Shown in pieces: positions 1 to 64,000 of a stretch of 64,000 nucleotides of DNA. Position 1 is the stretch's first letter, and each line of letters starts with the position of its first letter. The notes under the pieces were generated by a model, which searched no databases, was not told where the DNA came from, and saw nothing but the letters and a program-made list of their open reading frames with translations. The position numbers and the translations under genes are program-made. The stretch is taken from assembly GCA_039193195.1 (NCBI GenBank), contig JBCCWS010000001.1, positions 381,338 to 445,337 on the forward strand, read 5' to 3'. Source of the DNA: Pseudomonadota bacterium. Lineage in GTDB: Bacteria > Pseudomonadota > Gammaproteobacteria > Steroidobacterales > JBCBZW01.

Positions 1-2
1 CG

Positions 3-185
3 ACCAACGTGGCGGAGGCGCCACCGCGGCACCCGACGCCGCTCAGTCAAGAGCAGTTGCTAGACCTGTTTGACAGCGAGACAACGGGGCGAGACGTCGT
101 TCTGGAGCCGGCGACGGCGAAGGACATGTGCGGCCAGAACGTCGTCGAGAAACCGTCCCTAGAGGTCGTGTACGACGATGTCTGA
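3..185 (+). CDS. bchX: chlorophyllide a reductase iron protein BchX, C-terminal fragment
   Basis: The window opens inside this gene; only the last 60 codons are present, ending at TGA 183-185. BchX is the nitrogenase-iron-protein-like ATPase that feeds electrons to BchYZ, which reduces the C7=C8 bond of chlorophyllide a in bacteriochlorophyll a synthesis. The tail contains LDLFD, VLEPAT, DMCGQN and a final [11 protein letters not shown], which is characteristic of BchX. Its last eight bases overlap the bchY start, so the two are translationally coupled. The 5' end lies outside the window, so completeness cannot be judged. Confidence 0.9.
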   Translation, partial: TNVAEAPPRHPTPLSQEQLLDLFDSETTGRDVVLEPATAKDMCGQNVVEKPSLEVVYDDV

Positions 186-1806
186 TGGCAACGACAGCCG
201 GCGCGAGGGCGAGGTCGTCTACGATCGCACCGCCGAGGTGGAAGTGACCGAGGCCCCGGCGCCTACGCCAGGTGCGGATGCTGCTCAGGGCAAAGCGTGC
301 GCGACGGCACCCGGCGCTGAGATCGCCGAACTCGCCACCGGAGGTGGCTGCCACGGCGGCGCCAAGCAGATGCAGAAAGCGGCCGAGATGGCCGGCAAGA
401 GCGATCTCCTCGAGCGCTACGCGAAGGACTATCCGAAGGGTCCCCACGATCAGCCACAGAGCATGTGCCCGGCCTTTGGGTCGCTGCGCGTTGGGCTGCG
501 TATGCGCCGGACGGCGACCATCATGTCGGGCTCCGCATGCTGCGTGTACGGACTCTCCTTCACGTCCCACTTCTACGGTGCCAAGCGCACCGTGGGCTAC
601 GTGCCGTTTAACAGCGAGACGTTGGTGACTGGGCGGCTCTTCGAGGACATTCGCGATGCGGTCCACGAGATCGCGGACCCGAAGGACTATGACGCGATCG
701 TCGTGACGAACCTGTGCGTACCGACGGCGTCGGGCGTGCCTCTCCAGCTGCTGCCAGACCAGATCAACGGCGTGCGTATCATCGGCATTGACGTGCCGGG
801 CTTCGGCATTCCCACGCACGCCGAAGCGAAGGATGTGTTGGCGGGCGCGATGCTCAAGTACGCCCGCAACGAGGTGAGCGCCGGGCCGGTGGCCGCCCCG
901 CGCGGTGGCGCGAGCCAGCGCCCCACGGTGACGCTGCTGGGCGAGCTGTTCCCGGCGGACCCCATCGGCATCGGCGCGATGCTGGCGCCCATGGGGCTCG
1001 CTGCCGGTCCGGTGGTGCCGACCCGCGAATGGCGTGAGCTGTACGAGGCCTTAGGGGGCGCGGCTGTCGCCGCGCTGCATCCCTTCTACACCGCTTCCGT
1101 GCGCGAATTCGAAGCCGCGGGCCGACCGATTGTGGGCTCCGCTCCCGTGGGGGTGGATGGCACCGTCGACTGGCTCAGGGCCATCGCCCAGGCGTGCGAA
1201 GTCCCCGCCGAGCGACGCGATCAGGCGATCAACGCGGTCGTGCCGGCGATACGTGGCGCCCTGGCAGACGCCCGTATCGAGGGCCGTATCACCCTGTCTG
1301 GGTACGAGGGGTCTGAGCTGCTGGTGGCACGCCTGCTCGTAGAGAGCGGCGCTGACGTGCGTTACGTTGGTAGCGCCTGTCCCCGTACGCCCTGGTCTGA
1401 CCCCGATCGTGAGTGGCTCGAGTCGCGCGGAGTGCTGGTGAACTTCCGGGCGTCCCTCGAACAGGACGTGGCGGCGATGGAGGAGTTCGAACCGGACCTC
1501 GCCGTTGGTACTACGCCTGTGGTGCAGAAGGCCAAGGAACGGGCGATTCCGTCCTTGTACTTTACGAACCTCATCTCGGCGCGTCCTCTCATGGGGCCTG
1601 CTGGTGCGGGCTCGCTAGCGCAAGTGGTGAACGCAGCTATCAAGCGCAAAGAACGCTTCGCGCAGATGAAGTCCTTCTTCGAAGGCGTAGGCACAGGCTA
1701 CGCCAGCGGCATCTGGGAGGACGTTCCGCAAGATCGCCCCAACTTCCGCAAGAAGCCAAAGAAGGCTGCGGCCGCACGTACCAACATCGCAGGCGAGGCG
1801 CTGTAG
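178..1806 (+). CDS. bchY: chlorophyllide a reductase subunit Y
   Basis: This 542-residue protein is one half of the catalytic BchYZ heterotetramer that, with BchX, makes the bacteriochlorin ring. It is homologous to NifD/BchN. Cys97 (in MCPAFG) and Cys121-Cys122 (in GSACCVYG) sit in the segment expected to provide iron-sulfur ligands, and NLCVPTASG follows near residue 180. The first 60-90 residues are a low-complexity Ala/Pro/Glu-rich stretch of the kind often seen in BchY N-termini. The ATG overlaps the bchX stop by eight bases, and bchZ begins two bases after its own stop. This indicates one bchXYZ operon, probably read through towards pufBA. Confidence 0.96.
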
Positions 1807-1808
1807 TC

Positions 1809-3251
1809 ATGCTCGTACTTGATCACGACCGCGCGGGCGGCTACTGGGGCGCAGTCTACGTCTTCACTGCGGTGAAAGGCCTACAGGTGGTGATCGATGG
1901 GCCTGTGGGTTGCGAGAACCTGCCAGTCACCTCCGTGCTCCATTACACAGATGCCTTGCCGCCCCACGAGCTTCCCGTGGTGGTCACTGGCTTGGCTGAG
2001 GAGGAGCTCGGCCAGCACGGCACAGAGAACGCGATGCGCCGCGCCAACGAAACCCTGGATCCCGAGCTGCCGAGCGTGGTCGTCACCGGCTCCATCGCCG
2101 AGATGATCGGCGGCGGGGTCACCCCGGAAGGCACCAACATCAAGCGCTTTTTGCCACGCACGATCGATGAGGATCAGTGGCAAAGCGGCAACCGTGCGAT
2201 GAACTGGCTGTGGAAGGAGTACGGGCTGCGCCGTGGCGGCGTGATGCCCAAGCGCTCCAAGCGCGAGCCGGATGCCAAGCCCCGGGTGAACATCATCGGT
2301 CCGTCATACGGGTACTTCAACACCTGGTCAGATCTCGCTGAGATCAGGCGCCTGGTAGAAGGTATAGGTGCGGAGATCAACATGGTCTTCCCGCTCTCGA
2401 CGCATTTGGCGGACATTCCCAAGCTGGTCGATGGTGATGTCAACATCTGCATGTACCGAGAGTTCGGGCGGCTGCTTTGCGAGGCGTTGGATCGTCCGTA
2501 CCTGCAAGCTCCAATCGGCCTGCAGAGTACGACCGCTTTCCTGCGCGCACTAGGCGAGGAGTTGGATCTCGACCCCGAACCCTTCATCGAGCGCGAGAAG
2601 CACACCACCATCAAGCCGCTCTGGGACCTATGGCGCTCGGTCACCCAGGATTTCTTCGCGACGGCCAACTTTGGCGTCGTGGCGAATGAGACCTACGCCC
2701 GTGGCCTTCGCAACTTCTTAGAGAATGACCTCGGCATGCCGTGTAACTTTGCCTTCTCGCGCAGCGCTGGCGTGAAGCCGGACAACGCAGAGGTGCGCAA
2801 AGCCGTTGCACAGAACAAGCCGCTCATTCTGTTCGGCAGCTTCAATGAACGAATGTATCTCGCCGAGGCCGGTGGCGGCGCTCAGTTTATCCAGGCCTCC
2901 TACCCGGGAACGGCGGTGCGCCGCCACACGGGCACGCCGTTCATGGGCTACTCGGGTGCGACCTATCTGATGCAAGAGGTATGCAACGCGCTGTTCGACG
3001 CGCTGTTCCACATCCTTCCCCTAGGTAAGAGCCTGGACGATGTGGAAGCCACGCCATCGCGCCTGGAGCGCGAGCTCCCCTGGGCGAGCGACGCGCAGAA
3101 AGCGTTGGATGAAGCGCTCGCGAGCGAGCCCGTATTGACCCGTATCTCAGCGGCTAAGCGCTTGCGCGACGCGGCAGAGGCGCGCGCCCGCACTGATGGT
3201 GCTGACGCGGTAGATACGACGCACTTGGAGGCCGTTCGCGAGCTCGTCTAG
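1809..3251 (+). CDS. bchZ: chlorophyllide a reductase subunit Z
   Basis: The 480-residue partner of BchY, related to NifK/BchB. The open frame extends upstream to 1413 inside bchY, but homology starts at the ATG at 1809: [17 protein letters not shown], then [13 protein letters not shown] around Cys35, an iron-sulfur ligand region, and [12 protein letters not shown]. The C-terminus is the typical Ala/Arg-rich helical tail. It starts two bases after bchY. Downstream are a 10-bp-stem inverted repeat and then pufB, matching the bchXYZ-puf superoperon known in purple bacteria. Confidence 0.96.
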
Positions 3252-3346
3252 GCGGCGAGCTTTACTTGGTTTCCATAGCTGTTAGGGCGTCTGCTGCTGT
3301 TGGGCGCTAAAGACTTCGAGAGGCGACATCGTCGTCGAATCGGGGG

Positions 3347-3376
3347 CGATGTGAATGCTCAATGAGATTCACATCG
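3347..3376 (+). promoter_or_regulatory. perfect 10-bp inverted repeat between bchZ and pufB
   Basis: CGATGTGAAT at 3347-3356 is matched exactly by its reverse complement at 3367-3376 across a 10-base loop. There is no T-run after it, so it is not a standard terminator. It lies in the 189-bp bchZ-pufB spacer, 65 bp before the pufB start. In a superoperon such a hairpin could mark an RNA processing point that gives a stable, abundant pufBA transcript, or it could be a DNA-binding palindrome. A second short hairpin with GACC and GGTC arms follows near 3410-3422. The pufB ribosome site GGAGG is at 3428-3432, eight bases before its ATG. Confidence 0.55.
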
Positions 3377-3440
3377 TGCTGGGTAGCCTCGCCTTGCGCG
3401 AGGTAAGTCGGACCGTAAGGTCATAGTGGAGGTCTAAAAT

Positions 3441-3671
3441 ATGAGTGACAGGAACACGCTCACTGGGCTTACAGCCGAGGAAGCGCAAGAGTTCCATCGC
3501 CTATTTCAGGCGAGCTTCTTGGCGTTTACCGCGGTGGCGGTGATCGCGCATTTCCTTGTCTGGGTGTGGCGTCCTTGGTTCCCGGGTGTTGATGGGTATC
3601 AGGATTCTGCTGCTAGCAATGTTTCGGAGGTCCACGCGATCGTCGAAACCAACCGCGATCTTCTCGCTTAG
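3441..3671 (+). CDS. pufB: light-harvesting 1 beta polypeptide, with C-terminal extension
   Basis: A 76-residue inner-antenna beta subunit. It has the LH1-beta N-terminus [16 protein letters not shown], His19 at the membrane edge, one transmembrane helix (about 24-43), and His37, the expected axial ligand of a bacteriochlorophyll a, in [14 protein letters not shown]. Many beta chains stop at or soon after RPWF; this one runs on for about 27 residues ([25 protein letters not shown]), a mostly polar tail facing the periplasm. GGAGG eight bases before the ATG predicts strong translation. pufA follows 11 bases after the stop. Confidence 0.95.
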
Positions 3672-3682
3672 GGGGCCGGAAA

Positions 3683-3883
3683 ATGTGGCGTATATGGCTT
3701 CTTTTCGATCCGCGCCGGACGTTGGTCGCGATGGCAACTTTCCTGTTCGTTTTGGCGGCGCTGATTCACTTCATCGTGCTCAGTACCAGTCGCTTCAACT
3801 GGCTGGATGGGCCGACGGCAGCAGACCTGACGTCGCCGGCGGCAATCACGCTGCTCGACGAGCGCGAGTCACGCTTGAGCTAG
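3683..3883 (+). CDS. pufA: light-harvesting 1 alpha polypeptide
   Basis: A 66-residue LH1 alpha subunit that pairs with PufB to form the ring around the reaction centre. It begins [12 protein letters not shown] as usual, has one transmembrane helix (about 13-33), His29 as the expected bacteriochlorophyll ligand in [11 protein letters not shown], and Trp40 in RFNWLDG, the residue that tunes far-red absorption in LH1. The C-terminal extramembrane stretch is of normal length. A large hairpin begins 14 bases after the stop. The next gene is puhA and not pufL, a departure from the normal pufBALM order. Confidence 0.95.
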
Positions 3884-3896
3884 CGCAAGAGTGGAT

Positions 3897-3945
3897 ACTG
3901 GTCGGTGGACGAGCATTGGCTCGTCCAGGCCGTCCGCCGACCAGT
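3897..3945 (+). promoter_or_regulatory. large composite RNA hairpin after pufA
   Basis: An inner perfect 8-bp stem (GGACGAGC 3907-3914 with GCTCGTCC 3919-3926, loop ATTG) is enclosed by an outer perfect 9-bp stem (ACTGGTCGG 3897-3905 with CCGACCAGT 3937-3945), separated by a 10-base bulge on the 3' side. There is no T-run. A weaker stem, GGGAGG/CCTCCC, follows at 3980-4002. In Rhodobacter, hairpins at the 3' end of pufBA protect the antenna mRNA from exonucleases and set the excess of LH1 over reaction-centre subunits. The same role is likely here, except that the downstream gene is puhA. Confidence 0.7.
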
Positions 3946-4092
3946 CTCGCAACCGCGCACCAGAGAGATAGAACCTATCGGGAGGTTTTGCAGGGGCCTC
4001 CCCGGACGTTGAGGTGACGTTGCCCCTAGGCCAACGGCGCCGGTGACCTGCAGCTTGAAAGGTAGTCCGATTGCATTGGCGAGGGTGTGACT

Positions 4093-4869
4093 ATGGGTGA
4101 GATCACAAGCTACATCGACGTAGCGCAGGTTGCCTTGTATCTGTTTTGGGCCTTCTTTGCTTCGCTGGTGATTTACCTGCAAAGGGAGAGCAAGCGCGAG
4201 GGTTTTCCGCAGGAAGAAGACGGTCTGTTACCAAATGCAGTCGATCGTGAATCCGTAGGATTCCCCCCAATGCCAGCTTCCAAGGAGTACCACTTGGAGG
4301 ACGGTACGATCGTTACCACACCGGCCCAAACTGGTGACCAAAGGGAACTGGCGCTCTCTCCATTACATGCGTGGCCTGGTACACCCTTTGAGCCTACCGG
4401 CAATCCGATGGTGGACGGTGTTGGTCCTGCGTCCTGGGCGGAGCGCGATGACGTGCCGGACATGACGCATGAGGGCCGTCCTAAAGTCATGCCAATGCGT
4501 AATGCAGAGACTTTCGAGATTGCGAAAGGAGATCCGGATCCTCGGGGCATGGCCGTCCTCGGAGCGGACGATGTGAGCGCCGGGGAGGTGGCAGATCTTT
4601 GGGTGGACACAGAAGAGGTGTTGATTCGCTACCTCGAAGTCGAGTTGTCCGGCTCCGATCGCAAGGTGTTGCTGCCCATGACATTCTCTCGCGTGGATCC
4701 GAAAGCGAAGCAGATTCTGGTGAGCTCGATTACCAGTGAGCAGTTTGCGGACGTGCCGACTTCGGCGAATCCGGAGATCGTTACGCGCCTTGAGGAAGAC
4801 AAGATTGTTGGCTACTACGGTGGCGGAAAGCTGTACGCGAAGCCCTCTCGCCGGGATCCGCTGCTATGA
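4093..4869 (+). CDS. puhA: photosynthetic reaction centre H subunit
   Basis: About 258 residues. It has one N-terminal transmembrane helix (about 10-30, in VAQVALYLFWAFFASLVIYLQ) followed by the basic RESKREGF stretch and a large cytoplasmic domain (LEDGTIVTTP; PKVMPMRNAETFEIAKGDPDPRG; KQILVSSITSEQF), all typical of PuhA. The H subunit caps L and M on the cytoplasmic side and shapes proton delivery to QB. A GTG two codons upstream (4087) is an alternative start. puhA normally sits in a puh operon far from pufBA; here it follows pufA after about 200 bases and overlaps puhB by four bases. Confidence 0.94.
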   Translation: MGEITSYIDVAQVALYLFWAFFASLVIYLQRESKREGFPQEEDGLLPNAVDRESVGFPPMPASKEYHLEDGTIVTTPAQTGDQRELALSPLHAWPGTPFEPTGNPMVDGVGPASWAERDDVPDMTHEGRPKVMPMRNAETFEIAKGDPDPRGMAVLGADDVSAGEVADLWVDTEEVLIRYLEVELSGSDRKVLLPMTFSRVDPKAKQILVSSITSEQFADVPTSANPEIVTRLEEDKIVGYYGGGKLYAKPSRRDPLL

Positions 4870-5552
4870 GCGCCGACGAGTGGAGTGATGGCGCCTGGGA
4901 AGACCAAGAGGGAATTCCGTTCGAGCTCCCCCAGGGGGAGCGACTGCTTTGGCAGGGGCGGCCTATCAAGGATCGCTTGGCCCGTGAGCTGTTCCATGTT
5001 CGGGCGATCGCGCTGGTGGCCCTAGCGTGTATGGCTTGGAAGGTGATTTCGGGGCTCAACCAGGGCCTTGCGGTTAGCGATTTGCTGCAAAGCGTGAGTG
5101 CTATTTTGCTAGGCGCGGTGTTGCTTCTCGGGACGCTCTATGGCTACGCCGTGCTGATGGCCCGCTCAACCATTTTCAGTATCACGGATAAGCGGGTCAT
5201 CATTCGGGATGGCGTATTCGTCCGAAAGTACTGGAACGTACCGTTCGGCCAGATTCGCAACGTCTCCTACCGTAGTTACGCAAGCGGCCCCTCAGGTGAG
5301 ATTTGCTTGGAGGTGGAGTCTGGTGGTGAGATGGGATATCTGATGCTTTGGCCTTACGCTCGGCCTTGGCGCATCTCCAGCCCACAGCCGTTGCTACGTG
5401 CACTGGAGGACGGCGAGGCCGTTGCGCGATTGCTCGGGCAGGCCTTACAGCGCTCCCTAGCGCCGAGCGGTCATCGGCAGCTTCGCTCACCGCCGCAAGC
5501 CCGGCAAAGTGCCAAGGCCGCTTCACGTGAAGTCGTGCCTGCGCCCAGCTAG
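4866..5552 (+). CDS. puhB: photosynthetic complex assembly protein PuhB
   Basis: A 228-residue membrane protein that helps assemble reaction centre and LH1. It starts inside the puhA stop codon (ATGA overlap). The sequence shows GERLLWQGRP, hydrophobic segments near 45-65 and 75-98, a PH-like domain (FSITDKRVIIRDGVFVRK; PFGQIRNVSYR), and the family signature LMLWPYARPWRISSPQPLLRALED near 160-182. The last 30 residues are low-complexity and basic. A symmetric terminator follows. puhC, which normally comes next, has been moved beyond an opposite-strand copper-protein gene. Confidence 0.92.
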   Translation: MSADEWSDGAWEDQEGIPFELPQGERLLWQGRPIKDRLARELFHVRAIALVALACMAWKVISGLNQGLAVSDLLQSVSAILLGAVLLLGTLYGYAVLMARSTIFSITDKRVIIRDGVFVRKYWNVPFGQIRNVSYRSYASGPSGEICLEVESGGEMGYLMLWPYARPWRISSPQPLLRALEDGEAVARLLGQALQRSLAPSGHRQLRSPPQARQSAKAASREVVPAPS

Positions 5553-5600
5553 CAGCTAGGTGCGGGCTGTTTCTGCGACTGGCGCTATCTTGCTAGAGAA

Positions 5601-5636
5601 AAGGCCCGCGTAACGCAACGGCATCACGCGGGCCTT
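5601..5636 (-). terminator. hairpin terminator between puhB and the pseudoazurin gene
   Basis: A perfect 11-bp stem, AAGGCCCGCGT (5601-5611) with ACGCGGGCCTT (5626-5636), lies between two convergent genes. On the minus strand it is followed by TTTT-rich sequence, so it should end the pseudoazurin transcript; on the plus strand the tail is weaker but the same stem may also stop puhAB transcription. Confidence 0.75.
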
Positions 5637-5669
5637 CGATACGCTTGGGAAGCTAGCGCAGATGCGGGG

Positions 5670-6122
5670 CTAATTGCTGACCTGAGCAAGGTAGTTGTCC
5701 AGCCGGCCCTTGATCAGCGGCGAAGTGCTGGATAGTGCGGAAGACTTCTCCTTGATCTCATCGATGTTGGTCGGTTCGCCTGCCACAAGCACGCCTACCA
5801 TTCCGGCGACGGAGTGAGGCTGGCACTTGTAGACGTAGACACCTTCCTTATCGATCGTGACGGAGACTTCTTTGTTTGCTCCGCCCTTCCAGCTCACAGA
5901 TCCTTCAGGTTTCAGATCGTCGATGGACTCGGAGTTGTGAGCGGCCATATCGGTCGCGACGAACTTCACTGTGTCGCCGACTGCAACCTGGAGTACGCCC
6001 GGTACGAACACCATCGGACCATCGGCGCCGACATTCTTCATTTCTACCGTATGCTCCGCCGCGTGCACGGCTGCGGTTGCCAGTAAGGACGTCCCCAGGA
6101 CTGACAGTAGTAGGTTCTTCAT
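5670..6122 (-). CDS. pseudoazurin (type 1 blue copper protein)
   Basis: A 150-residue exported cupredoxin: Sec signal peptide MKNLLLSVLGTSLLATAAVHA with cleavage near Ala21-Ala22, then a pseudoazurin fold. All four copper ligands are present: His62 (AHNSES), Cys100 and His103 (YKCQPH) and Met108 (AGMVGV), with the pseudoazurin spacing C-x2-H-x4-M. The C-terminal helical tail (NIDEIKEKSS...LDNYLAQVSN) is also pseudoazurin-like. Pseudoazurins are soluble periplasmic one-electron carriers, best known as donors to nitrite reductase. No denitrification gene is nearby. It is embedded on the opposite strand between puhB and puhC, which suggests a donor role to the reaction centre; that is inference. 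Confidence 0.92.
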   Translation of the reverse strand: MKNLLLSVLGTSLLATAAVHAAEHTVEMKNVGADGPMVFVPGVLQVAVGDTVKFVATDMAAHNSESIDDLKPEGSVSWKGGANKEVSVTIDKEGVYVYKCQPHSVAGMVGVLVAGEPTNIDEIKEKSSALSSTSPLIKGRLDNYLAQVSN

Positions 6123-6362
6123 TCAGGATTTTCCTCAGTCAAAAGGCGCTCGATTGTAAGCGAGTCACGCGCTCGGTAGTAGCGCCGAATTCAAACACTC
6201 GTGGCATAGGACTCCCGATGGCGAGAAAGTTTTCGATGGAATCTGTTGTTAACGATCTCGTGCGTCTAATTTTTGGATGACGCGATCTTAGTTTCAAGAA
6301 TTCCAGCGACGACTCCTCCGAACTTACCTGCTGCCTCCTGCTATGTAAATTATTTCATTAGG

Positions 6363-6380
6363 TGTCAGTGCAGATTGACA
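6363..6380 (+). promoter_or_regulatory. PpsR/CrtJ-type operator upstream of puhC
   Basis: TGTCAGTGCAGATTGACA matches TGT-N12-ACA exactly and is a 5+5 palindrome (TGTCA/TGACA). It ends 75 bp before the puhC start and shares the 333-bp region between divergent pseudoazurin and puhC. Its right half contains TTGACA (6375-6380), a perfect -35 hexamer, so a bound repressor would block the polymerase. I see no convincing -10. PpsR/CrtJ is the oxygen- and light-responsive repressor of photosynthesis genes in purple bacteria. The rest of 6123-6455 holds nothing else I can identify. Confidence 0.7.
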
Positions 6381-6455
6381 CTTAGGGATCAGCTTGGCTA
6401 CCCTTTTGCTCGCGAGGGCTGGCAATCCTTCGCGTTATGCCTGAGGAGGAGCAAC

Positions 6456-6980
6456 ATGAATCCGCCGTCTCGCAGACAACCGTTTCAATGGCTTGTGTTG
6501 TTGGTCGTACTGGCTCTGGGCGTTTCAATTTGGAGCAGCAAAGATAGCGAGTCGACTTACGCAGGAATGCTGGAGGATGCGGCCCCCGCCCTTCAGGAAC
6601 GCCATGTTGTCTTCATCGATGAGGCTGATGGCACGCTTCTGGTGGTCGATGTAGACACCGATCGTACGATTCGACGCGTTCCGAGCGAGGAGGAGGCGTT
6701 CATGCGCGCCCTGGTCCGCGCTGTGGAGAGAGATCGCTACGCCCACAGCGTTGAGGCAGGCTTGCCCATCACCATATCGGCCAGAGAGGACGGTGATCTT
6801 CTACTCATCGATGAGACGACAGGTCTGCTCTACCACCTGCGTGCCTTCGGGCCTACCAACCTGGCTGCATTCGCGCGCTTGCTCGAAGAGGCCGAATCAA
6901 CCGACAGGGATCCGGTCGCCTCGAGCTGGCCGAATTCCGTCGCTCTAGTCCCGTCGGCTAGCCCTGCCCGCCCCCGCTAG
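6456..6980 (+). CDS. puhC: photosynthetic complex assembly protein PuhC
   Basis: A 174-residue protein anchored by one N-terminal membrane helix (WLVLLVVLALGVSIW, about 12-26) with a periplasmic domain. The C-terminal part carries the PuhC signature: RALVRAVERDRY, PITISAREDGDLLLIDETTG and AFGPTNLAAFARLLEEA. PuhC helps reorganise reaction centre and LH1 during assembly. The frame opens at 6273, but the ATG at 6456 has GAGGAG eight bases upstream and begins the homologous region. It has its own PpsR-type operator and is followed by pufL after 355 bases. Confidence 0.87.
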   Translation: MNPPSRRQPFQWLVLLVVLALGVSIWSSKDSESTYAGMLEDAAPALQERHVVFIDEADGTLLVVDVDTDRTIRRVPSEEEAFMRALVRAVERDRYAHSVEAGLPITISAREDGDLLLIDETTGLLYHLRAFGPTNLAAFARLLEEAESTDRDPVASSWPNSVALVPSASPARPR

Positions 6981-7099
6981 GCCGCGACAGTCACTACGCC
7001 GCGCCTGCGCTGTTCGCCGCGTGATTCGTCGTTCCTAAGCCGGGCATCCCCGAACCCCTCGAACAGCGCGAAAAGGCGGCAAAAGCTGTCGCGGGGAAC

Positions 7100-7117
7100 T
7101 GTCTATTCTGGTTGACA
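7100..7117 (+). promoter_or_regulatory. PpsR/CrtJ-type operator, first of a tandem pair
   Basis: TGTCTATTCTGGTTGACA fits TGT-N12-ACA exactly. Its right half supplies TTGACA, the -35 element of the pufLM promoter. It is separated by exactly 8 bp (7118-7125) from the second site, the tandem spacing known for cooperative CrtJ/PpsR binding at purple-bacterial bch and crt promoters. Bases 7101-7109 are also the reverse complement of 7130-7138, so the two sites together form a larger palindrome. Confidence 0.82.
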
Positions 7118-7139
7118 TTAACCCCTGTAAGAATAGACT
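7112..7139 (+). promoter_or_regulatory. sigma-70-type promoter for pufLM
   Basis: TTGACA (7112-7117) and TAGACT (7134-7139; 4 of 6 consensus) are separated by 16 bp, and each is overlapped by one of the two PpsR-type operators. Transcription from here would leave a leader of about 190 bases before pufL, GC-rich and able to fold, in which I see no small open reading frame that I would call. The rest of the 355-bp puhC-pufL gap holds nothing else clear. Confidence 0.6.
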
Positions 7140-7143
7140 GACA
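7126..7143 (+). promoter_or_regulatory. PpsR/CrtJ-type operator, second of a tandem pair
   Basis: TGTAAGAATAGACTGACA fits TGT-N12-ACA and overlaps the probable -10 of the pufLM promoter. Together with the site at 7100-7117 it would cover both core promoter elements, the classical arrangement for aerobic repression. Confidence 0.8.
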
Positions 7144-7335
7144 TTGGTCTCGGGATTCGACGCACGCAGGGAAGTAGCGCTCCTTACGCCGTCCGCTGTC
7201 CGAGGGCCACGTGCTGATAATGCCGCGGCCGGAGCCACCAGGCACTGTGGAGTCCGATGGGCTCAGCGCTGACTCGATAGCGCCCTCACGCTGCGCTGTG
7301 CTTGCTCTGGAACCGCCCTACCAGAGGACAGAGCA

Positions 7336-8160
7336 ATGGCAATGCTCAACTTCGAGAAAAAGTACCGAGTGAGGGGAGGAACCCTCATCGGTGGGGATCT
7401 GTTCGACTTCTGGGTGGGGCCGTTTTACGTCGGCTTCTTCGGGGTCACCACGATCTTCTTCGCTGCGTTAGGCACCCTGTTGATCATCTTCGGGGCAGGC
7501 CAGGGTCCGACCTGGAACATCTGGAAGATCAATATCGCGCCGCCGGACATCAGCTACGGCCTGGCCCTAGCACCCATGATGGAAGGGGGCTTGTGGCAGA
7601 TCATCACCGTATGCGCAATCGGCGCCTTTGGCTCCTGGGCGCTGCGCGAAGTAGAGATATCTCGCAAACTTGGCATGGGGCTACACGTTCCCTTCGCATT
7701 CAGCATGGCGGTCTTCGCTTTCCTCACCTTGGAGGTGTTTAGGCCTCTCGCCCTAGGAGCCTGGGGGCACGCCTTCCCTTACGGAATCATCCGGCACCTC
7801 GATTGGGTGTCGAACATCGGCTATCAGTATGTGAATTTCCACTACAACCCGGCCCACATGATAGCGATCACCTTCTTCTTCACTACCAACTTCGCGCTAG
7901 CGCTACACGGAGGGTTGATTCTCTCGGCGACGAATCCGGGTAAGGGGAAGACAGTGAAAACGCCGGAACACGAAGATACCTATTTCCGAGACACCATCGG
8001 CTACTCGATCGGGACTCTCGGTATTCACCGCCTGGGGATGATGCTGGCGCTGCTGGCTGTCTTCTGGAGCGCCGTGTGTATCTTCATCAGCGGCACCCTG
8101 TGGACTGATCCGTGGCCGGATTGGTGGGAGTGGTGGCGCGAACTGCCGTGGTGGAGCTGA
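7336..8160 (+). CDS. pufL: photosynthetic reaction centre L subunit
   Basis: A 274-residue, five-helix core subunit of a type II reaction centre. It begins with the canonical [36 protein letters not shown]. Bacteriochlorophyll ligands His154 (RHLDW) and His174 (NPAHM) and non-haem-iron ligands His191 (LALHGG) and His231 (GIHRLG) are in place. AGAGGA lies just upstream of the ATG. Its distance from pufBA (over 3.4 kb) is abnormal: L normally follows pufA directly. pufM starts 12 bases after its stop. Confidence 0.97.
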
Positions 8161-8172
8161 GAGGACTGAGAG

Positions 8173-9090
8173 ATGAGTGAATACCAGTACATCTTCACGC
8201 GCGTGCAAGTGCGGGCCGCTCCTTCGCCCGGCATCCCTACGGAGAGCAGCGAGTCCGAGCGCACGAAAGGGGCGTTCTTCAACTGGCTAGCGGGCGCGAT
8301 CGGCAACGCTCAGATCGGCCCCATCTATCTGGGTTGGTTTGGTGTTACATCCCTGATCTGCGGATTTGCCGCCTTCGAGATCATCGGCCTGAATATGTGG
8401 GCCTCCGTGAATTGGGATCCGTTGGAGTTCGGTCGGCAGATCTTCTGGCTATCGCTCGATCCGCCGTCACCGGAGTACGGGCTGTCCTTTCCTCCCCTCG
8501 ATGAGGGAGGTTGGTGGCTGATTGCCGGATTCCTACTGACTACTTCGATCATTTTGTGGTGGGTGCGCATGTACCGGCGTGCCATCGACTTGGGGCTTGG
8601 AACACACGTGCCGTGGGCCTTTGCGTCTGCGATCTGGCTTTACCTAGTGCTCGGTTTCATCCGCCCATTGCTCATTGGCAGTTGGAGTGAGGCCGTACCC
8701 TTTGGCATCTTCCCCCACCTCGATTGGACCAACCTGTTTTCCCTGCGCTACGGGAACCTGTTCTACAACCCATTTCACATGCTCTCCATCGCATTCCTGT
8801 ACGGCTCAGCCCTGCTGTTTGCGATGCACGGTGCGACGATCCTTGCGGTTGGGAGGTACGGCGGCGATCGGGAGATCGAGCAGATTACCGATCGCGGCAC
8901 GGCGTCGGAGCGTGCAGCCCTGTTTTGGCGTTGGACCATGGGGTGGAACGCCACCATGGAGTCCGTTCACCGTTGGGCGTGGTGGTTCGCGATGCTGACC
9001 ACCCTAACTGGCGGGATCGGTATCTTGCTTACGGGGACCGCCGTCAACAACTGGTATCTGTGGGGCATTAAGCACGGATTCGGCCCGTAG
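8173..9090 (+). CDS. pufM: photosynthetic reaction centre M subunit
   Basis: A 305-residue partner of PufL carrying one half of the special pair and the QA site. Visible ligands are His182 (FPHLDW), His202 (NPFHML), His219 (AMHGAT), Glu234 (DREIEQ) and His266 (MESVHRW); the block [19 protein letters not shown] is diagnostic. The N-terminus ([12 protein letters not shown]) is normal. No pufC follows; a strong terminator begins 23 bases after the stop, and no CxxCH haem motif is encoded nearby. The reaction centre therefore probably takes electrons from a soluble carrier. Confidence 0.97.
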
Positions 9091-9113
9091 CGACAAGACG
9101 TGGGTGCGCAAGG

Positions 9114-9142
9114 AGGGCTCGCAATAGCGGGCCCTTTTTTTT
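9114..9142 (+). terminator. Rho-independent terminator of pufLM
   Basis: A 9-bp stem (AGGGCTCGC 9114-9122 with GCGGGCCCT 9127-9135, one G-T wobble) with an AATA loop is followed by eight consecutive T (9135-9142). It sits in the gap between pufM and convergent bchO and marks a true end of the pufLM operon. Confidence 0.9.
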
Positions 9143-9178
9143 GCTTGACCTGTCGTGGTCGCTCTCGATGCTCCGGCG

Positions 9179-10075
9179 CTACCACCCGTTCTGGGACAGG
9201 ACCTCCAAGATGCGATCGGGCGCCTCCTCGTGAGCGAGGTGTCCGACGCCGGTCAGCGTGGTGGCGATAGCGTCCGGGATCAGTGCGGCAGCGGCGTACG
9301 CGTGGCGCGCAGGGATCGTGCCGTCTAGCTCTGCGGCGACCAGCGTCGCTGGCGTGCGCAGCCTGCACAGATCACGAGCCAATGAGTGAAGGTCCCAAGC
9401 AGCCATCATGTCTAAGGCAGAGCGTACGTGTTCGGCGTTACCCGCCAAAGTGCGGTAATGGTCAACGCCCTTCGCGTCCAATGACGATCCTGTTTGCCGC
9501 AGAAGTTGTCGAATGACGCTACGATCGCTGCGCACACGCAGCGCGAACACGGGGGCTACGATAGCGACGCGGGCCAATCCTCTAGCGATTGGTTTTAGTA
9601 GGTGACCCGCTACGCCAGGAAAGGGCATGACGGCGCTGCAAAGCCCCAGCAGCCGGATATCATTACCCGAGAGCTGGCCGTCTAGGCACGCCCTGATGAG
9701 CAACGCAGCGCCGGCCGAGTGTCCAACCAGCAGCAGGGGCCTGCGCGCGTGGAGAAGATCCAAGCGACGCATAAGCTCACCGAGAGCTCGGGCCATCGTG
9801 GGCAGGCTCATAGCGTCTGCGCCGCAGCTTGGCGGTGAGCTGAAGCCGTGCCCGGGCAAATCCGGTGCAACTACCGTGAAGCGTTCGCAGAGCGGGTCGA
9901 TCAAGTGGCGCCATGAGTGAGCGCTCGACCCCGTGCCATGCACCAGAAGTGCCACTCGCTCGGCATCACCCCCGACCTGCGCATGCCACCGCATTCCACC
10001 TGCATGTACAAATCGACTCTTGTCAGCATGGGGCCACTGGTGGCGGTGCTCTTCCCAGCGTAGCCGGTCACCCAT
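9179..10075 (-). CDS. bchO: BchO, alpha/beta hydrolase linked to Mg-chelatase
   Basis: A 298-residue alpha/beta hydrolase. It has an oxyanion-hole motif HGTGSSAHSW (46-55), the nucleophile elbow GHSAGAA with Ser120, a late acidic residue in AAELDGTIPARH and the catalytic His in GVGHLAHEE. Homologues are regularly encoded beside bchD and bchI and are called BchO or Mg-chelatase accessory protein; their exact reaction is unknown. It is the last gene of a bchI-bchD-bchO operon, 41 bases after bchD, and converges on pufM. Confidence 0.85.
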   Translation of the reverse strand: MGDRLRWEEHRHQWPHADKSRFVHAGGMRWHAQVGGDAERVALLVHGTGSSAHSWRHLIDPLCERFTVVAPDLPGHGFSSPPSCGADAMSLPTMARALGELMRRLDLLHARRPLLLVGHSAGAALLIRACLDGQLSGNDIRLLGLCSAVMPFPGVAGHLLKPIARGLARVAIVAPVFALRVRSDRSVIRQLLRQTGSSLDAKGVDHYRTLAGNAEHVRSALDMMAAWDLHSLARDLCRLRTPATLVAAELDGTIPARHAYAAAALIPDAIATTLTGVGHLAHEEAPDRILEVLSQNGW

Positions 10076-10116
10076 TGGGGCCTCGCCGCAGCCCTCTCCA
10101 TCGGCGTTCGCTAGCC

Positions 10117-11970
10117 CTAAGCACTCTTCGGTGCGCCGGCACGTTGTATCGCCTGCGACAGCTGTGCGGCGCTTGCGCTCGGCAGCAGGAGGTATCTCGC
10201 GTTCAGTGCGTCGGCTACGCGCCCAGCCTGCGCTTGCGCCTTGCGCGACACATCAATCAGCACGGTCGGTACCCCTTCTTGGGCAAGGGAGCGCGCTGAG
10301 GCTAGCGCGTCTTCCATCGCCCGCTCGCGGCCGCCGGTGCCGTCGCGTGCCACGTTGGCGCGTCCATCGGTGAGCAAGACGACGAACGCGGTTTCACCAG
10401 CCCGTTTGATCTGTTCGACGAGGGAGTGAGTGGCATCAATGCCGGCGGCGAGCGGAGTACCCCCTCCGCCTGGGAGGCCGGCGAGTTCGCGCTTCGCGCG
10501 CACCAGGGAGCGAGTGGGGGGCAAGAGCACGCTCGCGTCACGGCCTCGGAAGGCAACCAAGGCGACTTGATCACGGCGGACGTAGCATTCGGCGAGCAGC
10601 AGCTCGACAGCACCTTTGGCCTCGGCCAGGCGGTGTAAGGCGGCGGAGCCCGAGGCGTCGACCACAAAAACCGTGGTCGTTGGCGAATGCTGTCGCAGGC
10701 GAAGGACGCGTAGGTCTTCGCCGTGCACGCGCAGCGGTGGCGCACTGCCGGTCTCCCCTCCTGCGGCCACGGGCGGTGGGCGGCGTCGGAGGCGTTGCCA
10801 GGGGGCTGCGGCCCGGAGCGTGTCGAGTACGGCGAGGCGCGCGCCGTCTGCGGGTGAACCGGGAATGCTGCCTATCGGCCGCCCACGCCGGATCGACTTC
10901 ACAACGGCGCCGGCCTTGCCTCCTGCGCCACGGCTAGGAGTACCACTAACCTGATCGGTGATTGCGCGAAGCACATCCTGGGGAATGGCCGCCGCCGCGG
11001 CCTCTAGAACCTGTTCTTCGAGAGTCCCCTCTTGGTGAGCTGTCTGATCCTCGCTCTCGCCGCCCTCGTCGTCCTCCGATGGTGGTGGCGCAGGCTCGGG
11101 CTCCTGCGGTAGGTCTTCCGCTCGGGACTCGCTCTGCTCGGGAGTTGTAGGCTCCTCCTTCGGAGGGGCGTCTTCTACGGGCACCGGTGCTCGCGTGGCG
11201 CGCGGCGCCAGCACCAAGCGGGCTGCAAGGCTTACGTCCTCATCATTGACGCTATCCCGTTGATCCAGAGCCGCCGCCGCCCGCGCTGTGCGTAGTGCGA
11301 ACAGGGATGGTCGGAGCGACCATACGCCGAGCGCGACACCTGCGCTCGCCAGCGCCTCGTAGCGCGCCGGATCCACCTCGACGCACGGAGCCAGTTCTCG
11401 GGCAGCGGCGATGCGCGACGGTTCGAACCAACCCTCGCTCACATCGCGCCAGGAAATGGCGTGCAGATCTACCGTGAAGGCGAGTCGATCGCCCAGAGCG
11501 GGAAGTAGCGATTCACCCGCTTGTGTATCGCCCTCGTCCAAGGCGATGGTGGCGAATCGGGCCGGTAGGCGATCGCGGAAACCCTCGCGCTCCAGGGCGA
11601 TCTCCCCGCGGTCTATGCAGGCGCAGATGCGCGCCGCTACACCCGGTTCGAGGCGTTCCGCCATGAGCAGTTCGATAACGCCGCCGTCGGCCTGCGCTAG
11701 CAGCCCGCGCTGGGCGACCGCCTTGCCCGTGCGTAGGGTCGCCGTGAGATCTAGTCCGCCGAGGAGACGGTCGTCGCGGATGTTGGTGGGTATACGCTGC
11801 CAAGGCATTTGCGGCAGCAGCTGATGCAAGGTGTTGAGCCAGGTGTCACGGACGTGCCCGGGTAGGGCGCGCAGGCGCACCCCACCAAGTCCAAATGGGT
11901 CGACGCATAGGAGGGCGGCCACGCCCATGGCGTTAGCCCAGCGTTCAACCCCGTCTTCGCCCTCGCTCAC
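10117..11970 (-). CDS. bchD: magnesium chelatase subunit D
   Basis: A 617-residue subunit that couples the BchI AAA+ ring to the porphyrin-binding BchH when Mg is inserted into protoporphyrin IX. The N-terminal third resembles BchI but lacks an obvious Walker A motif. An acidic, proline-rich linker covers roughly residues 270-320. The C-terminus is a von Willebrand A domain with an intact metal site, DASGS at 438-442 and the TDGR loop about 95 residues later. It starts with GTG inside the bchI stop (GTGA overlap). Confidence 0.94.
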   Translation of the reverse strand: MSEGEDGVERWANAMGVAALLCVDPFGLGGVRLRALPGHVRDTWLNTLHQLLPQMPWQRIPTNIRDDRLLGGLDLTATLRTGKAVAQRGLLAQADGGVIELLMAERLEPGVAARICACIDRGEIALEREGFRDRLPARFATIALDEGDTQAGESLLPALGDRLAFTVDLHAISWRDVSEGWFEPSRIAAARELAPCVEVDPARYEALASAGVALGVWSLRPSLFALRTARAAAALDQRDSVNDEDVSLAARLVLAPRATRAPVPVEDAPPKEEPTTPEQSESRAEDLPQEPEPAPPPSEDDEGGESEDQTAHQEGTLEEQVLEAAAAAIPQDVLRAITDQVSGTPSRGAGGKAGAVVKSIRRGRPIGSIPGSPADGARLAVLDTLRAAAPWQRLRRRPPPVAAGGETGSAPPLRVHGEDLRVLRLRQHSPTTTVFVVDASGSAALHRLAEAKGAVELLLAECYVRRDQVALVAFRGRDASVLLPPTRSLVRAKRELAGLPGGGGTPLAAGIDATHSLVEQIKRAGETAFVVLLTDGRANVARDGTGGRERAMEDALASARSLAQEGVPTVLIDVSRKAQAQAGRVADALNARYLLLPSASAAQLSQAIQRAGAPKSA

Positions 11971-13019
11971 GACCCGAAGACGGTCTCGAGCATGCGTTGC
12001 ACGCGGACGCTGGAGCCGGCGTCGTCGAGGGGGTCACGACGCAGGCGGTGGCGTAGGGCGGAAGGGGCGATGGCGATGAGGTGCCTATCGCTCACCTGCG
12101 CGTCCCCGTGAAGGGCCGCGAAGGCGCGGGAGGCTCGCATCATCGTAAGCTCGCCGCGCAAGCCATCCGTGCCTAGGCGAACGCATAGGTCTGAGATGCG
12201 CTCCAGCGTTTCGTCACTAACAGTTGTGTCGTCTAGGCGCTCGCGGGCCTTCTTGATGGCGCTGCGGATCTTACCGTCCTGACGCTTCCACTGTTCCCGG
12301 AACCCGGTCGGATCTGCCTCGAAAGCATCGCGTCGACGAATCACCGATACCCTAGCCTTCACATCTTCAGGCGTGCGCACCTCAACGGACAGGCCGAAGC
12401 GATCCAGCAGCTGCGGGCGCAGTTCGCCCTCCTCAGGGTTGCCGCTGCCAACCAGCACCAAGCGCGCCGGGTGGCGGATGCTCAGTCCCTCGCGCTCGAC
12501 GACGTTCTCACCCGATGCGGCAACGTCGAGCAATAGATCGACTAGGTGATCCTCCAGCAGGTTGACCTCATCGATGTACAGGAACCCGCGGTTTGCTCGC
12601 GCGAGCAAGCCAGGTTCGAAGGCCTTCTCTCCGTGGGCTAGGGCGCGCTCGAGATCCAAGGCACCCACCACGCGGTCCTCCGTGGCGCCGAGAGGCAGGT
12701 CGACCACGGGTACGGCCACGAGGCGCGATTTCAAGTCTTCCAGCGGTTTCGGCGTGCCGATGCCACAGTGCTCGCACAGGCCGCAGGGGCGCTCCGGCGC
12801 CGCACCGTAGGGACAGCCCTTGACCGCGCGCATCTTCGGCAAGAGATCGGCGAGGGCACGGATGGCAGTGGACTTGCCGGTGCCGCGATCTCCGAAGGCG
12901 AGGACACCGCCGACGGAGGGGTCGATCGCTGCGATCTGCAGGGCGAGCTTGAGTTCGTCCTGGCCGACGATCGCCGAGAACGGGTAGACCTTAGCGTGGT
13001 TCAAATGCGCTGCTCGCAA
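11967..13019 (-). CDS. bchI: magnesium chelatase subunit I (AAA+ ATPase)
   Basis: The ATPase motor of Mg-chelatase, 350 residues. Walker A is GDRGTGKS (43-50), Walker B lies in FLYIDEVNLLEDH near residue 145, and GSGNPEEGELRPQLLDRFGL is the sensor/arginine-finger region. The frame starts with TTG at 13019; there is no ATG before the conserved VYPFSAIVGQDELK, so TTG or a slightly later start must be used. First gene of bchI-bchD-bchO. The 401 bases upstream, shared with the divergent oxidase gene, hold only one imperfect PpsR-like site (13160-13177, TGT-N12-ACC) and no coding sequence I would accept. Confidence 0.95.
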   Translation of the reverse strand: MRAAHLNHAKVYPFSAIVGQDELKLALQIAAIDPSVGGVLAFGDRGTGKSTAIRALADLLPKMRAVKGCPYGAAPERPCGLCEHCGIGTPKPLEDLKSRLVAVPVVDLPLGATEDRVVGALDLERALAHGEKAFEPGLLARANRGFLYIDEVNLLEDHLVDLLLDVAASGENVVEREGLSIRHPARLVLVGSGNPEEGELRPQLLDRFGLSVEVRTPEDVKARVSVIRRRDAFEADPTGFREQWKRQDGKIRSAIKKARERLDDTTVSDETLERISDLCVRLGTDGLRGELTMMRASRAFAALHGDAQVSDRHLIAIAPSALRHRLRRDPLDDAGSSVRVQRMLETVFGS

Positions 13020-13420
13020 GGCTGATCAGCTGGGGGAACGCAAGCGGATCGCGAGGGGCGATCGTCGACCTGAGCGCGCTAACCCCGACCGCCTGCTGGC
13101 GGCCGATGGTCGTGCTGCGAGCGGGCGGCGTCGTGGCGACGGGAGTGCGGTCGAGAGGATGTCTGGGGGCGTTTACCGCGACCGAGACGCGCACGTTGAG
13201 CGATCCTTGCAGCTTTCTTTTAGGTTCCGCCAGAATTCTAGCATCGTCGATCAACGAGCGTCGATGAGGGCGCGAATGCAAGATCCTCAGAAGCTCATCA
13301 TTCGCGCAGGTGGGCGCGGCGCGGCGCTACACTGTTTTGCGGTGTATCGCCTCCCTTTGGGGCAGTGAGCTTAGCGCACACCGCCCAATCGCACTGCGCC
13401 TTCCTCGGGGAAAAGAACCG

Positions 13421-15769
13421 ATGTCCACTGCCGTCCCTCATCCTCGCGCCCTGCGGCGCACTGAGGACTTGCGACTACTGACCGGTACGGGGCGCTACAC
13501 CGAGGACGTGCGGGCCGAGCAGCCGGAGCGGCATCTGGTGTTCCTTCGCTCCTCCGTGGCGCACGGCGTCATTCGCCAGTTGGATGTGGAGCAGGCGCGT
13601 CGCTCACCCGGAGTGAGGGCGATCCTCACGATCGACGACTTGGATCGAGCGGGTGTTTGCGACCCTCGCCCCGCGGGCTTCAATCCTGAGGGTGGCGAGG
13701 GGGCTGAGGTGTCCTTGCCGCAACCCGCTTTGGCGCGCGGCTACGTGCGCTTCGTCGGCGAGGCGGTGGCTGCGGTGGTCGCTGACAGCGTTAGTGCTGC
13801 CCTAGACGCGATCGACCTGATGGACCTCGATATCGAGGAGTCGCCCGCCGCCGGTCACCTTCGCGCTGCCCTCGCGGAGGGAGCGGCGCAGATCTGGCCC
13901 GAGCGGGCACCTGGCAACGTGCTCGGGGTGCGCACCCGTGGCCAACGCGAGGGCACCGCGCAGGCCATGGCCAACGCGGCCCATCGCGTGGAAATCGATG
14001 TGGTGAACAACCGTGTGGCGCCAGTCACGCTGGAGCCAAGGGGGTGCCTGGCCATTCCTGAGGGGGAGGGCGAGCAGCGCACACTTACGATGCGGATGGG
14101 CAGCCAGGGAGTGCACGCCATCCAGCGGGAGTTGAGCGTCGCCTTGGGCGTGGACAAGGCTCGCCTTCGCGTTATCACCGAAGAGGTGGGTGGCGGTTTT
14201 GGCATGCGCCTCTTTCTGCAGAGCGAGCCCGTGGTGGTCGCCTTCGCGGCGATGGCGCTGGGCGAGCCAGTGCGCTGGCAGGCCACGCGCAGTGAGGGGT
14301 TCTTGTCGGACCTGGGCGGTCGTGATCACATCAGCCACGCCTCCTTGGGCTTGGATCAAGATTTGCGCTTCGTCGCGCTGCAGGTGCGCACCTACTCGAA
14401 TGTGGGCGCCTACACCTCTCAGCTTGGCGCAGGCGTTGCGTTCTTCGGCAGCTCGATGCTGACCGGTGCCTACGACATCCCAACCGCGTGGGCACAGACC
14501 CATGTAGTGGTCACCAACTCCGCACCGCTTGATGCGTACCGAGGGGCCGGTCGCCCGGAGGCGAGCTACCTGATCGAGCGCTTGGTCGACAAGGCAGCAG
14601 CTGAGCTCGGCGTGGCGCCACGCGCCCTGCGGCTGCGTAACTTCGTACGGGCCGAGCAGTTTCCCTATGTATCTGCCCTGGGTCAGACCTACGACAGTGG
14701 CGATTACCATCGCTTGCTCGATAGCGCTTGGCACCGCCTAGAGGGCGAGCGCTTCGAGCATCGCCGACAGCTGTCGGAGGCGCGAGGCCTATGCCGTGGC
14801 TTAGGTTTGGCGTATTACGTGGAGGTCTGTGCGGCCTACGGAAAGGACCGGCCAGCGGTCGCGTTTCGCGAGGACGGAGTGATCGAGGCGCGGGTAGGTA
14901 CTCAGTCCACGGGGCAGGGTCACGAGACGATCTTCACTCAGATGATCAGTGAGTTCTTCGCCGTGCCGGTCACGCGAGTGCGCGTTGTTCAGGGGGACAC
15001 GGCGCAGGTGGCAAGCGGCAACGGCACGGGCGGAAGCCGCACCTTGGCACTTGGAGGGTCGGCACTTGCGCTGACTTTGGACGCGATGGCTGAGGCCGGT
15101 GCGCACGTCGCTGCGCAACTGCTCGAGGTGAGCGTGGCAGACCTCGTCTTCGAGGATGGTCGCTTCGCCGTCACGGGCACAGACCATTGCGTGTCGCTAG
15201 ATGAGGTGGTGACCGCTAGCTTCGACTCGTCGCAGCGACCGGACGAAGTGCAAGCGGGCTTGGCGAGCAGCGAGGCCTTCGCGCCACAGGGCGGTACTTA
15301 CCCCAACGGCGCCCACCTGTGTGAGGTGGAGGTAGATCCCCAGACCGGTGCTGTTCAGATAGTGCGTTACGTCGTGCAGGACGATATGGGTCGCGTGGGC
15401 AACGCGCTGTTGCTCGAGGGGCAGATCGTGGGCGGTGCCATTCAGGGCCTCAGCCAAGCCTTGCTCGAGAGCGTGGTGTACGAAGACGATACGGCCCAGC
15501 TGCTGACCGGTACCTTCATGGACTACGGCGTGCTGCGCGCCTCACGCTCGCCTCGCCTCGACCTTCAATTCGATGGCGTGCCTAGCCCGCGCAATCCCCT
15601 TGGTGTGAAGGGGGCTGGTGAGGCTGGCACGATCGGTGCCCCTGCGGCGCTGGTCAACGCAGTGCTCGATGCGTTGCGGCCCTTGGGAGTCAATTGCCTG
15701 GACATGCCCCTCACCCCACATCGCGTCTGGCAGGCGATCCATGGGGCGTCAATATCCGCCGACCTGTGA
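13421..15769 (+). CDS. xanthine dehydrogenase/aldehyde oxidase-family molybdenum subunit
   Basis: A 782-residue large subunit of the molybdenum hydroxylase family. An a/b hammerhead-like domain covers about 20-135 and molybdopterin domains follow. Motifs include GGGFGMR near 256, AYRGAGRPE near 372 (the form found in CoxL-like form II and aldehyde oxidoreductases, not the AYRCSFR of true CO dehydrogenase) and GVKGAGEAG at 728-736 with the conserved active-site Glu734. The family normally works with a FAD subunit and a 2Fe-2S subunit, but neither is encoded beside it. The substrate cannot be told from sequence. The ATG at 13421 is chosen by homology; the frame is open from 13310. Confidence 0.85.
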   Translation: MSTAVPHPRALRRTEDLRLLTGTGRYTEDVRAEQPERHLVFLRSSVAHGVIRQLDVEQARRSPGVRAILTIDDLDRAGVCDPRPAGFNPEGGEGAEVSLPQPALARGYVRFVGEAVAAVVADSVSAALDAIDLMDLDIEESPAAGHLRAALAEGAAQIWPERAPGNVLGVRTRGQREGTAQAMANAAHRVEIDVVNNRVAPVTLEPRGCLAIPEGEGEQRTLTMRMGSQGVHAIQRELSVALGVDKARLRVITEEVGGGFGMRLFLQSEPVVVAFAAMALGEPVRWQATRSEGFLSDLGGRDHISHASLGLDQDLRFVALQVRTYSNVGAYTSQLGAGVAFFGSSMLTGAYDIPTAWAQTHVVVTNSAPLDAYRGAGRPEASYLIERLVDKAAAELGVAPRALRLRNFVRAEQFPYVSALGQTYDSGDYHRLLDSAWHRLEGERFEHRRQLSEARGLCRGLGLAYYVEVCAAYGKDRPAVAFREDGVIEARVGTQSTGQGHETIFTQMISEFFAVPVTRVRVVQGDTAQVASGNGTGGSRTLALGGSALALTLDAMAEAGAHVAAQLLEVSVADLVFEDGRFAVTGTDHCVSLDEVVTASFDSSQRPDEVQAGLASSEAFAPQGGTYPNGAHLCEVEVDPQTGAVQIVRYVVQDDMGRVGNALLLEGQIVGGAIQGLSQALLESVVYEDDTAQLLTGTFMDYGVLRASRSPRLDLQFDGVPSPRNPLGVKGAGEAGTIGAPAALVNAVLDALRPLGVNCLDMPLTPHRVWQAIHGASISADL

Positions 15770-15854
15770 GCTGGGAGACGTTTTTTTTGAATCGTGTCCG
15801 CTATGACCGGCGAACTGTTTGCCGACCCTTCATAGAGCCACGAGGGCGCACCCC

Positions 15855-17099
15855 ATGCCCACCCATCTTCGACCGGCTGATAGACCTGCGAAGCCGATCC
15901 CTACTCGGATCGATGTGCCGACGCGCCGCTTTGCCTACGTGTTGCACCGTGCCGATGCGATGCTCATGAACCCTGCTCTCGCTAGCCATCCGCAGCGCGT
16001 TGCGGTAGCTGGCGACATTCCGGCAGGAGTGGAGTTGCTGTTGAGAGACGTTCGGGTCGCCACTGCTGATGGGGCTCAAACCGTTGGTGATGTCATCATG
16101 GCTGGCCGCGCCGACGCGGCGCTCCCCGATCCGGTCGATCTGGCGGAATTGCGCGAGGCGATCGCCCTCGGGCGTGAACGCGGTGCGCAATACCTCGGCC
16201 TGTCCGCGGTAGCGGCCGACGCTTCGCGGGATGGGCAGGATTTGCACTGCGCCGATCAACGGACTTGCACCGGGGGCGCCCTCACCGCAGGTGCCACCCA
16301 CTACGCGTTAGATCAGGCCATGGCTCGTCTCGCACGCCCCTACCCCCGTTCGACCTTGGCGGTTCTCGGCGCCACCACCACGGTCGGTCGAACGGTGGCG
16401 GCCCTACTCGGAGAGCGCGTCGAGCGCTTGGTGTTGATCGGCGACGCGCACTACGGTGAGGTGATCGGCCGTCAGTCCCTACTTAGCGCAGCCGCTCGTG
16501 TGTGTCGGCACCTGGCCCTCGGTGCCGGCGAGGGTCCCCTCGCGCGGCGCCTGCAAGAGCTGGCGATGCGTCAGACCCTCCTCGACAACAGCCGGGAGCT
16601 GGCCGAATGCGCGATCCGCGAAGGCCTGCTCGTGGTGACGGCGGACCGTCGCCACCTGCGTCTTGCCGATATTGCGGTGATCAGCGGAGGCGTGCGCAGC
16701 TTGAACAGCGAGTGCCTGCCCCAGGCGGGGTTGATCTGCGATCTACGTCGTCCGCGTGCGATCAGCCGACGCTTGGCATGGGATCGGCCAGACCTGCTGG
16801 TCATCGATCCGGTTAGCTTTGACCTAGACGGTGCCGAGGGGCCGAAGGGGTTGTTCGGTACCCGCGGCCTGCCCGCATCGTTGGTGGAGACACTGGTGGC
16901 TTCGCTAGGTGCGTCCCTGCCCCCGGGGTACCGCGCTGCCGCTGTACACGAGCCCTGGCACGCCAGCTGTCTGCTCATGGCGGAGGCCGGTCGCCTAGGA
17001 TTCCGCCCCAGTCCTGTGTGCAGCTTCCAGACGCGCGTCGAAGAGGCCCGATGGGCCGGGCTCGCCAAGCTTCGCTCGCTGCCCCGGCGCCTTAGCTGA
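15855..17099 (+). CDS. Rossmann-fold protein resembling cyanobacterial acyl-ACP reductase (AAR)
   Basis: A 414-residue protein with a nucleotide-binding glycine motif GATTTVG at 172-178. The region RTCTGGALTAGATHYALDQA followed by STLAVLGATTTVGRTVAALL parallels the cyanobacterial AAR order (FTTGNTHTAY, then VAVVGATGDIGSAVCRWL). An upstream VATADGAQTVGDVI also matches AAR layout, and Cys372 in HASCLLMAEAG lies where the AAR acyl-accepting cysteine is expected. AAR reduces fatty acyl-ACP to aldehyde. This comparison is from memory and the similarity is distant; a shikimate-dehydrogenase-like enzyme is the alternative. No aldehyde-deformylating oxygenase is nearby; the upstream neighbour is a possible aldehyde-oxidising enzyme. 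ATG 15855 is preferred over TTG 15819. Confidence 0.5.
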   Translation: MPTHLRPADRPAKPIPTRIDVPTRRFAYVLHRADAMLMNPALASHPQRVAVAGDIPAGVELLLRDVRVATADGAQTVGDVIMAGRADAALPDPVDLAELREAIALGRERGAQYLGLSAVAADASRDGQDLHCADQRTCTGGALTAGATHYALDQAMARLARPYPRSTLAVLGATTTVGRTVAALLGERVERLVLIGDAHYGEVIGRQSLLSAAARVCRHLALGAGEGPLARRLQELAMRQTLLDNSRELAECAIREGLLVVTADRRHLRLADIAVISGGVRSLNSECLPQAGLICDLRRPRAISRRLAWDRPDLLVIDPVSFDLDGAEGPKGLFGTRGLPASLVETLVASLGASLPPGYRAAAVHEPWHASCLLMAEAGRLGFRPSPVCSFQTRVEEARWAGLAKLRSLPRRLS

Positions 17100-17117
17100 C
17101 GGCTCTTGGGATCGCCC

Positions 17118-18422
17118 TCAAACGACGGCGACGGCGCGGAATGACTCCTCGTCCAGTTCCCCTTCTGACTTAGCCACGGTAACCGCCACCGCCGCGTCGC
17201 CGGTGATGTTTACCACCGTTCGCGCCATGTCCAAGATCCTGTCAAAGGGCAGGATGAAGCCAACGATCAATGCCGTCTGCGCGTCCGTCACGCCGAAGGT
17301 CGAGAGCACCGTGGCCGCCAGAAATAGCGAGGCTGAGGGCACTCCGGCCGTGCCGATGGAAACCAGAGTGACCGTCAAGGCAATCAATAGGTAGTCTGTG
17401 AAGGCGAGGTCGATGCCGAATACCTGAGCCGCGAAGGTCGCGATAATCCCCTGGTACAAGGCGGTGCCGTCCATATTGATGGTGGAGCCGAGTGGCAGTA
17501 TGGACGAGGCAACCGTGTTCTTCACGCCGAGGTTGCGCTCCACGCAGTTGATGGTGATCGGCAGAGTGGCGGAGCTCGAGGAGGTAGAGTAGGCCACGGC
17601 CTGTGCATCCAGCATGCCGCGGAAGAATCGCACGAGAGGCAGCCCAAGGATGCCGCGGATTAGCCCCCCATACACGAGCAGCATGTGCACCACGCAGGCG
17701 CCGTAGACCACTAGGGTCAGCACTAGCAGCTGGCGGAGGGCGTCGATGCCGAGCGTGCCCGCCACCCAGGCCACCAGGGCAAACACGCCGAAGGGCGCGA
17801 ATTCCATGACGATCGTCGCCACCTTCAGGACAGTCTCGGCGGCCGCCTCGATCACATCGCCAAGGGGCTTCGCCTTCTCCCCGGTCAGCACGATGGCCAC
17901 GCCCAGGATCAGCGAGAAGAAAATGATGGATAGGACATCGCCGTTGGCCAGCGCGGCGACCGGGTTACGCGGCACGATGTTGATCAAGCGTTCGCCGATC
18001 GGTGCCGCTTCCGCGAGGGTCTTGGGCACGGCACCGGAGATGTCGACACCGGCGCCGGGTTCGAAGATTACCCCGAAGGTCAGGCCGACGATGATGGCGC
18101 CGAGGGTCGTGAGCATGTAGAGCCCGATCGCTTTGGCGCCGATGCCACCCAAGCGCTTCGGGTCTCCCATGGAGATCACCCCTGCCACGATGGTGGTGAA
18201 GATGAGTGGCACCACGATCATGCGAATCAGGTTGACGAAGATGTCGCCAATCCACTTGCTCGCGATCGCCAGGTCACCAAACGCGAAGCCGACCACTACG
18301 CCGCCGACGAGGGCGATCATGACTCGCTGCCACAGTAGGGTCTTGCCGCCCCGCGCGAGCCAGTAGAGACCGGCGAAGGCGCTCGCGAGAATGACCCAAT
18401 AAAGGGTGACCTGGACGGACAT
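17118..18422 (-). CDS. dicarboxylate/amino acid:cation symporter (DAACS family)
   Basis: A 434-residue inner-membrane transporter with about eight hydrophobic segments and re-entrant loops. The serine-rich loop SSSSATLPITINCVE, the LPLGSTINMDGTALYQ motif and the GTAGVPSASL/ILPFDRILDMARTVVNITGDA region match GltP/DctA transporters that import C4-dicarboxylates or glutamate/aspartate with Na+ or H+. The DMARTVVNITGD stretch holds the substrate-binding Asp, Arg and Asn. It converges on the AAR-like gene. Substrate is not assignable. Confidence 0.93.
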   Translation of the reverse strand: MSVQVTLYWVILASAFAGLYWLARGGKTLLWQRVMIALVGGVVVGFAFGDLAIASKWIGDIFVNLIRMIVVPLIFTTIVAGVISMGDPKRLGGIGAKAIGLYMLTTLGAIIVGLTFGVIFEPGAGVDISGAVPKTLAEAAPIGERLINIVPRNPVAALANGDVLSIIFFSLILGVAIVLTGEKAKPLGDVIEAAAETVLKVATIVMEFAPFGVFALVAWVAGTLGIDALRQLLVLTLVVYGACVVHMLLVYGGLIRGILGLPLVRFFRGMLDAQAVAYSTSSSSATLPITINCVERNLGVKNTVASSILPLGSTINMDGTALYQGIIATFAAQVFGIDLAFTDYLLIALTVTLVSIGTAGVPSASLFLAATVLSTFGVTDAQTALIVGFILPFDRILDMARTVVNITGDAAVAVTVAKSEGELDEESFRAVAVV

Positions 18423-18511
18423 GGCAGCTCCTTCAGTTCCGTTAGAACCCGCTCCCTACGGCGGCAGCGCTGGGCGCAGTGTAATAGGCGCGAGCGTTGG
18501 AGGACACGCGC

Positions 18512-19075
18512 CTAGGCGCCGTAGCGCTCGCGTAGGGCCTCGATGTGTGGGCGAGGGCCAGCGATGCGAAGGTGCACGCCGTCGCTGGCGAAATGGCGCT
18601 CGAGGATGCGTACGCCCTCGGCACCGTTTACCTCGCGCTCGAGGGTGGCCGAGGTGTCGAAGGGTGCCCGCAAGGTGGCCTGCACCTCGGGCAACCAGGG
18701 CGTGGGTGTCGCGTTGTTCAGGGCCTCGCCCACGGCGCCAGCATAGGCGCGAGCCAGCCCTCCCGTGCCGAGCTTGATGCCGCCGAAGTAGCGCACCACT
18801 AGGGCTCCCACCTGCACCCACTCTCTGCCGCGCAACACTTGCAGTATCGGCCTGCCGGCCGTGCCGGTTGGCTCGCCATCGTCTTTGGCGAGTTCCTGTA
18901 GCTGGCCCATCTCGTTCACGTGCCGCCACGCTATCACCTGATGGTTGGCCTTTGCATGGGCTACGCGGGAAGCCGATAGAAGCTCATCGAACTGCTCAAT
19001 CGGGGCGACGGTGGCGATAAAGCGAGAGCCTTTGGCCTCGAGTAGCCCCTCGCAGGGTGTGCGCAGGGTGATCAT
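18512..19075 (-). CDS. yigZ: YigZ/IMPACT family protein
   Basis: A 187-residue protein of the widespread YigZ/IMPACT family: an N-terminal domain with KGSRFIATVAP, DDGEPTGTAGRPILQVL and VVVRYFGGIKLGTGGLARAY-type motifs, and a small C-terminal domain. The cellular role is uncertain, with links to translation regulation. The frame extends to 19204, but the ATG at 19075 begins the conserved region. It is divergent from the propeller-protein gene with about 130 bp between them. Confidence 0.88.
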   Translation of the reverse strand: MITLRTPCEGLLEAKGSRFIATVAPIEQFDELLSASRVAHAKANHQVIAWRHVNEMGQLQELAKDDGEPTGTAGRPILQVLRGREWVQVGALVVRYFGGIKLGTGGLARAYAGAVGEALNNATPTPWLPEVQATLRAPFDTSATLEREVNGAEGVRILERHFASDGVHLRIAGPRPHIEALRERYGA

Positions 19076-19205
19076 GGCGGCATCTTCGTTCAGCGGGTGC
19101 GTACTTGCCAGCCCAGGTGGACCGTTCGCGGACTTGAACTCGATGCTGCTTTGCACGCATTGTCGACGGGAGCACCGGTGCAGACCTGAGGGAGAGGAGA
19201 TCAAC

Positions 19206-22200
19206 GTGTTCGATCGGCGGGAAACTCAAACGGCTGGGTTCGATAGGGGGGGCTGGGGATGGCGCCTCGCGCTGTGGGTCGCCGTGGGCCTGGTCGGCTC
19301 GTCACACGCCCAAGCTCAGCCGGCGGCCGCCGCCGTTGATCCGGCGCGCCTTGAGGGCATCGAGTGGCGCGCCATCGGCCCTTGGCGCGGGGGGAGGGTG
19401 ACGGCCGTGGCGGGGGTGCCGGGGCGCACGCGGGAGTACTTCATGGGCGCTGCTGGAGGCGGTGTCTGGCACACGGACAGCGCCGGTATCGCCTGGCGCA
19501 ACGTCTCCGATGAGGATTTCGGCGTGGGCACTATCGGCGCCATCGCCGTGGCGCCTTCGGATCGCAACGTGGTTTACGTGGGTACGGGTGAGGCGCCGAT
19601 TCGCGGTGTGACCACCTCCCATGGGGATGGGCTCTACCGCTCCACCGACGGCGGACGCAGCTGGTCGCACGTTGGCTTGGCAGCGACTCGCCAGATTGCC
19701 GACATCGTGGTGCACCCGAGCGATCCCGATGTGCTCTACGTGGCAGCGCAGGGTAACCCCTGGGGCGCCAGTGCGCAGCGTGGCGTGTACCGCAGCCGTG
19801 ATGGTGGCGACACTTGGGAGCAGGTGCTTTCGGTGAACCCTGACACGGGCGCGACGGACCTCTCGATGGATCCGCAGAACCCACGAGTGCTGTTCGCTGC
19901 TATGTGGCACCACCGTCGCAACCCGTGGTACGTGCGTTCCGGTGGCGACGGGGGCGGCATCTACCGCAGCACCGATGGGGGTGATACTTGGACGCGCCTA
20001 GAGGGCGGACTGCCGGGTCTTATCGGCAAGGTGGGTGTAGCGGTATCACCAGCGAATTCACGACGCGTGTACGCCATCGTGGAGGCCGAGGAAGGAGGTC
20101 TCTACCGCTCGGACGACGGCGGCGATCAGTGGACCCGGCTAAACGGCGAGCGCCTGATCCAGGCGCGCGCCTGGTACTACAATCACATCGCCGCCGACCC
20201 GCAAGATGAGAACACGGTCTACGTGCTGAACGTGCGCATGTTCAAGTCGATCGACGGCGGGCACACCTTCTCCGGACTCAGCGGCCCCCACGGCGACCAC
20301 CACGATTTGTGGATCAACCCCGACGATCCGCGCAACATGATCAATGCCAACGATGGCGGCGCAACGGTGACCTTCGACGCAGGCAGCACCTGGTCTACGC
20401 TCAACAATCAGCCAACGGCTCAGTTCTACCGCGTCTCCACCGACGATCGCTTTCCCTTCTGGATCTACGGTGGCCAGCAGGACAACACGACCGTCGCCAT
20501 CGCGAGCCAGACCCTGGACGGCGGTATTGGTGCTGAGGACTTCCACCCCGTTGGGGGCGGGGAGAGCGCTCACGTGGCCTTCAACCCGGCCGACCCACGC
20601 CATGTCTACGCCACCACGATCAACGCCACGCTCACCGAGTACGACATGGCGACGCGCAGCCTGCGACCGATCAAGCCCTACCCAGAGTATGTGTTCGGTC
20701 GCGATGTACGTGAGCACCGCTACCGCACCAACTGGAACGCGCCCGTCGCTGTCTCGCCCCACGACCCGCACGTGCTCTACTACGGGACCCACAAGCTCTT
20801 GCGCAGCGCTGATCGTGGCGTGAGTTGGGAGGAGATCAGTCCTGATCTTACTCGGGACGACGAGTCCAAGCAGGGGCGCGGAGGTGGTCCCATCACCAAC
20901 GAGCAGGCTGGAGCGGAGTTCTACAATACGATTTTCTACGTCCTGGAGTCGGTCCATCGCAAGGGTGAGCTGTGGGTCGGTTCCGACGACGGTCTGGTGC
21001 ATCGTTCGCGTGACGGCGGAAAGACCTGGCGCAATCTCACGCCATCGGGTGCTCCCGAGGCGCACGTCAATGCCATCGAGATCTCGCCGCATAATGCCGA
21101 TCGAATCTATTTGGCGATGACGGCTTACAAGCTGGACGATTTCTCTGCGTACATTTACGAGAGCCGAGATGGGGGGGAGCACTGGCGCCGCATCGATGGT
21201 GGCCTGCCGCCCGAGACCTTTGTGCGTGTCGTACGCGAGGATCCAAAGCGCGCAGGTCTTCTCTACGCGGGGACCGAGGCTGGAATGTTCTTCAGTCCGG
21301 ACAGCGGCGCGCACTGGCAGTCACTACGCCTGAACTTGCCGCCCGTACCGATCACGGATTTGAAGATCCGCCACGATCGCTTGGTGGCGGCGACTCAGGG
21401 GCGTGGCTTCTGGATCCTCGATGACCTAAGTACCATGCGTGCAACGCTCTTGCCCCTGCGCACGCCGGTGCACGCCTACACGCCCGCCCAGGCCATCATG
21501 CTCGCGCGCGGTGGCGGGCGGCGCAGTGCCCATGAGGGAAAGAACCCAGCGGACGGCGCGGTGCTCTACTACCACCTCTCCCCGCCAAGCGAGGGCGATG
21601 GAGAGGAGGAGCTGGCGATCACGATCGAGATCGAGGAGGCCGCTAGCGGGCGCGTGGTACGCCACTACTCTTCCGCTGGCCTGGCGGACGATGAGTGCGT
21701 TAAGGGCAACGAAGATCCCCGCAGTCCGGTGAGCATCGACAATCCGAGTGCCTCGCCGGGGCTCAATCGCTGGGTGTGGGACTTCGCCGAAGATCGCCTG
21801 AACTGCGTGGAAGACGTGCGCTTATTCGCCGGTTGGGCAGGGCCGCGAGTGGCGCCTGGAGAGTACCGCGCAGTGTTCACCTACGCTGGCGAGCAAGTGA
21901 GCGTCCCCATCAGCGTGAGACCCGATCCGCGCCTGCCCTACGATGTCGAGGGACATGCGGCCAGAAGCGCCGCTTTGCGCCAAACCGTGACGTTGATGAA
22001 CAGCCTCCTGGGCACCTTAGATCGGGCGCGCCATGTGCGCGAGGCGCTGACAGATGCCCGCGGGCGCTTGGACGGTCTGGGGCAAAGCGGGGCGACGCTC
22101 ACGCGCCTGGCGGACGAGGCGATCGTGCGCCTGGATGCGTGGGAGCAGACTGTGACGCAGCCCTTGCACAAAACCTTCGAGGACGACATCAACTGGCCGA

Positions 22201-22418
22201 ACATGATCGATGTGCAAGTGCGCCATTTAATCGATGCCATCGATTCAGCTGGCACGCCGGTGACAGTCGGCGCCAAGCGCCGTCTGTCCGATCTGGAGCA
22301 AGTGTGGGCGGGGCGCATCGACGCGTTGGCGGCGATTCACGACGAGTACCTGGCGCCGTTCAACTCAGGTATGCGTGAGCGCGGTGAGCCGTACGTGGAA
22401 GCGGTGTTGCAGCCCTAG
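19206..22418 (+). CDS. large exported Asp-box (BNR) beta-propeller protein, VPS10/glycosyl-hydrolase-like
   Basis: About 1070 residues. A GTG at 19206 preceded by GGAGAGGAG is the likely start, giving the signal peptide RLALWVAVGLVGSSHAQAQ. The body is a tandem beta-propeller with at least nine Asp-box repeats, such as STDGGRSW, SRDGGDTW, STDGGDTW, SDDGGDQW, SIDGGHTF, SADRGVSW and SRDGGKTW. A C-terminal region of about 300 residues follows, with a beta domain (ISVRPDPRLPYDVEG) and a helical tail. Such proteins are secreted and usually annotated as glycosyl hydrolase or sortilin-like; no catalytic centre can be assigned. Confidence 0.85.
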   Translation: MFDRRETQTAGFDRGGWGWRLALWVAVGLVGSSHAQAQPAAAAVDPARLEGIEWRAIGPWRGGRVTAVAGVPGRTREYFMGAAGGGVWHTDSAGIAWRNVSDEDFGVGTIGAIAVAPSDRNVVYVGTGEAPIRGVTTSHGDGLYRSTDGGRSWSHVGLAATRQIADIVVHPSDPDVLYVAAQGNPWGASAQRGVYRSRDGGDTWEQVLSVNPDTGATDLSMDPQNPRVLFAAMWHHRRNPWYVRSGGDGGGIYRSTDGGDTWTRLEGGLPGLIGKVGVAVSPANSRRVYAIVEAEEGGLYRSDDGGDQWTRLNGERLIQARAWYYNHIAADPQDENTVYVLNVRMFKSIDGGHTFSGLSGPHGDHHDLWINPDDPRNMINANDGGATVTFDAGSTWSTLNNQPTAQFYRVSTDDRFPFWIYGGQQDNTTVAIASQTLDGGIGAEDFHPVGGGESAHVAFNPADPRHVYATTINATLTEYDMATRSLRPIKPYPEYVFGRDVREHRYRTNWNAPVAVSPHDPHVLYYGTHKLLRSADRGVSWEEISPDLTRDDESKQGRGGGPITNEQAGAEFYNTIFYVLESVHRKGELWVGSDDGLVHRSRDGGKTWRNLTPSGAPEAHVNAIEISPHNADRIYLAMTAYKLDDFSAYIYESRDGGEHWRRIDGGLPPETFVRVVREDPKRAGLLYAGTEAGMFFSPDSGAHWQSLRLNLPPVPITDLKIRHDRLVAATQGRGFWILDDLSTMRATLLPLRTPVHAYTPAQAIMLARGGGRRSAHEGKNPADGAVLYYHLSPPSEGDGEEELAITIEIEEAASGRVVRHYSSAGLADDECVKGNEDPRSPVSIDNPSASPGLNRWVWDFAEDRLNCVEDVRLFAGWAGPRVAPGEYRAVFTYAGEQVSVPISVRPDPRLPYDVEGHAARSAALRQTVTLMNSLLGTLDRARHVREALTDARGRLDGLGQSGATLTRLADEAIVRLDAWEQTVTQPLHKTFEDDINWPNMIDVQVRHLIDAIDSAGTPVTVGAKRRLSDLEQVWAGRIDALAAIHDEYLAPFNSGMRERGEPYVEAVLQP

Positions 22419-22424
22419 CGATCG

Positions 22425-23444
22425 ATGGCGGACGTTGATGTGGTGAAGAAGTCGGCCGTCGAGGCAGCTCATCCTTTCGATAGGTTGACGCCTAGCTTCA
22501 TCCTCGACGCCCTCGAAGCGCAGGGCCTAGCTTGCGACGGCCGCCTGCTCGCTCTGAACAGCTACGAGAACCGCGTCTACCAGGCGGGCCTCGATGAGGC
22601 GGAGCCGGTGATAGTCAAGTTCTATCGACCCGGGCGTTGGAGCGCGGAGCAGATACAGGAGGAGATCGACTTCACCTGCGAGCTCGATGAGCTTGAGTGT
22701 CCGGTAGTAGCGCCCTTGTTCGATGGCGATGATGAGGCGCTGTTCGAACACGCGGGCTTTTTCTACACGATTTCGCCCCGTCGCGGCGGTCGGGCACCGG
22801 AGCTTGATGACCTGAGCAACCTCGAGGTCTTCGGACGTACCCTTGGGCGCATGCACCAGGCGGGCGCGGCGGAGGATTTCGAGCATCGTCCGGTGCTCGA
22901 TGCTCAGGGTTTCGGCCACGACAGCGTCGAGTTTCTCCTCGCCAGCGAGATGGTGCCCCCAGAGCTACAGGAGGCTTGGGAGGCTGTCGCTCGCCAGGTG
23001 TTGCTGGAAGTGGACGCGCACATGGACTTCGTGCCAGCGAGTCGATGGATTCGCTGCCATGGTGATTGCCACGCTGGCAACGTGCTGTGGCGCGAGTACA
23101 CGCCCTGGTTCGTGGACTTCGACGACGCGCGGACCGCGCCTCGCATCCAAGACCTGTGGATGTTGCTCTCTGGCGATCGCGATCGCCAGCAAGCCCAGCT
23201 AGCAAAACTGATCGCAGGCTACCGTGAATTCTGCGATTTCGATAGTACGGAGTTGAATCTCATCGAGTCGCTGAGATCCCTGCGTATGCTTCATCACAGC
23301 GCCTGGCTAGCCCGGCGTTGGGATGATCCGGCCTTCCCTCCCGCCTTTCCTTGGTTTGGCACCCAGCGCTACTGGGAGCAGCAAATTCTCGAGCTGAAGG
23401 AGCAGTTGGCTGCGATGCGTGAGCCGCCGCTGGAGCTGCTCTGA
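22425..23444 (+). CDS. srkA: stress-response kinase A (YihE/RdoA family)
   Basis: A 339-residue protein kinase of the aminoglycoside-phosphotransferase fold that protects against stress-triggered death in E. coli. Visible features are ALNSYENRVYQ (nucleotide loop), VIVKFYRP with the ATP-binding Lys, the catalytic loop HGDCHAGNVLW and the metal-binding FVDFDDARTAP. The family-typical ending YWEQQILELKEQLAAM is present. It starts six bases after the propeller gene stop, and its own stop overlaps the start of rlmKL. Confidence 0.92.
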   Translation: MADVDVVKKSAVEAAHPFDRLTPSFILDALEAQGLACDGRLLALNSYENRVYQAGLDEAEPVIVKFYRPGRWSAEQIQEEIDFTCELDELECPVVAPLFDGDDEALFEHAGFFYTISPRRGGRAPELDDLSNLEVFGRTLGRMHQAGAAEDFEHRPVLDAQGFGHDSVEFLLASEMVPPELQEAWEAVARQVLLEVDAHMDFVPASRWIRCHGDCHAGNVLWREYTPWFVDFDDARTAPRIQDLWMLLSGDRDRQQAQLAKLIAGYREFCDFDSTELNLIESLRSLRMLHHSAWLARRWDDPAFPPAFPWFGTQRYWEQQILELKEQLAAMREPPLELL

Positions 23445-25669
23445 GCGCCAGGGGCGCATCGACGGGGGCTCGGCGGTTCACGCTGACCTGTGCCCGGCAC
23501 CTGCCGTCCCTACTGTTGCAAGAGGTTGGCGAGTTCGGCTTCGAGCAGGTGCAGGAGCGCGCAGGCGCGGTGATTGCCAGCGGTGAGTTGGAAGCTGCCT
23601 ACCGTGCCTGCCTGTGGTCGCGCACGGCCGGGCGCGTCCTGATGGAGCTCGGTGCCGGTTCGGCCGCAGATGGTGACGCGCTCTACGCGACGGTGCGCGA
23701 GATCGACTGGAGCGAGCACCTGGGACCGAAGCAGACTCTCTCCGTAGCCGCCACCCTGCAGCGTGCACGCATCCGTCATAGCCACTTCGCCGCCCAGCGA
23801 GTAAAGGACGCCATCGTCGACCAATGGCGCGAGCGTAGCGGCGAGCGCCCCGACGTGCAGCCGACGCGCCCCGACGTGCCCCTGCACGTGCTGGTTCGCG
23901 GCGAGCAGGCGGTGATCTCCGTCGACCTGTCCGGAGAACCCTTGCATCGGCGCGGCTACCGGTTGGAGCAGGGGGCGGCACCGCTGCGAGAGACCCTCGC
24001 CGCGGCGTTGCTGATGCGTGCCGGATGGCCGCAGATCGCTGCTGCTGGCGGCGCATTCGTCGACCCGATGTGCGGCGCGGGCACGCTACTCATTGAGGCG
24101 GCGTGGATAGCCGGTGATGTTGCGCCTGGTCTGCCGGCTCGCCGCTACTGGGGCTTTGACGGCTGGCTCGGACACGACCGGGAGCTTTGGGAGCGCTTGC
24201 TGGAACAGGCAAGCTCGCGCGCAAGCGCTGCTCGAGATCGCTTGGCGACGGGGCGCGTACGGGGATTCGATGCCGACGGCAAGGTCTTGCGTATCGCCCA
24301 GGGCAACCTTGTGCGTGCAGGCCTGGGCGATCACGTGCCGCTAAGTCGTCGCGAGATTGCGGATGATGGGTCGCTCTCGGATCTGCCGGCTAAGGGGCTA
24401 GTGCTCGCGAATCCGCCCTACGGTGAAAGGTTGGGTGAACAGCGCGAGCTTGCGGCGCTGTACGCGAGTCTCGGTCAGCACCTGCGTCGCCACTACCGGG
24501 CGGGTTGGGCTGGCGCCGTGTTCACGGGCAATCCACCCCTTGGTCGCGAGCTCGGCCTGCGAGCCACTCGCACGCACCGCTTCATGAACGGTCCTATCGA
24601 CTGTCGCTTGCTGCAGTTCGACCTCGGGCAGGTGAGCCGACCGGTCTCGGACAAGCGCGAGCGGGGGCCTTCCGATCTATCCGCCGGCGGCCGTGAGCTG
24701 GCAAACCGCCTGGCCAAGAACCTGCGCAACCTCTCGCGCTGGCGGCGCCGAGAGAGTGTGACGTGCTATCGCCTCTACGATGGCGACCTGCCGGAGTACC
24801 GTTTCGCGATCGACCTCTACGAGACCGTGCAAGGACAACTGCACGCGCACGTGCAAGAGTACGCTGCGCCCGCCAAGATCGATCAGGCACGCGCCCGCGA
24901 ACGGGTGCGTGATGCCTTAGGGGCCGTGCGCGAGGCGCTTTCCCTGTCGCCGACGCAGGTGCACCTCAAACGGCGCCAGCGCCAACGCGGCAGTACCCAA
25001 TATGCCCGTCAGGCAGATCGCAACGATCGCCTCGAGGTGAGCGAACACGGTTATCGCCTTGAGGTGAATCTGGATGATTACCTAGATACGGGCCTGTTCT
25101 TGGATCATCGGCCCCTGCGGCGCTGGGTGATGGAGCAAGCTGACGGCGCGGACTTTCTAAATCTCTTCGCGTACACGGGGGCGGTGACCGTCGCAGCTGC
25201 AGCAGGCGGCGCCCGTGCCACCACCAGCGTCGATCTCTCCGCGACCTATCTCGATTGGGCGCAGCGCAATCTCGCCATGAACGTCCCTGAAGGCCCTTGG
25301 TCGAAGGCGGCTCATCAGTTCATCAGAGCTGATGTGATGGGATGGCTGGCGCAGCGCTGGGAGGGGCCGCAGGCGCGCTACGATGTAATCTTCGTCGACC
25401 CGCCGAGCTTTTCCACATCCAAGCGCGTGGAGGGCACCTTTGATGTGCAGCGTGATCACGTTGACCTGCTGCTGCGAGCCCTGCGCTTGTTGAAAGCGGG
25501 TGGGACTCTACTGTTTTCGAACAACTTGCGCGGTTTCAAGTTCGATCAGGCCGCGCTGCTGGCGCGGGCGGGTGTGATAGCGATCGACGATCTCACCCGG
25601 GACAGCATCCCGCTGGACTTTGCGCGCAACCCGCGCATCCACCATTGCTGGCGTCTGCGCCGCACTTAA
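23441..25669 (+). CDS. rlmL: fused 23S rRNA methyltransferase RlmK/L, with apparent CTG start
   Basis: A bifunctional enzyme: an N-terminal THUMP plus RlmL domain makes m2G2445 and a C-terminal RlmK domain makes m7G2069 in 23S rRNA (E. coli numbering). Seen here are DPMCGAGTLLIEAAW and ANPPYGERLGE in the first half, and FLNLFAYTGAVTVAAA and FVDPPSFSTSKR in the second. The first ATG/GTG/TTG in frame is TTG 23516, but the upstream in-frame codons encode FTLTCARHLPSLLLQEV, the conserved RlmL N-terminus. A CTG at 23441, five bases after GGAG and overlapping the srkA stop as CTGA, is the best start, giving about 742 residues. Confidence 0.85.
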   Translation: MSARGASTGARRFTLTCARHLPSLLLQEVGEFGFEQVQERAGAVIASGELEAAYRACLWSRTAGRVLMELGAGSAADGDALYATVREIDWSEHLGPKQTLSVAATLQRARIRHSHFAAQRVKDAIVDQWRERSGERPDVQPTRPDVPLHVLVRGEQAVISVDLSGEPLHRRGYRLEQGAAPLRETLAAALLMRAGWPQIAAAGGAFVDPMCGAGTLLIEAAWIAGDVAPGLPARRYWGFDGWLGHDRELWERLLEQASSRASAARDRLATGRVRGFDADGKVLRIAQGNLVRAGLGDHVPLSRREIADDGSLSDLPAKGLVLANPPYGERLGEQRELAALYASLGQHLRRHYRAGWAGAVFTGNPPLGRELGLRATRTHRFMNGPIDCRLLQFDLGQVSRPVSDKRERGPSDLSAGGRELANRLAKNLRNLSRWRRRESVTCYRLYDGDLPEYRFAIDLYETVQGQLHAHVQEYAAPAKIDQARARERVRDALGAVREALSLSPTQVHLKRRQRQRGSTQYARQADRNDRLEVSEHGYRLEVNLDDYLDTGLFLDHRPLRRWVMEQADGADFLNLFAYTGAVTVAAAAGGARATTSVDLSATYLDWAQRNLAMNVPEGPWSKAAHQFIRADVMGWLAQRWEGPQARYDVIFVDPPSFSTSKRVEGTFDVQRDHVDLLLRALRLLKAGGTLLFSNNLRGFKFDQAALLARAGVIAIDDLTRDSIPLDFARNPRIHHCWRLRRT

Positions 25670-25675
25670 GCAGCT

Positions 25676-26311
25676 CTAGAGATTGAGTTCGCGCAGCATC
25701 TCGCGCTTGAGAGTGCGGGGGACATCGTCGAGGTCATCGATGAACTCGCGCGTGGCATCCGCGTCGAGGTTGCTCAGCAACACCACCGTGCGATCGCCTT
25801 CGTCTTCGCCGCGGGCGTGTATGCGCACAGCCCCGTTCTCAGCGTTGCGGGCGTTTCGGCTGGGGTTGCCAAAGCTGATGTGAACGCTGTCCTCGCCGTC
25901 GCCATCGGCGTGGATCTCGATACCGTGTTCGCCGATGGAGATGTAGGCCGTGCCGCCGCCATCACCGGTATCCTCCGCAACGATGGTGACCTGCTCCGAT
26001 CCCTCTGAGTCGATATCGACGAGGTTTACGCCATTGTCATCGGCGAGTCGGCGGATGCGACGCGACGCGCGCTCGACGTCTCGGCCCTGCAGCAGTCGGG
26101 CGTCGTCGTCCATGCCCTCGACGCCGGTGGCGGTGTCGCGATCGAGGCGAATGACGATGATCTGCTCATCGTGGTCGTCATCGCTAAACAGCGCCACGTC
26201 GAAGGTGCCCTGTTGCGAGTGACGTGCGCCGGCGGTGATGGGGGCGCTAGCAATGGCGAAGATGGAAAAGCCGAGCAGCAGGGCTGCGGCGGTAGGATGG
26301 GTACGGCTCAT
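25676..26311 (-). CDS. hypothetical exported Asp-rich protein
   Basis: 211 residues with a signal peptide (LLLGFSIFAIASAPITAGA) and an acidic, aspartate-rich body (FSDDDHDEQ, MDDDARLLQGRD, DTGDGGG) that contains repeated beta-strand-like segments (TAYISIGEHGIEIHADGDG, DSVHISFG, GAVRIHARGEDEGD). I recognise no domain. It converges on rlmKL with only six bases between the stops. Function unknown; a periplasmic or secreted location is likely. Confidence 0.7.
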   Translation of the reverse strand: MSRTHPTAAALLLGFSIFAIASAPITAGARHSQQGTFDVALFSDDDHDEQIIVIRLDRDTATGVEGMDDDARLLQGRDVERASRRIRRLADDNGVNLVDIDSEGSEQVTIVAEDTGDGGGTAYISIGEHGIEIHADGDGEDSVHISFGNPSRNARNAENGAVRIHARGEDEGDRTVVLLSNLDADATREFIDDLDDVPRTLKREMLRELNL

Positions 26312-26440
26312 GACTGGGTCCCTCGATCACTCCAACGGGTCGACGAGCCCCGCCCCGGTCTGATGCCGGAGCAAGGGTGTGTTTTCTCGTTGGATGCGCC
26401 TTGGGCCCGGTTGGTTTGCCTCGGTGTCGGCGCGGGGGCG

Positions 26441-27907
26441 TCAGCCCCTCTTCTTGCCGCCATCGCCCTCGCCGCTGGGCACGGCGAAGCGATCGTTGAG
26501 GGTCTCGATGAAGCGCCCGGCGTTGGCGAGTACCGTGTCGAGCTTGCGTCGCGTCAGCGGGCCCCACCCGGTCGGCTGATCCGCCACGGCCAGCATCCAG
26601 CCGGAGGTGTTCTTGCGGATGGCGTTCAAGATCCAGTCGCGATGCGTGTTGCCTTCGAGCTTCGCGCCGAAGTGCTTTACGGTCTGCCCGCTGGCGGCCC
26701 GTCTCAACACCAGGTGCAGATACGCGATAAGGGCGATCAGTACGGCCAGTAACACCCAGTTGATGAACGGGAACTGCTCGGCGAGGCCCGTCCAGGGCGG
26801 AGTAAAGGAGAACCCCTCCCACATCCCGAAGGCTACGCTGGTGCCGAGGGCGACCAAGAGCAGCGCGCCCATCGCCGCGGCATCGAGGATCAGCGAGCGT
26901 CGCTTCCACCAGCGGCGTGCCTCGCGCACGGTCGGCATCATGTCGTCGCGCACGGCCCGCGCCGTGCGTTCCAGGGCGCCGGTCACGCGGTAGGCGCGCT
27001 CTACTTCCACCCGGTCCAGACGCATGTTGATCTCGTCAGCGTCTACCTTGCGCTTTGCCTCGAAGCGGGCGGCTAGCGCTTCGTCTTCGATAGGCAGGGC
27101 GGAAGCGACGTCGTAGATGCGGTAGAAGCGGCCCGCTGTCAGGCCCTGGCTGGCCAGGGCACGCTGCCAGGCGGCGAAGACCTCCTCTGGGTTGTCCTCG
27201 CGAGCCGTAGCGTCTACCTGGTTGAGGATGTACATGAACTTGTTGAAGTCCGGCCGATCCTTCACGTCGCCTACCAGGTGCTTGAGCGTTTGCTGCATGG
27301 CGCCCGGTTCAGGGTGACGCGCGTCGAAGAACACCAGCACCAGGTCTGCCAGGTCGATAATGTGCTCGATGATGGCGAGCGTCGCGGCGCGTTGTTCGTC
27401 CGAGTCGAAGCCCGGGGAGTCGATCAGAATCTTGCCGCGGATCGCCTCTGAGTTGCAGGCCTTTAGCTGCAGGAAGGCGTCCATGCGTTCGGCGTCGCCG
27501 TCGGATACCTCTTCGATCTGATGACTGATCTTGTAGAAGGGGAAGCGAGGGTCGCTGTCCAATGCTAGGCCTGGCAGCACCTGGGGCTGCTCGTTGGGGC
27601 CGTAGCAAACCACCGTGAACTTGTCGTCGACCGCTTGGTTGCCCGTCAGCTGTAAACGCTGGCCCAGGTAGGAGTTTACGAATGTTGACTTACCCGCGGA
27701 GAAAGTGCCGAGCAGGGCGACCACCGGGAACCACGACACCTGCGAGGCCAGGGATTCGTTGGGCTCGGTCAGGCCGAGGCGATGAGTTACCTGATCGAGC
27801 TGGCGAAAGGCCTTTACGACCTCGAGAAGTACGGGGTTCTCCCGCTGTAGATGCGTTTCCAGACGGTGCAGGCGCTCTTCCAGACTGGAGAGTTGCAGTT
27901 GGGACAT
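26441..27907 (-). CDS. membrane-anchored dynamin-like GTPase
   Basis: 488 residues. GTPase motifs are G1 GTFSAGKST (67-75), G3 DSPGFDSDEQ (near 155) and G4 LNQVD (near 225), with a helical N-terminal stretch and a helical region after the G domain. Two hydrophobic helices follow (DAAAMGALLLVALGTSVAF and FINWVLLAVLIALIAYLHLVL) before a basic tail ending GEGDGGKKRG. This matches the bacterial dynamin/EHD-like family thought to remodel or protect membranes. The ATG at 27907 (MSQLQLSSLEERL) is chosen over the longer frame. Partners are not known; a lone gene here. Confidence 0.82.
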   Translation of the reverse strand: MSQLQLSSLEERLHRLETHLQRENPVLLEVVKAFRQLDQVTHRLGLTEPNESLASQVSWFPVVALLGTFSAGKSTFVNSYLGQRLQLTGNQAVDDKFTVVCYGPNEQPQVLPGLALDSDPRFPFYKISHQIEEVSDGDAERMDAFLQLKACNSEAIRGKILIDSPGFDSDEQRAATLAIIEHIIDLADLVLVFFDARHPEPGAMQQTLKHLVGDVKDRPDFNKFMYILNQVDATAREDNPEEVFAAWQRALASQGLTAGRFYRIYDVASALPIEDEALAARFEAKRKVDADEINMRLDRVEVERAYRVTGALERTARAVRDDMMPTVREARRWWKRRSLILDAAAMGALLLVALGTSVAFGMWEGFSFTPPWTGLAEQFPFINWVLLAVLIALIAYLHLVLRRAASGQTVKHFGAKLEGNTHRDWILNAIRKNTSGWMLAVADQPTGWGPLTRRKLDTVLANAGRFIETLNDRFAVPSGEGDGGKKRG

Positions 27908-28035
27908 GAACAAGCTCCGCGGCGTGGCACACGTAATGGCGGTCAATCGTGCCAGCAGGCGAGTGTGGTTACCAGCGAATGGGGGGCCGGTGAGTGCGGT
28001 CTAGGCGGCGCATGTTGCGATCCAGCGGAGTCCGC

Positions 28036-28542
28036 TCAAGCCTCGGATGGACCCTCGGCCGTGAAGCGGCCACGGTGGAAGAGCAGGGGCTTGCCGGCGC
28101 TCTCCTTCATCGCCAAGACCTCTCCGAGCAGGATCACGTGGTCACCGCCATCGTGGGCTTGGCGCGTGGCGCACTGAAGCTGTCCGATGCAGTTGGCGAG
28201 CAAGGGCACGCCGGCGATACCGTCGATGACTCCGCCTAGGTCTGTGAACTTGTCCGTCCGCTTGCTGGCGAAATGGGTAGCAAGCGCTTGCTGTTTCTCG
28301 CTCAGCACGTTGACAGCGAAATGGCTGGCGTTGCGGTACGCCTGCAGGGCGGCAGACTCCCGGCCTAGGCACCAAAGGATCAGCGGTGGCGACAGGGACA
28401 CGCTGGTGAAGCTGTTGACGGTGATGCCGATGGGGTCGCCAGCCTCGTCGCGGGTGGTGACCACCGTGACGCCGGTGGCGAAGGTGCCGAGCACATCGCG
28501 CAAGCGCCGACGTTCGGCATCGTTGGAAAGATCGAGGGTCAT
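28036..28542 (-). CDS. flavin reductase-like domain protein (FMN-binding)
   Basis: A 168-residue split-barrel flavoprotein. FATGVTVVTTRDEAGDPIGITVNSFTSVSLSPPLILWCLG is the FMN-binding signature of the flavin reductase (HpaC/NTAB) family, and a late GGDHVILLGEV strand with PLLFHRGRF completes the fold. Members reduce FMN or FAD with NAD(P)H for two-component monooxygenases; no monooxygenase is adjacent. The start is 28542; the frame is open to 28593. Confidence 0.9.
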   Translation of the reverse strand: MTLDLSNDAERRRLRDVLGTFATGVTVVTTRDEAGDPIGITVNSFTSVSLSPPLILWCLGRESAALQAYRNASHFAVNVLSEKQQALATHFASKRTDKFTDLGGVIDGIAGVPLLANCIGQLQCATRQAHDGGDHVILLGEVLAMKESAGKPLLFHRGRFTAEGPSEA

Positions 28543-28686
28543 GTCGTGGTTCAAGTGGCCTGGGGGAGCGACGGAGCCGCCGCTGCAGTGCATGATATCA
28601 GGTCAATTCGTGGCGACGGGGCCGGGGCCGGTAGCATACCGGGGGCTCGTCGCACCGCGACACTTCAAGATCGGAGTCGCCTGACG

Positions 28687-29964
28687 TTGACCGGAGAGTC
28701 TCGCCGTCGCCTGGCTGCCGCCATCGGTCCCGGGGTGTTGTTCGCTGGCACCGCCATCGGCGTTTCGCATCTTGTGCAGTCAACTCGCGCTGGCGCGGTC
28801 CACGGCCTCGGCTTCGTGCTGATCATCGTGCTTGTGCACGCCTTGAAGTACCCGGCTTTTCGCTTCGCGCCCCATTTCGTCGCAGCCACCGGTGAGTCGC
28901 TGCTACACGGCTACCGGCGCCGCGGGCGCGCCATCTTGGTGCTCTACTTCCTTACCTTTCTCCCCACCCTATGCACTGTCATGGCTGCCTTGGGCATCAC
29001 CCTAGCCGGCCTTGCAGGGGTCACCTTCCAGGTGACGATGACGCCGCCGGTGCTGGCGAGCCTGCTGGTGGTGGCGGCAGTCGTACTCACCCTCGCCGGG
29101 GGCTTCGCGCTGCTCGACCGCCTGACCAAGGTGTTCGTGGCCTTCTTGACCCTAGCGACGCTCGCGGCCACGGTGCTGGTCCTGCCGCGTATCGACTGGC
29201 AATGGGCAAGCCTTGCGCCCCCTGCGCTCGACGGGGCTACGCTCGCCTTTCTGATCGCGCTGGCTGGGTTTATGCCAGCGGGACTGGATCTCTCCGTCAT
29301 GCACAGCTTGTGGAGCGTGGCTCGAGCCCGTCAAACGGGCCTTCGCGCACCCATCGCCGAGGCCATGGTCGACTTCAACATCGGCTACGTGGCCTCGATC
29401 GTGCTGGCTCTTTGCTTCGTACTCATGGGCGCAGGTGTGATGCACCAAGAAGGTGTGGTGCCGGAAGCTGGCGCCGCGGCCTTCGCCGCGCAGGTGGTAA
29501 GTCTCTACGAGCAGACCCTTGGGGCCTGGAGCGGCGCCCTGGTTGGTGCCAGCGCCTTTGCGGTGCTGCTGACCACGCTGCTGGCCATCACCGATGGGTT
29601 TCCGCGGGTGGTCGCCGCCGTGCTGGCGCAGGTGTCATCGCCGACGCCCGGGTCCGCGCGAGGGGGGCGCCGCGACCCCGCGTACGTAGGCGTCATGCTC
29701 GCCATGGCCGCGGTGGCGGTGCTCATGCTGCACTTCGCCTTGAGTAGCTTTCGAGCCTTTATCGACCTGGTCACCACCGTTGGGTTCATCACCAGTCCGA
29801 TCATTGCGTTACTCAACCACTTGGCGGTGACGGGGCCGGACGTACCCCAGGCACTTCGCCCGGGGATCTGGCTACGGCGATGGAGTCTGCTGGGGGTGCT
29901 GGTGCTGTTCGCCGTCGCCATCGCCTACGGGGTGATGTCTTGGCTCACGGCCTCATCATCGTAG
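28687..29964 (+). CDS. NRAMP-like divalent metal ion transporter
   Basis: About 425 residues with eleven or so hydrophobic helices. IGPGVLFAGTAIGVSHLVQSTRAGA resembles the first helix of NRAMP transporters, where metal-binding residues lie, but the canonical DPGN is replaced by AIGVSH, so metal selectivity is uncertain. The start is probably TTG 28687, which directly precedes the conserved helix; longer starts give an implausible Gly/Arg-rich leader. Its 3' end overlaps the convergent phosphorylase gene by 40 bases. Confidence 0.72.
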   Translation: MTGESRRRLAAAIGPGVLFAGTAIGVSHLVQSTRAGAVHGLGFVLIIVLVHALKYPAFRFAPHFVAATGESLLHGYRRRGRAILVLYFLTFLPTLCTVMAALGITLAGLAGVTFQVTMTPPVLASLLVVAAVVLTLAGGFALLDRLTKVFVAFLTLATLAATVLVLPRIDWQWASLAPPALDGATLAFLIALAGFMPAGLDLSVMHSLWSVARARQTGLRAPIAEAMVDFNIGYVASIVLALCFVLMGAGVMHQEGVVPEAGAAAFAAQVVSLYEQTLGAWSGALVGASAFAVLLTTLLAITDGFPRVVAAVLAQVSSPTPGSARGGRRDPAYVGVMLAMAAVAVLMLHFALSSFRAFIDLVTTVGFITSPIIALLNHLAVTGPDVPQALRPGIWLRRWSLLGVLVLFAVAIAYGVMSWLTASSS

Positions 29965-30770
29965 TAGGCGAGGAGTAGGTCGCGTAGGCGCTCGAAGGCT
30001 GCCGCCGCCTCCTGCATGGTCTCCTCGAGAGTGAGGGTTTGGTTCGGTTGCAGGCCAGCCGCGTAGTTGGTGATGAGGCTGATCCCCGCGATTCGAACGC
30101 CTAGGTGCCGCGCAGTGATAGCCTCCGGTACCGTGGACATACCGACCGCGTCGGCGCCTAGGCGGCCCAGCATGCGGATCTCGGCCGGCGTCTCGAAGCT
30201 CGGCCCGGTGACCTGAACGTAGACCCCGCGTCGCAAGGATACCCCACTGCGCTCGCTCGCCCGTTGCAGATGCTCCCCTAGCGCGGGGTCCCAGGCGCGG
30301 CTCATGTCTGGGAATCGAGGGCCTATGTTCTCGTCGTTGTCGCCGATAAGGGGATTGCGACCGGTGAGGTTGATGTGATCATCGATGCGCATGAGGTCGC
30401 CGGGTGTGAGCTGCGGATGAATGCCGCCAGCGGCATTGGTCATCATCAAGCGTTTGACGCCGAGCGCGTGGAGCGTGCGCACTGGGAGGGCGATCTGGGC
30501 CGCGCTGTAGCCCTCGTAGTAGTGCATCCTCCCCTGCATGCACAGGAGCGATCGGCCGTTTGGTAGCTCGCCGAGAAGTAGGCGCCCACGGTGACCGCTC
30601 ACGGTCGATCGCGGGAAGTGGGGTATCTGCTCATAAGCGATCTCTGCGCGCAGGCGGAGCGTCTCTGCGAAGCGCCCGAGCCCGCTGCCGAGGATGATGG
30701 CGTCTTCGCCGAGGGGGGCCCTACCGACGAAGCGTCTGATGGCCTGGGCGGCGTGCTGGTGTTCGCTCAT
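29925..30770 (-). CDS. purine nucleoside phosphorylase (trimeric type)
   Basis: 281 residues. GSGLGRFAETL (phosphate loop), STVSGHRGRLLLGEL, RTLHALGVKRLMMTNAAGGI and GPSFETPAEIRMLGRLGADAVGMSTVPE are the hallmarks of trimeric PNP, which splits (deoxy)inosine and guanosine with phosphate in purine salvage. The start ATG 30770 fits the family; the open frame continues to 30917 into the next gene. It lies 64 bases downstream of the LOG-family gene on the same strand, so the pair may form one salvage operon. Confidence 0.92.
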   Translation of the reverse strand: MSEHQHAAQAIRRFVGRAPLGEDAIILGSGLGRFAETLRLRAEIAYEQIPHFPRSTVSGHRGRLLLGELPNGRSLLCMQGRMHYYEGYSAAQIALPVRTLHALGVKRLMMTNAAGGIHPQLTPGDLMRIDDHINLTGRNPLIGDNDENIGPRFPDMSRAWDPALGEHLQRASERSGVSLRRGVYVQVTGPSFETPAEIRMLGRLGADAVGMSTVPEAITARHLGVRIAGISLITNYAAGLQPNQTLTLEETMQEAAAAFERLRDLLLAYYDDEAVSQDITP

Positions 30771-30834
30771 CACGTGGGGGTCCTGACAGTGCGGTATGCA
30801 GTTGTAGGTGATGGCACCACTAGGGGGCGCGTTC

Positions 30835-31410
30835 TTAGCGCTCTTCACTGCGAAGTAGCTTGTCGACCTCCGGCGCCCGGTATTGGCGTATGCGCTTGAG
30901 CAAGGACGTTGCGTCATCTTCGATGATCAGCATCTCGCGGTGCTGAGCGCGCAGAAAGCCCTCCTCAACCATGTTGTCAATGAAGCGATGGAGGGCCTTC
31001 CAGTAGCCGTCGATCTCCAGCAGAGCCACGGGTTTGGCGTGGTAGCCAAGTTGGGCCCAAGTCCAGACTTCGAAGACCTCCTCCATGGTGCCGATGCCGC
31101 CGGGCAGGGCTACGAACGCGTCTGAGAGCTCGGCCATGAGCGCCTTTCGCTCGTGCATCGTGCCGACGACGCGAAGGTCCGTTTGATGGTGGGCGACTTC
31201 CACCGACATCATGGCTTTGGGGATCACGCCGATCACCTCGCCACCCTCGGCCAAGGCTCCATCCGCCACGGCTCCCATCACGCCGATCCTAGCACCGCCA
31301 TACACAACACCGATGCCGGCCTTCGCGAGCATCCCGCCGAGGACACGGCCCGCCTCACGGTAGCGTGCATGGCGCCCGTCACTCGATCCGCAAAACACGC
31401 AGATACGCAT
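30835..31410 (-). CDS. LOG-family nucleoside 5'-monophosphate phosphoribohydrolase
   Basis: 191 residues beginning MRICVFCGSSDGRHARY, with VVYGGARIGVMGAVADGAL and the signature LPGGIGTMEEVFEVWTWAQLG. The family (formerly lysine decarboxylase-like, TIGR00730) cleaves nucleotide monophosphates such as cytokinin ribotides to free base and ribose 5-phosphate. Its neighbour is a purine nucleoside phosphorylase, fitting nucleotide salvage. The 380 bases upstream to the next gene hold a small inverted repeat (31520-31541) and nothing else I can support. Confidence 0.92.
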   Translation of the reverse strand: MRICVFCGSSDGRHARYREAGRVLGGMLAKAGIGVVYGGARIGVMGAVADGALAEGGEVIGVIPKAMMSVEVAHHQTDLRVVGTMHERKALMAELSDAFVALPGGIGTMEEVFEVWTWAQLGYHAKPVALLEIDGYWKALHRFIDNMVEEGFLRAQHREMLIIEDDATSLLKRIRQYRAPEVDKLLRSEER

Positions 31411-31519
31411 ACGATTCCTTTCCTTCCAGTCTTCGGGCATCGTTCGAAACTCACGCAGTTTCAGTCTATTATCTCGCCGTCGGGCGCGTCTGGGGAGGCG
31501 CCCGCCGGCGTATGGGGGA

Positions 31520-31541
31520 ATTGACGGTCGCAGGTGTCAAT
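31520..31541. repeat. short inverted repeat between divergent genes
   Basis: ATTGAC (31520-31525) and GTCAAT (31536-31541) are separated by 10 bases, a symmetry typical of a dimeric repressor site. It is 110 bp upstream of the LOG-family start and 250 bp upstream of the DUF6134-like gene. No regulator can be named, and the arms are the reverse orientation of the PpsR consensus. Confidence 0.35.
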
Positions 31542-31790
31542 GGCGCGTATCGAAACCGATGGCGAGCCATACCCGAAACCTTCTGCTGACAGCAGCTCGG
31601 CCTGCTCGCCAGGGCGAAGGGCGGCGCGCAGCCGCGAAGCCGAGAACGAGCGCAACGCGTGGAGCGGCCGAACATGGCGAAATGTCACAGCTGATGTCGC
31701 CGGCTCTCACGCCCAGCATAATGGTGAATTGCCCCGTCGCCGGGCGCGCGCGCAGCGCGCAAGGCCTCAGGCTCGAGTTAAGGAATTGTG

Positions 31791-32555
31791 ATGCGAATCC
31801 TGCCTCTACTTACCACGACCATCGCTTGCGCCGGGCTCAGTGCGCAGGCCCTCGCCGGCTTCGACGAGCGACGCTGGGAGTTTAAGGTGTTCCTAGACGA
31901 TCGCGAGATCGGTTACCACACCTTCGTCGTCCGTGAGTCCGAGGATGTCCAGACCGTCGACAGCGAGGCACGCTTCGACGTCAAGATTCTGTTCATCAAC
32001 GCCTTCAAGTATCGACATCGCAGTGAAGAGCGTTGGGTGGACGGCTGCCTGCGGGATATTGCCTCCAGCACCCGCACCAACGGTGATCGCAACCGCGTGG
32101 AAGGTGAGGCAAGCGGTGATGGCTTCACCTTGCGTTCCGTCTCAGCTAGGAGAAAGGCTGATCTGCAGTTTGGCGATGACGACGAGCGCAAGGTGGACTC
32201 GGGCTGTCTGAGCACCTTCGCCTACTGGGATCAGGCTTTCGTCGACCGCGACAGCCTTCTCAACCCGCAGACGGGTGAGGTGGTCCCCGTAGAGATCACG
32301 CGAATGGGGCAGGAGGAGCTCGACGTGAGCGGCATTCGTACGCCAGTCATCCGCTACCGCATCGAGACGCCCGATGGAGAGGTGCAGGTCTGCTACACCA
32401 AGGTGCGCAATCGTTGGGAGTGGGTTCGCCTAGAGTCTCCCATCGAGAACCGTATGCTGCGCTACGAGCGCGAAGGCGGTGAGCTCCCCCGGATGTTGGC
32501 GGCCGCTACCGTCGACCCCTTCGCCGATGAGACCCCGAGCGAAGGTACGCGCTGA
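31791..32555 (+). CDS. exported DUF6134-like protein
   Basis: About 254 residues with a signal peptide (ILPLLTTTIACAGLSAQALA) and a beta-rich body: WEFKVFLDDREIGYHTFVV, then VDSEARFDVKILFINAFKYRH near the middle, and LSTFAYWDQAFVDRDSLLNPQTGE. This resembles the uncharacterised DUF6134 family of periplasmic beta-sheet proteins. It overlaps the next gene by one base (TGATG), so the two are co-translated. The function is unknown; pairing with a lipocalin suggests a lipid- or envelope-related task. Confidence 0.72.
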   Translation: MRILPLLTTTIACAGLSAQALAGFDERRWEFKVFLDDREIGYHTFVVRESEDVQTVDSEARFDVKILFINAFKYRHRSEERWVDGCLRDIASSTRTNGDRNRVEGEASGDGFTLRSVSARRKADLQFGDDDERKVDSGCLSTFAYWDQAFVDRDSLLNPQTGEVVPVEITRMGQEELDVSGIRTPVIRYRIETPDGEVQVCYTKVRNRWEWVRLESPIENRMLRYEREGGELPRMLAAATVDPFADETPSEGTR

Positions 32556-33115
32556 TGGCCACGCGAGCGCCGTCGATTGGGCTGCGGGCTGCTTGCTTCG
32601 CGCTGGTTGCCTTCTTCGGCCTCGCCGCTTGCTCCGATGAGGGAGAACCTATGGAGACCGTCAGCTACGTTGACCTCGAGCGTTTCTCCGGCGATTGGTA
32701 CGTGGTGGCGGGGATCGTGACCTCGATGGAGGAAAAGGCCTACAACCCCGTGGAGACGTACGAGGTTGCCGGGCCTGGCAAGATCGCTACCACTTTCACC
32801 TTCAACAAGGGCTCCTTCGACGGTAAGCAGAAGATCTTCAAGCCGAAGGGGTTTATTCGCAATTCGGAAACGAATGCAGAGTGGGGTATGCAGTTCATCC
32901 CACCCTTCAAGCTCGACTACCGCATCATTTACCTCAATGATAAGTACGAGACCACGGTCATCGGTCGCAATAAGCGCGACCTGGTATGGATCATGGCGCG
33001 CACGCCGTCGATCGACGCGGCAGAGTACGCGGATATCGTCTCCATGCTCGACCAGGTGGGCTACGACACCTCCAAGATTCGTCAGATGCCTCATGAGGCC
33101 ACGAGCCAGGGTTGA
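32555..33115 (+). CDS. lipocalin-family outer-membrane lipoprotein
   Basis: 186 residues. A lipoprotein signal (FALVAFFGLAAC, lipobox ending at Cys26) precedes a lipocalin barrel with the conserved FSGDWYVVAGI (G-x-W), then NPVETYEVAG and the later strands KGFIRNSETNAEW, YRIIYLND and TTVIGRNKRDLVWIMARTP. Relatives such as Blc carry lipids between membranes and act in membrane maintenance. It is translationally coupled to the DUF6134-like gene by a one-base overlap. Confidence 0.85.
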   Translation: MATRAPSIGLRAACFALVAFFGLAACSDEGEPMETVSYVDLERFSGDWYVVAGIVTSMEEKAYNPVETYEVAGPGKIATTFTFNKGSFDGKQKIFKPKGFIRNSETNAEWGMQFIPPFKLDYRIIYLNDKYETTVIGRNKRDLVWIMARTPSIDAAEYADIVSMLDQVGYDTSKIRQMPHEATSQG

Positions 33116-33142
33116 ACTCCTCCCGCCTGCGGCGCGCCCGAG

Positions 33143-34351
33143 CTAGACGCCGCGCACCATCGCGGTGTAGTCCGCGAATGCTGCCTCCACCGCCGACGCT
33201 TCCAAGCCGTAGTCCGCAAGGCTGTACTGGTGGCCGCCCTGCTTGTGGCTTTGTCGTTGTTTGGATAGGTAGGCGCTCATCGCCTCCCGGGCGGCCGCCG
33301 TCAGTTCGCGGTCCATGGCCGCGTAGACGCGCTCCGCGGCGCGCATGGGGTCTGCGATCAGCTCGGGGTAGTCGATGTCGACGAAGTCTGCAGCCGGCAG
33401 CTGGTGGCGCGCGGCGACGTTGCGGTTTACCGCATCGCCGAGGTAGCGCAGGGCCTGGCGGCCGACCTGCTCGTTGTCCACCTTCAACATAGTGGGTTTG
33501 TAGGCCTCCGCAGACAGGCTGCAGTAGGACGCGACGCAGCTCACCGGGTCGCGGCATTGCTGGACCACCAGCGCATCGGGGAACACCTCGAGGATGGCCT
33601 CCATTGCCCATAGGTGGAAGGGCGTTTTCAGCACCCAGAACTTCCCCGGGTACCACCACTGAAGCAGGCGCAGTTGGTCCGCGTACAAGCGGTAGGCGTC
33701 CACCCACTGTTCATGGCTGCGGCCATCGAGCCAGTCGAGGTAGCTGGCGATAGGGCCATAGAACATGAAGCTGTGGGACATCAGGGAGGTTTCCAACAGC
33801 CCGTAACACTCCTCCGGCACGTCGACGGCGGAGGAGTGAATGCTAGACAGGCCCGGGGTGAAGCGCTTGCGAGCACTGATCGCCTTGCGCGACATCTCCA
33901 CACGGTAGTCCTGTTCGAAGTACTGCGAGTCCTCGCGCCACTTGGGCGTCGCTGGCGGCGGCTGCAGCGTCTCCCACAAGCGGGGGGCGCGCACGCTGGA
34001 GTCTTGGGCGAGCAGGCGATGGAGGAACGTTGTGCCTGTGCGCGGTGGTCCGATCAGGAACACCGGTCGCGCCAGCTCGATGCCGCCGATCTCTGGATAG
34101 CGCGCGAGGTACTGGCGCAGGCGAACGCGCTTGATCAGGTTGGCAAGGAGGAGCTTTTGCGCGCGGCTGCGGCCGATGAAGTGAAGCTGCTTCGTTTCCG
34201 CAAGGCTCGTGCACAGTGCGTGTAGCGCGTCGCTCTCAAGGTAGCTTACGTCCTCCTCGCTAGTGTCGCGCGCCGCCCAGCGCAGAAGCTGGGGGACGTC
34301 GAAGGGCGGGGGTGCATCCTTGGTTTCGTCGCCGCGATGGTCGTTCGCCAT
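33143..34351 (-). CDS. sulfotransferase-family protein
   Basis: 402 residues. The PAPS-binding loop is RPVFLIGPPRTGTTFLHRLL (5'-phosphosulfate motif GPPRTGTT), and a later QQCRDPVSCVASYCSL matches the 3'-phosphate-binding region of the sulfotransferase fold. AGGAGTGCTAC lies upstream of ATG 34351. The acceptor is unknown. PAPS would come from the sulfate assimilation route, some genes of which (cysJIH) lie 20 kb away. The gene converges on the lipocalin gene. Confidence 0.85.
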   Translation of the reverse strand: MANDHRGDETKDAPPPFDVPQLLRWAARDTSEEDVSYLESDALHALCTSLAETKQLHFIGRSRAQKLLLANLIKRVRLRQYLARYPEIGGIELARPVFLIGPPRTGTTFLHRLLAQDSSVRAPRLWETLQPPPATPKWREDSQYFEQDYRVEMSRKAISARKRFTPGLSSIHSSAVDVPEECYGLLETSLMSHSFMFYGPIASYLDWLDGRSHEQWVDAYRLYADQLRLLQWWYPGKFWVLKTPFHLWAMEAILEVFPDALVVQQCRDPVSCVASYCSLSAEAYKPTMLKVDNEQVGRQALRYLGDAVNRNVAARHQLPAADFVDIDYPELIADPMRAAERVYAAMDRELTAAAREAMSAYLSKQRQSHKQGGHQYSLADYGLEASAVEAAFADYTAMVRGV

Positions 34352-34518
34352 GTAGCACTCCTGTGGTCGCGGCGCAGTGTGGGGGAATCGGCGCGTAGGC
34401 GCTACCGTCTCACGGCGCACCGTTCTGCAAGCTAAGGTAGGGGCTGATCGAGGCGCGGGATGTGCGTTTGGTCACATCCCCGCGTGCTGGCGACATCTCT
34501 CACGATACGTACGCAAAA

Positions 34519-34546
34519 GGGCGGTACCGATCGTTCGGTACCGCCC
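34519..34546 (-). terminator. Rho-independent terminator after fadA
   Basis: A perfect 12-bp stem, GGGCGGTACCGA (34519-34530) with TCGGTACCGCCC (34535-34546), and a TCGT loop; on the minus strand it is followed by TTTT. It lies 35 bases after the fadA stop and ends the fadN-type/fadA operon. Confidence 0.9.
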
Positions 34547-34580
34547 CATTAGCGGCTGCGCAGTGCGGGATCGGCGTGCC

Positions 34581-35780
34581 TTACAGCACTTCGATGATGC
34601 CTGCAGCGCCCATGCCTGTGCCGATACACATGGTGACTAGGCCATATGCGGACTGGCTGGCGGCCTTGCTCTTGCGCAAGTTGTGCACGAGCTTGGTGGT
34701 CAGGATAGCGCCGGTGGCGCCCAGGGGGTGGCCAAGGGCGATGGCGCCCCCCAGCGGGTTAGTCTTTTCCTCATCCAGGCCGACCTCGCCGATCACGGCC
34801 AGGGCCTGGGCGGCGAAGGCTTCGTTCAGCTCCACCCACGCGAGGTCGTCTAGCTTGATACCGGTGCGATCGAGCACCTTGGGGATAGCGCGGATCGGCC
34901 CGATGCCCATCACCTCCGGCGGCACCCCGGCCACGGAGAAGCCGTGGAACACCGCCAGCGGTTGGGCGTTGTGCTCTTTGAGCCCACGCTCGCTCATCAA
35001 CACCAGGGCGGCGGCGCCGTCGCTCATCTGTGAGCTGTTCCCTGCGGTGACCGAGCCCTTCGCTGCAAACACCGGGCGCAGCTTGCCGAGGGCTTCGAGG
35101 CTGGTGTCCGGGCGCGGTCCTTCGTCTACTTCAACCGTGTGGCGTATCTCGCTCACCGTTCCGTCACTGCCAGGGGCATGGCGAACGGTTTCGTAAGGTA
35201 AGACGCCGAGCTGCTGAGCACCGCTCTTGATGGCGGCGATCGCGCGCTGATGGCTGCGCAGGGCAAAGGCATCCTGGGCCTCGCGGCTCACCTCCCACTT
35301 CTGCGCGACCTTCTCGGCGGTGATGCCCATGCCGTAGGCGATGGCCACGTTCTCATCCTTCGCCAGCACGGCTGGGTTGAAGGAAATCTTGTTGCCCATC
35401 ATGGGCACCATCGACATCGACTCCGTGCCGCCGGCGATCATCACGTCGGCCGCGCCCGCCTGGATGCGCTCTGCAGCCATCGCTACGGTCTGCAGGCCGG
35501 AGGAGCAGAAGCGATTCACGGTCACGGCGGGAACGGACTCGGGCAGGCCGGCGAGCAGGGTGCCGATTCGGGCCACGTTCATGCCCTGTTCGCCCTCGGG
35601 CATAGCGCAGCCGATAATGACATCCTCGATCGCGCTCGGGTCCATGGAGGGCACCTGACCCGCCACGCCGTGCAGGACGTGGGCGAGCAAGTCATCGGGA
35701 CGGGTGCTGGCGAAGCCGCCCTTGAAGGCGCGACCCACGGGGGTGCGTGCCGCGGCAACGATATAGGCTTTCTCGGTCAT
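34581..35780 (-). CDS. fadA: acetyl-CoA acyltransferase (3-ketoacyl-CoA thiolase)
   Basis: 399 residues. The thiolase nucleophile is in NRFCSSGLQTVA (near residue 91), and the general-base region ALGHPLGATGAIL and CIGTGMGAAGIIEVL are at the C-terminus. It performs the last step of fatty-acid beta-oxidation, releasing acetyl-CoA. It follows the multifunctional 3-hydroxyacyl-CoA dehydrogenase/enoyl-CoA hydratase gene after 15 bases, and a strong terminator ends the pair. Confidence 0.95.
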   Translation of the reverse strand: MTEKAYIVAAARTPVGRAFKGGFASTRPDDLLAHVLHGVAGQVPSMDPSAIEDVIIGCAMPEGEQGMNVARIGTLLAGLPESVPAVTVNRFCSSGLQTVAMAAERIQAGAADVMIAGGTESMSMVPMMGNKISFNPAVLAKDENVAIAYGMGITAEKVAQKWEVSREAQDAFALRSHQRAIAAIKSGAQQLGVLPYETVRHAPGSDGTVSEIRHTVEVDEGPRPDTSLEALGKLRPVFAAKGSVTAGNSSQMSDGAAALVLMSERGLKEHNAQPLAVFHGFSVAGVPPEVMGIGPIRAIPKVLDRTGIKLDDLAWVELNEAFAAQALAVIGEVGLDEEKTNPLGGAIALGHPLGATGAILTTKLVHNLRKSKAASQSAYGLVTMCIGTGMGAAGIIEVL

Positions 35781-35795
35781 TCGATGTTCTCCTGA

Positions 35796-38192
35796 TCAGT
35801 TGCGCAGGGGCTTGCCCGTCTCGAGCGTGTGCATGATGCGGGCCTGGGTCTTCTTCTGCAGCGTCAGGGCAACGAAGTGCTCGCGCTCCACGCGCAGCAG
35901 CCACTCCTCGTCCACCACAGTGCCCGGATCGAGATCGCCACCGCACAGGGCGTCGGCGATGCGCGAACCGATCTCGTAGTCGTGCTCGCTGATAAAGTGC
36001 CCTTCCAGCATGTTCACCATGTTGGCCTTCAGGCTCGCGCTGGCGAAGCGCCCTTGCACCGGCCAGGTCTGCCACGGGTGAGGCGGACGGTAGCCGGCAG
36101 CGTGCATGGCCTTGGCCTGGGCGAGGGCCGCGTGGAGGATCTCGTCCGGGTGCATGACGATCCGATCGCCCTCACGCAGGTAACCGAATTCCCGCGCTTC
36201 GTGGGCGCTGGAAGCCACCTTGGCCATGGCCACGTTCTCGAAGTACTTCGCCAGCTGAGCGAAGCGGTCGCCGGCTTGGGTCGCATCGGCCGCGCGGATT
36301 GCGAGCTCCTTGCAGCCGCCGCCGCCCGGGAGCAGGCCAACGCCCGCTTCCACCAGCCCGATATAGGTCTCGTGGGCAGCCACGATACGGTCGCTCTGCA
36401 GCGCCAGCTCACAGCCGCCGCCGAGGGCCATGCCGCGGATGGCAGCGACCACCGGTGCGCCGCAGTACTTCAGGCGCATCATGGTGTTTTGGAAGGTGGC
36501 GACGAGATCGCGCAGACCGTCTACGTTGCCGCTGGCCACCAGCCCCGTGGCACCGGACAGGTCAGCTCCAAAGGAGAAAGGTTCCTGGGTTTGCCAGACG
36601 ACAAGGCCGTGCCAGTCCGGGCCTTCGGCTAGGTCCGCCGCCCGGCGTAGGCCGGCGAGTACGCCCGGCGAGAATGTGTTGCGCTTGGTCTTGAAGCTCG
36701 CGATCAGTACCTTGTGGTCGAGGGTCCAGAGGCGGATATCGTCCGTCTCCTCGATCACCGTGTCCTGTGGGGCCGGTTCGCCGAGAAGCAGCTGCGGGCG
36801 TGCCTGGCGACGGGTGATCTTATCGTTGCGTGGCACATCGGCCTGGCGCACCGCGGAGAAGGAGCCGGCGGCGCTGTGCACGCCCTGGCGGTCCTGCCCC
36901 TCCACCCACCCGGGCAAAGGTGCGCTCGCGAGCGTGCGGCCTGCATCGATGTCCTCACGGATCCATTGAGCGACCTGACGCCAACCGCAAGCCTGCCACA
37001 GCTCGAAGGGACCGAGCTTCCACCCGTAGCCCCAGCGAATGGCGAAGTCCACCTCGCGGGCGCTGTCAGCGATTTCCGCCAGGTGGTAGGCGCAGTAGTG
37101 GAAGAGATCGCGGTGCAGGGCCCACAGGAACTGTGCCTGTGGATGATCGCTGGCGCGCAGGGCGGCGAGGCGCTTGGCCGGGTCGCTTTCCTTCAGGAGT
37201 GTCACGACCTCCGGTGCGACGCTCTGATCCGTGGGACGGTAAGCGCCAGCTTGCGGGTCCAGCACTTCGATGCCTGCCTTGGTCTTGCGGTAGATGCCTG
37301 CGCGGGTCTTCTGGCCGAGAGCGCCTTGATCCAACAGACCCTGGTACCAAGCCGGGAGCTTGAAGTGCGCGGCCCAGGGATCGTCAGGCAGCTGGTTGGT
37401 CATGGTGGCGACCACGTGCGCCATCGTATCCAGCCCCACGACGTCTGAGGTGCGGTAGGTGGCGCTCTTCGGACGGCCGAGGGCAGGTCCTGTCAGCGCG
37501 TCCACCGTGTCGAAACCGAGCTGGTATGAGGCCGTGTGCGCCAGCGTGCTCAGGATGGAGAAAACGCCGATGCGGTTGCCGATGAAGTTCGGTGTGTCCT
37601 TGGCCCTGACCACGCCCTTGCCCACCTGATGGGTGAGGAAAGACTCGAGGGAGGACATGACCTGCTCGCTCGTGCCCGCGTGGGGGATCAGTTCCACCAG
37701 GTGCATGTAGCGCGGTGGGTTGAAGAAGTGCACGCCGGCAAAGCGTGACTTGAGGCCCTCCGGCACGGCACCTGCTAGCTCGGTGATGCTCAGGCCGGAG
37801 GTATTGCTGGCGAAGATCGCGTGAGCCTCTAGGTGCGGGGCCACCTGCTCGTACAGCGATCGCTTGATGTCCATGCGCTCGGCCACCGCTTCGATGACCA
37901 GATCGCAGTCCGCGAGCAGCGCGAGGTCGGTCTGATAGTTAGCGGGGCGTAGGCGCTTGGCCTGGGCGGCAGTGGCGAGCGGAGCTGGCTTCAGTTTGGC
38001 CAGCATTTTGATCGCCTTGGCGGCGTTGGCGTTCGGATTGGCGCCCTCGGCGGGCAATTCGTAGAGCAACGTCGGAATGCCGGCGTTGGTCAGGTGGGCA
38101 GCGATCTGGGCGCCCATGACGCCGGCGCCGAGCACGGCAACCTGGCGGACGTACGGCGCATCGGCCGAGGCGGTGGCGGACGAGGTGGTCAC
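35796..38192 (-). CDS. FadN-type 3-hydroxyacyl-CoA dehydrogenase/enoyl-CoA hydratase
   Basis: 798 residues. Domains are in FadN order, opposite to E. coli FadB: an NAD-binding 3-hydroxyacyl-CoA dehydrogenase first (VAVLGAGVMGAQIAAHL, about 16-32; FASNTSGLSITELA; GVHFFNPPRYMHLVELI), then a C-terminal crotonase domain (AIRGMALGGGCELALQSDRIVAA; VGLLPGGGGCKELAIRAA). It catalyses hydration and oxidation in beta-oxidation, with FadA encoded next. The GTG start at 38192 is supported by AAGGAG about ten bases upstream; the frame continues to 38339 without homology. Confidence 0.93.
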   Translation of the reverse strand: MTTSSATASADAPYVRQVAVLGAGVMGAQIAAHLTNAGIPTLLYELPAEGANPNANAAKAIKMLAKLKPAPLATAAQAKRLRPANYQTDLALLADCDLVIEAVAERMDIKRSLYEQVAPHLEAHAIFASNTSGLSITELAGAVPEGLKSRFAGVHFFNPPRYMHLVELIPHAGTSEQVMSSLESFLTHQVGKGVVRAKDTPNFIGNRIGVFSILSTLAHTASYQLGFDTVDALTGPALGRPKSATYRTSDVVGLDTMAHVVATMTNQLPDDPWAAHFKLPAWYQGLLDQGALGQKTRAGIYRKTKAGIEVLDPQAGAYRPTDQSVAPEVVTLLKESDPAKRLAALRASDHPQAQFLWALHRDLFHYCAYHLAEIADSAREVDFAIRWGYGWKLGPFELWQACGWRQVAQWIREDIDAGRTLASAPLPGWVEGQDRQGVHSAAGSFSAVRQADVPRNDKITRRQARPQLLLGEPAPQDTVIEETDDIRLWTLDHKVLIASFKTKRNTFSPGVLAGLRRAADLAEGPDWHGLVVWQTQEPFSFGADLSGATGLVASGNVDGLRDLVATFQNTMMRLKYCGAPVVAAIRGMALGGGCELALQSDRIVAAHETYIGLVEAGVGLLPGGGGCKELAIRAADATQAGDRFAQLAKYFENVAMAKVASSAHEAREFGYLREGDRIVMHPDEILHAALAQAKAMHAAGYRPPHPWQTWPVQGRFASASLKANMVNMLEGHFISEHDYEIGSRIADALCGGDLDPGTVVDEEWLLRVEREHFVALTLQKKTQARIMHTLETGKPLRN

Positions 38193-38339
38193 TCGAGTTC
38201 TCCTTTGCCGGAGGTGGTTTTCGCTCGCAAGGCGCAGGGCGCGGGGAGCGCCCGCGCCATTGTGAAGCCGATTGTAGAACGAAAACCGAGCGAACGCTCG
38301 CGTTTTTTCGATCGGGATAGGCGCCCCGATCGAGGCCAA

Positions 38340-38594
38340 TCAGGTCCTGGTGTTGTTCTGTAGGTTTGTCAGTACCGCTTGCACGAGCGCCTCGGGAACA
38401 TCCGAGACTTCCTCGTCTTCCGTCGCGGAGCAGGCTTTGCGACCGAGCGTAATCGCGCGCTCGTAGTCGCGGACGTACTCGCGGCAGTCCTTACAAAGCC
38501 CCAGGTGCAGGTGCATGGAAAGCTTCTGCCGGAGCGGCAAGTTGCCGTCGAGAAAGTCGACGAGAAATCCGTCAAATTCCTTGCAAGTCAGCAT
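38340..38594 (-). CDS. small zinc-finger anti-sigma factor
   Basis: 84 residues with the zf-HC2 motif HLGLCKDC (H-x3-C-x2-C) after LTCKEFDGFLVDFLDG, and no membrane helix or C-terminal sensor domain. Such short cytoplasmic anti-sigma factors hold ECF sigma factors until a signal, often oxidative, releases the zinc. It lies 17 bases after the ECF sigma gene, in one operon with it. Confidence 0.82.
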   Translation of the reverse strand: MLTCKEFDGFLVDFLDGNLPLRQKLSMHLHLGLCKDCREYVRDYERAITLGRKACSATEDEEVSDVPEALVQAVLTNLQNNTRT

Positions 38595-38611
38595 GTTAAG
38601 TACTCAAGTGT

Positions 38612-39238
38612 CTAAAGCAAGTCACGGCGATCCAACAGCCTCTCCAGTAGGGTTCGCAGGGCGCCCCGGGCCCGATGCAAGCGCACCTTAGCGGTGTTCG
38701 CCTGAATCCCCAGGATGTCGGCAGTCTCCTGCGTGGAGTGACCCTCGAAGTCTCTCAACACCAGGATCGTGCGGTACTGCTCAGGCAGCTCCGCTATCGC
38801 ATCACGCACGTATTGGCCTACGTCGCCGGTTTCCACCTCGTCCGCAGCGGAGCGGGGGTTGTCCGGCATAATCCTGTGTTCAGTCTCGTCGTACGACGGC
38901 AGCAGGTCGTCGATGCTGGTCTCGTTTCGGCGCCGTTGCTGGCGCAACTTGAGCAGCGACAGCTTGATCGTGATCCCTCGCACCCAGTACCACAGGGTGG
39001 AGCGCCCCTCGAACTTGTCGATGCTCTTCATCACCTGGATGAAGGTTTCCTGGAACACGTCTGCAGCGTCGTCGCCGCTACGCAGATACCGTCGGGCCGC
39101 GGCCATAACGCGCGAACCGTACACGCGCACCAACGTTTCGTAGGCTGCTGGATCCTGCCTCAGCAGGCCCTCCAGCAGCGTCCTTTCGTCAACCTCAGCA
39201 TGACCCGCCGCGAGTTGCGGATTGCGCTTGGAAACCAT
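38612..39238 (-). CDS. ECF-type RNA polymerase sigma factor
   Basis: About 208 residues from ATG 39238. Region 2 (AYETLVRVYGSRVMAAARRYL, DAADVFQETFIQVMKSIDKFEG, TLWYWVRGI) and region 4 (AIAELPEQYRTILVLRDFEGHSTQETADILGIQANTAKVRLHRARGALR) are complete. The upstream frame continues to 39667 but shows no sigma homology. A zinc-finger anti-sigma gene follows directly. The 364-base gap above it, up to the PepSY gene, contains a GC hairpin (39558-39584) and no clear ECF promoter that I can recognise. Confidence 0.9.
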   Translation of the reverse strand: MVSKRNPQLAAGHAEVDERTLLEGLLRQDPAAYETLVRVYGSRVMAAARRYLRSGDDAADVFQETFIQVMKSIDKFEGRSTLWYWVRGITIKLSLLKLRQQRRRNETSIDDLLPSYDETEHRIMPDNPRSAADEVETGDVGQYVRDAIAELPEQYRTILVLRDFEGHSTQETADILGIQANTAKVRLHRARGALRTLLERLLDRRDLL

Positions 39239-39557
39239 CTCTGTGCCCCGCTCCAACCGTTGCGCACGGCGACTCGGCACGCGGCTGCCTAGCCGCGCGC
39301 GCGTCGACGCCAGTGGGCGTCGTGGGCCGTACCGGGCGGTCAGTCTGCGCAGGGCTATCGAGGGTTGCAACGATGGTCTCCCAAATTCGACGCATATCGA
39401 AACAGGGCGCGAGCCCGCCTTCACCGCAATCCGCACGGCAGGCGTAGCGTTAGGCATGGCTGGGGAGTTGTAGGTAGTGCTCGAGGAGTTACACTTTTGT
39501 GAGAATTCTATCCTCGCCGAGATGCCGTGCCCCGCGCGAAAGTGGGCCGCGGCGAGG

Positions 39558-39584
39558 GCCCCTGCCGCCTCTACGGGCAGGGGC
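39558..39584 (-). terminator. possible terminator hairpin after the PepSY gene
   Basis: GCCCCTGCC (39558-39566) pairs perfectly with GGCAGGGGC (39576-39584) across a nine-base loop, 19 bases after the PepSY gene stop. There is no T-run, so it may pause or stabilise RNA instead of terminating. Confidence 0.45.
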
Positions 39585-39602
39585 GCGAGCGCGCCGCTGG
39601 GG

Positions 39603-40136
39603 CTAGCTCTTCTCGTCGTCTTCGATGCCGATCTCCCAGCTCTCGACCTGCACTTCGACCACCTCACCGGTGGTGGCGTCGATCTCGACCTTGAACTCGA
39701 CTCCGAACTCGTCGATCACGTCGAACTCGTAGCTGGCGTCGCCGTTCATTTCGATCTCGTACTCCACCTCGTCGATGGTGCCGGGGTACAGGCGCAGGGC
39801 TGTGGCGCGGGCAGCCGCCTCCTCAACCTTCATCTTGGCGGCGAACAGGGGATGCTTGACGCTGTCCACTTCCTGTTCCATCTCGATAATGCGACCGTTC
39901 TCATCGCACTCGAACTCCCAATCCGTACCGTTGCTGGCGGCGACTTCGATCTCGTAGGCTGAGCCGCCTTCATCGGTCACGTTTAGGTACTCCACCTTGG
40001 CGAACTGCCCGGGGCGTACTGCTGAGGCCGCGTGCAGACACCTCTCGAGGCTGCCGCCTTGGCTGCTGTGATCGGCAAGGGCGGGCAATGCCGTCAGGGC
40101 GAGCGTGGCGCCAACGGCGCTAGCGATTACCTTCAT
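39603..40136 (-). CDS. exported PepSY-domain protein
   Basis: 177 residues with a signal peptide (MKVIASAVGATLALTALPALA) and two PepSY-like halves: RPGQFAKVEYLNVTDEGGSAYEIEVAASNG...ENGRIIEMEQE and YPGTIDEVEYEIEMNGDASYEFDVIDEFGVEFKVEIDATTGEVVEVQVE. PepSY domains are periplasmic and often inhibitory or regulatory. It lies on the same strand upstream of an ECF sigma/anti-sigma pair, with 364 bases between; whether it belongs to that regulon is open. Confidence 0.8.
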   Translation of the reverse strand: MKVIASAVGATLALTALPALADHSSQGGSLERCLHAASAVRPGQFAKVEYLNVTDEGGSAYEIEVAASNGTDWEFECDENGRIIEMEQEVDSVKHPLFAAKMKVEEAAARATALRLYPGTIDEVEYEIEMNGDASYEFDVIDEFGVEFKVEIDATTGEVVEVQVESWEIGIEDDEKS

Positions 40137-40266
40137 GATGAGCTCCTAGTCCATTGAGCAAGTAGAATTTCGGGGGCCAAGGGTACGTCTTGCGCAGCGC
40201 AATAGGTGCTGGCTTGCGCGGGTTCGCGGCGTAATCTTGGGGAATGCTGCGCTCTAGGTGCGTCGG

Positions 40267-40315
40267 GCGGGTCGATTCCCAAATCCCGTTTCATGAGCGC
40301 GAGTTTTCGACCCGC
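40267..40315. repeat. 9-bp inverted repeat upstream of the ctlX-like gene
   Basis: GCGGGTCGA (40267-40275) and TCGACCCGC (40307-40315) are perfect reverse complements separated by 31 bases, ending 36 bp before the gene start. It could form a long leader stem or be two half-sites of a dimeric regulator. Confidence 0.4.
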
Positions 40316-40351
40316 TAAACGTCGATTTATGTCCCGTTGTCAGGAGCGCTC

Positions 40352-41311
40352 TTGAACGCGATATCCCCGCTGCCAGAACCCCAATGCGCTAACGCGGTCC
40401 TTATGGTCCGTCCGCGTGAATTCGCCTCGAATCCACAGACGGCGGCGTCGAATGCCATTCAACGTTTCGATGAAGCACCACCCGCGGATCAGGCCCAGCG
40501 CGAGGCCCTGATGCAGTTCGAGGTGCTGGTGGCGACTTTGCGTGAAGCAGGCGTCACGGTGGTGGTGGTCGATGACGATCCAACGGTTTGGACGCCCGAT
40601 GCAGTATTCCCGAACAACTGGTTCAGTACCCACGCCGACGGCCGACTCGTGCTCTATCCGATGTTGGCGCCCAACCGCCGCGCTGAGCGACGCGCGGACG
40701 TCTACGAGAAGATCTTGCCGCAGGCAGGCTTCGCCGTGGAACGAGTCATCGATCTCAGCGACCACGAGGCAGACGAAGTCTTCTTGGAGAGCACCGGCAG
40801 CTTGGTGCTCGATCGCGTTCACCGCGTAGCCTATGGCTGCCGTTCGGCGCGCACGCACGATCGGGCGGCAGAGCACTTCTCGCGCACGCTTGGCTATCAG
40901 CTCGTACTCTTCGACGCTCGCGATCCCCAAGGCGCGGAGATCTACCACACGAACGTAATGATGGCGATCGGCGAGCAGTTCGTGGTGATCTGCAGCGACG
41001 CGATCGTCGAGGACGGTCGCGACAAGGTGCTAGCGCGCTTGGAAGCCACCGGGCGCGATATTATCGACATCTCACCGCTGCAGCTCGCCGCCTTCGCTGG
41101 CAACGTACTGGAACTTGCCGTCGCGGGGCGCAAGAACGTGATCGCCATGAGTCAGTCTGCCCACGATGCTTTCACGGCTGCGCAAATGGCCCGCTTGACT
41201 CGCCTGGCGCGCCCGCTGGCGGTGGGGATTGGTACGATCGAGCTGTGTTCCGGTGGCAGCGTTCGGTGCATGCTGGCGGAGATCCACCTGCCCCGGAGCA
41301 CGTCGAGGTGA
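40352..41311 (+). CDS. ctlX: arginine deiminase/amidinotransferase-fold hydrolase (CtlX-like)
   Basis: About 319 residues. VLMVRPREFASNPQTAASNAIQ, TVWTPDAVFPNNWFSTHADGRLVLYPM, EVFLESTGSLVLDRVHRVAYGCRS, IYHTNVMMAIGEQFVVIC and the final GGSVRCMLAEIHLP with the catalytic Cys match the citrulline-utilisation hydrolase CtlX, a guanidino-modifying enzyme. The true substrate is not proven. TTG 40352 is chosen because AGGAG lies five bases upstream. The next gene starts within its stop codon (GTGA overlap). Confidence 0.85.
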   Translation: MNAISPLPEPQCANAVLMVRPREFASNPQTAASNAIQRFDEAPPADQAQREALMQFEVLVATLREAGVTVVVVDDDPTVWTPDAVFPNNWFSTHADGRLVLYPMLAPNRRAERRADVYEKILPQAGFAVERVIDLSDHEADEVFLESTGSLVLDRVHRVAYGCRSARTHDRAAEHFSRTLGYQLVLFDARDPQGAEIYHTNVMMAIGEQFVVICSDAIVEDGRDKVLARLEATGRDIIDISPLQLAAFAGNVLELAVAGRKNVIAMSQSAHDAFTAAQMARLTRLARPLAVGIGTIELCSGGSVRCMLAEIHLPRSTSR

Positions 41312-41811
41312 TCGCAACGCACGTCCGTGAGCTTGCAGTTGAAAACGGCATACAGCCGACGCTGGCTCCGCGCAATACCTGCTACGGATGCGGGCCGTCG
41401 AACGCCGATGGCTTGCAGTTGGTCAGCTATCCCGCAGCGCCCCCCTCGCGCGAGATCGTGGCGCAGTGGCAGCCGGCGCCGCGGCATCAGGCCTTTCCTG
41501 GGGTGCTGAACGGCGGCGTGATCGGTACCCTGCTCGACTGTCACTCGAACTGGGCGGCGATCTGGTACTTCCTCCACGAGGACGGCGGCGAGGTGCCGCG
41601 CTGCTGCGTCACGGGGGAGTTCACCGTGCGCCTGCGACGCCCGACGCCGCTCGGGCCGCCCGTCATCGTGCGCGCGTGGGTAGCCGAGCAACCAGCCGAT
41701 GATCGCGTGCTCGTCAGTGCCGAATTGCACTGTGCTGGTGAGGTCTGCGCGACCTGCCGTGGCGCGTTTTTCTCCGTAGGTCAGGATCATCCCGCGCATC
41801 ACGCGTGGTAG
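41308..41811 (+). CDS. hotdog-fold thioesterase (PaaI-like)
   Basis: 167 residues with the hotdog signature HQAFPGVLNGGVIGTLLDCHSNWAA and a preceding NTCYGCGPSNADGLQL, typical of PaaI-type acyl-CoA thioesterases that begin with a small Cys-containing segment. The GTG start overlaps the ctlX-like stop by four bases, so both are made together. A thioesterase is not an obvious partner for a guanidino hydrolase. Substrate unknown. Confidence 0.82.
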   Translation: MIATHVRELAVENGIQPTLAPRNTCYGCGPSNADGLQLVSYPAAPPSREIVAQWQPAPRHQAFPGVLNGGVIGTLLDCHSNWAAIWYFLHEDGGEVPRCCVTGEFTVRLRRPTPLGPPVIVRAWVAEQPADDRVLVSAELHCAGEVCATCRGAFFSVGQDHPAHHAW

Positions 41812-41852
41812 CGTGATACTTCTGCTTCTTATCCTCCCGACAAGGTGTGCCC

Positions 41853-42761
41853 ATGCCCAAGTTGGCCGTTCCGGCGATCGTTATCGCCATCATTCTCATT
41901 CTTGTGCTGAGCTTCGGCTCGCGTCTGGTAAAAACCGTGGAGCCAGGACATGTGGCCGTGGCCACTCTGTTCGGCAAGGTGCAGGACACGCGCTACGGCG
42001 AGGGCCTGCACGTGCCTGTCAACCCGCTATACGAGTGGCACGATTACGACGCTCGTGAGAAGACCCATAAGGAGCGGGCAAACGTCCCATCCCAGGATCA
42101 GCTACAGACCTCCCTGGAGGTCAGCGTGCAGTACCGCATCAACGCGGCCATGGCACCTTCCATCTTGCGCGACACGGGAACTGCGGACGACGCCGTGCAA
42201 GTGCACCTGACGCCGAAGCTTCGCTCGCTCCTGCGCGAGCAGGGCAAGAGCATTGTGCGTGCCGAGGACTTCTTCCAGGAGCAGACGCAAGAGCGTCTCC
42301 AGGGCAACCTGCTCGAGGGCATGAAGGCCTACCTGCAGCCGAAAGGGATGGATGTGGAAGCTGTGCTGATTCGGGACATCACCTTGCCGCCATTCATCAC
42401 CAAGGCGATCGAGGCGAAAAAGGAGCGCGAGCAGGAGGTGGAGAAGCAGAAGGCCGAGCTCGAGCGCTTCCGTACCGAGCAGGAGCAGAAGGTGGCAGCG
42501 GCCCAGGCCGAACGTCAGGCGGCGGAAGAGGAGGCCAATCGTAAGCGCATCCTCGCCGACGCGCAGGCCTACGAGATCGAGCAGATCAACCGGGCGATCG
42601 CGCAGAATCCGGCGTACGTGCAGCTGCAGGCGATGGAGGCGCTCAAGGAGATCGCTGAAGATCCGGCGGCCAAGCTCTACTTCCTCGATGGCAGCAGCTC
42701 GATGCCCCTGCCGTTGATGCACCTTGGCGATCCCGTCGCCGCTGGCGCCAACCCGCGCTGA
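41853..42761 (+). CDS. SPFH/prohibitin-domain membrane protein
   Basis: About 302 residues: one N-terminal membrane helix (VPAIVIAIILILVLSFG), an SPFH/Band 7 domain (KTVEPGHVAVATLFGKVQDTRYGEGLHVP; VSVQYRIN; LRSLLREQGKSIVRAEDFF) and a long charged coiled coil (EAKKEREQEVEKQKAELERFRTEQEQK), ending in a short hydrophobic stretch. Family members form membrane scaffolds and, as HflK/HflC, modulate FtsH; no second SPFH gene is present, so HflC cannot be assumed. A GTG two codons upstream (41847) is an alternative start. The M61 peptidase follows after 14 bases. Confidence 0.87.
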   Translation: MPKLAVPAIVIAIILILVLSFGSRLVKTVEPGHVAVATLFGKVQDTRYGEGLHVPVNPLYEWHDYDAREKTHKERANVPSQDQLQTSLEVSVQYRINAAMAPSILRDTGTADDAVQVHLTPKLRSLLREQGKSIVRAEDFFQEQTQERLQGNLLEGMKAYLQPKGMDVEAVLIRDITLPPFITKAIEAKKEREQEVEKQKAELERFRTEQEQKVAAAQAERQAAEEEANRKRILADAQAYEIEQINRAIAQNPAYVQLQAMEALKEIAEDPAAKLYFLDGSSSMPLPLMHLGDPVAAGANPR

Positions 42762-42775
42762 ACTCGAGGCTGCCC

Positions 42776-44608
42776 ATGACCGACATGCCTGCTCACGCCA
42801 CGTACACGCTTCGCGCGGCTGATCCGCACGCGCACTTGTTCGAGGTGACCTTGGCGCTGCCGGCGCCCGCAGCGGAAGGTCAACGCTTGCAGCTTCCCGC
42901 GTGGATTCCGGGCAGCTACATGGTGCGCGACTTCGCTCGCCACGTCGTGCGGCTCGAGTGCGAGGTGCAGGTGGCAGGTCAGCGCCGCGCCTTGGCCGTG
43001 CAGAAGGTGGACAAGTCGACCTGGGCGTGCGCGCCGATCGCGGCGGGTGATGAGCGCGTGATTCTGATCGCCCGCTATTGGGTCTACGCCTACGACCTCA
43101 GCGTGCGTGGGGCGTGGTTAGATCAAACCCGGGCCTACATAAACGGCGCGTGCGTGTTCCTCGCTGCCCAAGGGCGTGAGCGAGAGCCGCTGCGGGTTCA
43201 GTTCGAGCGTCCCGCTCCCCCTCACGATCGGGGTCATCGCGTGGCCACATCCCTTCGCGCCGTCGAGGTGGACAGTGCAGGCTACGGCGAGTACGAAGCG
43301 CGGGACTATGCAGATCTCATCGACCATCCGGTCGAGATGAGCGACGTTGAGCGAGAGGTTTTCGAGGTGCAGGGCGTGCCGCACGGCCTGGTCTTGAGTG
43401 GCCGCCAGCGCTGTGACATCGATCGACTGCTGCACGACCTCTCTGCCATCTGCCATCAGCACCACGCGCTGCTGGGGTGGCCCGAGGACCTCGATCGCTA
43501 CGAGTTCCTCGTGCACGCGGCGGACGCTATGGGAGGCGGCCTAGAGCATAGGTTCTCCAACAGCTGCATTGTCGCGCGCGACATGCTTCCGCGCCGCGGG
43601 ATGTCGAGTGACGACACGCGCTACGTCCGCCTGCTGGCCCTGCTTAGCCATGAGTACTTCCACCTATGGAACGTCAAGCGCACGCAGCCCGCGGCTTTCC
43701 AGCCCTTCGATCTGCGTGCTGAGCAATACACGCGTACCCTGTGGATATTTGAAGGCATCACCTCTTACTACGACAAGCTGGTCTTGCTGCGGGCACGGGT
43801 GATTTCGCCTGCGCGTTACCTGAAGCTCCTAGCAGAGGTGATCACCGGTGTGGTGCGTACTCCGGGGCGTGAGCAAATGTCAGTAGCGGATTCGAGCTTC
43901 GATGCTTGGATCAAGCTCTACAAGCGCGACGAAAACGCGCACAATTCGCTAATTTCCTACTACACCAAGGGCAGCCTCATCGCGCTCGGCTTGGACCTTC
44001 ACCTGCGCAGCGAAACCGATGGGGCATGTTCGCTCGATCGGGTGATGCAAGTCTTGTGGAAACGGCATGGAGCCACCGGTGAGGGGATCGCCGAGGGTGC
44101 CTTCGAGGCCCTGGCCGAGGAGGTGAGCGGTTTGCCCTTGGCAGAGTACTTCGCGGCGACGGTCTACGGTACGGACGATCCGCCCCTGGAGCAGTTGCTG
44201 GCGAAGGTGGGCATTTGCTTAGCGTGGCGTGTCGCGGAGAAAGAGGGTGGGCAGCGCGCCTGGCACGCGGGGCAGCTCGGCGCCGGTTGCCGGTTGGTGG
44301 GGGACGGGGTGGTACTCGACTACGTGAGTCGCGGTGGTGCCGCTCACGCGGCGGGACTTTCCGCCGGCGATCGTCTGCTGGCGCTCGACGGTACGCGCCT
44401 AGACGCCCACAACGTGCGCACCCGACTGGGCGATGGCGCACCCGGGACCACCGCGAGCCTGCACGCCTTCCGGCGTGATGAGCTCATGCAGTTTCACGTG
44501 ACCTTCGACGAGCTGCCGGCGGACACGGCGCACCTCAGCCTGATGGACGATGCGCCGCCCGTCGCAGGTGCGCTCCGCCAGCGGTGGTGGCAGGGGCTCG
44601 ATGGCTGA
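42776..44608 (+). CDS. M61-family (glycyl aminopeptidase-like) metallopeptidase with PDZ domain
   Basis: 610 residues, no signal peptide. The zinc site is HEYFHLWNVKR (His292, Glu293, His296), with a downstream acidic ligand in LWIFEGITSYYDKL. An N-terminal beta domain (LPAWIPGSYMVRDFARHV) and a C-terminal PDZ domain (LDYVSRGGAAHAAGLSAGDRLLALDGTRL) complete the M61 architecture. It trims N-terminal residues from peptides. Located between an SPFH gene and a DMT exporter, with which its end overlaps. Confidence 0.9.
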   Translation: MTDMPAHATYTLRAADPHAHLFEVTLALPAPAAEGQRLQLPAWIPGSYMVRDFARHVVRLECEVQVAGQRRALAVQKVDKSTWACAPIAAGDERVILIARYWVYAYDLSVRGAWLDQTRAYINGACVFLAAQGREREPLRVQFERPAPPHDRGHRVATSLRAVEVDSAGYGEYEARDYADLIDHPVEMSDVEREVFEVQGVPHGLVLSGRQRCDIDRLLHDLSAICHQHHALLGWPEDLDRYEFLVHAADAMGGGLEHRFSNSCIVARDMLPRRGMSSDDTRYVRLLALLSHEYFHLWNVKRTQPAAFQPFDLRAEQYTRTLWIFEGITSYYDKLVLLRARVISPARYLKLLAEVITGVVRTPGREQMSVADSSFDAWIKLYKRDENAHNSLISYYTKGSLIALGLDLHLRSETDGACSLDRVMQVLWKRHGATGEGIAEGAFEALAEEVSGLPLAEYFAATVYGTDDPPLEQLLAKVGICLAWRVAEKEGGQRAWHAGQLGAGCRLVGDGVVLDYVSRGGAAHAAGLSAGDRLLALDGTRLDAHNVRTRLGDGAPGTTASLHAFRRDELMQFHVTFDELPADTAHLSLMDDAPPVAGALRQRWWQGLDG

Positions 44609-45522
44609 GTCTCGTATCCGTGCGCGCCCAGGTGAGTAGCACGGAGGCGCGGCTCGTAGACGGCGGCAAAGGGGCGACGGTTCGCCTACTGATCGGCGCC
44701 GTGCTGATCAGCTTCTCCGCCGTATTCGTCAAGCTAACGAGCGTCAGTCCGACGGCCTCCGCGGTCTACCGCTGCGCTTTCGGTGGCGCGGTGCTGTTCG
44801 CCTGGTTGGCGATCTCCCGCCAGCAGGTGTGGATTCGCCCGCGGCCGTGGGTCACGCTGCTGGTCGCGGCGCTGTTCTTCGCTGCCGACCTGGCCGCTTG
44901 GCACCGCAGTATCGTGTTCGTCGGCCCCGGCCTCGCCACGCTGCTGGCGAACTTCCAAGTGTTCGTGCTGGCGCTGGTTGGCGTGGTTGTGTTCGCCGAG
45001 CCTGCGCGACTGAGTCTGTGGTTGGCGATCCCCCTTGCCATGATTGGGTTGGCGCTGCTGATCGGGGTTCAGTGGACTTCCCTTCCTGCCCTTCAGCAGG
45101 AAGGTGTGCTTTGGGGGTTGGCGACCGCGTTGTTCTACAGCGGGTACATCCTCTCCTTGCGCCGTGCTCGTCAGCTTTCCCCGGGGGTCGGTGCGGCCAA
45201 CGATCTGGCAATCGTATCTGCCGCATCCGCGATACTGCTGGCTGTTCTCGCGCTCGCCTCTGGGGAGAGCTTGGAAATACCAGACCTGGCGAACTTGGGC
45301 ACCCTCGTCGCCTACGGCGTGGTGGGGCAGGTGCTGGGATGGCTGCTGATCTCGAGCGGCCTGGAGCGCGTGCCGGCAGGGTTGGTTGGCCTAATTTTGT
45401 TGCTACAGCCGACTCTGGCGTTTCTCTGGGACATCGCGTTGTTCGGCCTGCCGATGAGCGCGTACCAGGGACTTGGTGCCGGACTTGCAATCGCCGCCAT
45501 CTACGCCGCAACCCGTCGCTGA
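44584..45522 (+). CDS. DMT-superfamily (EamA) transporter
   Basis: Up to 312 residues with ten hydrophobic helices in two EamA repeats (LLIGAVLISFSAVFVKLTSVSPTASAVYR...; VLWGLATALFYSGYILSLRRA...). The ending GLILLLQPTLAFLWDIALFG is typical of the drug/metabolite exporter family. The start is uncertain: GTG at 44584, 44620 or 44632, none with a strong ribosome site. The first 24 bases overlap the M61 gene if the earliest is used. Cargo unknown. Confidence 0.85.
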   Translation: MVAGARWLSLVSVRAQVSSTEARLVDGGKGATVRLLIGAVLISFSAVFVKLTSVSPTASAVYRCAFGGAVLFAWLAISRQQVWIRPRPWVTLLVAALFFAADLAAWHRSIVFVGPGLATLLANFQVFVLALVGVVVFAEPARLSLWLAIPLAMIGLALLIGVQWTSLPALQQEGVLWGLATALFYSGYILSLRRARQLSPGVGAANDLAIVSAASAILLAVLALASGESLEIPDLANLGTLVAYGVVGQVLGWLLISSGLERVPAGLVGLILLLQPTLAFLWDIALFGLPMSAYQGLGAGLAIAAIYAATRR

Positions 45523-45634
45523 AGCTCGCCGGCACGAAGGCGTGGCCGCCTACGCTTGTCACGCCGCTGGCGGATCGAAAGAATGTCCCTAAGGTCGGCG
45601 CCGCTCGGTGTTGCCGAAGCAAGATAGGAAGGTA

Positions 45635-46288
45635 ATGATCGATCTAGGGTTTCGGCTGCTGCTGGCGTACATGCTGGGATCGTTGATGGGGGCACTCATC
45701 GTCGGGCGACTCAGCGGCGGCGGTGATATCCGTGAGGAGGGCAGCGGAAATGCCGGGGGCACGAATGCCCTGCGCACCCGTGGCATCGCCTTCGCGGTGG
45801 GCGTAATTGCGATCGACATTGGCAAGGGCAGCTTGGCGGCGACTCTGGTGGCGAGTATGCCGCTAGTTACCGCCACCAACCCCAGCACGCCCATCACGGC
45901 CATGCTCTGCGCGGCGGCGGCGGTCGTCGGCCATGTGTTCCCGCTCTGGTTTGGCTTCCGCGGTGGCAAAGGCGCCGCCACGCTCGTCGGGGCCTACCTC
46001 GGGCTTGCCGCAGTGGTCGTGGTGCCCGTGTTCTCGGTTTGGCTACTCTGCCTCGTGCTCACGGGGTTCGTAGGCCTATCCACCCTGGTGGCGGCGGCAT
46101 CAGCAGCGCTTGCGGTTTGGGTGCTGCAGCCAGGGCTAGCCCCGACGGCGCTGATCTGGTTCGCGCTGGCCATGGCGCTGCTTCTGGTCTACACCCATCG
46201 CAGCAACCTCACGCGAATGCTCCAAGGTGTGGAGGATCGCAAACACTCGCTCATGCTGTTCGCCCGCCGAAGTGAGCGGAACTCATGA
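45635..46288 (+). CDS. plsY: glycerol-3-phosphate acyltransferase PlsY
   Basis: 217 residues, a multi-helix membrane enzyme that transfers acyl groups from acyl-phosphate to glycerol-3-phosphate, the first step of phospholipid synthesis. The three cytoplasmic motifs are visible: GSGNAGGTNALR, GHVFPLWFGFRGGKGAAT (with the active-site loop) and THRSNLTRMLQGVE. ATG 45635 follows AGGAAG, and birA starts inside its stop codon. Confidence 0.93.
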   Translation: MIDLGFRLLLAYMLGSLMGALIVGRLSGGGDIREEGSGNAGGTNALRTRGIAFAVGVIAIDIGKGSLAATLVASMPLVTATNPSTPITAMLCAAAAVVGHVFPLWFGFRGGKGAATLVGAYLGLAAVVVVPVFSVWLLCLVLTGFVGLSTLVAAASAALAVWVLQPGLAPTALIWFALAMALLLVYTHRSNLTRMLQGVEDRKHSLMLFARRSERNS

Positions 46289-47154
46289 TCGATGCGGCGC
46301 TCGACCCCTTGTGCGGCGAGAGGATCACGCAGCTCTGTGAGCGATCGTTGGGAGCTGAGGTGCCGCGCCTGCGCATCCTGGAGGAAGTTGATTCCACCAG
46401 CAGCGAGGCGATGCGCTGGCGCACCGAGTTGGCGAACGACAGACAAGCGGTGGCGGTCGTAGCGGAGCAACAGAGCGCCGGCCGGGGGCGTCGTGGGCGC
46501 TCGTGGAACACAGCGCCCGGAAGTGCCGTCCACTTGTCCTTGGCCCGGCCGCTCGATAGCGCCTACAACATCGCCCCGCTGGGCCTCGCGTGTGCGATTG
46601 CCGTGCACGAGGTATTGGCGATCCTGGGTGTAGCTGACCTCGCCATCAAATGGCCTAATGATATCGTTTGTACCGATGCGGGTAGCAGACCCTACGCGAA
46701 GCTCGGCGGACTACTGCTCGAGGCCAGCCAGCGAGGAGGGGTGTCCGATGAGGGGTCGGGGCACGAACTGGTGGTTGGGCTCGGACTCAACCTTTCGCTC
46801 CCCGCGGCTCTGCGGGCCGAGCTTGAGGCGGGCACGGAGTATGCGGTGGGGGACCTCGCCGCTTTGGGGTTTGACCCGAGCGGTCGCAACGAGCTCATCG
46901 CGATGTTGATCGTTGCTCTCGCCGGCACGCTGGAGCGCTTCCAGGAAGAGGGCTTCCCTACCTTCCGGGCGCGCTGGGATGCGGTGGATATGCTGCGAGG
47001 TTTGGGTGTGGCGGTGCGGGGCGGCGACGGACGCCTCCGGCGTGGCGTGGCGCACGGTATCGACGCTGAGGGCGCGTTGCGCGTGCGGCTCGAGGGTGCG
47101 CAGGAGTTGTTGCGCGTGCATGCGGGCGAGGTGTCCGTCCGGCCGCTGCCATGA
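46285..47154 (+). CDS. birA: biotin-protein ligase, catalytic form without DNA-binding domain
   Basis: 289 residues. EEVDSTSSEAMRWR, the biotinyl-adenylate loop GRGRRGRSW, KWPNDIV and GVAHGIDAEGALRV define the ligase and its C-terminal SH3-like domain. The N-terminal helix-turn-helix of E. coli BirA is missing, so it should biotinylate acetyl-CoA carboxylase but not repress bio genes. ATGA overlaps join it to plsY upstream and coaX downstream. Confidence 0.93.
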   Translation: MIDAALDPLCGERITQLCERSLGAEVPRLRILEEVDSTSSEAMRWRTELANDRQAVAVVAEQQSAGRGRRGRSWNTAPGSAVHLSLARPLDSAYNIAPLGLACAIAVHEVLAILGVADLAIKWPNDIVCTDAGSRPYAKLGGLLLEASQRGGVSDEGSGHELVVGLGLNLSLPAALRAELEAGTEYAVGDLAALGFDPSGRNELIAMLIVALAGTLERFQEEGFPTFRARWDAVDMLRGLGVAVRGGDGRLRRGVAHGIDAEGALRVRLEGAQELLRVHAGEVSVRPLP

Positions 47155-47966
47155 GTGCTCCTGCTTTGCTCATCGATATCGGTAACTCGCGGGTGAAATG
47201 GGCGCAGGCAACGCCCGGCGGCGGCGCGCTGCAAGCCCACGGTGCCTACGCCTACGAGCACCCGCAGGACGAGGATCTCCGTGGGAGCCTATCAGCGGCG
47301 TTGATGCAGGTGCTGCCGCGAGCCGTATCCGCCGCAGTGATCGTAAGCGTGGGTCGCCAGGCCCTAGCTCAGGGGGTCGCGCAGAGTTTGCGTCGGGAAC
47401 GGTCGGCGCGGGTAGTGCTGGCGCAGGTCCAGCGGGAATTTAGAGGGTTAACCGTCGGCTACAATCATCCTAGCCACCTGGGCGTGGACCGCTGGGTCGC
47501 GATGCTGGGCGCGGGACGCTTGGTCGGCTACCCCTGCACCGTCGTCGATTTGGGCACCGCAGTCACCGTGGACGCGGTGGACCGTGCGGGCCAGCACCTG
47601 GGCGGTGCGATCGCCCCAGGACGTACCTTGCAGCGGCGCTCGCTGCGTCAGTCGACGGCACGGATTCGCACCGGTGAGCGCGAGCCGGCGCCGTCGTCGC
47701 TGTTCGCGCGCGACACGGCGGAGGCCGTGGCCGCGGGTGTTGATCATGGGCTCGCCGCGCTGGTCAATCTCGCCCAAGCAGACGCAGCCCGCGAACTTGC
47801 GCTCTGCGGGTCGTTGAAGGCAGATCGGGCCTGGCCACCTCTGCTCGTGACCGGCGGCGATGCTCCTGATTTGCTCCCCCTGTTGCCCGCGCACGCCCAA
47901 CACGTGGATGATCTAGTCCTCGAAGGGGCTCGCTCGCTACTCGAGGGGGCCGAGGAGATTCGATGA
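47151..47966 (+). CDS. coaX: type III pantothenate kinase
   Basis: 271 residues of the ASKHA fold: LLIDIGNSRVKWA (phosphate loop), HLGVDRWVAMLGA, CTVVDLGTAVTVDAVD and HLGGAIAPG. It makes 4'-phosphopantothenate, the first step to coenzyme A. The birA-coaX-SPOR order with ATGA overlaps at both ends is as in pseudomonads and relatives. Confidence 0.93.
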   Translation: MSAPALLIDIGNSRVKWAQATPGGGALQAHGAYAYEHPQDEDLRGSLSAALMQVLPRAVSAAVIVSVGRQALAQGVAQSLRRERSARVVLAQVQREFRGLTVGYNHPSHLGVDRWVAMLGAGRLVGYPCTVVDLGTAVTVDAVDRAGQHLGGAIAPGRTLQRRSLRQSTARIRTGEREPAPSSLFARDTAEAVAAGVDHGLAALVNLAQADAARELALCGSLKADRAWPPLLVTGGDAPDLLPLLPAHAQHVDDLVLEGARSLLEGAEEIR

Positions 47967-48730
47967 GAGCCATCGCATTGCTGCTGGTACTGGTGAACCT
48001 GGGCTTGCTCGGCTGGAGCCGTTGGGTGGCGACTGCGCCGATGCCCTCGGCGCGCCCGCTGCCCGCCTCTGTGGAGCGTTTGGCGTTGGTCGCCCCGCCC
48101 GGGCAGGTTCGCGAGGACGAAGTGGGAGGCGAGGTGCTCGCCGATGCTAGCGTCGAGTCAGACCCTCAAGAAGCTGGCGAGCCGGCTCCGCCGGCCGCCG
48201 TGCCCGCGAGCATACCGGCGGCCGAGCTGGCAGGCAGCCAGCTCGTGGTGATCGCGCCGAGTGCGCAGGCCCAGTGCGCTTCGGTAGGACCATTCCTAGA
48301 TCTGGCTGGCGCGGCTGAGTTCGCCGCCGCGGTGCGCGCCCGCGGATTGGAGCCAGGTCAGCGCCGGCTCGCCTCGGACGTCTGGGTTGGGTACTCGGTC
48401 ATGCTGCCGCCGTTGCCGTCGCGTGAGGCCGCCCGGGCAACGGCTAGCGCGTTGCGCGAGGCTGGCGTTGAGGATCTCTACATCGAACCAGGTGGGGATC
48501 TGCGCAACGCCATTTCCCTAGGGTTGTTCAGTCAGCGCGATGGCGCGGATCGCCACGCGAAGGCTATTCGTGACCTTGGCTTTGAGCCTGAGATTCGCGA
48601 CCGTACGCGCACGGCCGACGTCTACTTCGTAGACTTCGAAGTGCCCGCCGGCAAGCGAGTCGATCTATCCCGCTTCGAGCGCCAAGGTCGGCGCCTCAGC
48701 AACGGCGTCTGTTCGGTCGCCGCTGCCTAG
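47963..48730 (+). CDS. SPOR-domain membrane protein
   Basis: 255 residues: an N-terminal membrane segment (AIALLLVLVNLGLLGWSRW), a Pro/Ala/Glu-rich linker, and a C-terminal SPOR-like repeat (LASDVWVGYSVMLPPLPSREAARATASALREAGVEDLYIEPGG, then ISLGLFSQRDGADRHAKAIRDLGFEPEI). SPOR domains bind denuded septal peptidoglycan, so a cell-division or envelope role is likely. It overlaps coaX by four bases. Confidence 0.8.
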   Translation: MRAIALLLVLVNLGLLGWSRWVATAPMPSARPLPASVERLALVAPPGQVREDEVGGEVLADASVESDPQEAGEPAPPAAVPASIPAAELAGSQLVVIAPSAQAQCASVGPFLDLAGAAEFAAAVRARGLEPGQRRLASDVWVGYSVMLPPLPSREAARATASALREAGVEDLYIEPGGDLRNAISLGLFSQRDGADRHAKAIRDLGFEPEIRDRTRTADVYFVDFEVPAGKRVDLSRFERQGRRLSNGVCSVAAA

Positions 48731-48738
48731 GGGGCGGT

Positions 48739-49203
48739 ATGGCGCTAGATGACGATCCAACGAACGCGAGTCCGAAGGCGCCAGCGCAGCCGTACGTGTG
48801 CTGGCGTTGCGGCGAGAGCCTGCCATTCGCGCTCTTCCCTCTGACTCACTCGGCGCTCTGTCCGCACTGTCGGGCGGATTTGCATGCGTGCCGATTGTGC
48901 CGCCATCACGATCGAACGCGCTTGAACCAGTGCCGTCACGAGCGCGCCAACGCTCCCAACGATCGCACGCAGGCCAACTACTGCACTTACTTCCGCCCAC
49001 GACTGCACGCCTTCGAAGCAGGGCACGACTCGGCTGCGCGCCAATCCGAGCAAGCCCTGGCAGAACTATTCGGTGCGCAGGTCCCTGAAGGACAGGGGGA
49101 CGCCTCCCCTAGTCAGGCCCATACGGATGTCGTCGATGATGCGCGCGAAGCCCTGGAGGCATTGTTTGCCAAACCGGATGCGACGGACCAAGACAAGGGC
49201 TGA
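48739..49203 (+). CDS. cysteine-rich zinc-ribbon-like protein
   Basis: 154 residues, conserved but uncharacterised. The first half carries four Cys-x2-Cys-type pairs or variants: CWRCGESLPF, CPHCRADLHACRLC, and a final NQCRHERAN...NYCTYFRP. The second half is acidic and helical. Likely cytoplasmic and zinc-binding. It starts eight bases after the SPOR gene, with GGGGCGGT before the ATG, and precedes a yqgE-like gene. Confidence 0.7.
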   Translation: MALDDDPTNASPKAPAQPYVCWRCGESLPFALFPLTHSALCPHCRADLHACRLCRHHDRTRLNQCRHERANAPNDRTQANYCTYFRPRLHAFEAGHDSAARQSEQALAELFGAQVPEGQGDASPSQAHTDVVDDAREALEALFAKPDATDQDKG

Positions 49204-49216
49204 TAGGCTCAACCTC

Positions 49217-49879
49217 ATGAGCGAATCCTCCCCTTTGGCCGCGGTGGCCGCGTGCACGAGTGTCCTGCTGCTGATCGCCACCACACCCAACGCTTGGGCG
49301 ATGGAGCCCGAGGCCGGTCGCTTTCTGGTGGCGGCGGAGGCGCTAGAGGATCCAAACTTCGCGAAAACCGTAGTGCTGCTGCTACACCACGACGGTGATG
49401 GCAGCATCGGCCTCATCATCAATCAGCACTCCGACATCGCTCCCGCGCAGCTCCTGCCCGGTATCCGTGGGTTGGATCGGTACCAGGGGAAGCTGTTTTT
49501 GGGTGGGCCGGTGGAGCTGAGCCACGTCAGCGTGTTGGCAGCTGAGGGCGCAGGCGGTACCGCGGTATTGAAAGGCGTTTACCTCAGCAACGATCCAACT
49601 ACCCTGGAGGGTCTGCTGCTGGCGGCAAGAGGGCAGGGGGAGCGCGCCGTGCGCATCTTCATTGGCTACGCGGGGTGGTCTGGTGGTCAGCTCGAGGCGG
49701 AGATCTCCGCAGGTGGTTGGCGTGTACACGCTGCCAGCGCAAAGCATGTGTTCGAACAGGATCCGTCCCGCTTGTGGGGCAGCTTGAGGGAGGCTGCATC
49801 GCAGTCATCGCCTGATGAGCCCTTCGTCGTCCGAGCGTTACCGGCGACCGGTTCGCCAACGCCCGGCGCCAGCCGATAG
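49217..49879 (+). CDS. YqgE/AlgH-family protein with a predicted signal peptide
   Basis: 220 residues. The core GRFLVAAEALEDPNFAKTVVLLLHHDGDGSIGLIINQ, LFLGGPVELSHVSVL and IGYAGWSGGQLEAEI is the YqgE/AlgH fold (DUF179). Unlike usual cytoplasmic YqgE, this copy has a hydrophobic leader, AAVAACTSVLLLIATTPNAWA, with a signal-peptidase site near residue 28, suggesting export. It starts 13 bases after the zinc-ribbon gene. The family's molecular role is unknown. Confidence 0.85.
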   Translation: MSESSPLAAVAACTSVLLLIATTPNAWAMEPEAGRFLVAAEALEDPNFAKTVVLLLHHDGDGSIGLIINQHSDIAPAQLLPGIRGLDRYQGKLFLGGPVELSHVSVLAAEGAGGTAVLKGVYLSNDPTTLEGLLLAARGQGERAVRIFIGYAGWSGGQLEAEISAGGWRVHAASAKHVFEQDPSRLWGSLREAASQSSPDEPFVVRALPATGSPTPGASR

Positions 49880-49950
49880 ATAGCGGATGGCGCAACGGGC
49901 GCGTTACACTTTGCGGTCTTACTGGCCTCTTCGGGCCCTTAATCTTCCTT

Positions 49951-50027
49951 GCCGGAATAGCTCAATTTGGTAGAGCAACCGCCTTGTAAGCGGTAGGTTG
50001 GGGGTTCAAGTCCCTCTTCCGGCACCA
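49951..50027 (+). tRNA. tRNA-Thr (anticodon TGT), CCA encoded
   Basis: The acceptor arms GCCGGAA (49951-49957) and TTCCGGC (50017-50023) pair perfectly, followed by discriminator A and an encoded CCA. The anticodon loop reads CTTGTAA, giving TGT, which reads ACA and other threonine codons. GGTTCAAGTCC is the T arm. A hairpin, CGGCGGG (50033-50039) with CCCGCCG (50052-50058), follows and may end the transcript, though T-poor. Confidence 0.95.
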
Positions 50028-50082
50028 CTTTTCGGCGGGAGCCGAGCTGGCCCCGCCGTTACCCCTACGCGCGGTCCGCGCG

Positions 50083-50361
50083 TCAGCTTGCGTTCGCGAG
50101 CTGCTGCCACACGCTAACGATGGCGCGTACGTCGTCGCTTACGGTGTACTGCTCGCCGTCCCATTCCACCCAGCCGTCCGCCCGAAGTGACGACCACAGC
50201 ACGTGGAGCGTGCGTAGGGGAATACCCAGCAGGGTGGACAGGTGTCCGCTGGTGCCTTCCTCACCTAGGGCTAAAGCCGTGATAACGGCACGTTTTTGGG
50301 GGGATGGCCACTTGTACGCCTTCACGGCGTCGATGGTTTTGAGCAGTTTCGCTTTTTTCAT
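50083..50361 (-). CDS. small winged-helix-like protein
   Basis: 92 residues. SPQKRAVITALALGEEGTSGHLSTLLGIPLRTLHVLWSSLRADGWVEWDGEQYTVSDDV reads as helix-turn-helix plus wing, as in MarR/DUF-type winged helices. It has no sensor domain. It is convergent with the tRNA and stands alone; the 254 bases above it, before the receiver gene, hold no further coding sequence that I accept. Possibly a transcription factor; unproven. Confidence 0.6.
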   Translation of the reverse strand: MKKAKLLKTIDAVKAYKWPSPQKRAVITALALGEEGTSGHLSTLLGIPLRTLHVLWSSLRADGWVEWDGEQYTVSDDVRAIVSVWQQLANAS

Positions 50362-50615
50362 GGAGACTCCCGGTCAGAAAGAACCACGTTTGTTGAACAG
50401 ATCAACGTAAACGAGCGAGGTCGGCACCGGTGCACAAGCGCCGCATGGGCGGTGCTGACCCCGTTCGTTAGCGCGCAGTGTAACGGCACAGCGCGAATAA
50501 CGGTAGCGTTGCTAACGAAAACAGCACATTGTGGGCGCTTCGGGAGTTTCTCGCCGAGCTCAACGGTTTCGATAGGGCAGTCTATTCACCGCTAGGAAGG
50601 CGCGTTGCCGAGGCG

Positions 50616-50975
50616 TCAGGCGGTCGCGGCGGCGATCACCTCGAGCAGCTCGCGCTCGGTGAAGGGCTTTTGAAGGAAGTGATAGGTCGCGTAGGAGGCA
50701 TCGGTGAGGGCGGACATCAGGATCACTGGCATTTGCGCGTACCGCTCGCGCACCCAGTCAGCAAGCTCGATGCCGTTCCGTCCGTCACCTAACCGCACGT
50801 CCGACAGGACCGTGTCAATGCTCGGCGTGACGGCGCTCAACTGGCCTATGGCTTCGTTCATGCTGGCCACGGGCGTTACCTGAAAATTGTTCGCCTCCAG
50901 TACCGAGGTGATCATCTCGCGCACTAAGGCTTGGTCCTCGACGAGCAGCACGGAACAACGATCACCCGTTACCAT
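50616..50975 (-). CDS. stand-alone response-regulator receiver domain
   Basis: About 119 residues. The receiver fold is complete: acidic pocket VEDQAL, phospho-acceptor Asp in TVLSDVRLGD, the Thr/Ser position in VILMSALTD and Lys in FLQKPF. No output domain, so it must act by protein contact, as CheY-like relays do. The cognate kinase is not in the window. It is divergent from aceK with 35 bases between the two starts. Confidence 0.88.
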   Translation of the reverse strand: MVTGDRCSVLLVEDQALVREMITSVLEANNFQVTPVASMNEAIGQLSAVTPSIDTVLSDVRLGDGRNGIELADWVRERYAQMPVILMSALTDASYATYHFLQKPFTERELLEVIAAATA

Positions 50976-51010
50976 GGGCCTCAACCTTCGCAGTCAAGCG
51001 GTGACCCACT

Positions 51011-52858
51011 GTGACACAAAGCCCGGACACGCGCGTGAGGCGATCCCCTGAGTCATCGCCCGGCGCCAGGGCAAACGGGACGGCGGAATGCTGCCCGCGG
51101 GATCGGGAGCGTCTCGTGCATGCCTGCGCACACCAGGTGTTCATCGATTTTGTCCGCTACAACTCCGAATTTCGCTCCATTACGCAGCGGGCGAAGCGGC
51201 GCTTCGAGCAGCGCAAGTGGGCGGCGAGCCGAGCCGACGCGGTTGAGCGCATCCAGCTGTACGACAATTGCATCAACGCCACCGTGGCGCGCGTGCGTGC
51301 CCTGTTTGAGCAGACCCCAGCCACGCCGATTTTCGAGGAGGATGTCTGGCATGCGATGCGTCGGCGTTTCGCCGAAAACATCGCGACCTACCGTGACATA
51401 GAGTTTACCCGGACATACTTCAATTCCGTCGCGCGCCGCATCTTCGGTGTAGCCGATGCCGTGCAGCGCATCGTTTTCCAAGCAGAGGATAGCCAACCCT
51501 TGGCTCAGTCCGCTCATCCTCTTGGCGTGCGTCGCTACGCCTTGCGCGGCGGTTCACTGACGCAACTATTCACAGTATTGCTAGCCGACTATCCGTTCGC
51601 GGTCACCTACCGAGACATCGTGCGAAGCGGCGACCACGTGGCGAGCGAAGTGCGTGCGTTCCTTAGGGATTCTGGCGCCGGCGAGCCGCAGCAGGTGGAG
51701 ATGATTGGCCCCGTCTTTTTCCGCGATACCCGGGCCTATCTGGTCGGTAGGCTCACCTCCGGGAGCCGCCAACATCCGCTGCTGATCGCCCTGCGCAACG
51801 CGCAGACAGGGATCGAAGTCGACGCGGTCCTGCTCGACGATGACGAGGTGAGCTTCGTCTTTGGCTTCGCGCGCTCCTACTTCCACGTCGATCTCGAGAG
51901 CGTGACCAGCGCGGTGATCTTCCTGCACTCGATCATGCCCCACAAGTCGGTGGTGGACCTGTTCACGATGCTGGGGCGTGCCAAGCAGGGTAAGACCCAG
52001 CGCTACCATGAGATTCGCGAGCACCTGGCCGTGTCCAGCGAGCGCTTCCGCGACGCCGCCCTCGACAAGGGGATGGTGATGATCGTTTTTGCTCTGCCGT
52101 CCTATGGCGGCGTGTTCAAGGTCATTCGAGACAACTTCGCATATCCGAAGACCACGACTCGCCAGGACGTCAAGGATAAGTACCGCCTGGTCGCCACCCA
52201 CGATCGGGTCGGTCGCTTGGTAGAGGCGCAGGAGTTTGCTGGCATGAAGTTCGCAGTGGAACGCTTCGAGCCATCCTTGCGCGATGAGCTTCTCAAGGAG
52301 GCCACGGCGAGCACTCACCTGGAGAGCGATACGACCCTAGTGTTGGATCATGTATACGTCGAGCGGCGCCTCATCCCCCTCAACAAGTACCTGCGCGAGG
52401 CAAGCGGTGAGGATCGCATGCAGGTGGTGATTGACTACGGTCAGGCCATCCGCGACCTTGCCCACGCCAATATCTTCCCCGGTGATCTGCTGCTGAAGAA
52501 CTTCGGCGTGAGTCGCCAGCGCCGAGTCGTGTTCTTCGATTACGATGAACTTTGCCTCGTCACAGACTGTAACTTCCGCGACCCTGTGCAGACCAACTAC
52601 GAGGAGGATGAGATGCGTCCCTCCGATTGGTTCTATGTGGCGGACACTGATGTCTTCCCGCACCAGTTCGCTTCCTTTTTGGGCTTCGACGGGGAGTTGC
52701 GCGATCGTTTCTTGGAAGCTCACGGCGAGCTGTTCACGGCGGCGTGGTGGCGCGATGTGAAGGCGCGCCACGAGCGTGGCGAGGTGCTGGAGCTGGTGCC
52801 CTACCGGCGCCGTGGCGAGCGCACGATAGGTGAGGCGCAGCCCCTAGAAGAACACTAG
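51011..52858 (+). CDS. aceK: isocitrate dehydrogenase kinase/phosphatase
   Basis: 615 residues, starting with GTG. The AceK features FALPSYGGVFKVIRDNFAYPKTTTRQDVKDKYRLVATHDRVGRLVEAQEF (ATP-binding region) and GDLLLKNFGVSRQRRVVFFDYDELC (catalytic loop) are intact. It switches isocitrate dehydrogenase off by phosphorylation, diverting carbon to the glyoxylate bypass, which fits growth on acetate or fatty acids (fad genes are present 13 kb away). No aceA or aceB is in the window. The 3' end overlaps the convergent transporter gene by 15 bases. Confidence 0.95.
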   Translation: MTQSPDTRVRRSPESSPGARANGTAECCPRDRERLVHACAHQVFIDFVRYNSEFRSITQRAKRRFEQRKWAASRADAVERIQLYDNCINATVARVRALFEQTPATPIFEEDVWHAMRRRFAENIATYRDIEFTRTYFNSVARRIFGVADAVQRIVFQAEDSQPLAQSAHPLGVRRYALRGGSLTQLFTVLLADYPFAVTYRDIVRSGDHVASEVRAFLRDSGAGEPQQVEMIGPVFFRDTRAYLVGRLTSGSRQHPLLIALRNAQTGIEVDAVLLDDDEVSFVFGFARSYFHVDLESVTSAVIFLHSIMPHKSVVDLFTMLGRAKQGKTQRYHEIREHLAVSSERFRDAALDKGMVMIVFALPSYGGVFKVIRDNFAYPKTTTRQDVKDKYRLVATHDRVGRLVEAQEFAGMKFAVERFEPSLRDELLKEATASTHLESDTTLVLDHVYVERRLIPLNKYLREASGEDRMQVVIDYGQAIRDLAHANIFPGDLLLKNFGVSRQRRVVFFDYDELCLVTDCNFRDPVQTNYEEDEMRPSDWFYVADTDVFPHQFASFLGFDGELRDRFLEAHGELFTAAWWRDVKARHERGEVLELVPYRRRGERTIGEAQPLEEH

Positions 52859-53614
52859 GCGAACCACCAACGCGATCAGCGCCAGGTTGAACACTAGGTG
52901 CACCAGTCCCGCCCCGCGCGTCATCGTGTGGTGGGCACCGAGCCAACCCCCGATCGCGTTGCCGAGGGCTAGGGCGGCGCCGGTGATCCACAGCACGCTC
53001 GACTGCCCCGCGTACACGGCGAGCACGGGGATCGTGTAGGTCAGTACCGTGAGTACCTTGTACTGATTGACGCGCACCAGATCGAAGCCGAGCACCCGAT
53101 GCAGCACCGGCATGAGCACAAAGCCCACGCCCACCTGAATGAGTCCGCCCCAAAAGCCGACGCCGACCATGCACAGATGGCCTAGGATCAGGCGAGGGCG
53201 GCTTGGGGGCCGCGAGGCAGGGGGTGTCGGGGCAGCGGCGGCATGTTTCTTGGCTCGCCCCTGCTGCCACATGGCCGCCATGGAGACGAGCATGACCCCT
53301 GCGAGCACGAGCTCGAAGCGCTCACCACGCAGCTGCACGCCGGCAAAGGCCCCGACCAGAGCGCCCGGCAGTGTCGCCAGCCCAAGCGATAGGCCGAGCA
53401 GGGGTTGTTCGTAGCCGCGCTTACGAAAGGCGAGGACGGCCACTGCATTTTGGGCCAGGATGGCGACACGGTTGGTGCCATTGGCGACGGGGCCGGGGAG
53501 GCCGAACAGAAGCATCACGGGAACGGTCAGCATCGAGCCGCCGGCAGCCATCACGTTTATCCAGCCTGCCGCGACGCCGACGCCGCACAAGGCCATTGCC
53601 TGCCAAATCTCCAA
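52844..53614 (-). CDS. TauE/SafE-family membrane transporter
   Basis: About 256 residues, seven or eight hydrophobic helices. GGSMLTVPVMLLFGLPGPVANGTNR and the later VGVGFWGGLIQVGVGFVLMPVL are the two repeat motifs of the TauE/SafE family, putative sulfite, sulfonate or sulfoacetate exporters. ATG 53596 and TTG 53614 are both possible starts. It is divergent from an SLC13-like gene and two genes away from cysJIH, so a link to sulfur metabolism is plausible. Confidence 0.87.
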   Translation of the reverse strand: MEIWQAMALCGVGVAAGWINVMAAGGSMLTVPVMLLFGLPGPVANGTNRVAILAQNAVAVLAFRKRGYEQPLLGLSLGLATLPGALVGAFAGVQLRGERFELVLAGVMLVSMAAMWQQGRAKKHAAAAPTPPASRPPSRPRLILGHLCMVGVGFWGGLIQVGVGFVLMPVLHRVLGFDLVRVNQYKVLTVLTYTIPVLAVYAGQSSVLWITGAALALGNAIGGWLGAHHTMTRGAGLVHLVFNLALIALVVRLVFF

Positions 53615-53746
53615 GCCTTCCCCTGCGCGGTTGACCGTTACCTGGCGCGTCCCGGCAGCGCAGCGGCGGCCGCTGGCACCCTTGCGTAGAATACATGCGC
53701 GCGGCGACCTACGCCGCGGGCGTGCCTTGAGCGGAGCCGAAGCGAA

Positions 53747-55126
53747 TTGCAGATCATCCGAAACGCAGCCTTGGTGGCTGCACCTTTGCTGGCGATGCTC
53801 GTGGGGATGCTGGTCTCCTGGCAGGGCGTGGGCACGGCCGGCGCGCCTTGGGTTGCCGGCATCACCACTCTCACTGCGCTCTGGTGGATCTTCGAACCCA
53901 TCCCGATCCCGGTCACCTCGTTGTTGCCCCTGGCCCTGCTTCCGCTCCTCGGCATCCTCTCGCCGGGCGAGGTGGGCGAATCGGTGGGCAGCCCGCTCAT
54001 CCTGCTCCTGATGGGCGGTTTCATGCTCTCCACTGCTATGGCCCGCAGCGGGGCGCACCGTCGCCTCGCATTGAACGCCGTGCGCGCCTTCGGCCGTGGT
54101 GGTGGCCGCTCCTTGGTGTTCGGCTTTGTGACCGTCTCCGCCGGCCTGAGCATGTGGATCTCGAACACGGCGACGGTGCTTATGTTGCTACCCATCGTCA
54201 TGGCCATCATCGAGAAGACGGATGATCGAGCGCTTCAGCGTGGATTGCTGCTCGGTATTGCCTACGCCGGGAGCGTGGGGGGTATCGGCACGCCCGTGGG
54301 TACTCCACCCAATCTTATCTTCCTGCGCGTCTACCAGGAGACTACTGGTACTGAGGTTGGTTTCTTGTCCTGGATGGGTTTTGCCATTCCGGTCGTGCTG
54401 GTGCTCGTTCCTTTCATTGCCCTTTGGCTAACCAGAGGGATCAGTACTCGGGAGAAAATCGATATTCCAAGCGCGGGGCCCTGGCGCGCCGAGGAGATTC
54501 GAACGCTCGCTATCTTTGGGATGACAGCATTTGCGTGGATCACTCGCACCGAGCCCGGTGGAGGTTGGAGCGAATGGTTCGCTCTGCCAGGTGCCAACGA
54601 TGCCAGCGTCGCGTTGCTCGCCGTGGTGCTGATGTGCCTGGTACCGAACGGTCGCGGTGGCCGGCTCCTCGACTGGGAGACGGCCTCGCAAATCCCTTGG
54701 GGCATCCTGCTGCTGTTCGGATCTGGCATTGCGATCGCCAAGGGCTTCGCCGCCACTGGAATCAGCGCCAGCCTCGGTGAGGCGCTCGCTGGGCTGAGTG
54801 CGCTTCCCCCTTGGCTGCTGATCGGCGCGATTTGCGTGATGGTGACTTACCTGACGGAGGTGACCAGCAACACGGCGACCACTGCGCTGCTGATGCCGAT
54901 CTTGGCCGCTGCCGGCGTGGCTGCGGGACTAGATCCGCGATTGCTCATGGCGCCCGCCGCAATGACCGCTAGCTGCGCCTTTATGCTGCCCGTGGCCACA
55001 GGGCCCAACGCCGTGGTCTTCTCTAGCGGGCGCCTCAGCATTCGCGAGATGGCTAGGGAGGGCTTTGTGATCAACCTCGTTGCGGTGGGTGTGGTGACCG
55101 CGGTGGCCTCTCTGCTGCTGCTCTGA
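53747..55126 (+). CDS. SLC13/DASS-family anion symporter
   Basis: 459 residues, about eleven helices. The family signature is present twice: LSMWISNTATVLMLLPIV near 145 and YLTEVTSNTATTALLMPIL near 385, containing the SNT motifs that bind Na+ and the anion. GGIGTPVGTPPNLIF is also typical. Substrates of the family are dicarboxylates or sulfate; the position 168 bases before cysJ suggests sulfate uptake, but this is inference. TTG start at 53747. Confidence 0.87.
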   Translation: MQIIRNAALVAAPLLAMLVGMLVSWQGVGTAGAPWVAGITTLTALWWIFEPIPIPVTSLLPLALLPLLGILSPGEVGESVGSPLILLLMGGFMLSTAMARSGAHRRLALNAVRAFGRGGGRSLVFGFVTVSAGLSMWISNTATVLMLLPIVMAIIEKTDDRALQRGLLLGIAYAGSVGGIGTPVGTPPNLIFLRVYQETTGTEVGFLSWMGFAIPVVLVLVPFIALWLTRGISTREKIDIPSAGPWRAEEIRTLAIFGMTAFAWITRTEPGGGWSEWFALPGANDASVALLAVVLMCLVPNGRGGRLLDWETASQIPWGILLLFGSGIAIAKGFAATGISASLGEALAGLSALPPWLLIGAICVMVTYLTEVTSNTATTALLMPILAAAGVAAGLDPRLLMAPAAMTASCAFMLPVATGPNAVVFSSGRLSIREMAREGFVINLVAVGVVTAVASLLLL

Positions 55127-55294
55127 GATGGCCGGCGGGGCCAGGCTGCTGCCTAAGGACGCGCCGCGGTCATCGCTAAGTGCCTGTTTTCAATCGCTCA
55201 TCGCAGAGCGTTATAAGCGGATAAGTAAAGAGTCGTTCGGTCCTGGGGTTGCCGTCCCTACACTCCGCCTCCTCAGTCGGAGGAAGGCACCGCC

Positions 55295-57127
55295 ATGGCT
55301 CAACCCAGTTCCGCGCTTGATTTCAAACAAGGTCCCCTCGACCCGGCGCAGGCTGCCGCGGTCAGTCAGGCCGTGGATGGCCTGAATGTCACTCAGCTCA
55401 CCTGGGTGAGTGGCTACCTGGCAGGCCTGGCGGCAACGGCGGGCGCAACCTCTCCTGCGCAGGCCGCGTCGGCCCCCGCCGCGCTCGCGGCGCCGTCTCC
55501 AACCCTAACCGTATTGTTCGGTTCTCAAACAGGCAACGGGCAGGCGATCGCTCAAGAACTCGCGCGCGTAGCGGCTGAGCAGGGCATGCCCGTTGAGCTC
55601 AAGGCCATGCAGGACTACCGCCCAGCGAGCTTGAAACGCGAATCCTACCTGCTGGTCGTCGTCAGCACGCACGGTGAGGGCGAACCTCCTGATGAGGCTG
55701 CTGGCCTGCATGAGTACCTGGGGTCAGCGCGTGCACCACGCCTCGATCACCTGCACTTCGCAGTGTTGGCTCTCGGTGACTCCAGCTACGAGCACTTTTG
55801 CCAAACCGGTAAGGACTTCGACGAGCGACTGGCTGCACTCGGCGCCACGCGCCTAGGTGATCGTGTCGACTGCGACGTGGACTACGAGTCGCCCGCAGAG
55901 GCTTGGCGCGAGGCGATGCTCGCCCAGGTCCAGGATGCTCTTAGCGCGCAGGCGACCGAGTCCGCAGCCCGACCCGCCGTGCACCTGCACGCGGTGACGA
56001 GCGCGCCACGACACGATAAGCGCAATCCCTACGACGCGACGCTGCTGGCCAACCAGCCGATCACTGGACGCGGATCCGGGTGGCCCGTGCGTCATCTGGA
56101 GTTCTCCCTCGAGGGAAGTGGCCTCAGCTACGAACCGGGCGATGCGCTTGGCGTGCTGCCGCACAACCCGCGGCCTCTGGTCGCCCAGCTTATGGACCGG
56201 CTGCAAGCCGGTGGCGATGAGCCGGTCGCCTTAGGCGATGGCGAAGTGCTCAGCCTGCGCGAGGCCTTGACCTCGCGCTTTGAGGTGACGGTACTCAGTC
56301 GCAGCTTCGTCGAGCGCTACGCCGCAGTCAGTGAGTCGCGGGCCCTGAACGAGTTACTCGCGGGCGATCGCAGCACCTACAGCGCTTGGGCAGGGCAGCG
56401 CCAGGTCATCGATGTGCTTCGCGAGTTTCCAGTCACGCTCTCTCCGGGGCAGTTTGCCGGGATGCTACGCAAGCTAACGCCGCGCCTGTACTCGATCGCC
56501 TCGAGCCCGTTGGCGACGCCGGATGAAGTGCATCTCACGGTGGCTGAGGTTCGCTACGAGAAGTTTGGTGAGCCGCATTGGGGTGCTGCTTCCACCTATC
56601 TCGCGGATGCCGTAGCCGAAGGCGATACGGCGCCAGTCTACGTTCAACCTAATAATCGCTTCAGGTTGCCTGCCGATGGTGATACGCCCGTGATCATGAT
56701 CGGCCCGGGCACGGGGGTGGCGCCATTTCGGGCCTTCGTCGAACATCGCCAGGCCTTGGGCGCGAACGGTCGTAACTGGCTCTTCTTCGGCGCTCGCCAA
56801 TTCGACACGGATTTCCTGTATCAGATCGAATGGCTGCGCCATCTGCGTCAGGGCGGCCTAAGCAAGTTGGATGTGGCCTTCTCCCGTGATCAGCGCGAGA
56901 AGATTTACGTGCAGGATCGACTCCAAGAGCATGGCGCAGATCTCTACGCATGGCTCGAAGAGGGCGCCCACGTGTACGTGTGCGGGGACGCCTCGCGGAT
57001 GGCCGTCGATGTTGACGAAACCCTTCGTCGTATCGTGGCAACCCATGGGGCAAGGGACGATGATCAGGCGAGTGATTACCTGGCTCAGCTGCGCGACAGC
57101 GGTCGCTACCAGCGGGACGTGTACTGA
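55295..57127 (+). CDS. cysJ: sulfite reductase [NADPH] flavoprotein alpha subunit
   Basis: 610 residues: a linker, then FMN flavodoxin domain (LFGSQTGNGQAIAQELA, about 67-210), an FAD-binding domain (SLREALTSRFEVTV; RLYSIASSPLATPDEVHLTV) and an NADP domain (MIGPGTGVAPFRAFVEHRQ; YVCGDASRMAVDVDETL), ending YQRDVY as CysJ does. It passes NADPH electrons to CysI to reduce sulfite to sulfide. The 168-base leader contains an A/T-rich stretch (55210-55230, ATAAGCGGATAAGTAAAG) that could be a CysB target. cysI starts 15 bases later. Confidence 0.95.
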   Translation: MAQPSSALDFKQGPLDPAQAAAVSQAVDGLNVTQLTWVSGYLAGLAATAGATSPAQAASAPAALAAPSPTLTVLFGSQTGNGQAIAQELARVAAEQGMPVELKAMQDYRPASLKRESYLLVVVSTHGEGEPPDEAAGLHEYLGSARAPRLDHLHFAVLALGDSSYEHFCQTGKDFDERLAALGATRLGDRVDCDVDYESPAEAWREAMLAQVQDALSAQATESAARPAVHLHAVTSAPRHDKRNPYDATLLANQPITGRGSGWPVRHLEFSLEGSGLSYEPGDALGVLPHNPRPLVAQLMDRLQAGGDEPVALGDGEVLSLREALTSRFEVTVLSRSFVERYAAVSESRALNELLAGDRSTYSAWAGQRQVIDVLREFPVTLSPGQFAGMLRKLTPRLYSIASSPLATPDEVHLTVAEVRYEKFGEPHWGAASTYLADAVAEGDTAPVYVQPNNRFRLPADGDTPVIMIGPGTGVAPFRAFVEHRQALGANGRNWLFFGARQFDTDFLYQIEWLRHLRQGGLSKLDVAFSRDQREKIYVQDRLQEHGADLYAWLEEGAHVYVCGDASRMAVDVDETLRRIVATHGARDDDQASDYLAQLRDSGRYQRDVY

Positions 57128-57142
57128 GAACGGAGCGAGAGC

Positions 57143-58849
57143 ATGAGCGATATGCCACTGTCCGACGTCGAGCGCATCAAGACCGCAAGCCGTCACCTGC
57201 GCGGCTCCCTCTCAAAAAGCCTGGGGGACGCGGTAACCGGTGCCCTGGCCGACGACGACACGCAGCTGAGCAAGTTTCACGGCATCTACCAGCAGGACGA
57301 TCGGGATTTGCGTGCCGAGCGGCGCAAGCAGAAGCTAGAGCCAGCGTTCAGCTTCATGATCCGCGTGCGCGTGCCCGGTGGATTGGTCACCGCGGAGCAG
57401 TGGCTGGCGCTGGACGATATCGCCGATGAGTACGCCAACAGCACCCTGCGCCTGACCACTCGCCAGGCCGTTCAGTACCACGGCATCGTCAAGCGGGGCC
57501 TAAAGCAGGCCATGGCCTCCATTAACACCACCCTGCTCGATACCCTGGCGGCGTGTGGAGATGTCAACCGCAACGTGATGTGCACGGCGCACCCTGATGA
57601 TTCGGCGCTGCACCAGCAGGTCTTCGAAGCGGCACAGCAGGTGCACGAGCACCTGACGCCCCAGACCGGCGCCTACCACGAGATCTGGCTCGACGGGAAA
57701 AAGGTGAAAGGGGCTGATGTCGAGCCGATCTACGGCGACACCTATCTGCCGCGTAAGTTCAAGTCCGTGGTTGCCCTGCCGCCGGTGAACGACGTCGATA
57801 TCTTCGCCCACGATCTGGGCTTCATCGCCATCGTCGAAGATGGCGAATTGGCGGGCTTTAACGTGACCGTCGGCGGTGGTCTTGGGATGACCCATGGCGA
57901 CCAGGGGACCTACCCTCGCTTGGCAGACGTGATCGGGTTCTGCACGGCTGATCAAGTACGCGATGTTTCCGAGCACGTGGTGACCGTGCAGCGCGACTTT
58001 GGCGATCGCACGAGTCGAAAGCACGCACGTCTTAAGTACACGATCGAAGACCGCGGCGTCGATTGGTTCGTCGAGGCGCTGAATGCGCGCCTGGCGCAAC
58101 CCCTGCAGGCGGCACGACCCTTCGAGTTCGCCACCACGGGCGACCGCTACGGCTGGTATGAGCGCGAGGACGGGCGTTGGAACTACACGCTCTTCGTGGA
58201 GAACGGCCGCATCGCCGATAACGCGGAACATCGGATGCGCACGGCCCTACGCGAATTAGCAGCGCAGTTCGATGCGAATTTCCGTATCACGCCAAACCAA
58301 AACCTGGTCATCGTTGGCATCGATGGACAAAAGAAGGATGCGGTAATCGAACTTCTGGAAGGTCATCAGGTCACGGGTAAGGGAGGGCCATCGGCTCTGC
58401 GTCGTAACGCCATGGCCTGCGTTGCCTTCCCCACGTGCACCCAGGCGATGGCCGAGGCAGAGCGCTACCTACCCTCATTGTTGAGCCGCATCGAGGCGCT
58501 CATGTCGTCGCACGAGCTTGGTGATACGCCGATCGTCACGCGGATGACGGGCTGCCCGAACGGCTGTGCAAGGCCCTATCTGGCGGAGATCGGCCTCGTT
58601 GGGAAGGGGCCTGGGACCTACAACCTTTTGCTCGGTGCGGCGCCCGATGGCAGCCGCTTGAACACGCAGTATCGGGAGAATATCGGTGAGGAGCAGATTC
58701 TCGCCGAACTGGATCAGTTGTTGGGGGACTTCGCTGCGCATCGCCACGAGGGCGAGCGCTTCGGCGACTTCGTGGTGCGAGCGGGCCATGTGCCCGCGCT
58801 GGACCACGGTCGCGACTACCACCGCCTTGCGGCGGCGGTCACCGGATGA
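57143..58849 (+). CDS. cysI: sulfite reductase hemoprotein beta subunit
   Basis: 568 residues. Four cysteines that bind the 4Fe-4S cluster and bridge to sirohaem are at 426, 432, 471 and 475 (ACVAFPTC and TGCPNGC). [15 protein letters not shown] and DVNRNVMCT are substrate/sirohaem regions. It completes the six-electron reduction of sulfite to sulfide for cysteine synthesis. Operon cysJ-cysI-cysH, eight bases before cysH. Confidence 0.96.
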
Positions 58850-58856
58850 GGACGCC

Positions 58857-59636
58857 ATGAGTGCCGAACCACAGCTCCTGATGAGACCCACGGAAGTGCT
58901 CGACGAAGGCCAGACTCGCGAAATCGCCGTCGAACATGCAAACCAAACCTTAGCCGCGATGACGGCACCGCAGCGCGTGGCTTGGGCCCTCGAGCACTTG
59001 CCGGGCAGCGTTGTCGTGAGCTCGAGCTTCGGCGCACAGTCCGCGGTCATGCTGCACATGGTCACCCGCCAGCGGCCGGATGTTCCCGTCATCTTGATCG
59101 ACACAGGTTATCTGTTCCCAGAAACCTACCGTTTTGTCGACGAGCTTACGGAGCGCCTGTCACTAAACCTGAAGGTATATCGACCCGCCACTAGCGCCGC
59201 ATGGCAAGAGGCCCGCTACGGCAAGCGGTGGGAACAGGGGGAGCTTGGGATATCGGCCTACAACCAGGAGAACAAGGTTGAGCCGATGGAGCGCGCCCTG
59301 CGTGAGCTGCAAGTAGGCACCTGGTTCTCCGGCCTTCGTCGAGTTCAGGCGAGCACCCGCCGCGCGTTGCCGGTGCTCAGCGGCAGCGGTGAGCGCTGGA
59401 AGGTTTTGCCCGTCGTGGATTGGAGCGATCGCGACGTGTTCGAGTACCTAAAGGCCCACGAGCTGCCCTACCACCCGCTCTGGTTCGAGGGCTACGTCTC
59501 GATCGGCGATGTACACACGACCCAGTCCCTGCACGATGCGGGCAGCGCGGACGATACGCGATTCTTCGGCTTGCTGCGTGAGTGCGGTATCCACGAGATC
59601 GACCTGCAGCAGGTGGATGGCGCGGCGAGGCCATAG
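58857..59636 (+). CDS. cysH: phosphoadenosine phosphosulfate reductase
   Basis: 259 residues from ATG 58857. [17 protein letters not shown] is the PP-loop, [19 protein letters not shown] and [17 protein letters not shown] bind PAPS, and ECGIHE carries the catalytic Cys. The two cysteine pairs that hold the 4Fe-4S cluster of APS reductases are absent, so it should use PAPS with thioredoxin. It supplies sulfite to CysJI. The regulator cysB lies opposite, 13 bases after its stop. Confidence 0.94.
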
Positions 59637-59649
59637 GGTTCGGTGTGTC

Positions 59650-60660
59650 CTATCCGACCTCAGCCGGTGCGCAGGGGCCGTAGAGTTTCAGATCCGTATC
59701 GGCCAGGAGCGCATCGACGGCAGTTTGACTCGCCGTCTCCAGGGCCTGGGTAGTCAGCTCTCGCGTTAGGTGTGGGGCGAAGAGCTCCAGAAAGACCTGC
59801 ATGTAGCGCGGCAGCACAGCGTCGCGGCGCAGGGCGACCCAGGTGGTGCAGCGGGGGAACAGCCCAGCGGCGTCGAGGGTCATGAGATCACCTTGCGGAT
59901 CGCACTCGGCAGCCATGCTGGCGACAATGCCAACGCCCATGCCGATACGTACGTAAGTCTTGATCACATCGGCATCGCGCGCCGTGAAGACCACTTCGGG
60001 CGTCAAGCCCTCCTGCTCGAAGGCGAGCTTCAGGGAAGACTCGCCGCTGAAGCTGAACACGTAGGTAATCAATGGGTGCTCGGCGAGGCGCGGGAGTGTC
60101 AGCCTTTCATCGCTGCCGGCCAGCGGATGCTGCCTAGGCACGATGACGGTCCTATCCCACCGATAGCAGGGCAGCATGATCAGCTCAGAGCGTGGCGTCG
60201 GCTGTCCGCTGGAGCTGACGATCGCGAAGTCGATCTCCTTGCCGCGTATCATCTGCCAGATCTGCTCAGAGGTGCCCTGGTGCAGGTGCAGGGATACGCT
60301 GGGGAAGCAGTCGCGAAAGCGCTTGATGACCGGCGGTAGCACGTAGCGCGCCTGCGTATGGGTGGTGCCGATCGACAGACTGCCGTTCTGTTCGCTGTGC
60401 TGATTCGCGGCGAGATGTTGAATGTTCTCTACTTCGCTCAGGATGCGCCGCGCTCGCTCGATGATCTCTCGACCGATTGGGGTCACGCTGTCCAGGCTTT
60501 TGCCGCGTCGGGTGAACACCTGCACGCCGAGCTCGTCCTCGAGGAGCTTCAGCTGCTTGCTCACGCCCGGTTGGGAGGTGAACAAGCGTTCGGCGGCGGC
60601 CGTAATGTTTAGCTCGTTATCCGCGATAGCGAGGAGGTAGCGTAGCTGCTGGAGCTTCAT
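59650..60660 (-). CDS. cysB: LysR-type regulator of cysteine biosynthesis CysB
   Basis: 336 residues. The N-terminal helix-turn-helix MKLQQLRYLLAIADNELNITAAAERLFTSQPGVSKQLKLLEDELGVQVF is CysB/Cbl-like, and the effector domain includes GTTHTQARYVLP, where sulfate/N-acetylserine binds (TTHTQARY is conserved in CysB). It activates sulfate-assimilation genes and is convergent with cysJIH. Its promoter region (60661-60848) is shared with the divergent EAL-domain gene. Confidence 0.93.
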   Translation of the reverse strand: MKLQQLRYLLAIADNELNITAAAERLFTSQPGVSKQLKLLEDELGVQVFTRRGKSLDSVTPIGREIIERARRILSEVENIQHLAANQHSEQNGSLSIGTTHTQARYVLPPVIKRFRDCFPSVSLHLHQGTSEQIWQMIRGKEIDFAIVSSSGQPTPRSELIMLPCYRWDRTVIVPRQHPLAGSDERLTLPRLAEHPLITYVFSFSGESSLKLAFEQEGLTPEVVFTARDADVIKTYVRIGMGVGIVASMAAECDPQGDLMTLDAAGLFPRCTTWVALRRDAVLPRYMQVFLELFAPHLTRELTTQALETASQTAVDALLADTDLKLYGPCAPAEVG

Positions 60661-60848
60661 GCGGAACCCGCCGGACGGCGACAGTGGGCGGCTCTGCTTT
60701 GGAGCAGATCCCGCCATGGTGAACCGGTTCGCAGTCTAGCGGGTTGAGCAGCGTGCCTGTCAAGCATTGCCGGGCTGGAGTCTCAAGTCGTCGGTGCAGT
60801 CGTCGTTAACCTCGACATGCGCCCAGCTTATGCCCCGAAAAATCGGCT

Positions 60849-63119
60849 ATGCGCCGTGCCTGCATGACGATGAGCGAACCGCACCGTCTGCTCATCATCG
60901 ATCCCGACCCGCTGTTGCGCGACTCCCTAAGTGAGGCGCTCGCACGAGGGGGCTACGAAGTCGCCGTCGCCGCGGCGCTCCAAGACGCCTTCCAGCAGTT
61001 TCTCCGCGTACGGCCCGCGGCCGTGTTGTTTGAACTCGCCGGCAGTGATGGGCCCACGCAGAGCGAAGGCCTCCATCTGTGTCGCCAATTCCGTGCCCTG
61101 CCCGGCAGCGAGCACCTAGTGTTAATTGCGATGAGTCGGGAGGCGGACGCGGAGCCGCTGCTCGAGGCCGCATTCAACGCTGGTGCGACCGACTGTGTAG
61201 CGAGACCGGTCAACTACATGCTCTTGCAGCGACGCCTCGAACAGCTACTTCAGGCGCGCGAGATGACCCGCTCTCTGCAGCGCAGCCAACAGCGCTTGCA
61301 GGCGGCTCAGCGGGTCGCGCATCTGGGCGATTGGCGCTTGGGCTGCAGGTCTCGCGCACTGACCTGTTCTGATGAACTCGTGCGCATCCTCAAGGCGACG
61401 GACGACACACGCGTCAGTACGTTGACAGATCTGTTGGGTTGGCTCCATCCGGAGGACTCCTCCATGGTGGCCGATGCGTTCACAACCGCCATCGAGCAGG
61501 GCACCTCCTTTAGCTTCGAGTGCCGAGTGCTCAGCGGCGATGGCAAGCTGCGCACGGTTCAGCTCGGCGGACAACAGGAGAGCGAAGAGCTGGCGGATGA
61601 ACCCACGCTCGTCGGGTCGATCCTCGACATTACGGATCAACGCTCTCAGCAAGCGCAGCTGCGCTACTTGGCCAACTATGATCCGGTCACACGGCTCCCG
61701 AATGAGAGCCAGCTAGATAGCTGGCTTGCCCGCCACACGGGACGCGGGGCGAAGTCGGCGCTGGTGCGACTCGGTCTCGATGAATTTCGCCGGGTCGCCG
61801 AATCGCTTTCGCGCGAGCAGCACAATGAGCTCCTGCGACTGATAGGCGCCAGGCTGAACTCAGCTATTCGCTACCGTGAGCGAAACGCTGGCCCAGGGGG
61901 GCGTCGCGGCAGGCGGCAGGATATCGCCGCGCGCGTGGGTCGTGCGGAGTTTTCCGTGTTGCTAGGTAAGATCGACGATGTCGCGCTCGCGCTCGATGTG
62001 GCAGATCGACTGCGGTCGGAGCTTGAGCTTCCCTTCGAGGTCGGTGGGCAGCGCATCTACCTGAGCGTGAGTGCGGGGGTGGCGCTGTATCCGTTGCACG
62101 CGCAGGACACGGAGGGGCTCGTTCGTGCAAGCGAGGCCAGCCTCGGTGTCGCTGTACGTGCGGGAGGCGGGCGCTCGGTGGTGTTCGATGTGACTATCGA
62201 GGAGCAGATACGCCAGCGTTGGGGGCGCGAAGCTGCCCTGCGCTCGGCGCTCGATGACGGACGGTTCCTCGTCTACTACCAGCCACGAATCGATCTTATG
62301 GCTGGACGTGTCGCGGGGGCAGAGGCGCTCCTACGCATGCGCGCCGAAGACGGCAGCCTCGTGGCACCCTCTGAGTTCATCCCGTTGGCAGAGGAGCTCG
62401 GCTTGATCGTTGAGCTCGGCCGCCTAGTGGTCGCCGAGGCGATTCGACAGCTTCGCCAGTGGCAGAGCCTAGGGTTGGTCGACCGGCGTTTCGTGATGTC
62501 CGTCAACATCTCCCCGCGCCAGTTTCAGGACCCCCACCTGTTCGAGCACATTGAACTGGTGTTGCGCAACGAGCACGTCGCGCCTGCTTGCTTGGAGCTC
62601 GAGATCACGGAGAATACCCTGCTCAGCGATCTCGAGCTGGCCTCGCGCTTGCTCGAAGCGCGGCGGCAGATCGGCGTTCGAGTGGCGATCGACGACTACG
62701 GGACCGGCTATAGCTCACTGAGCTACCTGCGCGAGCTCCCGGTCGATACGCTTAAGATCGATCGCAGCTTCATCAGAGGCCTGGGAGTGAACCAGACCGA
62801 CGAGGTGATCGTCCGCTTTACGGTGCAGTTAGCTCAGGCTTTGGGGTTGCGCGTTTGCGCAGAAGGTGTGGAGTCCGAAGAGCAGCTGTCGGTGCTGCGC
62901 GCCCTTCGCTGTGAGGAGGTACAGGGATTCTTGTACGGCAAGCCGATGCCTGCAGACGATTTCACTACGGGGTTGATGCCCCACGGGGTGAGCCGGGAAG
63001 CGACTCACGGGGGCCTCGCGTTGGCCGATGGGCAAGCTGCTGACGATGTCATCGTGCTAGAGCCCGAGGAACCGCAGGCGGATCCGATTCCTCAGCAGTC
63101 TAGACCCCTGACGGGGTAA
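60849..63119 (+). CDS. REC-PAS-GGDEF-EAL protein with degenerate receiver and cyclase sites
   Basis: 756 residues. Receiver domain (13-130): the phospho-acceptor Asp is replaced by Glu62 (VLFELAG) and the conserved Lys by Arg119 (VARPVN). A PAS/PAC domain follows (about 155-265; LHPEDSSMVADAF, SILDITDQR). The GGDEF domain (270-430) has GRAEF at 364-368 in place of GGDEF, so it should not make cyclic di-GMP. The EAL domain (455-720) keeps EALLR (Glu492), LEITEN, DDYGTGYSSLSYL, KIDRSFI and AEGVE, so phosphodiesterase activity is expected. Starts at 60849, 60864 or 60870 are possible. Confidence 0.92.
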   Translation: MRRACMTMSEPHRLLIIDPDPLLRDSLSEALARGGYEVAVAAALQDAFQQFLRVRPAAVLFELAGSDGPTQSEGLHLCRQFRALPGSEHLVLIAMSREADAEPLLEAAFNAGATDCVARPVNYMLLQRRLEQLLQAREMTRSLQRSQQRLQAAQRVAHLGDWRLGCRSRALTCSDELVRILKATDDTRVSTLTDLLGWLHPEDSSMVADAFTTAIEQGTSFSFECRVLSGDGKLRTVQLGGQQESEELADEPTLVGSILDITDQRSQQAQLRYLANYDPVTRLPNESQLDSWLARHTGRGAKSALVRLGLDEFRRVAESLSREQHNELLRLIGARLNSAIRYRERNAGPGGRRGRRQDIAARVGRAEFSVLLGKIDDVALALDVADRLRSELELPFEVGGQRIYLSVSAGVALYPLHAQDTEGLVRASEASLGVAVRAGGGRSVVFDVTIEEQIRQRWGREAALRSALDDGRFLVYYQPRIDLMAGRVAGAEALLRMRAEDGSLVAPSEFIPLAEELGLIVELGRLVVAEAIRQLRQWQSLGLVDRRFVMSVNISPRQFQDPHLFEHIELVLRNEHVAPACLELEITENTLLSDLELASRLLEARRQIGVRVAIDDYGTGYSSLSYLRELPVDTLKIDRSFIRGLGVNQTDEVIVRFTVQLAQALGLRVCAEGVESEEQLSVLRALRCEEVQGFLYGKPMPADDFTTGLMPHGVSREATHGGLALADGQAADDVIVLEPEEPQADPIPQQSRPLTG

Positions 63120-63139
63120 GCAGGCCGCGCGACGCCTGC

Positions 63140-63160
63140 GCCGACCCCCAGGAGGTCGGC
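63140..63160. terminator. possible hairpin terminator between convergent genes
   Basis: GCCGACC (63140-63146) pairs with GGTCGGC (63154-63160) over a seven-base loop, in the 82-bp gap between the EAL-protein stop and the RRM-protein stop. The T content downstream is modest (CTACTTAACTCTTT on the plus strand). Confidence 0.4.
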
Positions 63161-63201
63161 CTACTTAACTCTTTGTCGCCCGGCTCAGGGCCGAGCTTCG
63201 G

Positions 63202-63486
63202 TCAGCGGCGTTGCGGACCGGCGCCAGGCGGACGAGGCCGACGCTCACGCTCTTGCGCTTCGTTCACGCGCAGCGGGCGACCGCCGTAGTCTTTGCCATT
63301 CAGTTCCGAGATGGCATTGGCGGCGTCGCCGGACTCCATTTCAACGAAACCGAACCCTCGCGATCTGCCGGTTTCCCGGTCGGTGATCACCACCGCCGAA
63401 TGCACCTCACCGATGTTGGCGAACAGGTCGCGCAGATCTTCATCTGACGCGCGCCAGGGCAGATTTCCTACATAAAGCTTGGTCAT
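63202..63486 (-). CDS. RRM-domain RNA-binding protein
   Basis: 94 residues with a single RNA recognition motif: RNP2 KLYVGNLPW and RNP1 RSRGFGFVEM, then a short Arg/Pro/Gly-rich tail. Similar small proteins (cyanobacterial Rbp type, also in proteobacteria) are often cold-induced and act as RNA chaperones. ATG 63486 begins MTKLYVGNLPW. The 5' side up to the window end has no further gene that I can support. Confidence 0.92.
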   Translation of the reverse strand: MTKLYVGNLPWRASDEDLRDLFANIGEVHSAVVITDRETGRSRGFGFVEMESGDAANAISELNGKDYGGRPLRVNEAQERERRPRPPGAGPQRR

Positions 63487-63662
63487 TCCAGAACTCCGAG
63501 AGAGCCCCTCCAGGCACAGCACAACGCCCCGATCCCTATTGCGTGCGATGCCTTGATGGCGAAGTGGCTCGAGATTTACGCGCTGCGGTTATGCTGTGCT
63601 GTGATGGCGCCGGGGAAAAGGGAGGGAAATAGTCTATGCCCGCCTTGGGGTTCCGGCCTGAG

Positions 63663-63679
63663 CGGTCAGTATATGACCG
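63663..63679. repeat. short palindrome upstream of the RRM gene
   Basis: CGGTCA (63663-63668) and TGACCG (63674-63679) with a five-base centre, 177 bp before the RRM-protein start. It may be a regulator site; the region 63487-64000 otherwise shows only the sigma-54 promoter and no convincing open reading frame. Confidence 0.35.
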
Positions 63680-63932
63680 GTAATTCCAACTTACTACGTC
63701 AACTTTTTGGCGCTCCAAGACAAGCAGATGACGGTTTGTAGGCCCACCCGTTGCCACTCAACGACGGGCGACGCTACCGGTTCATTGGGGTACTGTGGCA
63801 CCCTTAAGTTAGAGCACAAACTATCGACATACTTTACAGTCGCTGGGGGCAGCGGCCGGTCAGCGCGAAAATACGATCCAGAACCAGGCGTAGCTGACTG
63901 ATTCAGCAGGAGTTTTGCGGGCTGTCAGGGAA

Positions 63933-63948
63933 TGGCACGCCACTTGCT
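63933..63948 (+). promoter_or_regulatory. sigma-54 (RpoN) promoter at the window end
   Basis: TGGCACG-CCAC-TTGCT matches the -24/-12 consensus TGGCACG-N4-TTGCW at every defined base, with GG and GC ten bases apart as required. It points right, with a start near 63,959, into a gene beyond the window. Pilin, flagellar and nitrogen genes are usual targets; which applies here cannot be seen. Confidence 0.75.
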
Positions 63949-64000
63949 ACCGCTGAGGGGGATGCCGCTCGTCACCCGGCGCAAAGAACCGGGACCACGA

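Follow-up and report, generated by a model that had tools for sequence, protein, structure and literature searches.

A true pseudoazurin (Paz) is encoded within the photosynthesis cluster of this bacterium, where its presence is not due to chance, and it probably takes electrons from the bc1 complex directly to the photo-oxidised special pair, replacing both HiPIP and PufC. According to textbooks, purple reaction centres are fed by c-type cytochromes or HiPIP. As these usual two donors of relatives, PufC and HiPIP, have been lost and a copper protein gene lies among the photosynthesis genes, a plastocyanin-like solution may have evolved independently in this bacterium. That a blue copper protein takes the place of PufC as donor had been proposed in a sequence-only reading of this DNA, and the proposal is now supported by the absence of pufC, a HiPIP pseudogene and the lack of a recognised classical cytochrome c2. 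Further evidence, not contained in that reading, comes from a remodelled donor face of the reaction centre, a PpsR box, and azurin genes next to pufLM in other PufC-less genomes. Electron transfer has not been shown; there are no data on the binding, kinetics or expression of Paz, and its donor role is supported at the level of genomics only.

A pseudoazurin gene within the photosynthesis cluster

The 150-residue Paz passed the cut-off of the pseudoazurin profile TIGR02375 by a narrow margin (111.6 bits, cut-off 109.85) and scored 58 bits with PF00127. The type 1 copper ligands H62, C100, H103 and M108 are found in the expected order and spacing and are invariant in a 15-member alignment. An AlphaFold model (pLDDT 88) was used for a structure search, in which the top PDB matches were all pseudoazurins (2jkw and 1zia; E 1e-15, target TM 0.94), and two C-terminal helices (residues 120-131 and 135-146) follow the cupredoxin sandwich in this model. 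Export is predicted from a type I signal peptide motif, MKNLLLSVLGTSLLATAAVHA followed by AEH (VHA/AEH), which was read by eye. The sequence-only reading had placed this pseudoazurin at the correct coordinates, with the same four ligands and a signal peptide, between puhB and puhC (now identified by NF040894 and TIGR03054, respectively) and in a cluster with a terminator straight after pufM, and all of these features have been recovered in the present analysis, with paz on the minus strand (Table 1).

The net charge of Paz is acidic, about -6. A charge-swap signature was considered and rejected, because the loss of the basic ring present in denitrifier pseudoazurins is common to the marine relatives of Paz. 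One extra residue precedes the ligand His62 (residues 60-62, DMAAHN versus DM-AHN), which is unique to Paz among the aligned relatives. The nearest relatives are largely marine, and none of the best 80 matches in a search of 84,980 species was found near photosynthesis genes. Hundreds of plasmid-borne pseudoazurins, mostly rhizobial, are all less than 60% identical to Paz.

Table 1. Features of the photosynthesis cluster, numbered from the first nucleotide of the window (the whole 64-kb stretch of DNA analysed)
Feature	Position	Strand	Remarks
bchY + bchZ	178..3251	+	conserved left flank of the puf locus
pufB + pufA (LH1 beta/alpha)	3477..3805	+	PF00556, core matches 3477-3581 and 3683-3805; contig C1:384814-385142
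puhA (reaction-centre H subunit)	4087..4869	+	TIGR01150; moved between pufA and pufL
puhB (assembly factor)	4866..5552	+	NF040894
Hairpin AAGGCCCGCGT...ACGCGGGCCTT	5602..5638		strong fold; between convergent puhB and paz
paz (pseudoazurin)	5670..6122	-	signal peptide and 129-aa type 1 copper protein
Divergent paz/puhC intergenic region	6123..6455		ribosome-binding site GAGGAAAA before the paz ATG
Perfect PpsR/CrtJ-type palindrome TGTCA-N8-TGACA	6363..6380		75 nt from puhC, 240 nt from paz
puhC (assembly factor)	6456..6980	+	TIGR03054
Two tandem PpsR-type palindromes (7100/7126)	7100..7143		8 nt apart; upstream of pufL
pufL	7336..8160	+	donor face: L257 R/K to D, L258 G to P; Tyr L162 kept
pufM	8173..9090	+	donor face: M187 A to N, M188 A to L, M95 E to D, M292 D to N
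Terminator directly 3' of pufM	9110..9139	+	strong
bchO, bchD, bchI	9179..13019	-	right flank

The genes are ordered bchY-bchZ-pufB-pufA-puhA-puhB-paz-puhC-pufL-pufM, with bchO, bchD and bchI next, encoded on the opposite strand, so that the puf operon is split by puhAB-paz-puhC; paz is reversed, convergent with puhB and divergent from puhC. The gap between pufM and bchO measures 88 bp and contains neither pufC nor a remnant of it. The same region of a congener (G001) has the canonical arrangement bchYZ-pufBALMC-bchO, with an intact pufC in its usual place, and puhABC and acsF of the congener are located in the usual lhaA-puhABC-acsF-puhE order about 14 kb from puf. In the genome studied here puhABC and acsF are gone from the lhaA-puhE place, where the flanking genes are 88-91% identical to those of the congener, and acsF is located on another contig (C23:41299-42429, or L155:1299-2429; TIGR02029, 510 bits) with 55% identity to acsF of the congener. 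A lipoprotein cupredoxin with an orthologue in the congener is encoded 1.7 kb from acsF on the same contig. Another LH alpha/beta gene pair is located outside the cluster (C58:24629-24874), with a counterpart in the congener (C233).

Identity to the congener is 71% for puhA, 46% for puhB and 34% for puhC. The puhABC genes are more diverged from the congener at four-fold sites than their flanks (130/187 versus 1319/2563, p 9e-7) and have a lower GC content, which suggests that the puhAB-paz-puhC segment was imported from another lineage. For pufLM the divergence exceeds that of the flanks only slightly (147/243 versus the same 1319/2563, p 0.004), and in the PufLM tree this genome is sister to the congener with full support. 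These genes may be native but accelerated, or of a close source, as far as can be judged from the sequences. A wholesale import of pufLM together with puhABC has not been settled, as the tree joins both genomes and the divergence is only mild.

The hairpin between the convergent puhB and paz genes is likely a bidirectional terminator for both of them. This hairpin, together with the terminator after pufM, indicates that paz is its own transcription unit, read from the intergenic region shared with puhC. Only the three PpsR-type palindromes listed in Table 1 match the consensus TGTcaN8tgACA (PMC2654016) with at most one mismatch in the 64 kb, for an expectation of 0.84 per window and of 0.004 in the 333-bp gap between paz and puhC. 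The position of paz within the puf-puh genes, with a perfect PpsR box in its promoter region, supports the donor role. PpsR control of paz itself is plausible from this arrangement, although not shown, since the box is nearer to puhC than to paz and may serve puhC alone.

Electron donors and the donor face of the reaction centre

The genome-wide search for pufC, HiPIP and cytochrome c2 agreed with the sequence-only reading. No match to PF02276 (PufC) was found in the whole 98.7%-complete genome, window included, so that the absence of a tetrahaem cytochrome gene noticed in the window holds for the complete assembly. The sole HiPIP gene carries two in-frame TAG codons at positions where its syntenic orthologue in the congener, which has two intact HiPIPs, codes for Gln; on sequence grounds it is a young pseudogene, and in a survey of 59 phototroph genomes it was the only HiPIP match with a stop. 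The pseudogene is located at C14:111590-111781 (L017, L053) and retains all four Cys codons. Readthrough of TAG was considered unlikely because puhB, puhC, pufM and paz all end with this codon.

The 14 PF00034 matches in the genome were c4-/c5-like or oxidase- and dehydrogenase-linked cytochromes, without a recognised classical cytochrome c2. This inventory rests on Pfam searches, with the types read by eye and two of the proteins run against NCBIfam. A di-haem c4-like protein (C1:328889-329554), encoded about 52 kb from the photosynthesis cluster, and a mono-haem cytochrome on contig C11 have no evident counterpart among the matches of the congener. An azurin gene unlinked to the cluster was also found (C73:7588-8037). 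No intact HiPIP or classical c2 was recognised, yet the c4/c5-type cytochromes and this azurin remain as possible donors, which counts against the donor role of Paz.

PufL and PufM were aligned with those of 29 PufC-bearing relatives and of Rba. sphaeroides, and the sequences were checked against the PDB; the list of docking positions and the transmembrane/periplasmic boundaries were assumed to be those of the Rba. sphaeroides structure. The present reaction centre retains Tyr L162, Asp L155, Asp M184 and Glu M173. Position L257 is Asp both here and in Rba. sphaeroides, and R, K, H or S in 29/29 PufC-bearing relatives. At M187, Ala is present in 26 of the 29, Asn in this genome, in Rba. sphaeroides and in two other PufC-less reaction centres (G005 and G513), and Gln in a further one (G083). 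Leu replaces at M188 the Ala found in 28/29 relatives. Further differences at positions covered by PufC or involved in c2 docking affect L258, M95 and M292. Conserved sites of PufL/PufM have changed more often on the periplasmic side than elsewhere (11/102 versus 9/214, p 0.026), and the same test gave no enrichment in the PufC-bearing congener (5/99 versus 10/214). M188 is among these conserved-site changes; L257 and M187 are less conserved but telling. The criterion for a PufC-less donor face, namely Tyr L162 with residues other than Ala at M187/M188, is met. With its docking residues kept and its donor face remodelled, the reaction centre looks, from its sequence, like a functional one that has adapted to receiving electrons directly from a soluble carrier.

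In the proposed chain (quinol, bc1 complex, pseudoazurin, P+), Paz would be reduced by cytochrome c1 of the bc1 complex, whose genes were not looked for. The His103 face of Paz would then dock over Tyr L162, on the PufL/PufM surface exposed where PufC once lay, and Paz would reduce P+, substituting the two-step transfer from HiPIP to the tetrahaem PufC and then to P that operates in relatives. Co-expression of paz with puf is also inferred. Pseudoazurin potentials are about +0.26 to +0.28 V, well below that of P/P+ (about +0.45 to +0.5 V). Electrostatic steering of Paz to the reaction centre is not obviously favourable, because Paz is acidic and the donor face of the reaction centre has retained acidic residues or acquired new ones, such as L257D.

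Blue copper genes in other PufC-less genomes and competing explanations

In a survey of the order, pufM was found in 53 of the 396 genomes sampled, 49 of which also have pufC. The four without pufC are the present genome (G000), G005, G083, and G148, in which pufM is cut by a contig end. An azurin lipoprotein is encoded 1.3 kb downstream of pufM in G005 (L207:12012-12704; TIGR02695, 153.7 bits, cut-off 105.1) and 0.3 kb downstream, in convergent orientation, in G083 (L208:10899-11666). The latter scored 234 bits with an azurin profile built partly from the G083 protein itself. No HiPIP match was found in G005 or G083, and in the order as a whole intact HiPIP is present in 46/49 PufC-bearing versus 0/3 PufC-less genomes (Fisher p 9e-4). 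The PufC-bearing phototrophs without a HiPIP match are G151, G260 and G394, which must either use another donor to PufC or be incompletely assembled. No cupredoxin was found near puf at any of 54 PufC-bearing loci, 44 of which include 3 kb or more of sequence on either side of pufM. A puf-linked cupredoxin is therefore present in 3/3 PufC-less versus 0/54 PufC-bearing cases (p 3e-5 by genome). Because G005 and G083 form one clade in the PufLM tree (support 0.985), with azurins 42% identical to each other, the sequences point to only two independent gains of a blue copper gene beside puf, once a pseudoazurin and once an azurin.

The azurins of G005 and G083 resemble Paz in being encoded beside pufLM in genomes lacking PufC and HiPIP, and differ from it in family, in their membrane tether, in their location downstream of pufM and in the lack of a PpsR box close by. 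Their azurin domains are carried by lipoproteins with long Ala/Asp/Glu-rich tethers. In the congener a HiPIP is carried by a lipoprotein whose tether is much the same, as though redox domains had been exchanged on a common type of anchor. The balance leans slightly towards gammaproteobacterial phototrophs having at least twice exchanged the HiPIP-to-PufC branch for a puf-linked blue copper protein that reduces the special pair directly. If so, a plastocyanin-type design would have been reached convergently, with a pseudoazurin here and an azurin lipoprotein in the lineage of G005 and G083.

The main donor could instead be another carrier, the likeliest candidates being the di-haem c4-like protein and the azurin encoded on C73, with Paz in a minor or alternative role, such as supplying electrons to a terminal oxidase. 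The c4-like gene, without an evident counterpart among the matches of the congener and about 52 kb from the cluster, is compatible with this possibility, and the azurin belongs to the family encoded beside puf in G005 and G083. In G513, a genome of another order, the reaction centre lacks PufC (M187 N, M188 Y; pufC absent within about 9 kb of pufM, to which the search was limited); G513 has no HiPIP, and no cupredoxin is encoded within about 9 kb of its pufM (L263, pufM at 9308-10222). Some other donor must exist there, which also weighs against Paz as direct donor here. However, the genes for the c4-like protein and the azurin are unlinked, only paz is located inside the cluster beside a PpsR-type box, and the lack of cupredoxins near puf in PufC-bearing relatives makes the linkage specific to the loss of PufC. 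Another main carrier is considered unlikely, without being negligible.

Known pseudoazurins mostly serve denitrification, and Paz might merely have hitch-hiked with a foreign puhAB-paz-puhC segment, serving a copper nitrite reductase, an N2O reductase or a peroxidase. The four-fold divergence and lower GC of puhABC fit such an import, and the location of the 80 nearest, largely marine relatives away from photosynthesis genes also speaks against the donor role. No nirK or nosZ adjoins paz, as far as the locus is concerned. This explanation would not account for the missing PufC and HiPIP, for the remodelling of the donor face or for the azurin beside puf in the other PufC-less lineage, and is regarded as very improbable. 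Even harder to sustain is a general decay of phototrophy, in which the broken HiPIP gene and the disappearance of pufC and of the native puhABC-acsF block from their old places would be signs of degeneration and paz would be irrelevant. Every puf, puh and bch gene examined is an open frame, puhABC and acsF are present elsewhere and LH genes occur at two loci. Moreover, docking residues, Tyr L162 among them, have been conserved, and similar changes of the donor face are seen in other PufC-less reaction centres. Direct donation by Paz to the special pair is retained as the best explanation.

The azurin lipoprotein genes found 0.3-1.3 kb from pufM in G005 and G083 are new and make the pattern broader than the sequence-only reading had seen. 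If the explanation is true, a natural copper donor acts on the special pair of a type II reaction centre and has arisen more than once with the loss of PufC and HiPIP, as a convergent plastocyanin solution. This would bear on the copper and iron economy of aerobic phototrophs, on the evolution of donor docking sites and on engineering efforts coupling purple reaction centres to plastocyanin. In the order the presence of a puf-linked cupredoxin tracks the absence of PufC, which gives a clear prediction that can be tested with purified components.

Comparison with known systems

Among the papers searched, none joined azurin, pufC and reaction center, and in a 2025 review of the photosystems of aerobic phototrophs the words copper, azurin and HiPIP do not occur. 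In Congregibacter litoralis only c4 and c5 cytochromes are present and HiPIP has been proposed as the donor to PufC (PMC2654016), which makes the HiPIP-to-PufC chain the likely ancestral state of the order. This chain, presumed for Congregibacter and related Gammaproteobacteria (PMC2654016), is retained with both components in most PufC-bearing relatives, whereas PufC and HiPIP are lost or broken in the present genome.

A pseudoazurin gene within the photosynthesis cluster has been mentioned in one sentence, without comment on its function, for Erythrobacter sp. JL475, and the genus Erythrobacter mostly lacks pufC (PMC4919336). The likeness lies in a pseudoazurin gene located within the photosynthesis cluster of a genome lacking pufC; JL475, however, is an Alphaproteobacterium, and the gene was reported merely as an inserted one (PMC4919336).

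Auracyanin of Chloroflexus and Roseiflexus is, like Paz, a type 1 blue copper protein that is proposed to deliver electrons, as a mobile carrier, to a type II reaction centre (PMC3150298). It is a different cupredoxin from another phylum, and it acts between the alternative complex III and a reaction centre that keeps its PufC cytochrome (c554) (PMC3150298). In the case of Paz, PufC is absent and donation would go directly to the special pair.

The reaction centre of Rba. sphaeroides can be supplied by plastocyanin instead of cytochrome c2, both in vivo and in vitro, although in an engineered system only (PMC12493188), and this precedent speaks for the donor role of Paz. The plastocyanin of Synechocystis, which likewise carries an acidic patch, donated poorly when salt was low and worked best near 700 mM NaCl (PMC12493188); by analogy, such a high-salt optimum could suit a marine cell with a net-acidic carrier. 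Paz would resemble the plastocyanin of cyanobacteria and plants as a soluble blue copper protein carrying electrons from a bc-type complex directly to a photo-oxidised special pair, but the acceptor of plastocyanin is photosystem I, a type I reaction centre, and pseudoazurin belongs to a separate family distinguished by its two C-terminal helices.
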